From Dehalococcoidales bacterium (GTDB lineage: Bacteria > Chloroflexota > Dehalococcoidia > Dehalococcoidales > RBG-16-60-22), in contig JAFGOC010000131.1 of the NCBI GenBank assembly GCA_016926705.1, positions 1-35,134 of the forward strand: a stretch of 35,134 nt of DNA, written 5' to 3'. This document shows positions 1-35,134 of the stretch, piece by piece (position 1 is the stretch's first letter; every line of letters starts with the position of its first letter). The position numbers were made by a program, and so were the translations under genes. Below the pieces are notes generated by a model, which saw nothing but the letters and a program-made list of their open reading frames with translations, did not search any database and was not told the DNA's origin.

Positions 1-881
1 CGACCGTTGATTACCAAACTGATATCGGCGCTGGTTCCGCCTATATCCATGCTGGCAACGTACGGCAGGTTGTACAAGCGACTCATATAGGTAGCACCGA
101 GCACGCCGGCGGAAGGTCCGGAGTTATGGGTCATAATGGCTGTTGTCTTAGCCACGCGGGCCACACCGCCATCGGCATGCACTACCAGGAGTGGTTTGCG
201 GCAGCCCCGCTTTCTCACTTCATCCTCGGCCTTGTAAAGGAAGCTAACCATATCCGGATGAAAATAGGCATTGAGTAAGGCCACATTGGTTCGGGAAGCA
301 TTATCAGTAGTGGTGCTAACTTCATTGGAGAGCAGCAATGGTACGGCACCCAGGTAGTGCTTCGGATAGTCATCATCGGCTATTTCTCTAACCTCTAGTT
401 CGTTACTAGGGTCAAGATGGGTATGATAAAGACTCACTACGATAATCCTTGCCCCACGCCCTAGGAGGCTGCGTATAGCAAGCCTAACCTCTTCTCTATC
501 GACAGGACTCTTACCCACTAACTCTTCGATGCCAACAACCATCTCGGCGGGAATGATGGAATCAAGCGCAGGACTCCTGATATCTGAAGAGTAGAGATTT
601 TTTTCAAAGCCTTTAGTCACAATTAGTCCCAGCCGCGGTCCAGACTTCTGTAGTAAAGTATTGGTAGCATGAGTAGTGGAAAACCTGATGACCTCTGTTT
701 CATGGAGTAGTTGCGATACGGTAAGTCCCAGCTTTATAGCACCTTCTTCGACACACTTCAGGAAACATATCGTCAGGTCATGGGGGGTCGTGTCCACCTT
801 TACCCATTCAATCTGTCCTTCACCGGTAAAGAAGCCGTCAGTAAAAGTCCCACCGTTATCGATATCAATTGTGAATTTCAT
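1..881 (-). CDS. Hydantoinase A/oxoprolinase family protein (HyuA / acetone-acetophenone carboxylase beta-like), N-terminal part, truncated by window edge
   Basis: Reverse-strand reading from ATG at 881 gives MKFTIDIDNGGTFTDGFFTGEGQIEWVKVDTTPHDLT... and runs open to base 1, ending ...YVASMDIGGTSADISLVINGR. Both GGTFTD and MDIGGTSAD are hallmark HyuA ATPase-fold motifs. Absent from the ORF track because it has no in-window stop. Confidence 0.9.
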   Translation of the reverse strand, partial: MKFTIDIDNGGTFTDGFFTGEGQIEWVKVDTTPHDLTICFLKCVEEGAIKLGLTVSQLLHETEVIRFSTTHATNTLLQKSGPRLGLIVTKGFEKNLYSSDIRSPALDSIIPAEMVVGIEELVGKSPVDREEVRLAIRSLLGRGARIIVVSLYHTHLDPSNELEVREIADDDYPKHYLGAVPLLLSNEVSTTTDNASRTNVALLNAYFHPDMVSFLYKAEDEVRKRGCRKPLLVVHADGGVARVAKTTAIMTHNSGPSAGVLGATYMSRLYNLPYVASMDIGGTSADISLVING

Positions 882-932
882 CCAAGACTACCTCATGAAT
901 ATTCGTTAAGAATCAAATAGATATTTAGGATA

Positions 933-962
933 TTTATATAACTTCTAAACATGGCGTGTCAA
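933..962 (-). promoter_or_regulatory. Putative sigma70-type promoter for the HyuA-like gene
   Basis: Minus strand TTGACA (957-962), 18-bp spacer, TATAAA (933-938); alternative -10 TATATA (935-940) with 16-bp spacer. About 50 nt upstream of the ATG at 881. Confidence 0.55.
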
Positions 963-1130
963 ACTAAGTAGATTATGTATATTAACAACACTTTGAGTGA
1001 ATCTCGGTCGTAAAAGTCGAGCAGGTTTTAATACTCCCTAGAGCCGTTATAATTAAGTTCTTTGATAGTCAGGCATTATTTTCAATAAGTTCAATCATCA
1101 AATACGGTGTTATGTATAGGATAAATAATG

Positions 1131-1159
1131 TTGACAATTTAAAATGATTGCGCTACACT
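1131..1159 (+). promoter_or_regulatory. Putative sigma70-type promoter for the ABC transporter operon
   Basis: TTGACA (1131-1136), 17-bp spacer, TACACT (1154-1159), upstream of the substrate-binding protein start at 1270. Confidence 0.6.
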
Positions 1160-1269
1160 AAGGTGCTTAAATTGGAATCTTATAATTTAGGCATAAAATT
1201 ACTATAGAAAGGGGGCTCTTGAATTCAGTAACCATCTATATATTTAGTTTTAATAGGAGGTCAATAAAA

Positions 1270-2853
1270 ATGAAGAGAGTTATATTTTTTACGCTTATCG
1301 CTATATTGTTAACAGGATTACTAGTAAGCGGCTGTGGTGAAGAAACCGCTCCGTCTACTACAACTACGCCAGCCGCTACCACACCAGCGGGTGAGCAACC
1401 CGAATACGGTGGCACTTTCATCTGGGTTCATAACGGAGGTATCACTCAGATTGGCGCCATTGCGGACAACCTAGGAATTGCCGCTCAAAGAAACACTTAT
1501 CCCATGTTCGAGGGGCTGTTGATGACAGACGAGCAGGATAATATCCAGCCATGGCTGGTGCAGACGTGGGATGTTTCCGATGATGGCAAAACAATTGTTT
1601 TTCACCTGGAGGAAAACGTAAAATTCCAAGACGGTACTGATTTTGATGCCGCGGCAGTACAGTATAATCTGGAGGCTGTCCTGGAAGCAAATATAAGCGG
1701 TTCTGCTTTCCTAAACAATGTCTCATCATATGAAATCGTCGATAAGTACACGCTTCAGCTTAACCTCACAGAAGTCGATTCCACGTTTTTGCTGCGCATA
1801 GCTCAGGGATATTTAGGACTGATGGCATCTCCTACCGCGATGCAAAAGGAAACAACGCCTGAGACTATCGCAGAGGTGCATTCAGTGGGTACCGGACCTT
1901 TCCTGTTCGATAGCTGGGAACGGGATTCTTACGTAAGATATGTAAGGTGGGATGGATACCGTAAACCCGGCTTGCCTTACCTGGATGCCATTGAAATCAG
2001 GAATACTGCTGACCTGACCGTTAGCATCATGTCGCTTCGGGCAGGAGAAATCCACGCTGTCGAGAATGTTGACCCCGTAGATGCTATACAACTCGGGGAA
2101 GAAGGTTTTACCATTTATCAACCTAACCTGTATTTCCTGCACAGCATTGTTCCGTCCGGAAATAATCCTGAATCTCCCTTTGCGATAAAGGAAGTCAGGT
2201 TAGCCCTTGAGTATGCAATCGACAAAAGAACCATTGCCCAAGGCGTCGGTATGGGTTATTACGAAGCCCTTAATCAGCTCGCGACTGCCAAAGACCCCTG
2301 GTATAATCCAGACCTGACTTTCCGCGAGTATGACCCGGACAGAGCTAGAGAGCTCTTAGAACTGGCAGGTTTCAAGAACGGTTTCCATACGACACTCATA
2401 TCAGATGTAATGGCCCGCCGGGACACTCTTACTGCCATACAGACCTACCTCGACGATGTGGGCATTACCACCGATTTGGAAATCCTTGATTTCGGGGCCG
2501 CCTTCGGTTTGCCACAACAAGGTTGGGAAGGCATATACTTCCCTGGTTTCCCCAATGTGGGCACGCTGCTGGGAATTCAGGGGCGCTGGGGTGAACAGAC
2601 GACCTATATCAGCATCTACCAGCCAGAGGGCTACTGGGAAAAATGGGATGCCCTCAAAGCCGAATTGGATACTGCTGAACGAACCGAAATCCTAATAGAC
2701 ATCTTAGAGACAATATACGATGAAGTTATCGGTATCCCCTATCAGGGTGATGCGCCGCTGGTGGCGATGGATCCCAAGCTGCATGGCTTTGCCCACCATG
2801 CTTTCCATGTTACCAGTTTCTGGGCTCCTGGTGAGGTTTGGCTGGAAAAGTAA
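1270..2853 (+). CDS. ABC transporter substrate-binding lipoprotein, family 5 (DppA/OppA-like)
   Basis: Track ORF 1219-2853; likely true start ATG 1270 (MKRVIFFTLIAILLTGLLVSGCGEE) with AGGAGG about 10 nt upstream. Lipobox LVSGC, then a family 5 SBP body (YGGTFIW..., VKFQDGTDFDAAAVQYNLE). Confidence 0.93.
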   Translation: MKRVIFFTLIAILLTGLLVSGCGEETAPSTTTTPAATTPAGEQPEYGGTFIWVHNGGITQIGAIADNLGIAAQRNTYPMFEGLLMTDEQDNIQPWLVQTWDVSDDGKTIVFHLEENVKFQDGTDFDAAAVQYNLEAVLEANISGSAFLNNVSSYEIVDKYTLQLNLTEVDSTFLLRIAQGYLGLMASPTAMQKETTPETIAEVHSVGTGPFLFDSWERDSYVRYVRWDGYRKPGLPYLDAIEIRNTADLTVSIMSLRAGEIHAVENVDPVDAIQLGEEGFTIYQPNLYFLHSIVPSGNNPESPFAIKEVRLALEYAIDKRTIAQGVGMGYYEALNQLATAKDPWYNPDLTFREYDPDRARELLELAGFKNGFHTTLISDVMARRDTLTAIQTYLDDVGITTDLEILDFGAAFGLPQQGWEGIYFPGFPNVGTLLGIQGRWGEQTTYISIYQPEGYWEKWDALKAELDTAERTEILIDILETIYDEVIGIPYQGDAPLVAMDPKLHGFAHHAFHVTSFWAPGEVWLEK

Positions 2854-2874
2854 TAAACAAAAAGAAATATGAAA

Positions 2875-2935
2875 AGAGGGCTGGTTGTTGCGTGCTATTG
2901 AGAACAAGCGCTTTCAGGTATACAGCCAGCTCTCT
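2875..2935 (+). terminator. Intercistronic stem-loop (attenuator/processing-site candidate) between SBP and permease genes
   Basis: AGAGGGCTGG (2875-2884) pairs with CCAGCTCTCT (2926-2935), 10 bp with one G.U pair, in the 172-bp gap between genes of the operon. No U-tract. Confidence 0.35.
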
Positions 2936-3025
2936 AAATAATTGATATTACAATTTATTAGCAGGCACATTGGGAAACTGATATACGACTCCCGGTAAAC
3001 CCCTGTTAACCGGTCGAGGTTTTGT

Positions 3026-3982
3026 ATGACATCATATATTATTCGCCGTTTATTTATGGGCGTCGTTGTAATTTTCATAGTTACGGTGATTGTCTTTTTG
3101 TTCATACGCCTTTTACCCGGCGACCCCCTGACGATATACCTTAACAAGACTGATATGCAGCAGTTGACCGAAGAGCAACTCCAGGAGTTGAGGGTAAAGT
3201 TTGGCCTGGAAAAATCCCTCCCTATGCAGTACATAGACTGGATGGCGGGATTATTTAAGGGCGATATGGGGCAATCAATTTATTATGATATAGATGTCCG
3301 TATCCTGATGACCGAGCGTATGCCGGTTACACTTTATCTGGGTGCTCTGGCGTTTGTAATTTCAGGAGTATTGGGTATCGCCTTTGGAGTTATCTGTGCA
3401 TTGAAGCGCGGCACTTGGTTGGATACGCTGGTTACCCTGCTGGCAAATATCGGTGTAACCATGCCTTCATTCTGGGTTGGCATTATCCTGATTTATATAC
3501 TATCAGTCAAGGCTGGATGGTTGCCGGTAAGCGGCTACATATCACCATTCGAAGACTTCTGGGAAAGCACCCGGCGTATTATCATGCCAGTCACTTGTCT
3601 GGCGCTATTCCCCGTAGCTTCTTTAACCCGGCTGACCCGCTCTTCGATGTTGGAAGTGATCCAGCAGGACTACATCCGCACCGCCTGGTCTAAAGGATTA
3701 AAAGAGCGGCTGATTGTCAGCCGGCACACTATTAAAAACGCCCTGATACCAGTGATTACGGTTATAGGTGTGCAGGTGGCCTTTATTTTCGGCGGTTCAG
3801 TACTTATAGAGTCGGTTTTCAACATAAACGGTATCGGGAGACTGGCTACGCAAGCCGTGCAAAATCAGGACTATCAGGTTGTGCAGGCTATTACACTAAT
3901 TATGGCCATCATGGTAGTAATAGCTAACCTTATCGTTGATATTTCTTACGGATGGCTTGACCCCAGGATTAGATATGAATAA
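3026..3982 (+). CDS. ABC transporter permease (DppB/OppB-like)
   Basis: MTSYIIRRLFMGVVVIFIVTVIVFLFIRLLPGDP N-terminus typical of DppB; EAA-like segment with GLKERLIVSRHTIKNALIPVITVIG. Confidence 0.94.
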   Translation: MTSYIIRRLFMGVVVIFIVTVIVFLFIRLLPGDPLTIYLNKTDMQQLTEEQLQELRVKFGLEKSLPMQYIDWMAGLFKGDMGQSIYYDIDVRILMTERMPVTLYLGALAFVISGVLGIAFGVICALKRGTWLDTLVTLLANIGVTMPSFWVGIILIYILSVKAGWLPVSGYISPFEDFWESTRRIIMPVTCLALFPVASLTRLTRSSMLEVIQQDYIRTAWSKGLKERLIVSRHTIKNALIPVITVIGVQVAFIFGGSVLIESVFNINGIGRLATQAVQNQDYQVVQAITLIMAIMVVIANLIVDISYGWLDPRIRYE

Positions 3983-3993
3983 AAGGATTTAAT

Positions 3994-4908
3994 ATGACTA
4001 ACAACGCCAACAATAATCCTCAGCCGGTTGATATCGCCAAGTGGTCGGAGACTGCCCCGCGCTACAGTGAGACTAAACGCATGATATCAGTTTTTATTGG
4101 GCGCCCACTGCCGGTCATCGGGCTTGTCATTATCGTATTGTTGATACTTGTGGCCATTTTTGCCCCGTTGCTGGCTCCTTATCCCCCAAACCAAATGGAC
4201 ATCCCCAATAAACTCCAGCAGCCGAGTTCCGAGCACTGGCTGGGGACAGATTCTCTGGGAAGAGACACGTTAAGCCGGATTATTTACGGCTCGCGTACAT
4301 CTCTGATTATCGGTATTTCCGTAATGGCGATATCGTCCATCACAGGGACTGTCCTCGGTTTAGTAGCGGCGTATTTCGGTGGTGCTATTTATCATATTAT
4401 AATGAGATTTATGGACGCCTTGATGGCTTTCCCGATGTTACTCCTGGCATTACTTGTTGCGTCATTGCTGGGGGCAGGTATGCTAAATATAATCATTGCT
4501 TTGGGCATCGGCATGATAGCTGCACCCTGCCGTCTGATGTGCGGCGTCGTGATGTCCGTGAAGCAAAATGATTATGTTCTCTCCGCACGAGCGATGGGTA
4601 TGTCTAACTTGCGATTGATGTTTCAAGAAATCCTACCCAATGCCTTCCCACCACTGCTGGTGATGATTACTATCAGCATAGGCGCAGTTATTCTTGCTGA
4701 AGCGGGTTTAAGCTTCCTCGGCATCGGCATTACCCCACCGACCGCCACCTGGGGAGGCATGGTAAATGATGGCTATAAATTTATCACTACCCACCCCGTT
4801 TTAGCTATTTCACCCGGGGTGGCGATTATGTTGATTGTCTTTGGTTTTAACATGCTGGGTGATGGTTTACGGGACGCACTGGACCCGAAACTAAGAGGTG
4901 TAATATAG
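3994..4908 (+). CDS. ABC transporter permease (DppC/OppC-like)
   Basis: LAPYPPNQMD...HWLGTDSLGRDTLSRIIYGSRTSL and AEAGLSFLGIGITPPTATWGGMVNDG motifs of DppC. Confidence 0.94.
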   Translation: MTNNANNNPQPVDIAKWSETAPRYSETKRMISVFIGRPLPVIGLVIIVLLILVAIFAPLLAPYPPNQMDIPNKLQQPSSEHWLGTDSLGRDTLSRIIYGSRTSLIIGISVMAISSITGTVLGLVAAYFGGAIYHIIMRFMDALMAFPMLLLALLVASLLGAGMLNIIIALGIGMIAAPCRLMCGVVMSVKQNDYVLSARAMGMSNLRLMFQEILPNAFPPLLVMITISIGAVILAEAGLSFLGIGITPPTATWGGMVNDGYKFITTHPVLAISPGVAIMLIVFGFNMLGDGLRDALDPKLRGVI

Positions 4909-4942
4909 GTTACTAAATATATATTGTGAGTCATATTTTATT

Positions 4943-5932
4943 GTGTCTTTATTGAGTATTGAGAACCTAAAAACATATTTCCATACGTATCGCGGACTGG
5001 TAAAAGCCGTTGATGGGGTCTCTTTCAACGTCGATGAGAAGGAAATAGTCGGGCTGGTAGGAGAAAGTGGCTGTGGCAAATCGGTTAGCATGCTTTCTGT
5101 CCTACAGCTAATATCCAGCCCTCCAGGGGAGATTGTCGGCGGGAAGGTGATGTTTGAGGGTCAGGATCTACTGAAATACAGGTCTAAAAGCAATATGATG
5201 AATTCCATTCGCGGTGCTAAAATCGCCATGATTTTCCAGGAACCGATGACCTCGCTCAATCCGGTGCTTACTATCGGCCGGCAACTGACTGAAAGCATGG
5301 AAGTCCACCTAAAGATGACGCCGCAAATGGCGAGAGAGAGAGCAGTTGAGCTATTGCGACTGGTCGGTATCCCCGATGCAAAAAGACGTCTCGATGCTTA
5401 CCCCCACCAATTTAGCGGTGGCATGCGTCAGAGGATGATGATTGGGATAGCGCTATCATGTAATCCTAAGATATTAATCGCCGATGAGCCGACAACGGCT
5501 GTCGATGTTACAACTCAGGCGCAGTTGCTGGAATTGATGCGGGATATGGTCGACCGGTTCAACACCGCCCTTATTATCGTGACGCATAATCTCGGTGTAG
5601 TTGCCCGCTATGCCGAGAGGATTTACGTTATGTATTCTGGGCGTATCGTGGAATCAGGTCTGGCTGATGAAATCTTTCTTGAACCTAGGCATCCTTATAC
5701 CATTGGTCTGCTAAAGTGCGTTCCGCAACTTGGCGAGACGCGTCAGGAAAGAAGACTAGAGCCTATTAAAGGACTGCCCCCTAATTTGATAAATATGCCT
5801 CCCAATTGCGCATTTTTGCCTAGATGCAACTATGCCATTGACAGGTGTAATCTGGAACCTTGGCCGTCATTAAAGCATGTAGGGGGGCGACACTATGTAG
5901 CTTGTTTTAGAGAAATATTGGAGAAGTCATGA
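4943..5932 (+). CDS. ABC transporter ATP-binding protein (DppD/OppD-like)
   Basis: Walker A GESGCGKS, signature [15 protein letters not shown], Walker [14 protein letters not shown]-terminal oligopeptide-type [17 protein letters not shown] start. Confidence 0.94.
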
Positions 5933-6909
5933 ACCGGGAAAATTCAACGAATGTCGTGGAATTACTAAACCTAAAGATGTATTTCCCGATTACGCGCGGA
6001 CTGTTGCGCCGCAAGGTCGGAGAGATAAAAGCCGTCGATGACGTCAGTTTTACCATTAAGAAGAACGAGACGCTTGGCCTCGTAGGCGAAAGTGGTTGCG
6101 GTAAAACAACGACCGGATGGTGTATCTTGCGCCTGTATAAACCCACGGCTGGGAAGATAATATTCAACGGCAGGGATATTTCCAGCATGAAGGAAAACCA
6201 GTTGCGTCCCTTTCGTTCCCGCATGGGAGCCATCTTCCAGGATCCTTATGGCTCGCTTAACCCCAGACAAACGGCGCGTACCATCGTAGGCATGCCAATA
6301 ATTATTCACGGCATGAAAACTAAAGGGTATGATGATAGAGTAGAAGAGCTCTTCAAACTTGTCGGGCTGGACCCTTCTATGATGACCCGTGTCCCTCATG
6401 AATTCAGCGGTGGTCAGCGACAACGCCTGGGCATTGCGCGTGCCCTTGCTTGCCAGCCTGAATTGATAATCTGCGATGAACCTGTATCGGCGCTGGATGT
6501 TTCCATACAAGCACAGATTATTAATTTACTGGAAGATCTACAAGAAAAACTCGGGCTTACTTACCTCTTTATTGCCCATGATCTTTCCGTTGTCCAACAC
6601 ATCAGTAACCGCGTAGCGGTTATGTACCTGGGACGCATTATAGAGATTGCCAATTCGAAAGAACTCTATGCAAATCCTCTCCACCCTTATACCAAGGCGT
6701 TGCTTTCTGCCATACCGGTACCAAACCCGGTGATAGAAAGAAAACGAACTCGGATAGTGTTGAAGGGCGAGGTACCAAGCCCCGCCGACCCGCCTCCGGG
6801 GTGTCCTTTTCACCCTAGGTGTAATGTAGCTATTGACGACTGTAAAACGGAAAAGCCGCAGCTTAAAGATGTCGGCAACGGGCACATGGTTGCATGCTTC
6901 AGGGTATAA
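5929..6909 (+). CDS. ABC transporter ATP-binding protein (DppF/OppF-like)
   Basis: Walker [10 protein letters not shown], signature [15 protein letters not shown], Walker [13 protein letters not shown]. Start overlaps the preceding stop (ATGA). Confidence 0.94.
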
Positions 6910-6943
6910 AGCAGTATATATCTCGACCTAGAGGAGAGAAGAG

Positions 6944-9616
6944 ATGATTGAGAAGGGCAAATCATCCAGGGAATCTCAAAAAGAGAAATCCTTCATAAAA
7001 GGACTTAGCCTAGCGGATTTCGGTGTTGATGGCAATCCTTCAGTCGTTGATGTAATTAGAGGGAGGATAGTCAGGATCCGGCCACTACACTATGAGTGGA
7101 AATATGATAAAAGAGATTTTAATCCCTGGAAAATAAAGGCACGCGGTAAGGTCCTGGAACCCAATATGAAAACATTATTACCTCCCTTCGCCTTGGCATA
7201 TAAAAAGCGGATTTACTCTCCAAACAGGATTCTCTACCCGTTGAAAAGAGTTGATTGGGATCCGAATGGCAACAGAAATATCGAAAACAGGGGAAAGAGC
7301 AGATACATGAGAATCTCCTGGGATGAGGCCTTGGAGACAATAGCACATGAACTTAATAGGATAATAGAAAGGTATGGGTCGGAGGCTGTGCTTGCCCAGG
7401 CAGATGGACATGGCGAAGGAAAAACAATACATGCTGCTCATGGTAGCGCCCTTAAACTTCTGGCGCTATTGGGCGATTGTACTCTGCAAATGAGGAACCC
7501 GGACAGCTGGGAGGGATGGGCCTGGGGTGCAAAACATGCCTGGGGAATGGAGCCTGTCGGTGAGATGGGGCCGTCCGCCAAAGTAATCCCAGATATTGCC
7601 GAGAATGCAGAATTGCTTCTGTTCTGGGGATGTGACCCGGAAACCACGCCATGGGGTTTTAACGGGCAGATGGCAAGTCGTGTCTGTTACTGGTTTACCG
7701 AGCTCGGTATAAAGTGTGTATATATCTGCCCGGAACTTAACTACGGAGCGGCTGTTCACGCCGATAAGTGGATTCCCATCATACCAAATACAGATGCCGC
7801 CCTACAACTGGCGATAGCCTATGTCTGGATTACTGAAGCGACCTATGATAGAAAGTATGTTACCTCGCATACTTTCGGCTTTGAGAAGTTTGAGGAATAC
7901 GTTTTGGGGAAAGAAGAGGGGATTCCCAAGACGCCTCAATGGGCGGCAAAGTTAACGGGTGTCCCTGCCATGACAATCAAGGCACTGGCAAGAGCCTGGG
8001 CAGCCAGACGGACGTCAATAGTACATGGCAACGGTGGCCCCGGTATGAGAAGCGCTTATTCCACCGAAGCAGGCAGGCTGGAGGTTTTACTCCTAGCGAT
8101 GCAGGGGTTAGGCAAGCCGGGGGCTCATCAGGTCAAAATGCTAGAATGGGGCATTGCCGGTATGTGGCACCCTAACGGAAGCCCAATGCCTCCGCCCAAA
8201 AATTATCCAGATTTCTTAAGGCCATCTTACTCCATTACCGAAGTCGGTGAACGAGCTAAAGCTCTTGACAGGAGAATAACCCCGCCTGGAATGAGAGAAT
8301 TGTTGACGCCGGCACCAGTCGATCCTAAGCAGTTTATTCCCAAGGACCTTATCCATGATGCTATTCTCCATCCCCCAATACACTGGTATGGTAACTCAAC
8401 CTTTCCCGGTACGGCCGATGATCAATTCATAAAATACACTTATCCGGCAAACGGCTGCTCGGAGATACACATGATATGGACTGATTCGCCCTGCTGGATA
8501 ACCTGCTGGAATGACAGCAATTCCTTCATAAAAGCGCTGCGAAGCCCGAAAATAGAGTTTATTCTAGCCCAGCACCAATGGCTCGAAAATGATTGCCTGT
8601 TTGCTGACATAATCCTGCCGGTGAGTACCAAATTCGAGCAGCATGATATAACGGCCGACCATGAAAGCGGGCAATTTTCCACTATTATGGACGGGGGCAG
8701 ATGTATCGAACCCATCGGAGTATCAAAAAGCGATTATGAGATAGTATGCATGATAGCCGAGAAACTTGGTTTGCTGGAGAAATTCACCGGAGGCAAGTCT
8801 GCTGAAGAATGGTTAAAAATTTCCTTCGAGTATTCTGGGATGCAGGATTTTATTAGCTATGAGGAGTTTGAAAGTAAGGGGTACTTTGTCATCCCGACCG
8901 ACCCGGAATGGAAGAGGTATCCGACGGGTTTAAGTAAATTCTACGAAGATCCTGGCAACAATCCTTTGAAAACCCCCTCCGGCAAGATAGAGTTTTATTC
9001 CCAGAATTTAGCTAAGCATTTCGCTGATGACAAGGAAAGACCGCCCGTGCCGCATTGGATTGAAAAGGGGGAGAGCCATGATGAAAGGCTTTCCAGTGAA
9101 AGAGCTAAGAAGTATCCTCTGATTATCATGTCCAACCATGGAAGATGGAGAGTACATGCGCAGTGCGATGATATTACCTGGACCAGGGAAATTCCGACCT
9201 GTAAGGTGGAAGGCCCTGATGGTTATAAATATGAGCCTCTCTGGATTAATGCAGCGGACGCCGCGGCAAGAGGAATTTGTACCGGTGATGTTATTAAAAT
9301 ATATAACGAAAGAGGGACGGTGCTCGGCGGTGCCTACGTAACCGAGCGAATGACGTCTGGAGTGGTTTACATGGATCACGGCGCAAGATATGACCCGATA
9401 ATACCTGGTGAGTTGGATAGGGGCGGAGCGATAAACACGATAACACCACACAACACAACGTCCAAGAACGCCACTGGAATGGTGGTTAGTAGTTTTTTGG
9501 TTGAAGTTCAGAAAGCTGACCTAGATGAACTAAAAAGCGAATATCCTGAAGCGTTCGCAAGACCATATCAAGCGGATGCCGGCCTGTGTATGGAACGAGT
9601 ATTATCGGGGAAATAA
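6944..9616 (+). CDS. Molybdopterin oxidoreductase (DMSO reductase superfamily), pyrogallol-phloroglucinol transhydroxylase large-subunit-like
   Basis: 890 aa. SWDEALETIAHEL, WGCDPETTPWG, IIPNTDAALQLAIAYVWI and NATG near the C-terminus are typical of the superfamily. No N-terminal CxxC[4Fe-4S] motif. NPDSWEGWAWG (Asp187-Ser188) resembles the transhydroxylase active-site Asp-Ser pair. Confidence 0.8.
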   Translation: MIEKGKSSRESQKEKSFIKGLSLADFGVDGNPSVVDVIRGRIVRIRPLHYEWKYDKRDFNPWKIKARGKVLEPNMKTLLPPFALAYKKRIYSPNRILYPLKRVDWDPNGNRNIENRGKSRYMRISWDEALETIAHELNRIIERYGSEAVLAQADGHGEGKTIHAAHGSALKLLALLGDCTLQMRNPDSWEGWAWGAKHAWGMEPVGEMGPSAKVIPDIAENAELLLFWGCDPETTPWGFNGQMASRVCYWFTELGIKCVYICPELNYGAAVHADKWIPIIPNTDAALQLAIAYVWITEATYDRKYVTSHTFGFEKFEEYVLGKEEGIPKTPQWAAKLTGVPAMTIKALARAWAARRTSIVHGNGGPGMRSAYSTEAGRLEVLLLAMQGLGKPGAHQVKMLEWGIAGMWHPNGSPMPPPKNYPDFLRPSYSITEVGERAKALDRRITPPGMRELLTPAPVDPKQFIPKDLIHDAILHPPIHWYGNSTFPGTADDQFIKYTYPANGCSEIHMIWTDSPCWITCWNDSNSFIKALRSPKIEFILAQHQWLENDCLFADIILPVSTKFEQHDITADHESGQFSTIMDGGRCIEPIGVSKSDYEIVCMIAEKLGLLEKFTGGKSAEEWLKISFEYSGMQDFISYEEFESKGYFVIPTDPEWKRYPTGLSKFYEDPGNNPLKTPSGKIEFYSQNLAKHFADDKERPPVPHWIEKGESHDERLSSERAKKYPLIIMSNHGRWRVHAQCDDITWTREIPTCKVEGPDGYKYEPLWINAADAAARGICTGDVIKIYNERGTVLGGAYVTERMTSGVVYMDHGARYDPIIPGELDRGGAINTITPHNTTSKNATGMVVSSFLVEVQKADLDELKSEYPEAFARPYQADAGLCMERVLSGK

Positions 9617-9861
9617 CCTGAAGCTAGATTTTCTTCTGACTCGATTCCCAGCCTTCTTATTTCGCGTCACACTTTTCATGTTTTAAATGTTATTCAAGAC
9701 AGACTACATTTAAACTCTCTAATCCGGTGTTAGAAGGATTATACTAATTGGAATTATTAGTATTTGAAAATCGATGATATTAAACTAAGATAAGAGAGTT
9801 TGATAAGATTGTAGTGTCTCCCGGAAAGCTTCTCTTGGACGGGGAGTTCGGAATATACACC

Positions 9862-9879
9862 TGATATAGGTTTATATCA
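9862..9879. repeat. AT-rich perfect inverted repeat at the 3' end of the Nif3-like gene (weak bidirectional terminator candidate)
   Basis: TGATATA (9862-9868) GGTT TATATCA (9873-9879), located between convergent genes. Confidence 0.3.
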
Positions 9880-10686
9880 TAGATAAATAAAAGGCTCTCC
9901 GGCGTCCGCAAAATTGACTGTAATTTCTTTCAGAAGCGGTTTCAGGAGTTTGGCCAGCTCTTTCATACCGGGTTCCTCGCTTCGTTCATGCCCGACAACG
10001 ATCATAGCTTTGTTGAAGCCTAAAGCTGCAGCATCGCGGACATAAGCGCTAAGGGTCCATTCGGTAATCTCGCCGCAGACCATCGCATCCAGCTGCTGGT
10101 CGTTCATCAACCTGGCTGGCATTTCTTCCTGGCCGAGGCCGAGGCTTCCCCCGCCGACCAGTATGCCGACTCGACTGCATTTCGCTTCCGGTTCGCCGAC
10201 GACTTGAATGACCTTCATACCTAGTTTCTTCTTCAAAAAATCCACCAGAGCAGCAACCGTCATCGTAGGAATCGAGTAGCAATGCGGCAGCGGCAATTCT
10301 TTGTTGAGATAATCCGTCCACCCCAGCTCTTTCAGCAACCCGGCATAAATCAGGTCGGTATTACCACCATGCATATGGTCATGGTACCGCCAGATTGATA
10401 ATCGGTTATCGTCGATTAAAGCCTTTTTCCGCTGATAAACCGGGTCATCTTTCACCCAGTCTATATGGTCCAGACCGGTAAAATAAGTTGGTTCATGGGT
10501 GATAATCAGGTTGCAGCCCATCTCGATTGTCCGGCGAATCACGTCGACGGTGGCCATAAATGTGGTCACAACCCCGGTGACTTGATACTCCCACCTGCCT
10601 TCAATTAGCTGGTCGCATGTTTTGTCAAATTTTTTACCGCCATTTAGCGCCAGTATAATTTCGACTACTTCTCTTACGTTCATCAT
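9877..10686 (-). CDS. Nif3-like dinuclear metal center hexameric protein (DUF34 family)
   Basis: FDKTCDQLIEGRWEYQVTGVVTTFMATVDVIRRTIEMGCNLIITHEPTYF; C-terminal GHERSEEPGMKELAKLL matches the Nif3 metal-site segments. Confidence 0.85.
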   Translation of the reverse strand: MMNVREVVEIILALNGGKKFDKTCDQLIEGRWEYQVTGVVTTFMATVDVIRRTIEMGCNLIITHEPTYFTGLDHIDWVKDDPVYQRKKALIDDNRLSIWRYHDHMHGGNTDLIYAGLLKELGWTDYLNKELPLPHCYSIPTMTVAALVDFLKKKLGMKVIQVVGEPEAKCSRVGILVGGGSLGLGQEEMPARLMNDQQLDAMVCGEITEWTLSAYVRDAAALGFNKAMIVVGHERSEEPGMKELAKLLKPLLKEITVNFADAGEPFIYL

Positions 10687-10719
10687 TCATAACCCCCAGG
10701 TAGTGTTTCACGAAAGCCG

Positions 10720-11700
10720 TCAACCGTTTTTTAAGCATATTCGTCTGGCTAAAACGATTGCACCAAGGACCCCGGATAAGGAGATATTGGACTTTTCATC
10801 CACGAGAGCCGGGCGAACCAGGTAACCGCTGATTTGTTCCGGTGAATCCAGAGCGGGAATGTATTTGTTCAATAATTTCACGACTTTTCGCTGCACCTTT
10901 CCCAATAAATCGGGGTGGTCCATGATGCCGCCGCCCAGTATAATCCGTTGCGGCGACAGAGTGCATATCAAGTTGCATATCCCGATAGCGATGTAGTTTG
11001 CTTCAAGATTCCAGGCTAGTTTATAATTCTCGTCATTTTTCAGGATTTCTTCAGGAGGCTTTCCCCATCGTTGCTGCATGGACACCCCGGAAGCTAAGCC
11101 TTCCCAGCAACCGAAACTCGGGTTATTACGGAGGTCGCATCTATGGAATTTACATGAGCCTTTAAAACCCGGTTTATCGCTGCTATCGCGAGGAACCATG
11201 ATATGCCCCATCTCGGGGTGGACAAGACCATGCATCAAGTCCCCGTTGATAATGCCCCCGCCGCCTATTCCCGTACCCAGTGTAACGTAGACGAACGTGT
11301 TCAGGCCCCGGGCCGCGCCCCATTCCCGTTCGCCTAACGCGGCGCCGTTGACGTCGGTGTCTATGGCTACCGGCACATTAAGGGCATCACTTATAATACC
11401 GGCCAGATTAACATTTGCCCAGTTGGGTTTGGGCGTGTTGGTAATGTAACCGTATCGACGGGACTTCTTATTAAGCTCGAGAGGCCCGAAGGAGGCAATA
11501 CCGAGCGCCGTCAGGCGCCTGGAGGCTTCTTCGACTGTATAGGGTTTGAAAAACCCGATGACTGCATCGAGGGTCTTTTGAGGCGTTGTGGTTTCAATCC
11601 GTTTTATAAGCAGGCCAGTCGGGCTCGTTCCGACGGCACAGATAAATTTTGTACCGCCGGCTTCGATTCCGCCATATATTTTAGTTGGGGACTTCTTCAT
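10720..11700 (-). CDS. ROK family sugar kinase (fructokinase-like)
   Basis: Track ORF begins at 11781; likely start ATG 11700 (MKKSPTKIYGGIEAGGTKFICAVG). GIEAGGTKF, VTLGTGIGGGGI, MGHI, and C-KFHRCDLRNNPSFGCWEGLASG (ROK zinc-site arrangement as in fructokinases). Confidence 0.88.
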   Translation of the reverse strand: MKKSPTKIYGGIEAGGTKFICAVGTSPTGLLIKRIETTTPQKTLDAVIGFFKPYTVEEASRRLTALGIASFGPLELNKKSRRYGYITNTPKPNWANVNLAGIISDALNVPVAIDTDVNGAALGEREWGAARGLNTFVYVTLGTGIGGGGIINGDLMHGLVHPEMGHIMVPRDSSDKPGFKGSCKFHRCDLRNNPSFGCWEGLASGVSMQQRWGKPPEEILKNDENYKLAWNLEANYIAIGICNLICTLSPQRIILGGGIMDHPDLLGKVQRKVVKLLNKYIPALDSPEQISGYLVRPALVDEKSNISLSGVLGAIVLARRICLKNG

Positions 11701-11734
11701 ACTAATAATGAATTTTAGCTCAACAGGAAGTCCC

Positions 11735-11764
11735 TTGACAATATGCAGAAGCCGCAAGTAATAT
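11735..11764 (+). promoter_or_regulatory. Putative sigma70-type promoter for the GH13 gene
   Basis: TTGACA (11735-11740), 18-bp spacer, TAATAT (11759-11764); ATG at 11774. Confidence 0.5.
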
Positions 11765-11773
11765 CTATTGCGG

Positions 11774-13357
11774 ATGAACACAAAGACTGATTACCCTCCC
11801 TGGCTCAATCAAGCCGTCTTTTACCAGATTTATCCTCAAAGCTTTTACGATACCAACGGAGACGGCATCGGCGACATCCCGGGGATAATTCAAAAGCTGG
11901 ATTATTTACAGTGGCTGGGCATTAACGCGGTATGGGTTAATCCGTGTTTTGTATCTCCTTTCCAGGATGCCGGCTATGATGTAGCGGACTATTACAGAAT
12001 CGCGCCGCGTTATGGAACCAACCGCGACCTCTATCGACTCTGCCGGGAAGCCCATAAGCGCGGGATTAAGGTCTGCCTGGACCTGGTGGCAGGCCATACA
12101 TCCATCGAGCACCCCTGGTTTAAAGCCTCTTGCCGGTCCAGTAGAAATAAATACTCGGACCGTTATATCTGGGCATCTTCTGCGGTATGGGGCGCCAACC
12201 CACCGCTTCCCATGATACGAGGCTATGCCGAGAGAGACGCGAATTACGTTGCTAATTTCTTTTATTTTCAGCCGGCTTTAAACTATGGGTTCGCCAGACC
12301 GGCAGCGGAACAGCCCTGGCAGCAACCGGTCGATGCTCCCGGGCCCCTCGAGTCCCGCAAAGAATTGAATAAAATCATGAATTATTGGCTTAGCCACGGC
12401 GTGGATGGTTTTCGTGTAGATATGGCTTTTTCACTGGTGAAACTGGACCCGGGCCGTAAAGAGACGATAAAACTATGGAGGGAAATCATACAGGAATTAC
12501 GCACATTCTATCCCGGCACAATTATGATTGCCGAATGGGGTAACCCAGAGGAATCGATTACCGCCGGATTTGACCTTGACTTTATGTTTCATGTCGGAGT
12601 ACCAGGTTACGCAGACCTCCTGCTTAACGAGAAATGCTTCTTCCGCCGGCATGGCGGCGGGAACATAATGGGTTTTCTTGAAAGTTATTTAGAACAGGCC
12701 AGTAAAACACAAGGCAAGGGCCTGATTTCCATTCCCAGTGCCAACCATGATATTAAAAGACCCAGTTCGGACGGCAGGACTGCCAGTGATTTAAAGGTAA
12801 TTTTCACGTTTCTGCTGACCTGGCCGGGAGTGCCTTTTATTTACTACGGGGACGAGATAGGCATGCGCTATATACCCGGGATGCCATCGAAGGAGGGGGG
12901 ATACACGCGCACAGGCGCCCGCACTCCCATGCAATGGGACGACGGGCAGAATGCAGGTTTTTCTATCGCTGGTAAAGACCGTCTTTATCTTCCGCTGGAC
13001 CCACGCCAGAATCGACCGACAGTCAAGAAGCAGGCCGGCGACACGGGTTCGCTGCTACATCATGTCCGCAAACTGATTGCCTTGAGAAAAAACTCTCCCG
13101 CCCTTCAAGCCGTCGGCGCTCTCATTCCTTTACAGGTTAAAAACAACGACCGTCATTTCGCCTATCTGCGCCAGTCCGGCAGCGAGCGGTTCCTCATCGC
13201 GCTGAATCCGTCCGCCGACCCGTCTCAAGTACGCATAAAAGGAATAAAAACAGATAAACTAGCGCCTCAAATATCTCATGGTGCCAGGGCTTATGCTGAA
13301 GGAGACGACATCCAGATTGACATGGATGGAGTTTCTTACGGAATCTTCAAGCTCTAA
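11774..13357 (+). CDS. Glycoside hydrolase family 13 (alpha-glucosidase/alpha-amylase-like)
   Basis: PWLNQAVFYQIYPQSFYDTNGDGIGDIPGIIQKLDYLQWLGINAVWVNPCF; DLVAGHTSIEHPWF; GVDGFRVDMAF; IAEWGNPE; SANHDIKRPS (conserved GH13 regions). ATG 11774 preferred over the track's TTG 11768. Confidence 0.92.
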   Translation: MNTKTDYPPWLNQAVFYQIYPQSFYDTNGDGIGDIPGIIQKLDYLQWLGINAVWVNPCFVSPFQDAGYDVADYYRIAPRYGTNRDLYRLCREAHKRGIKVCLDLVAGHTSIEHPWFKASCRSSRNKYSDRYIWASSAVWGANPPLPMIRGYAERDANYVANFFYFQPALNYGFARPAAEQPWQQPVDAPGPLESRKELNKIMNYWLSHGVDGFRVDMAFSLVKLDPGRKETIKLWREIIQELRTFYPGTIMIAEWGNPEESITAGFDLDFMFHVGVPGYADLLLNEKCFFRRHGGGNIMGFLESYLEQASKTQGKGLISIPSANHDIKRPSSDGRTASDLKVIFTFLLTWPGVPFIYYGDEIGMRYIPGMPSKEGGYTRTGARTPMQWDDGQNAGFSIAGKDRLYLPLDPRQNRPTVKKQAGDTGSLLHHVRKLIALRKNSPALQAVGALIPLQVKNNDRHFAYLRQSGSERFLIALNPSADPSQVRIKGIKTDKLAPQISHGARAYAEGDDIQIDMDGVSYGIFKL

Positions 13358-13406
13358 ACGGACAGTCACCATTCGTTCATAGACAAAATTTGTTCTTCTT
13401 TAGCAA

Positions 13407-14375
13407 TTAAAAATGGAGCGCCCGTTTTAGTGCCCGGTGAATATCAGCAGTGAACCTTTTAGAGATATCCGCGCCCGGCACGAGCATATCGAAAGCGTGG
13501 CAGCCTCCGGGATAGACATGGAGTTCGGTGGGGACGCCGGCAGCAATCAATCTGCGCGCGTAAGCAACGTCTTCCTCGGCGAAAAGGTCAATATCTCCGA
13601 CCGTGATATAGGCGGGGGGAAGCCCCGCCAGACTTTCCGCTCTAAAAGCCGCCGCATAGCAGGAAATTCCAGCGCCGCCAGGCTCGCAGCCGAGAAATGA
13701 ACGCCAGCCTTGCAGGTTATTTTCACGGGTCCAGAAGAGCGTATCCGGCAGGACATCGCCGGGTGGAGCAACGTTACAGTCGTTAATCATGGGGTAAATC
13801 AGCAGTTGAAACATTATTTGTACTTCAGCCCGGTCACGCGCCAGGATAGCCAGGCCGGAGGCAAGCCCGCCTCCCGCACTCGCACCCCCGACGGCGATGC
13901 GGGAAAGGTTTACTTTAAGGTCACGGGCATGAGCCGCTAGCCACTTTAGAGCGGCGTAGCAGTCTTCAAGAGGGGCGGGATAAGGGTTTTCGGGCGCCAG
14001 CCGGTATTCCACGGAAACGACCACGCAATTACCAGCTAAAGTGAATTGCTTAGCGGTAAAATCTTCCTGGTCTATTTCACCCAGCATATAGCCGCCGCCG
14101 TGAATCCAGAGCAGGGCAGGGAGTAGTCCCGATTGTTTTTCCGGCCGGTAAATTCTAACGGTAACATCGGGTTCACCTTTGGGGCCGGGAACATTTTTAT
14201 CTTCGGTAATGACACCCGGGATGACCGGCAGTTGTGATTTCATTGCCGCCATCATCTGTTTGGAAGCGGCACGGGCGGCAGGTAAATCATTAAAATTCAT
14301 AGGCGGCATCTGGCTTAGCATTTGCTTAATCGGTCCTTTGAGTTCAGGGTCTAATAATTCCGTCAAATCACGCAC
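13407..14375 (-). CDS. Alpha/beta hydrolase (HSL-family esterase/lipase)
   Basis: LLWIHGGGYMLGEID (HGGG oxyanion motif), RIAVGGASAGGGLASGLA (GxSxG), CHAFD. Likely GTG start at 14375 with upstream GGGGGGAAA; the longer track ORF overlaps the upstream GRE. Confidence 0.88.
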   Translation of the reverse strand: MRDLTELLDPELKGPIKQMLSQMPPMNFNDLPAARAASKQMMAAMKSQLPVIPGVITEDKNVPGPKGEPDVTVRIYRPEKQSGLLPALLWIHGGGYMLGEIDQEDFTAKQFTLAGNCVVVSVEYRLAPENPYPAPLEDCYAALKWLAAHARDLKVNLSRIAVGGASAGGGLASGLAILARDRAEVQIMFQLLIYPMINDCNVAPPGDVLPDTLFWTRENNLQGWRSFLGCEPGGAGISCYAAAFRAESLAGLPPAYITVGDIDLFAEEDVAYARRLIAAGVPTELHVYPGGCHAFDMLVPGADISKRFTADIHRALKRALHF

Positions 14376-14409
14376 TATAATTTCCCCCCTATTTATAAAT
14401 AAAATATTC

Positions 14410-16860
14410 CTAACAACCCTGTGTGCTTCTGTATATGATGTCATCCTGGATTTCCGGGGAAAGCATCACAAAGTAGGCGCTGAAGCCTCCCACTCTAACC
14501 ACCAGGTCGCGATGCTTTTCCGGATGGACTTTAGCATCGAGCAGCTCTTCGGTATCCACCAGATTGTACTGAATATGCTGTCCGCCATTTCTGAAGAAAG
14601 TATCGGTAAGGATAGCCAGTTTTTCCCGACTTTCCGGACTTTGCATGACCGTACCGGAAAACTTCTGGTTCAGGCATGATGCGTAGGACTCTTTAAAGCC
14701 CGCTTTAAGCGCCGACCTGATTACGCCGGTGGGGCCAAGCTTATCCATTCCCCTCATTGGAGATATCGAGCCGTCGTTCAATGGTTCCTTTGATTTTCGT
14801 CCACTGGGTAATGCTCCTACACCTAAACCGCCGAAGTAATGCCAGGATAGTCCTTCACGGGAAATTTTACAGGGTACATCAAATGGGTTTTTATATGCCA
14901 TGATAACGCTGCCGGAAAATTTGCCTACATCACGGACCATAAAATCTGCTTCATCGATATCATTGCCGAATTTCGGTGCCGCCAGGCACATCTGCCTTAT
15001 CTCCTCGCCCTTTCTACCTGTAAAGTTATTATTGAGGGCGTTTAAAAGCTCATCCATGGTCAGTTTTTTCTCGTCGTATACCATTTTTTTTATAGCGGTA
15101 AGTGAATCTGCCGTGTCAACGATTGCCCGGTCACTGATGCCGTAGCTATGGTCCGAGTCCGTGATAAGAATGTCCTGTCCCTTCTCCATACACGAAGGGC
15201 CCGTAATGCAGGAGTTGAACGGGAAACGCAGGTACTTCGGCTCAACGCTCTGGGCCAGAGTGCCGAGCCACAAGACACGATTCACAACATATTGGTATTG
15301 TTTTTTGAATGCTTCGTATAATTCTGCAAAGGTCCTGAATTTCCGCGGGTCGCCGACATCTATGCCGACTTTTTTACCGGTTATCTGGGATACCCCACGG
15401 TGAAGCGTGAGGTCCAGAATCAGCGCAACATTTACCGCCCCTTTACCCTCGCTACCGTTATGGTCGACTTTAGTCGGAAGAATCGGTGTAACACATCCCT
15501 GGCCGTACCAGTCTCTAGCGTCCCCGATAGGTGTACCGTCGTTGACAAAGCTGGCGACAACATGGTCGCTGTTTTCAAAGAGGGGGATACCGCCTTTTGT
15601 CTTATAATTAGTTTCTATCGCTTTAAGCATCAAAGAGCGGGGTGTTTGCGAGTTCCAGTTGACTAGAACGGTCGGCGATGATATTTTAATCAAGCCAATC
15701 ATATGGAGAACTAGGTAACTCAAAGCGTTTGTGGCGTCTTTCCCCTCCCTGTCCACGCCGCCGATATTGATACTGTTGATGCTGTAACTGAACTGGTGGG
15801 TCTCCTGCTGGGTTTTACCAACCGGGACGACGACTTTCATGCCCCAGAGCGTTAAAGCGCTGCCTAAAAGCTCCGCCGCTCTTTCCAGCGTTAATCGTCC
15901 GTCATGGAGGTCTTTTTCAAAATAAGGCTTAAGGTACTGGTCGATTCTGCCGACGAGGAGAGGGTACATCGCCTCCAGTCCTCTGCCGACGATGATGAAG
16001 TTCATGAACTGGAGGGCCTCATGAAATGTTCGCGCCGGGTTCTCCGGTACGCGTTTGCAAATATCAGCAATCTCGATAAGCTCATTCCGTCTTTCAAGGT
16101 TAGGCTCATTTTCAGCTTTACGGCGAGCCAGGTCGGTATATCTTCGGGCATAATTTATCATCGCTTCACAGACGATAATCGCCGACTGCCAGAAATAGAG
16201 CTTATTGATATCGGTCTCTTTCATATCTTGAAAACGTTGTATGCCGGCTTCGGCTTCCTCTATCAAGCCGCGCATCCCTTTTGAAAGCAGCTTCTCCCAC
16301 GTGCCCCGGCAGGTGACTCCGGGGAAATAGCCGGAATCCGGAGTGGGGTCGGCACCTTTGGCTTCACTGATATCCTGCGCCCAGGTCCCTACTACGGAAC
16401 GCCAGGCTTCGTTGACATGGTCCGGAGCCGTTTTCCCGCTAAAAAAGCGGGCGCATTCTCTTAAGGTATTTTTATCTTCTTTAGATTTTGTTTCCTGAAA
16501 TTCCATCCAGCGGCTTAATTTATCCCCTTCCTCCCAGAGTCCAGGGATAGAGTCTCCGTTTTCATCCACGAACGCCGGCGCACCAATTAGATGTTCCGTT
16601 TCTCTGCCTACGATGATGTCAAAATCATGTATAGCGATGGGGCCTTTCTCCAGTACTTTCTTAAACAGCCGGGCGCGACGGAGTTCGATATCTTCGCCTT
16701 CCGTCTCTTGCCAGGATTCCATCGCCACCCGGGCCCGGTCAACGGAAATTATCCTCGGGGCACCGAACATGGCGTCTTTAAGCTGAAAGAGAGACGGGCT
16801 TAATTTTAGATTATCAATCTTTTTTATGAGAGCTTCTTCGGGTTTTGATTTAGTGACCAT
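14410..16860 (-). CDS. Glycyl radical enzyme, PFL/dehydratase/decarboxylase superfamily, substrate unknown
   Basis: Glycyl radical loop LVVRVGGFSAYFVMLSPEIQDDIIYRSTQ at the C-terminus; thiyl-Cys motif WYGQGCVTP; N-terminal PFL-domain features (RARVAMESWQETEGEDIELRRARLFKKVLEKGPIAIHDFDIIVG). Likely start ATG 16860 (MVTKSKPEEAL). Confidence 0.93.
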   Translation of the reverse strand: MVTKSKPEEALIKKIDNLKLSPSLFQLKDAMFGAPRIISVDRARVAMESWQETEGEDIELRRARLFKKVLEKGPIAIHDFDIIVGRETEHLIGAPAFVDENGDSIPGLWEEGDKLSRWMEFQETKSKEDKNTLRECARFFSGKTAPDHVNEAWRSVVGTWAQDISEAKGADPTPDSGYFPGVTCRGTWEKLLSKGMRGLIEEAEAGIQRFQDMKETDINKLYFWQSAIIVCEAMINYARRYTDLARRKAENEPNLERRNELIEIADICKRVPENPARTFHEALQFMNFIIVGRGLEAMYPLLVGRIDQYLKPYFEKDLHDGRLTLERAAELLGSALTLWGMKVVVPVGKTQQETHQFSYSINSINIGGVDREGKDATNALSYLVLHMIGLIKISSPTVLVNWNSQTPRSLMLKAIETNYKTKGGIPLFENSDHVVASFVNDGTPIGDARDWYGQGCVTPILPTKVDHNGSEGKGAVNVALILDLTLHRGVSQITGKKVGIDVGDPRKFRTFAELYEAFKKQYQYVVNRVLWLGTLAQSVEPKYLRFPFNSCITGPSCMEKGQDILITDSDHSYGISDRAIVDTADSLTAIKKMVYDEKKLTMDELLNALNNNFTGRKGEEIRQMCLAAPKFGNDIDEADFMVRDVGKFSGSVIMAYKNPFDVPCKISREGLSWHYFGGLGVGALPSGRKSKEPLNDGSISPMRGMDKLGPTGVIRSALKAGFKESYASCLNQKFSGTVMQSPESREKLAILTDTFFRNGGQHIQYNLVDTEELLDAKVHPEKHRDLVVRVGGFSAYFVMLSPEIQDDIIYRSTQGC

Positions 16861-16906
16861 AATGACCTCCACTCGAGTTACCGCAGTGTGTACGTTTTTT
16901 AGTTTG

Positions 16907-17818
16907 TCATTGTGAAATCGTGCACATAATTCCATTAGATTCGAAAGCTTTTTTTAATGATTCAAGATGCTCGGATTCAGGAGAGAGAACATCGGACAAC
17001 GGATATTCCCTATCCAGAGACTCGTATTTACCTTTACCCAATCGGTGATATGGCATTAGTTCAATACGGAGGGAGTTATTCCCCAAACCATGCAGAAAAT
17101 CTACTGATTCTTTAATGTTTTGTTCATCATCATTAATCCCCGGAACTAACGGCATCCTGAAAAGCGTTTCCACGCCGCTTTCGGCCGCAATCCCGGCGTT
17201 GTAAAGTATAAGCTCATTCGGTTGGCCGGTATATTTACGGTGTTTTTCAGAATTCAGGTGTTTAAGGTCATAGAGTATGTAATCGGTGTAAGGGAGGACC
17301 TGTTTTAAAGCGGACTCGGGAGCGCATCCTGCTGTTTCAATGCAGGTGTGAATGCTGGCCCGCTGGCATTTTTGAAACAGGTCGCATACAAGTTGCGGCT
17401 GCAAAAGGGGCTCTCCCCCGGAAGCCGTTACCCCGCCGCCGGACGCTTCATAAAACATCTTGTCACGGTTTATAGCATCGTAAATTTCTTCGGCGTTCAT
17501 TGCCCGGCCATAGAGGACTAATGCTCCATAAGAACATGCCGAACAGCATATACCACAGCCATCACAGCGTGCACGGTCAATACGAGGAGGCTTGTCTGCC
17601 TGGTATTCTAGCGCATTATTGGGGCAAACTTCGGCGCACTTGCCGCATTTGGTGCAAAGTTTTTTGATTAGTCCCACTTCGGGGTGTGGGGAAATACACT
17701 CCGGGTTGCTGCACCATTGGCATTCGAGGTTGCAGCCTTTCATGAATACAACCGTTCTTATGCCCGGTCCGTCATGTATAGAATAGCCCTGTATATTTGT
17801 GACCAAACCAGATATCAT
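16907..17818 (-). CDS. Glycyl-radical enzyme activating enzyme (radical SAM with two extra [4Fe-4S] motifs)
   Basis: QGYSIHDGPGIRTVVFMKGCNLECQWCSNPE (CxxxCxxC), CTKCGKCAEVCPNNALE and CDGCGICCSACSYGAL, SGGGVTASGGEPLLQ. Directly upstream of the GRE. Confidence 0.95.
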   Translation of the reverse strand: MISGLVTNIQGYSIHDGPGIRTVVFMKGCNLECQWCSNPECISPHPEVGLIKKLCTKCGKCAEVCPNNALEYQADKPPRIDRARCDGCGICCSACSYGALVLYGRAMNAEEIYDAINRDKMFYEASGGGVTASGGEPLLQPQLVCDLFQKCQRASIHTCIETAGCAPESALKQVLPYTDYILYDLKHLNSEKHRKYTGQPNELILYNAGIAAESGVETLFRMPLVPGINDDEQNIKESVDFLHGLGNNSLRIELMPYHRLGKGKYESLDREYPLSDVLSPESEHLESLKKAFESNGIMCTISQ

Positions 17819-18231
17819 GATGGCTTTACTTTACCTACCTGGGTGAATAACTTTAGCGTGTCCGCTACATCCCAGTGCTCGGCGATTTTTCCATCTTCTA
17901 TGCGGAAAATGTCTACAACGTCGAAGTTGAGCTTATTGCCGGTTGGAGGATTTCCCAGCCATTCATTTTTATGGGTTGCCGTGGTGGTGGAGTACATCAT
18001 GACGATATCACCTTCGGCGACAATTCTTTTTACGGTGTAGCTAAAATCAGGCAAGCCTCTGAATATTCCCTTGAAAAACTCTATAAATCCGGCTTTACCC
18101 TGCGGAGTATCCGGGTTATGTTGGATGTAATCTTCTCTCATTATCTCATCCAGCTGGCTGAAATCATGGTTCTGAAAAACGGTTTTACAGAGCGCCTCCA
18201 CGAGCTTTTTATTCTCCTCAAGTGTGGACAT
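17815..18231 (-). CDS. SnoaL-like (NTF2-fold) polyketide cyclase/ester cyclase family protein
   Basis: MSTLEENKKLVEALCKTVFQNHDFSQLDEIMREDYIQHNPDTPQG...VVDIFRIEDGKIAEHWDVADTLKLFTQ; SD GGAGGTAAACGGGAG before ATG 18231. Stop overlaps the activase ATG (ATGA). Confidence 0.8.
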   Translation of the reverse strand: MSTLEENKKLVEALCKTVFQNHDFSQLDEIMREDYIQHNPDTPQGKAGFIEFFKGIFRGLPDFSYTVKRIVAEGDIVMMYSTTTATHKNEWLGNPPTGNKLNFDVVDIFRIEDGKIAEHWDVADTLKLFTQVGKVKPS

Positions 18232-18290
18232 CTCCCGTTTACCTCCCTGCTGTATGTATATCCGGTATTCCCCGGGCATCGATTCTAAAT

Positions 18291-18711
18291 TTAAGGTTTA
18301 ATGATGGAGTCTTCTTTTTTCACATATTTGGACGCGATGCTGGTATGGAATAGAATAATGGGTTTATCTACCCTTTTGAAGATAAGCGGGCAGTGTATTA
18401 GTCCAGCGGGAATGTAAACGCTTGCCGGCGACGTGAAGGTATGCATTTCCTGCTCCTCGCCTAAACCCGATTTCAATTTCTGCAAACAGGTCATCCATGT
18501 GTTCATAGTCATAGGACATGAAATGAAGATACATATCAAAGTCATGAGAATGGGGGTATTCTTCCATTTTACACGGCGCCATAACGCGGGTAATCATAAA
18601 TGTTACGTTGGTTTTGTAGTCGGTCTCGCCAGTCCATTCCATAGTAGGCCATGGTTCAAATTTCGCCAGGGATTTTCTGATTACATACCTGCCGTATTTT
18701 GATTCTTTCAT
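18291..18711 (-). pseudogene. Cupin-like protein interrupted by an apparent single-base frameshift
   Basis: Frame a (ORF 18364-18711): MKESKYGRYVIRKSLAKFEPWPTMEWTGETDYKTNVTFMITRVMAPCKMEEYPHSHDFDMYLHFMSYDYEHMDDLFAEIEIG. Frame b (ORF 18291-18545) continues GLGEEQEMHTFTSPASVYIPAGLIHCPLIFKRVDKPIILFHTSIAS. The frames join at GGG on the minus strand (18466-18468); dropping one G restores a single ORF of about 139 codons. Confidence 0.75.
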
Positions 18712-18761
18712 TTACTCACTCCTAATATAAACTTTTTTAGAGAACGATGGCCAAGCCATCT

Positions 18762-19595
18762 CTAATAATCGCCTGTCAAGGTAAAATTTCTCCGCTTGTT
18801 GGCTTTTTGCCAGAGCATCATGTGCCCGGCCTCTTCCGAGATTATTTTAACCGCATCGACGGCAAGCGGACCGAGTTCAAGAGCCTCTTCCTCCGTAAAA
18901 AACCCGACGATTGTGATATAACCGATCGGATAGCTGTTTTGGTCCAGTATCGGCGCAGCAACAGCATTCATCCCCTGTTGAATATCTCCCAGTTCCAATG
19001 CAAATCCGTTCTGCCGGCATCCAGCCAATTCTTCCCGGAGCCTTTTTTTGTTAAATTTTTCCGGACGCCCATAAAAATAGAGGTCTTTATTTTTTAGCAT
19101 TTCCTCAAGTTGGTCTTCAGGTAAAAAGGCCGCAATTACTTTTCCATGAGCACCATACGTTATCGGTGTAACATACCCAATGGGGGAAGAAACTCCAATA
19201 CCTGGCGCTCCCAAATACTCGGCAATAACATACGTTTTATCATCGGAGATTATGCCCAGTGCTACAGTTGCCCCAGCTTTTTTAGCTAGGTCCTGGAGAA
19301 CCGGTTCGGCGAGACGCGGGAGACTTAAAGTCTCCAGCAATTTCCCTGCAAGTGTTAAAAGTCCGGGCCCGAGCACATAACCTTTTCTGTTAGGATTCTT
19401 TTTCACGAAACCGTGCTCATTTAGAGTATTCAGGATGGAAAAAGCTTTACTGCGATAAATACCCACTTCCTGGCAGATGTCCGTAAGACTTTTAGAATTA
19501 CTTCCGCTATCAGCCAGGCAAAGCATTACCCGGATTGCCTGTTCGACAGCCGGCACCTTATACAGGTTTTTGGCCTGACTATTATCGGCGGACAA
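18762..19595 (-). CDS. IclR family transcriptional regulator
   Basis: KVPAVEQAIRVMLCLADSGSNSKSLTDICQEVGIYRSKAFSILNTLNEHGFVKKNPNRKGYVLG (IclR wHTH), then IclR effector-domain sequence ending EEAGHMML. Confidence 0.93.
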   Translation of the reverse strand: MSADNSQAKNLYKVPAVEQAIRVMLCLADSGSNSKSLTDICQEVGIYRSKAFSILNTLNEHGFVKKNPNRKGYVLGPGLLTLAGKLLETLSLPRLAEPVLQDLAKKAGATVALGIISDDKTYVIAEYLGAPGIGVSSPIGYVTPITYGAHGKVIAAFLPEDQLEEMLKNKDLYFYGRPEKFNKKRLREELAGCRQNGFALELGDIQQGMNAVAAPILDQNSYPIGYITIVGFFTEEEALELGPLAVDAVKIISEEAGHMMLWQKANKRRNFTLTGDY

Positions 19596-19630
19596 TGTAG
19601 TTTTATCCTTAGAACTAAAGTTTTGTAGAT

Positions 19631-19659
19631 AGAATAACAGAGTAAATTGGTGTTGTCAA
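19631..19659 (-). promoter_or_regulatory. Putative sigma70-type promoter for the IclR regulator/GRE cluster
   Basis: Minus strand TTGACA (19654-19659), 17-bp spacer, TATTCT (19631-19636), about 36 nt upstream of ATG 19595. Confidence 0.6.
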
Positions 19660-19854
19660 GTTATATTTTGCAGCTTATATAATAAATACTATTTTAAATA
19701 TAATTGTCAGATGAAAATTTGAATACCATTAAATTTCTTAGTCCAAACATGCTTCAAATATATCGTGTTTCCGGTATAGTTCGACTATAAAGGAGGCAAA
19801 CAGACTCCGCTTTTTACCCGAGATACGTAGGGTTCAGAAGGTCTGCAATTTAAG

Positions 19855-19929
19855 TCTGCCCGCCCCGACCATATGGCCGCCGCAGATTTGTTCCTCTTGG
19901 AGTGAGTAATCAACTCTGCCCGCCCCTAC
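19855..19929. repeat. Two copies of a 15-bp GC-rich direct repeat in an AT-rich intergenic region
   Basis: TCTGCCCGCCCCGAC (19855-19869) and TCTGCCCGCCCCTAC (19915-19929), one mismatch, start-to-start distance 60 bp. Confidence 0.5.
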
Positions 19930-19968
19930 TTTAGCTATGAAATCTTTAGTTGTTACTCTCTAGTATTT

Positions 19969-20430
19969 TTATTTATATTCAAGTAAAGTGCCCCAATTTT
20001 CCACCTTGTTAAATCGGTTGTTGGTAGAATGAAAATGTATAAGAATCGGAGTTTTATCTAGATCAGGATTATGTTCAAATAGAACCCTGTCACCGTACCT
20101 GATAGCTTCTAAAGCCAGCGGGAGTTCGGATTTAAAAATATTATAACGGAACTTAGCCGGGCCCCAAATAAATCCCCCGCTCACGTGGCAGTACGCTTTG
20201 AGTACCAGGTTTTCGCCCTCGCGTACGAGTTCGGCCAGGACCTCATCTCTCATCAATCTTGTATATAGCTTTGAAATCTGTTTTGTGTCATAAGCGCTAC
20301 CGATAGAAAGAAAGAGATTACCGGTAATATCAGAGTGATTTAACGTATAACGTCTCGGCAATATCAAGTGGTCAGGAGTAGCTCCGGCCAAGTACGTAAC
20401 GTGTAGCTTTTCCGGATTTAGCCTCTGCAT
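19969..20430 (-). CDS. STAY-GREEN (SGR/NYE, Mg-dechelatase family) bacterial homolog
   Basis: 153 aa. RRYTLNHSDITGNLFLSIGSAYDTKQISKLYTRLMRDEVLAELV...LKAYCHVSGGFIWGPAKFRYNIFKSELPLALEAIRYGDRVLFEHNPDL...ILIHFHSTNNRFNKVENWGTL follows the plant SGR pattern recalled as RxYTLTHSDIT..L.L.I......QL..WY.RLQRDEVVAEW...L.VHCHVSGG....D..A..RY.IF.KELP.VL.A..HGD..L....P.L....V.V.FHS....FN..E.WG.L. Confidence 0.85.
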   Translation of the reverse strand: MQRLNPEKLHVTYLAGATPDHLILPRRYTLNHSDITGNLFLSIGSAYDTKQISKLYTRLMRDEVLAELVREGENLVLKAYCHVSGGFIWGPAKFRYNIFKSELPLALEAIRYGDRVLFEHNPDLDKTPILIHFHSTNNRFNKVENWGTLLEYK

Positions 20431-20438
20431 ACTAATCT

Positions 20439-20468
20439 ATTAGACTCTCTAAAAATTATATTTGTCAA
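20439..20468 (-). promoter_or_regulatory. Putative sigma70-type promoter for the SGR-like gene, leaderless arrangement
   Basis: Minus strand TTGACA (20463-20468), 18-bp spacer, TCTAAT (20439-20444); -10 lies only 8 nt upstream of ATG 20430 and no Shine-Dalgarno is visible. Confidence 0.5.
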
Positions 20469-20555
20469 CAGATATGTGACAATTAACAGAAAAATTGGAC
20501 GATGATTTAAAAAAAACGTCTCAAATAAACAGATTTCCCACTTGAGAAATTATTA

Positions 20556-21239
20556 TTAAGTCTTTTTCCACTGGATGCAGAGCTCAAGAAACCTGGGGAC
20601 GAGGGTCACGCGGGCATTCCGGAGGGGCGTTTCTCTTAAGAGCGCCTTCACCTCCCCGAGGTTGTAAGACGAGCGGACGGCCTTCAGCCAGAGCAGGCGC
20701 TGGGATTGGTTCATGCCCATGGCCCAACCGAGCAGGCTCAAGAATGGGTTGAGTATGTTATACCTCATGTTGTCCCAGATTAAGCAATAACCGCCCGGGG
20801 AGGTGACCCTGGAAATTTCCTTGAATACTTTAGCGGGGTCCGACCATAAATGCAGGGAGGAGTTACTGACTACCAGGGCAAAGGAGCCGTCGGCGAAGGG
20901 CAGCGACTCCGCGGGAGTCGGCTGAAAAACGATTCTGTCGGTTAAGCCTGCTTGTTCAGTATTCGTCCGTGCGATTTTCAGCATCTCTTCCGAGATATCG
21001 GCGCCGGTAATTTGCCAGTCGGGGCGGACTTTCGCCAGCTCGATTACCAGTCGGCCGGTGCCGGTGCCAAGGTCCAGCACCTGCTTTCCGGGGATATTTA
21101 TTCTCGCTGCTTTAGCGGCGAACCGGCGGTACACCGACCCCATGAAGCGCCGGGCATGTTCGTCATAAAATTGCGCGGCACTGGTGTCAGCAAAGGAGTC
21201 TTCGCTTAATGGGATACGCGTGCCTTTTAAAAATTTCAT
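20556..21239 (-). CDS. Class I SAM-dependent methyltransferase (UbiE/type 11-like)
   Basis: QVLDLGTGTGRLVIELAKVRPDWQITGADISEEMLKIAR, LPFADGSFALVVSNSSLHLW, RVTSPGGYCLIWD. Confidence 0.9.
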   Translation of the reverse strand: MKFLKGTRIPLSEDSFADTSAAQFYDEHARRFMGSVYRRFAAKAARINIPGKQVLDLGTGTGRLVIELAKVRPDWQITGADISEEMLKIARTNTEQAGLTDRIVFQPTPAESLPFADGSFALVVSNSSLHLWSDPAKVFKEISRVTSPGGYCLIWDNMRYNILNPFLSLLGWAMGMNQSQRLLWLKAVRSSYNLGEVKALLRETPLRNARVTLVPRFLELCIQWKKT

Positions 21240-21249
21240 AATATTGTTT

Positions 21250-22449
21250 TTATTGATTCAACAGACAGGCGGGGTCGGCGGCTAAGGGGTCTGTCGTATG
21301 AGCGAAAGCCCGGCCGCGACAGCCGCCGCAGATATTCTGGTGGCGGCATTCTCCGCAGACGCCTTTCAAACGCCGAGATTGTCCGCGGAACTCCTGCAGC
21401 AGCGTCGAGTTATTCCAGATATCCGCAAAAGACGTCCGGCGCACATTACCCGCCGAAAGCGGAATAAAATTGCACGGCCACACCTCGCCGTCAAACCGTA
21501 TATAGCTGAAGCCTCTGCCAGCACCGCAGCCGGAAAGGGCTTTCTCACGTATACTCTTTCCAAGCGGGAAATGTTTTTGTTCGACCAGAAACGGCCAATA
21601 CTCGGGGCAGCAGACCGGCATTATCAGGGCGCGGGTCTTTTTCTGCTTTTCCGCGATTGTTCTAATGAGTTGCATTTGTTCTTCAGCGTCCAGTTCAAGA
21701 GCCACCCCTTCTTTATGAGGCGGGACAGCCTGGAAAACCATAATGATATCCGCTTTCAGTGATTCGGCAAGGCCGATTAAGCCGGACAGCTCGGCCAGGT
21801 TTTGTTTCATCGCCGTGAAATTGACCTGCAGGCAAACGCCGGTTTGTGCGGCAGCCTTGATGCCATTCAGGGCGCCTTGAAAACATCCCTCCTTGCGTCG
21901 GATAGACTCGTGACAATCGCTGGTATAGCCGTCCAGACTGATAGAAAAATTGGCCACACCCAATCTAGCCAGGTCTTTGGCCATGTCCGGCGTCAGTAAA
22001 GTGCCGTTGGTGCTGAAGACGATATGAAACCCTAATTTCCCTGCGTACTCAATAAGCTCAAATATGTCCTCTCTTAAGAGGGGCTCGCCGCCGGTGATGA
22101 CAATCATGCGTATATCTTCAACCGCAGCGATTTGTTCCAGGAGCTTTTTACCTTCGATGGTGGATAGCTCTGCCTGTATTGAGTCCACAGAACTTGCATA
22201 ACAGTGAATGCAGTTTAGATTGCAGCGCGTTGTTACTTCCCAGACTACATGAGTGGGATAACCGGTACAACCGATGGCAGTGGCGCCGGCGGCGGAGGCA
22301 AGCACTTTTTTCCCCTTAAGCATCCAGCCGGGGAGTCCGACCCAGCCGGTAATCCATCCGTGATACGCCAGGGAGAAGGCCTGTTTGAATACCAGCGAGG
22401 GCGGATTGAAGAGTGATTTTACCCGTCTTCCGGGTTTGGAGTTTACCAA
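21250..22449 (-). CDS. Radical SAM/SPASM-domain protein, AhbC/AhbD/NirJ-like
   Basis: HVVWEVTTRCNLNCIHCYASS (CxxxCxxC), IVITGGEPLLREDIFELIEYAGKLG; C-terminal CGECRHQNICGGCRGRAFAHTTDPLAADPACLLNQ typical of the AhbD/NirJ/PqqE SPASM group. Confidence 0.88.
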   Translation of the reverse strand: MVNSKPGRRVKSLFNPPSLVFKQAFSLAYHGWITGWVGLPGWMLKGKKVLASAAGATAIGCTGYPTHVVWEVTTRCNLNCIHCYASSVDSIQAELSTIEGKKLLEQIAAVEDIRMIVITGGEPLLREDIFELIEYAGKLGFHIVFSTNGTLLTPDMAKDLARLGVANFSISLDGYTSDCHESIRRKEGCFQGALNGIKAAAQTGVCLQVNFTAMKQNLAELSGLIGLAESLKADIIMVFQAVPPHKEGVALELDAEEQMQLIRTIAEKQKKTRALIMPVCCPEYWPFLVEQKHFPLGKSIREKALSGCGAGRGFSYIRFDGEVWPCNFIPLSAGNVRRTSFADIWNNSTLLQEFRGQSRRLKGVCGECRHQNICGGCRGRAFAHTTDPLAADPACLLNQ

Positions 22450-22458
22450 AAAATTCTC

Positions 22459-23394
22459 CTAATAGAACAAGAAAACGCTTAGCAGGATTAACACACGGGC
22501 GACCAGCATGAAATAGGTGGCGAAGGAGAAAGCTTTTATCCCCTTGGCGAAGTTTTCGGAATCCTGCATGAAGTTGAAGCTGATTACCAGCGCAAGCAAA
22601 GCCATCAGGCCGGTCGGTATTAAGTAAAGCAGCCCCAGGTTGAACAAGAAGCCAAGATAGATGCCTACTCCGGCGGCCAGACATAAAAAGATAAAACCCA
22701 GAACGGTTGCTGCCTGCGGAGACGTCCTTTTTATAAAAGCCGGTACTTGAGTTAGTTTTTCGCCCTTGACGTGCTGTATGGGGTGCAGAGGGGAATAGAC
22801 CATAATATGCCCGGCCTGCCATGTTACCGAAAACAGCCACAATGCCCACGGCTCCCAGGAGGTAAACAGGGTGTTCGGCGAGAAAGCCGTCCAGCCGCAA
22901 AGCCAGAGCATGCCTTCGATGGGGGGGAGGATAAGATAGCCGCCCCTGTCTCTTAAGTAACTGGAGTATAGGCAGCTAAAGGCGATGGCAATTACCGAGA
23001 CAGCGAAACAGGTGGGATTAAAGACGAACCAGACGATAATCAGGGCGACGGCGAAAGACGCGATGGTCAGCAGCAGAGCCTGCCGCGGCGCCAGCCGACG
23101 GCTCGGTATCGGCCGGCCGGGCCAGCAGACCACGTCACGGCGCCGGTCGGCGAAGTCGTTGAAAGCGTGAATACCGGCAAAAGCCAGCAGGGCGGCAATT
23201 AGACCTGGAACAGCTTCACTCCAGGAAGGGAATCCACTGTTAGCTAGTGCGGCGGCGCCGGCTACGCCAAGCGCTCCCATCGTTGAAAGGACCGGTCGGG
23301 TAATATCGATAGCCCCTGCCAGCCTATCACTTATGGTATAACTTGATTTAACCTCATTCCCCTGCCCCATCCAGCGCTGCATGATGCCAGCCAT
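22459..23394 (-). CDS. UbiA family prenyltransferase
   Basis: First motif HAFNDFADRRRDVVCWPGRPIPSRRLAPRQAL (NDxxDxxxD...RPIPS); polytopic. Second Asp motif altered (HPIQHVKGEK). Confidence 0.85.
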   Translation of the reverse strand: MAGIMQRWMGQGNEVKSSYTISDRLAGAIDITRPVLSTMGALGVAGAAALANSGFPSWSEAVPGLIAALLAFAGIHAFNDFADRRRDVVCWPGRPIPSRRLAPRQALLLTIASFAVALIIVWFVFNPTCFAVSVIAIAFSCLYSSYLRDRGGYLILPPIEGMLWLCGWTAFSPNTLFTSWEPWALWLFSVTWQAGHIMVYSPLHPIQHVKGEKLTQVPAFIKRTSPQAATVLGFIFLCLAAGVGIYLGFLFNLGLLYLIPTGLMALLALVISFNFMQDSENFAKGIKAFSFATYFMLVARVLILLSVFLFY

Positions 23395-23427
23395 TTTTAC
23401 CCGCCTTGTTTTCCGAATTAAGTATAG

Positions 23428-24543
23428 TTATTTCCGGTCTTTTTCGCCAGTTATCTGTGCGTATTCCCGGCCGAACCATTCTTTGTATTTCGATCTCAGC
23501 ATTCTGCCGGTGAAGATGACCGTATTAAAGGGGAAGGCGCTCTTTTGTAGGTGGCCGTAATACATGTGCACGATGAGAATAAATCCGACGGCGAGTACCG
23601 CCTCGTCGCGGTGGGCGGCGGCAACCACAGCAAACCACTGGCCGTCCATCTGGCTGAATACCGAGGGGAACATCATGATGATGCCCGTGATTACCATCAC
23701 CGGCATGCCCCAGAATATCGCCCAGTAATCTATTTTTTGACCATATTGAAAACGGTCGTACTGCGGCTCGTGGCGGTGCAGGCCGAATATCCAGAGGAAG
23801 GTATGGATGATGTCTTTAAGGTCTTTCCAGCGGGGGAACATCGCCGCGGGGGACTTGTGTTTCACGAAATACCCGTAGGCTATATATCCGAGATGATATA
23901 TGCCGTCGGCAATCATGACGAAAGCGGCGATATCATGTACCAGCCGCAGCACCTCGGTGCCGCCGAAGACGCTTGTAAACCACTGAAAGGTCGGCCAGTC
24001 CGGGAAGCCCCTCAAGAAACCAGTTATGGCCAGGACAATAAAAGACACCATCAAGGCAAAATGCTGGATACGCTGGTGGATATCGAAGCGCCGGACATAA
24101 TCGCCTTCCACGCGGGTCCTGGCGTCGGCAGGGACTTTCGGGGTACGGTCGAGCTTATCCAGCCAGGAGAACTCGTCGTCCCAGGTATAGGATTCGCCTT
24201 TGCGGGCGATTATCACGCGGCGGGTGACCTCCATGATGATAATCAATGTAGTTGGGATGAGGACGCCTGCCGTCAGCAGAAAGAAGAACCACCTGGTGAT
24301 TGTCACCGATATCTGCGTGACGTCAGAGGCACCGACATATGGAGCGTACTGTGAATAGGAGTGTATTTCAAAATCGTGGGTGAGTGGAAAGATATCGAAA
24401 AGGATGAAACCCAGGATAACCGCCTCGACAACAACGATGCCGATGATGAGTGGAAAATAGTAGCGGGGCAGGGCACTTTTCTTAGGACCCCCGATATTTT
24501 CCATCTTCGTGCTATCGAAGATGATTTCAGGATTGGTTACCAT
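23428..24543 (-). CDS. Di-heme cytochrome b-type membrane subunit (formate dehydrogenase gamma/FdnI-like)
   Basis: RRFDIHQRIQHFALMVSFIVLAITGFLRGFP, LRLVHDIAAFVMIADGIYH, KIDYWAIFWGMPVMVITGIIMMFP, HRDEAVLAVGFILIVHMYYGHL: His-bearing TM helices of the FdnI/thiosulfate reductase cyt b family. Confidence 0.85.
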   Translation of the reverse strand: MVTNPEIIFDSTKMENIGGPKKSALPRYYFPLIIGIVVVEAVILGFILFDIFPLTHDFEIHSYSQYAPYVGASDVTQISVTITRWFFFLLTAGVLIPTTLIIIMEVTRRVIIARKGESYTWDDEFSWLDKLDRTPKVPADARTRVEGDYVRRFDIHQRIQHFALMVSFIVLAITGFLRGFPDWPTFQWFTSVFGGTEVLRLVHDIAAFVMIADGIYHLGYIAYGYFVKHKSPAAMFPRWKDLKDIIHTFLWIFGLHRHEPQYDRFQYGQKIDYWAIFWGMPVMVITGIIMMFPSVFSQMDGQWFAVVAAAHRDEAVLAVGFILIVHMYYGHLQKSAFPFNTVIFTGRMLRSKYKEWFGREYAQITGEKDRK

Positions 24544-26735
24544 GCCCAGGGTTTACCCCCGTGTTCCTTGGTAAAGATGTCCCCGAATTTCGGGTCTTTA
24601 AGTTCCTCCGGTTTGCATTTATATACCTTGCATATCAGGCACGTCAGGTCCGGCGAGCCGTACATGGGGTCCTGATGGTCGGCATTAGTAAGAACATTGG
24701 GGTTGGAAATAAACACACCGCGGAAGCCCTGCGCCGGCGCTTCCGGGTAAAACCAGTTGGCCGTAGCCGCCACGACCCTGGGGTCGATGCCCGGGAACAG
24801 CCGGGCTTTTTGAATGATTTTGCCGCGCGGCGATTCTATCCAGACGAAATCGCCGTCTTCAATACCCAGCTCTTTGGCGGTTTTGGGATTAATCTGCATG
24901 GTGGGATATTCCATAAAGGTACGCAGCCAGGGGATGTTGCGGTATTGCGCCAGGAAGTAGAACGGCGAGCGGAAGCCGGTAGTAAGCACCAGCGGGTACT
25001 CCCTAGCCAGGTCCGGCGTTGAATTGGGACTCTCGCCGGGCTCTTCAAAAAAGGGCAGCGGGTCATAACCAAGATTTTCTAAAACTGTTGAATAAAGTTC
25101 CATCTTGCCGGTGGGAGTGGGGAAACCTCCCCCCTTCCGCCAGTAGTCGGTCTTGTATTTGTAATAGACCTGGTCCGGCCCGAAGCACCCGGAGATGGTT
25201 TTTTCGCTGAACTTCTTCCAGGTAGTGGGCGCTTTTCTTAACTCGTGGTCGAGCAGGGTTTCTACGTCTTTAAACCAGTATTCAGGTGCGACACGGCGCC
25301 CGATTTCATTAAATATCCAGGCGTCGGATTTAGCCTCACCGGGCGGGTCGACGCACTTATTATGTGCTTCTATCATGAAACGTGGGTGCATATCGTAAAT
25401 ATCGTCCATTTCCAGCCAGTGCGCCGCGGGCAGGACGATGTCTGCCATTTCAGCCATCGGGCCCCAGAATAGGTCGACCTGTACCAGAAAATCGACCTTT
25501 TTCAGACCTTCAACGACCGGCTTGGTGCTGGCCAGGTGGACGATCTGCTGGCCGCCGACGCTTATCCAGACGCGGATAGGCTTTTCTCCCTTATTGAAAT
25601 CCCTGATTATAGTGTCGGGATTGCAGGTGCGGGCCGCGCCCATTTTAAATTCCTTACCCCCATAGATATGCGACCGCATCTCGTCGGTAAGGGGTATTTC
25701 GTTAAATACATCTTCAATCAGGCCGGTTTCCGGCAACACCCAGCTTACCATACTGCCGGGCCTTTCAATGTTGCCGGTAATGCCGAGCAGGTTGATGATG
25801 GCCCGCAGGGTCTGGCCGCAGTTCGCTTGCCTTTCCAGAGAGCTGCCGATTTGAATAACGCCCGGGGTATCCTGGGCGAACAAGCGGGCTGCCTGAATTA
25901 TCTTTTCTTTTGGTATCCAGGTTATTTCCGAGACCTTATCAACCGGGTACTCGGCCGCACGCTTTTTTAGTTCCTCGAAGCCGTAGGTCCAATTTTCTAC
26001 GAACTCTTTATCCCAGAGGCCTTCCTGAATAATGATATTAATCATGCCTAAAGCGAGGGCGGCATCCGTGCCCGGCCGGATCTGCAGCCAGAGCGTAGCC
26101 CGCGATGTATAGGCGGTCGCCCGCGGGTCGACGATTATCAGGTTCTTACAGTAGTCCAGCGACTTTATATACCAGTTGCACAACTCGGAGTCGGCGCTGC
26201 TGATTTCAAGTTGTTTGGCCCAGGATATCTGGGTCTTAGGGAACACGCCGCCCCACCCATGGTAATCGCAGTAAAGCCGGCCGTAGCCGGTAATCAAGCC
26301 ATAGAGGCCGATACGCGGACTGTGGCAGATATAGCCCGGCGAAATTACATTGGCGGAGCCCATCGAGCGGGAAAAACGGTGAGTGTAGCGGTTATAACCC
26401 CGGCCCGTCCCCTGTGAGGTGGCTACCGTCCAGGGGCCATATTTCTCGGAGGCCTCTTTAATTTTAGCGGCAATCGTGTCCAAAGCTTCGTCCCAGCTTA
26501 TCTGTTTCCATTTACCTTCGCCTTTTTCACCAACTCTCTTGTAAGGGTGCTTAATGCGGTAAGGATTATCGATGTGCTGGATACTGGACAGCCCCTTGGC
26601 GCACATGGTGCCGCGGGTGGTGGAATCCGGGTTGCCTTCGATATGCGTGATTACGCCGTCGGTGACCTCAACCAGAACACCGCAGCCTCCGTGGCAGCTC
26701 TTGCAGGTGGTCTTTATTATTTTCTTTTCAGCCAT
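24537..26735 (-). CDS. Molybdopterin oxidoreductase, catalytic subunit (CISM; PsrA/PhsA/FdhA-like), cytoplasmic
   Basis: TTCKSCHGGCGVLVEVTDGVITHIEGNPDSTTRGTMCAKG ([4Fe-4S] motif), SWDEALDTIAAKI, SPGYICHSPRIGLYG (likely Cys Mo ligand), CNWYIKSLDYCKNLIIVDPRATAYTSRATLWLQIRPGTDAALALGMI. No Tat signal peptide. 7-nt overlap with the downstream cyt b ORF. Confidence 0.92.
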   Translation of the reverse strand: MAEKKIIKTTCKSCHGGCGVLVEVTDGVITHIEGNPDSTTRGTMCAKGLSSIQHIDNPYRIKHPYKRVGEKGEGKWKQISWDEALDTIAAKIKEASEKYGPWTVATSQGTGRGYNRYTHRFSRSMGSANVISPGYICHSPRIGLYGLITGYGRLYCDYHGWGGVFPKTQISWAKQLEISSADSELCNWYIKSLDYCKNLIIVDPRATAYTSRATLWLQIRPGTDAALALGMINIIIQEGLWDKEFVENWTYGFEELKKRAAEYPVDKVSEITWIPKEKIIQAARLFAQDTPGVIQIGSSLERQANCGQTLRAIINLLGITGNIERPGSMVSWVLPETGLIEDVFNEIPLTDEMRSHIYGGKEFKMGAARTCNPDTIIRDFNKGEKPIRVWISVGGQQIVHLASTKPVVEGLKKVDFLVQVDLFWGPMAEMADIVLPAAHWLEMDDIYDMHPRFMIEAHNKCVDPPGEAKSDAWIFNEIGRRVAPEYWFKDVETLLDHELRKAPTTWKKFSEKTISGCFGPDQVYYKYKTDYWRKGGGFPTPTGKMELYSTVLENLGYDPLPFFEEPGESPNSTPDLAREYPLVLTTGFRSPFYFLAQYRNIPWLRTFMEYPTMQINPKTAKELGIEDGDFVWIESPRGKIIQKARLFPGIDPRVVAATANWFYPEAPAQGFRGVFISNPNVLTNADHQDPMYGSPDLTCLICKVYKCKPEELKDPKFGDIFTKEHGGKPWAW

Positions 26736-26773
26736 TTATGACTCCAGACTATATGTTAAATTGATACACGATT

Positions 26774-27715
26774 TTAATATGCGGCGACTTTCGGCAACAA
26801 AGGCCGGTAAATGCCTACTTTCAAAAGACAGTATTTAAGGGCAAAGGCTCCTAATGTATGCGCAACGATAGCGATTATCAATAGGACGGTGGATGCCTCA
26901 CCGAAAAGACTTACCAACGAAACTGCCGCCGGTATCACCATCCCGAGAGTTACCAGTCCGCCCCAGAACATAAAGGCAGACGGGCCCGTGAGTAGCTCTT
27001 GAACCGAGATTTTAGCTACTTCGGAGGTATATCTTGCACTGATAAGATATACGATTATCAATAGAATGTTGATAATCAGCAGGTAACTGCTGCCGGTTTC
27101 CGCCCACGACACGCTAGCATCGCCGCCCCCCAGGCCTATCCCCATCGTCAGGCCGAAGCCATCGGCAACTCCAGCCAGTATGAACACCACAGGCAGGAGT
27201 CCCTGGTTCCAGAAGGGGATGCCTTTGACGTAGTTCATGATAAAACCGCCGTAGATACCGGTGCCTACGGCGTTAATTCCGGCCAGCACGCCGAAAGTAT
27301 AATAAATAGGATTGGCGATAGAAGTCCCTATAAGATTGGCGAGGTCGGGCTGACCGAAAACAAGCTGCACGAAACCGAAAGTGCCGAAAAAGACGGAAAA
27401 CAAAATGCCGCGGGCGAACCAGGAGGTCTTCCAGGCGTTTGAAAACGGCGGCAACGTGCGGTAGAAACGCCAGGGCTTGCCGAAGTAGGCGATATGAAGG
27501 GGGAGTTTAAGGAACATGATAATCAGCCACCCCACCAGCAGGCCCCACCAGCTGTTGATAAACAGGGAGACCAGATATAATCCGGCGCCCAGGCTGGTAA
27601 AGGTCTCGGCAATCCATATCATGATGCCGCGTCTTTCAATCCACTCTCTCTGGTGCATGGGTTTGACCATCCACTCATGGGTGGTCATCCACTGGCGCGT
27701 TGCCATCCGGGACAT
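26774..27715 (-). CDS. NrfD/PsrC-type polytopic membrane subunit
   Basis: IMIWIAETFTSLGAGLYLVSLFINSWWGLLVGWLIIMFLKLPLHIAYFGKPWRFYRTLPPFSNAWKTSWFARGILF is characteristic of NrfD/PsrC. Confidence 0.87.
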   Translation of the reverse strand: MSRMATRQWMTTHEWMVKPMHQREWIERRGIMIWIAETFTSLGAGLYLVSLFINSWWGLLVGWLIIMFLKLPLHIAYFGKPWRFYRTLPPFSNAWKTSWFARGILFSVFFGTFGFVQLVFGQPDLANLIGTSIANPIYYTFGVLAGINAVGTGIYGGFIMNYVKGIPFWNQGLLPVVFILAGVADGFGLTMGIGLGGGDASVSWAETGSSYLLIINILLIIVYLISARYTSEVAKISVQELLTGPSAFMFWGGLVTLGMVIPAAVSLVSLFGEASTVLLIIAIVAHTLGAFALKYCLLKVGIYRPLLPKVAAY

Positions 27716-27727
27716 TGTCAGTCCTCC

Positions 27728-28489
27728 TTATTTTTTACCGAAAATCTGCTTCGCCCTCTCCTCCATCGTGCTTAGGTGCTGCATATGCGAAGCGGTCTGC
27801 TCCTCCCGCGGGGCGATATTGGAAGGGGCGTTGCCTATTTTGCCGTCGATGTAATATACCGAGGGGTCGGTGCCGTACTCGGGATGAAGCTGAAAAGCAT
27901 TTTTCTCTTTTATCAGTTTTGAGACTTCCGATTCGGGGTCGTCAAGGTCGCCGAAGGTCAAAGCCCTCGCCTGGCAGGTGTTGACGCAGGCCGGGGTAGC
28001 CTCGCGGTCCTTACCGGGAACGAGGCCTTTTGCCAGACCGGCATCGATTCTTTCCATGCAGAAATCGCATTTTTCCGTAGTACCGACGGTGTGAGGGTAA
28101 ATCTTACGGCCGGCTTTCTCGAAGCGTGTCCGCTCGTAACCCGGGAAATAGCCGGGGTCTTTATCACGGGATAAGAAAGTCCGGTTCTGGTAGGGGCAGG
28201 CGATAATACAATAGCGGCAGCCGACGCAGATATCATTATCGACATAAACAATGCCGTCCTCGCGTTTCTTGGTCGCTTCGGCTGGGCATACCTCGACACA
28301 GGGGGCATCCTTGCATTGATTGCAGCGGACGGGGATAGTCGTGAGTTCTTCGCCGGGGACATCGGTTTCCCAGGCAATCAGGCGCGGCCAGTTCATGCCC
28401 ATGGGGAGAAAATGCTCAATCCGGCAGGCGGCGATGCAGGCGTGGCAGCGAGTGCATTTTATCAGGTTGACGACCATACCCCATCTCAT
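27728..28489 (-). CDS. 4Fe-4S ferredoxin-type electron transfer subunit (PsrB/DmsB/NrfC-like)
   Basis: MVVNLIKCTRCHACIAACRIEHFLP, VRCNQCKDAPCVEVCPAEATKKREDGIVYVDNDICVGCRYCIIACPYQNR, CDFCMERI...ATPACVNTCQARALTFGDLDDPESEVSKLI. Confidence 0.94.
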   Translation of the reverse strand: MRWGMVVNLIKCTRCHACIAACRIEHFLPMGMNWPRLIAWETDVPGEELTTIPVRCNQCKDAPCVEVCPAEATKKREDGIVYVDNDICVGCRYCIIACPYQNRTFLSRDKDPGYFPGYERTRFEKAGRKIYPHTVGTTEKCDFCMERIDAGLAKGLVPGKDREATPACVNTCQARALTFGDLDDPESEVSKLIKEKNAFQLHPEYGTDPSVYYIDGKIGNAPSNIAPREEQTASHMQHLSTMEERAKQIFGKK

Positions 28490-28673
28490 TATTTAACTCC
28501 TTCTTGTGTCTTTTTCTGTACATTCATGGGAAGAACCGCCCGCAAGTTTCACCATATCGTGTAAAAGACATTGAGTTATGGCGAAAAATCAACTACGTAC
28601 GACTCTTCAAAGAAAGCACAAAATTATTCTCACCAGTAGAAATATTTATAATGCAAACAAATTTCTAAATTAT

Positions 28674-28702
28674 AAAATACCAGAAAAGCGTAAAAAAGTC
28701 AA
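28674..28702 (-). promoter_or_regulatory. Putative sigma70-type promoter for the Mo-oxidoreductase operon
   Basis: Minus strand TTGACT (28697-28702), 17-bp spacer, TATTTT (28674-28679); implies a 5' UTR of about 180 nt before ATG 28489. Confidence 0.5.
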
Positions 28703-28839
28703 ACAGAGGTGCGCATTGAGCTTGTTGTTCCCTGAAAAAATGCATGAAAAGAGCAGGAAAGTCGGATAGATATACGCAATACGCCAAATAGTTGGTATGA
28801 TATATAAAGTTATAGAAGTAATCTCAAATATAGGAGTAA

Positions 28840-28859
28840 TTGCCGGGTATTGCCGGCAA
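28840..28859 (-). terminator. Stem-loop downstream of the NADH-module operon (weak terminator candidate)
   Basis: Perfect 7-bp stem TTGCCGG/CCGGCAA with 6-nt loop (28840-28859), just after the stop at 28890; no strong U-tract. Confidence 0.35.
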
Positions 28860-28889
28860 ATATGATAGCTGAGTATGGGTTTTCAAGTA

Positions 28890-29603
28890 TTAGCTGGAGA
28901 GCTTTTCCTGGGACATCATGGCTTCGGCTTCAGCATGTGGGATTTTCACCCTGGGGAGTATCGGCTTGCCATCTGGTCCCATGGTAATGGCGCCGGTGGG
29001 GCAAACGTAGGCGCAGTCCCCGCAGCCGATACATTCCGAGCCCAGTTCATAAGCATAAAATGGAGCGGCGACTTCTTTATAGATGCCGCGGTTTACCAGG
29101 CTGATAGCCGATTTTCCCATATTTTCCTGACATATTCTCACACACAGACCGCAAAGAATACATTCGTTCTCCCCAAGAGCGAACCTGGGCTTTTCCACGC
29201 CGTATTCCTTAGCCAGGTCCTGGACTACTTTAACATCCGGGCATCTTGCCAGCAGAAATTCGATGATTCCCTTGCGGAGTTTCCTGATTTTCTCGGTGTT
29301 GGTCTTGATAATCTGGCCGTTCATGGCAGGATATAAGCATGAAGCCACGAACTTGAAGGATTTGCCCTGGTCCTCGCTGACTTCCACGGTGCATAAGCGG
29401 CATGCTCCGTAAGGTCGCACGGCAGGATTGTAGCAGAGAGCGGGAATATTCCCTATGCCATCCATGTGCCGCAAAGATTCGTAGATGGTCTGCCCGGCGG
29501 ATACCAGGACGTCTTTATCATCGACGGTGAAATGCACCGTATTTACGTCTTCCGCGTCGTTCATTTCAATAGCAGTATCACCGTTTATCCAGTACTTGGT
29601 CAT
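28890..29603 (-). CDS. 2Fe-2S/4Fe-4S protein resembling the NuoG/HoxU/HndD N-terminal module
   Basis: IPALCYNPAVRPYGACRLCTVEV...CLYPAMNGQIIKTNTEKIRKLRKGIIEFLLARCP, then CILCGLCVRICQENMG and CIGCGDCAYVCPTGAI. Ends without an H-cluster domain. Confidence 0.92.
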   Translation of the reverse strand: MTKYWINGDTAIEMNDAEDVNTVHFTVDDKDVLVSAGQTIYESLRHMDGIGNIPALCYNPAVRPYGACRLCTVEVSEDQGKSFKFVASCLYPAMNGQIIKTNTEKIRKLRKGIIEFLLARCPDVKVVQDLAKEYGVEKPRFALGENECILCGLCVRICQENMGKSAISLVNRGIYKEVAAPFYAYELGSECIGCGDCAYVCPTGAITMGPDGKPILPRVKIPHAEAEAMMSQEKLSS

Positions 29604-29624
29604 TTTAGTATCTCCTTTAGCTTT

Positions 29625-31505
29625 CTAATGCTTAACTACCGCATCGAATTTACAGACATCGAAACAGGCCCCGCACTTGATGCATAGCCCCTTGTTTATA
29701 ACGTGAGGCTCGCGTTTTTCTCCGGTAATGGCACTGGTGGAGCAGGCGCGTGCGCAGACACCGCAACCGGTGCATTTATCGGTGTTGATTTCATACTCGA
29801 TAAGTTCGCGGCAGACGCCGGCCGGGCATTTCTTGTCTTTGATATGCGCTATATATTCGTCTTTAAAGTATTTAAGCGTGCTTAAAACGGGATTAGTGGC
29901 GGTACGCCCCAGGGCGCAGAGAGCGCCGATATTCAGGATTTCCCCGATGTCCTCCATGGTCTGGAGGTCTTCCATTTTACCCTCGCCGTGGGTAATCCTG
30001 TTTAAAATTTCGCTTAGCGTGGTAAGGCCTTCACGACAGGGCGTACACTTGCCGCAGGACTCTCCCTTGAGAAAGTCGATGAAATACCGGGCGACATCCA
30101 CCATGCACGTGTCCTCGTCCATGATAATCATGCCGCCAGAACCCATCATCGACCCGAGCTTGGTCAATTCGTCGAAGTCCACCGGTGTATCCAGGAGCTG
30201 TTCCGGGATGCAGCCGCCGGAGGGTCCGCCCGTCTGGACAGCTTTGAACTTTTTGCCGCCCGGGATGCCTCCGCCGATATCGTAAATCATTTCCCGCAGG
30301 GTAATGCCCATAGGGACTTCCACCAGACCGGAGTTGTTAATCTTGCCTACCAGCGAGAATATCATCGTACCTTTGCTGCCGGCGGTGCCGATTTTCGAAT
30401 ACCAGTCGGCGCCCTTGTTGATTATCAGAGGCACGTTGGCCCAGGTCTTGACATTGTTCAGCAGGCTGGGCTTGTCCCAGAGGCCTTTTTCCGACATGTG
30501 TGTATATTTAGCTTTTGGCTCTCCTACCTTACCTTCAAGCGATGCTATCAGTGCACTGGATTCGCCGCAGACGAAAGCCCCGCCCCCTTTATTTATCGTT
30601 ATCCTGAAGTCGAAGCCGGAGCCGAGGATATTCTCACCCAGCAGTCCGTAGTCCACTGCCTGGTCGATGGCTATCCTGGTGCGTTCCACCGCCAGAGGAT
30701 ATTCGTTGCGCACGTAGATAAAGCCCTGGTGAGCGCCGATGGCATAGGCGCCGATAATCATCCCCTCGATGACGCTGTGGGGGTTTCCTTCCAGGATACT
30801 GCGGTCCGGATAAGCGCCGGGGTCGCCTTCATCGGCGTTGCAGATTACATATTTAATATCTCCCTCGGCGGTGCGGCAGGACTGCCATTTGCGGCCGGTG
30901 GGGAAACCTCCGCCGCCCCTGCCGCGCAAACCGGACTTGGTGATTTCATTGATTATTTTGTCAGGGTTCATCTTTGTGAGAGCTTTAGTTAACGCGGAGT
31001 AACCCCCGGCGGCGATGTACTGTGAAATTTCCTCGGGGTCTATCTCGCCGTTGGATCCCAGGATAAGGCGCGTCTGCCTGGCGTAGAAGGGAACATCGGA
31101 CTCGTAGGTGATTTCCTTGCCGGTGGCCGGGTCGTTATAAAGCAGGCGCGGGATAACCCTGCCGTTTAAAATCGTTTCTGAAATTATCTCCGGTACGTCC
31201 TCCGGTTTTACGTGCTGGTAAAATATTTTCTTAGGACCGATAACTACCACCGGGCCTCTTTCGCAGAAGCCGTGGCAGCCCGTTTCCTTGAACTCTATCT
31301 TAACCTGGAGTTCCTGTTTTTCTATCTCTTCAGAAAAAGCATCGACGACGTCTTCAGCGCCGGAGGCGCGGCAGCCGGTACCTCCGCAGACGGAAACGGT
31401 CATCCGGCTAGCATCTTTATCTTTTAAAATCGTCTGCCGGAACTGCTCCAGTTCCTGAACGTTTTTAAGCTTCCTATCCAGTAACTTCCTAACTTGTTCG
31501 ACCAT
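29625..31505 (-). CDS. NADH dehydrogenase/hydrogenase NuoF-HndC-like subunit with N-terminal 2Fe-2S thioredoxin-like and C-terminal 2x[4Fe-4S] domains
   Basis: [94 protein letters not shown]-terminal [16 protein letters not shown] and [16 protein letters not shown]. Confidence 0.95.
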
Positions 31506-31523
31506 TTTTTGCCTTTCTGCCGT

Positions 31524-32021
31524 TTATTCGTAATTTTTCAGGATTTTGTCCAGCTTGGATGGGGTTACCTGGCCTTCGTATTTACCGTCGATAACGACCA
31601 CCGGCCCGAGGGCGCAGCAGCCCAGGCAGTTGGCTGTTTCCAGCGTGAATCTCTCATCCCTGGTTGTATCACCGGGCTTCACTTTATAGTCCCTGGCCAT
31701 TTTGTCGACGAGTCTCTGCCCGCCTTTGACGTGACAGGCCGTGCCCAGGCAAACGGTAATGGTGTGGCGGCCCCTGGGTTTTAGACTGAACGACTGGAAA
31801 AAGGTGGCGACACTGAAAACCTGGCTCAAGGGTATGTCCAGTTTCCGGCTGACTTTGACCAGGGTTTCCTGGGGGAGGTAATTGAACTCCGCCTGGATAT
31901 CCTGCAATAAAGATATCAGCTGCTCTTTTTTATCGACATAGCTATCTATAAGGGCCTCGACCCTTGCAGCGCTACTTTCCAGAGCTGCCTGGATTGCAGC
32001 TAAATCGAGTGTATTATCCAC
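31524..32021 (-). CDS. NuoE/HndA-like 2Fe-2S thioredoxin-fold subunit
   Basis: FNYLPQETLVKVSRKLDIPLSQVFSVATFFQSFSLKPRGRHTITVCLGTACHVKGGQRLVDKM...TLETANCLGCCALGPVVVIDGKYEGQVTPSKLDKIL. GTG start with GGGAGG upstream. Confidence 0.94.
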   Translation of the reverse strand: MDNTLDLAAIQAALESSAARVEALIDSYVDKKEQLISLLQDIQAEFNYLPQETLVKVSRKLDIPLSQVFSVATFFQSFSLKPRGRHTITVCLGTACHVKGGQRLVDKMARDYKVKPGDTTRDERFTLETANCLGCCALGPVVVIDGKYEGQVTPSKLDKILKNYE

Positions 32022-32149
32022 TATGATACCTCCCTTTTCAGTCTCCCTTATTTAAGCGTAAAGCTTGCGGGGTTTCCTGCCCACTGTTAATACACCTATC
32101 TGTGGTACGGAATACGCCTATATTATCAGGTGGTAAATGTAAATGATAA

Positions 32150-32184
32150 GCGTAAAAACACCTGTCAAAACAGGTGTAATACGC
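32150..32184. promoter_or_regulatory. Nested perfect dyad in the divergent NuoE-like/response-regulator intergenic region (operator or attenuator candidate)
   Basis: GCGTA(32150-32154)-AAA-ACACCTGT(32158-32165)-CAAA-ACAGGTGT(32170-32177)-AA-TACGC(32180-32184). On the minus strand the stem is followed by TTTTT. Confidence 0.5.
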
Positions 32185-32243
32185 AAAGATATAGACCGAT
32201 GGTACGATGTACTATTAGTTACAATGGTTGATAATTGAGATAT

Positions 32244-32909
32244 ATGACCGATATCCGTGTTGTTCTCTGTGAAGACCACCTGATTACCCGCCAGGGTATC
32301 CGCCGCCTGCTTGAGGATGAAAAAGGACTCGAAGTTGTTGGAGAAGCCAGCAATGGTGAAGAAGTAATACACCTGGTCAATGAAGTCAAACCTGATGTTA
32401 TTCTAATGGACGTAGCTATGCCCAAGCTAAACGGTATAGAAGCAACGCGGCAAATCAAGATAATAAGCCCTAAAACGAACATCCTCATACTTAGCGCATA
32501 TGATGACGATGAGTATGTTTTCGCACTATTAAAAGCCGGCGCTAACGGCTATTTATTGAAGAACGTCAGCGGCGATGAGCTGGTGCGGGCTATCAAAGCT
32601 GTCTATAAAGGCGACCCCGTACTTAATGCCGTTGTGGCCAAGAAGGTTGTCAACTATTTCCGCTTAGGCGAGAACAAGCTACCCACAGCGGACGATACCG
32701 CTAAGTTGAGCGAGAGAGAGCTAAGCATTATCAGGCTGGCCGCCAAAGGCCTGACGAACAAGGATATTGCGGAAAACCTGCACTTAAGCTACCGCACCGT
32801 TGAAGGGCACTTAAGGGATATTTTCAATAAACTCGGGGTAGGGTCGCGTACGGAGGCGGTTCTTCAAGGCCTTAAAATGGGCTGGTTCACATTGGAAGAA
32901 CTGGTTTAG
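32244..32909 (+). CDS. Response regulator, NarL/FixJ family (REC + LuxR-type HTH)
   Basis: IRVVLCEDHLITRQGIRRLLEDEKGLEVVGEASNGEEVI, PDVILMDVAMPKLNGIEATRQIK, HTH LSERELSIIRLAAKGLTNKDIAENLHLSYRTVEGHLRDIFNKLGV. ATG 32244 preferred over TTG 32235. Confidence 0.95.
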   Translation: MTDIRVVLCEDHLITRQGIRRLLEDEKGLEVVGEASNGEEVIHLVNEVKPDVILMDVAMPKLNGIEATRQIKIISPKTNILILSAYDDDEYVFALLKAGANGYLLKNVSGDELVRAIKAVYKGDPVLNAVVAKKVVNYFRLGENKLPTADDTAKLSERELSIIRLAAKGLTNKDIAENLHLSYRTVEGHLRDIFNKLGVGSRTEAVLQGLKMGWFTLEELV

Positions 32910-32938
32910 TCGGAAAGTCTATATATTTGATATATATT

Positions 32939-34024
32939 ATGCCTTTAAGCTCGAAATTACTGGCAAAAATAATAGATGGTTCAGCCGTAGCCTCTTTTGT
33001 CATTAATCGGGACCATATAATTACCCATTGGAATACCGCTATGGAGAACCTGACCGGTATAAAAAGAGAGCAAATGATCGGCAAGGACGGCTGTTCCGAG
33101 GTATTTTACGGCCATAAAAGGCCCACCATGGCCGACTTGATTGTCAGTCGGGCTTCTCCCGAAGAGATTGAAAAGCACTATCAGGACAAATACCGCACCT
33201 CACCGTTAATCAAGGGGGCTTATGAAGCCGAGGACTTTTTCCCGGAACTGAACCACACCGGTAAATGGCTGCATTTTACGGCCAGTCCGCTTATCGATGA
33301 CGACGGCAGGATGATGGGCGCGATAGAGACACTGGAGGATATTACCGAACGCGTGGAGCTGGAAAACGACCGGCGCTATTTTTTACAGCAGACCACCCTG
33401 GCCCACGAGGAAGAGCGGAAATATATCGCGCGTGAACTACACGACGATATAGCGCAGATACTGGGCTCGCTTTCGCGGGAGCTGGATAATACGCTGCGCC
33501 AGAACCAGGGTCTGGAATCGGCTATTCTTACGGATTTGAACGATATGCAGCTTCACCTTGACGACGGATTGAAGTCCGTGCAGCGCTTCATTAAGAATCT
33601 ACGCCCCTCCCTGCTGGATGACCTCGGCCTGGTGCCTGCTTTGCGGTCACTGACGAGCAGCCTTGAGGAGACTGACGGCATAATTACCGAATTTTCAGTG
33701 ACCGGCGAACAAAAACGCCTTGATGGTGAAGTGGAATTATCTCTCTTCCGTATCGTGCAGGAAATGCTTAATAACGTTAAAAAACACGCACAAGCCTCTG
33801 AAGTGCGCGTTTCAACCGAGTTTAACGGCGACGGAATAAAACTTAAAGTGATTGATAACGGCAAAGGCTTTGAATTACCCAAAAACATGGATAGCCTCCC
33901 ACGCAGCGGCATGCTCGGGCTGATGGGGATAAGAGAGAGAGTGTGGCTGTTAGATGGGACCCTGGAAATAGATACGGAACCGGGCAAGGGGACTGCTCTT
34001 ATGGTCACAGTACCAGCTAAGTAA
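32939..34024 (+). CDS. Sensor histidine kinase: PAS domain + HisKA_3 + HATPase_c (NarX/DegS-like), no obvious TM segments
   Basis: PAS-like IDGSAVASFVINRDHIITHWNTAMENLTGIKREQMIGKD; HisKA_3 EEERKYIARELHDDIAQILGSLSREL; HATPase VIDNGKGFELP, GMLGLMGIRERVWLLDGTLEIDTEPGKGTALMVTVP. Confidence 0.94.
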   Translation: MPLSSKLLAKIIDGSAVASFVINRDHIITHWNTAMENLTGIKREQMIGKDGCSEVFYGHKRPTMADLIVSRASPEEIEKHYQDKYRTSPLIKGAYEAEDFFPELNHTGKWLHFTASPLIDDDGRMMGAIETLEDITERVELENDRRYFLQQTTLAHEEERKYIARELHDDIAQILGSLSRELDNTLRQNQGLESAILTDLNDMQLHLDDGLKSVQRFIKNLRPSLLDDLGLVPALRSLTSSLEETDGIITEFSVTGEQKRLDGEVELSLFRIVQEMLNNVKKHAQASEVRVSTEFNGDGIKLKVIDNGKGFELPKNMDSLPRSGMLGLMGIRERVWLLDGTLEIDTEPGKGTALMVTVPAK

Positions 34025-34054
34025 CTGTCGGTTTCTGCCAGCCGAAATTATACT

Positions 34055-35134
34055 TTATTCCACCGATTCGTAAGAATTGTCCGGCTCTTTTATGAGCATC
34101 CTGGCCAGTATGATAATAGTAATGTAGAAGAAGTATATCCAGAGGCTGCGCCAGGCGAAAAAGAGCGGCAAGACCGACAGCAAAAGACCTGCTTCCGGGT
34201 AGCGCTTACAGTTGCGGTAATACCATATAACCCCCCCTATCAAAACCAAAACCTCCATTATCGTAAAAGGCAATGATGTCTGTAAGTCGATTAGTCCGCC
34301 TGTTACCAGAGAGATGAACCCTACACCCAGCGGGAACATGGGCTCGGTCATAGGGGAAGTGATAGACAGCAGCCACAGCGACGGGCCGTCAATGATGAAG
34401 TAGGCGTTAAAAGCAAAGAATACCGCGGCAATGATTCCTATCGCGGCAGCGGTGGATTTGGGCTGTGTTGTCCGCCACATCAGTATTAAGTAAAAAGGCA
34501 GGAAGAACCAGGCCGTCTGCTTGGTGGCTACCGCCAACCCCATGAAAATGGCGGAGAGCCAGTTTTTTTCACCAAGGGCAATCCAGGCAATCAGCAGAAA
34601 TGGAAAAATCAGGCTGCCCGTTTCACCGATAGCTAGTCCATTCCACAGTTCCAGGCTGATGAGAGCGATACCGATGAAGAGGATACGCCGTCTGCCGGGT
34701 ATTTGCCATACCGTGTAAAGCAGGCCGGCAATAACAAAGATGAGATAGATAAACCTGATGTCGTTGATGCCAGCCGCAATAAAAGGCGTTACCAGGAGGA
34801 AAGAGCCGGCCGGATAACAGACATCGGACACCAGTTCGGGGGGAGGCGGGGACGGGTTATGTACAGCCGAGTCCCATATTTGTTTAAACTGCTCGCGCGT
34901 GGGGTAGGGGAACACATCGGCGAACCTGCCTACCTGGAGCGGTGTCGTGCGTTCGTAAGAGCCTTCGAACTCGAGAAAAGCTTCGATAATATTCCCGGTG
35001 CCGTAAGGGTTCTTGCCGTCGAGGAGGTTCTCCGCCGCCTGGTGGGTTAGCGCCGCGCCGTCGTTATACTTGAATCCGTACTGTAGTTCCTTCAGCGACC
35101 GCGCGAAATCGTTATCTGCGCCGCTGCTTAAATA
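34055..35134 (-). CDS. Polytopic membrane protein, GT-C/GT87-like (DUF2029 type), truncated by the window edge
   Basis: Track ORF starts at GTG 34915, but the frame stays open to the window end: YLSSGADNDFARSLKELQYGFKYNDGAALTHQAAENLLDGKNPYGTGNIIEAFLEFEGSYERTTPLQVGRFADVFPYPTREQFKQIWD... NLLDGKNPYG plus multiple TMs fits this group. Confidence 0.7.
   Translation of the reverse strand, partial: YLSSGADNDFARSLKELQYGFKYNDGAALTHQAAENLLDGKNPYGTGNIIEAFLEFEGSYERTTPLQVGRFADVFPYPTREQFKQIWDSAVHNPSPPPPELVSDVCYPAGSFLLVTPFIAAGINDIRFIYLIFVIAGLLYTVWQIPGRRRILFIGIALISLELWNGLAIGETGSLIFPFLLIAWIALGEKNWLSAIFMGLAVATKQTAWFFLPFYLILMWRTTQPKSTAAAIGIIAAVFFAFNAYFIIDGPSLWLLSITSPMTEPMFPLGVGFISLVTGGLIDLQTSLPFTIMEVLVLIGGVIWYYRNCKRYPEAGLLLSVLPLFFAWRSLWIYFFYITIIILARMLIKEPDNSYESVE

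Follow-up and report, generated by a model that had tools for sequence, protein, structure and literature searches.

What use could a bacterium that appears to make no chlorophyll have for a Staygreen (SGR) protein, a member of the family that includes the Mg-dechelatases of plants? That bacteria and archaea have SGR homologs is already published, together with activity and a crystal structure, and their physiological role is stated to be unknown; the function of the family in cells without chlorophyll is an acknowledged question (PMC8531759). The DNA analysed here, called the window throughout, is a stretch of 35,134 nucleotides, a contig of a 1.73-Mb metagenome-assembled genome (MAG; G000) of a Dehalococcoidales bacterium that is 79% complete.

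A Staygreen-family gene with intact catalytic residues

The ORF in the window is real and encodes a bona fide member of the Staygreen family. It is read from the minus strand (in the plus-strand frame, positions 19969-20430 are crowded with stops), and the gene and the codons that matter below are the following.

19969..20430, minus strand: Staygreen-family (SGR) gene, stop codon included, ATG start, 153 aa; from the ORF and its translation and the Pfam PF12638 and 7Y5Y matches
20338..20340, minus strand: codon of N31; T in 41/42 readable homologs, with the window copy as the exception
20335..20337, minus strand: codon of H32, published catalytic residue; ungapped alignment with H32 of AbSGR-h, invariant in 42 readable homologs
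20329..20331, minus strand: codon of D34, published catalytic residue; aligned with D34 of AbSGR-h, invariant in 42 readable homologs
20245..20247, minus strand: codon of D62, published catalytic residue; aligned with D62 of AbSGR-h, invariant in 43 homologs

The original prediction of an SGR homolog over nearly its full length is borne out by Pfam PF12638 (Staygreen), which matches with E=1.4e-51 and 174.6 bits (cut-off 27), residues 4-152 covering profile positions 2-147 of 147, and which has zero matches in 14 control genomes. The peptide motifs quoted in that prediction are all present in the 153-aa product. No NCBIfam model matches the protein, and an Rfam scan of the window found no RNA family. 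The phmmer alignment with 7Y5Y, the structure of AbSGR-h from Anaerolineae bacterium SM23_63, is ungapped over residues 1-153 (E=2e-47, 53% identity). The suggested comparison of an AlphaFold model with bacterial SGR structures points the same way: the AlphaFold2 model, built from 21 homologs (pLDDT 85), has the SGR fold, and 7Y5Y is its sole significant PDB match in Foldseek (TM 0.94/0.95, rmsd 1.4, E=2.4e-21).

The catalytic residues of AbSGR-h are H32, D34 and D62 (PMC8531759, PMC11006732), and the critical positions to which His32, Asp34 and Asp62 had been assigned proved to be right, with identical numbering in the ungapped alignment. Identical in both proteins at the same numbers are R26, Y28, T29, H32, D34, T36, R61, D62, E63, R95 and D114, a set that holds the catalytic triplet and the structural R26, Y28, T29 and D114. 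Across 43 homologs H32, D34 and D62 are constant wherever they are readable. Among the positions mutated in AbSGR-h, the sole difference is at 31, N for T, and N31 is unique to the window copy; this substitution may carry functional weight, because AbSGR-h T31A has moderate activity and a broken multimer (PMC8531759).

The closest named relatives of the window SGR are in Dehalococcoidales MAGs (67-79% identity), which agrees with the Chloroflexota connection already proposed for it. These relatives, together with a 6.2-kb block that is syntenic with a sister species and nearly reaches SGR, rule out plant or algal contamination. Viral spread was considered too and set aside, no relative being found in viral contigs by the search made. 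The gene is rare (4/400 genomes of the phylum sample, its own genome counted, and 2/31 of the family), and G000 has a second copy, on contig C140, that is 68% identical to the one in the window.

The non-phototrophic context, without chlorophyll biosynthesis, that had been read from the window extends to the genome: BchH (Mg-chelatase H subunit) was not found in G000, at 79% completeness, and chlorophyll synthesis in the host was rejected on this ground. BchH is likewise undetected in 42/44 SGR carriers (G000 and 41 more), and the matches in the 2/44 others, both Lokiarchaeota, are doubtful because non-phototrophic methanogens match in the same search. SGR carriers thus appear, within the limits of incomplete MAGs, to make no chlorophyll and, since almost all are without a detectable Mg-chelatase H, a tetrapyrrole substrate would presumably be external or accidentally formed.

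Surroundings of SGR in the window and in the sister species

Three features of the window bear on the context of the gene.

13486..19667, no strand: block syntenic with sister species G424 (contig C50:1-6201), 84.4% nucleotide identity over 6.2 kb
20455..20482, minus strand: promoter-like site TTGTCA-16-TATAAT (11/12), between the methyltransferase gene and SGR; weak, from a consensus scan alone with 3.0 such sites expected by chance in the region
20556..26735, minus strand: operon of methyltransferase, radical SAM, UbiA, cytochrome b561 and molybdopterin oxidoreductase genes, judged not part of SGR, conserved without SGR elsewhere

Upstream of SGR and on its strand lie genes for a methyltransferase, a radical SAM/SPASM protein (closest to AhbD and NirJ2, below cut-off) and a UbiA prenyltransferase, seemingly a tetrapyrrole cassette in operon with SGR. 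This candidate was ruled out by the conservation of the set without SGR: the operon is present in G422, G425, G426 and G415, where SGR was not found, and in G424 on a contig other than that of SGR, and at no other SGR locus do methyltransferase, radical SAM and UbiA occur as a set. Because this genus-level set occurs elsewhere without SGR, its vicinity is incidental. The stretch 20556-26735 is conserved in at least five other family genomes. Farther off, also on the minus strand, are two series of genes. One encodes a glycyl radical enzyme, the radical SAM protein that activates it and a SnoaL-like product (14410-18279, syntenic in G424). The other encodes NuoG-, NuoF- and NuoE-like subunits (28890-32021), of which the first is closest to NADH-dependent hydrogenase and HoxU models, and is followed on the opposite strand by genes for a response regulator and a PAS histidine kinase.

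Just past the syntenic block, the sister species G424 has a heliorhodopsin, an ArsC-like gene and SGR on one strand, and the window SGR segment (19961-20457) matches C50 8708-8211 in the opposite orientation. The window holds no remnants of heliorhodopsin or ArsC. Because the closest counterpart of the G424 heliorhodopsin in G000 (87%) lies on contig C110, the heliorhodopsin seems to have been separated from the window SGR and not lost. The window SGR, then, seems to have been inverted and parted from a former heliorhodopsin neighbour, the wider pattern being our guide to which arrangement is the older. C110 (locus L056, 3-8162), with this second heliorhodopsin of G000, also carries a very long multi-PAS sensor whose C-terminal part is histidine-kinase-like.

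The other SGR copy of G000, on C140, is immediately preceded by an AhpC/TSA-like gene, the gene of a membrane protein (TM177) and ArsC; a heliorhodopsin lies 4.1 kb upstream, and MsrA and MsrB are farther upstream still. This paralog and the G424 ortholog (heliorhodopsin-ArsC-SGR) thus have a light gene no more than 5 kb away, and the window copy has none.

TM177, a conserved membrane protein without a Pfam match, lies directly upstream of ArsC-like and SGR genes at six Dehalococcoidia loci (L008:9053-9583, L009, L011, L012, L013 and L052:6627-7157) and is predicted, with low confidence, to have about five helices. Its identity as a TspO is not supported, the model (pLDDT 59) having no significant PDB match and a profile comparison being negative.

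Light-response genes near SGR in relatives

In relatives, SGR genes are non-randomly close to light-response genes, a result that is statistical and post hoc. The set comprised 46 SGR loci from Chloroflexota, archaea and Bacillota, and heliorhodopsin, photolyase, carotenoid-type, TspO and CarH-like genes were counted as light genes at a distance of up to 5 kb. By tblastn with fixed seeds, the seed proteins being drawn from the test loci and the theme itself having been found by looking, 18/46 loci have a light gene within this distance (24/46 counting peroxiredoxin and Msr), and some of the 'CrtI-like' matches may be other FAD oxidoreductases; the other 28/46, the window's included, have none. 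A single match came from 40 random 20-kb regions of eight carrier chromosomes, and it lies near the SGR of G452. In whole-genome Pfam searches 5 heliorhodopsins were observed within 5 kb of SGR vs 0.15 expected, and 7 photolyases vs 0.06, under a Poisson test that ignores relatedness. On the tree of 43 prokaryotic SGRs the heliorhodopsin and photolyase states each need at least four changes, and the linkage is therefore not one inherited block. Co-occurrence taken alone (heliorhodopsin in 16/22 Chloroflexota SGR carriers vs 54/397 others) was rejected as evidence, being confounded by ancestry.

The arrangements themselves are varied. A heliorhodopsin immediately precedes SGR in L010, and in L019 crtI, crtB, lycopene cyclase, crtZ-like hydroxylase, DUF523/DUF1722, heliorhodopsin and SGR form a single run in which SGR follows heliorhodopsin after 38 bp. 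L015 has a heliorhodopsin, a MerR/B12-binding (CarH-like) regulator, DUF1475 and SGR. In Anaerolineales and related Chloroflexota (L023, L028, L029, L031, L037) a photolyase gene is found no more than 4 kb from SGR, and in two Hermodarchaeota it is convergent with SGR, with 31-34 bp between domain matches. SGR has a TspO/MBR gene next to it in L018 and L016, while in L011 the distance is 2.5 kb, and in Thorarchaeota and Hermodarchaeota SGR is preceded by peroxiredoxins. The SGR genes of L027 (G448 C3:683090-683533) and L044 (G464 C52) contain internal stop codons and are either decaying copies or assembly errors.

That non-phototrophs can carry SGR was known before; the novelty is its light-island context. 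The literature searched, outside which most subscription papers lie, gave no report of SGR linked to heliorhodopsin and light repair. The original prediction is also extended by the minus strand, the incidental neighbours, the second SGR copy and the enrichment of light-response genes at SGR loci elsewhere.

Possible roles and comparison with known systems

The reading we put forward, to which we give an even chance of being right, is that the window SGR is a catalytically intact, probably broad-specificity Mg-dechelatase that a non-phototroph uses in its response to light or photo-oxidative stress. The chemistry would be that of AbSGR-h, which takes Mg out of chlorophyll-type rings, D34 acting on the metal and H32 and D62 assisting (PMC11006732); by this analogy the window protein would itself be expected to dechelate Mg. 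In the proposed mechanism (i) a tetrapyrrole that the cell does not make would be taken up from outside or formed by accident, (ii) D34 would coordinate the central Mg of this chlorophyll-type or other Mg-tetrapyrrole and (iii) H32 and D62 would manage protons, so that Mg would be freed and the free base remain. Use under light is suggested because of the heliorhodopsin, photolyase and carotenoid setting in relatives, heliorhodopsins having been proposed as light switches in oxidative-stress mitigation near photolyase and carotenoid genes (PMC8612252). For the window SGR we infer the native substrate, the control by light and the benefit to the cell, and this copy would presumably keep its light-stress role despite its separation from heliorhodopsin. 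Counting against such a role are the absence of a light gene within 5 kb of this copy, N31, and the fact that neither photolyase nor phytoene synthase was detected in G000. Free-base products such as pheophorbide are also photosensitisers, and Mg removal alone may therefore not protect. More tentatively, and less likely than not, the Staygreen family could have begun by defending non-phototrophic bacteria and archaea against photosensitising tetrapyrroles, with its genes in heliorhodopsin/photolyase/carotenoid islands, and green plants would later have recruited this light-stress enzyme for chlorophyll breakdown.

Other explanations have to be weighed against the same evidence. A heterotroph might strip Mg from detrital chlorophyll as a first catabolic step, for carbon, nitrogen, phytol or Mg and with no special link to light, which would fit the many chlorophyll-type substrates of AbSGR-h, the external origin of any pigment in carriers without BchH and the names of many carriers, which are MAGs of anaerobic-sediment type; we find this rather unlikely, because what recurs at SGR are genes of light sensing, DNA photorepair, carotenoid type and redox defence, and not genes of chlorophyll or tetrapyrrole catabolism. 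That the true substrate of SGR is some other metallated tetrapyrrole or metal complex, with chlorophyll Mg-dechelation as a secondary activity that plants came to use, is unlikely as well: no carrier seems to make Mg-tetrapyrroles, the AbSGR-h substrate range is broad and the published physiological role is blank (PMC8531759), but every residue needed for Mg-dechelation is retained and the neighbours point to no alternative, the adjacent AhbD-like radical SAM gene belonging to an unrelated operon.

It is quite improbable, finally, that the linkage reflects coincidence or shared ancestry, with SGR a mobile, selfish-neutral gene landing in variable regions that heliorhodopsin and photolyase genes also favour. 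SGR is patchy in both phylum and family, as such a gene would be, and heliorhodopsin is common anyway (14/18 listed genomes of the order, 35/83 in Lokiarchaeia), but closeness, beyond mere co-occurrence, is in excess across several separate branches and for different light genes, and the 84% nucleotide synteny round the locus with the sister species speaks against a very recent arrival. The repeated closeness to heliorhodopsin, photolyase, carotenoid-type and TspO genes turns the question of what SGR does without chlorophyll into a concrete, testable hypothesis with named genes and organisms. It also bears on the origin of the plant enzyme behind Mendel's green peas.

Among known systems AbSGR-h is the nearest: besides equal length and 53% identity without gaps it shares the fold of the window model (TM 0.94), H32, D34, D62 and the structural residues, and differs in having T31 for N31 and in coming from Anaerolineae, whereas the window SGR belongs to a Dehalococcoidales genome that has two copies. 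Of the two proteins AbSGR-h is the sole one assayed, with Mg removal measured (PMC8531759, PMC11006732); the crystallised enzyme is active on chlorophyll a, chlorophyllide a, protochlorophyllide and chlorophylls b/c (PMC11006732). The window SGR falls, over the whole profile, in one Pfam family with the plant SGR/NYE and SGR-like Mg-dechelatases, and its D34 and D62 are the counterparts of Asp107 and Asp132 as published for Arabidopsis SGRL (PMC8531759); the contrast lies in the host, since plants make chlorophyll whereas that of the window makes none as far as BchH shows. SGR may also be a partner of heliorhodopsins. A transfer of SGR from bacteria is reportedly the subject of work by Obata in 2019. 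The light-response neighbourhoods described for heliorhodopsins (PMC8612252, PMC11109279), in texts from which SGR is absent, consist of photolyase, carotenoid genes, MerR regulators and redox proteins, and it is these same partners that recur round SGR in relatives of the window gene.
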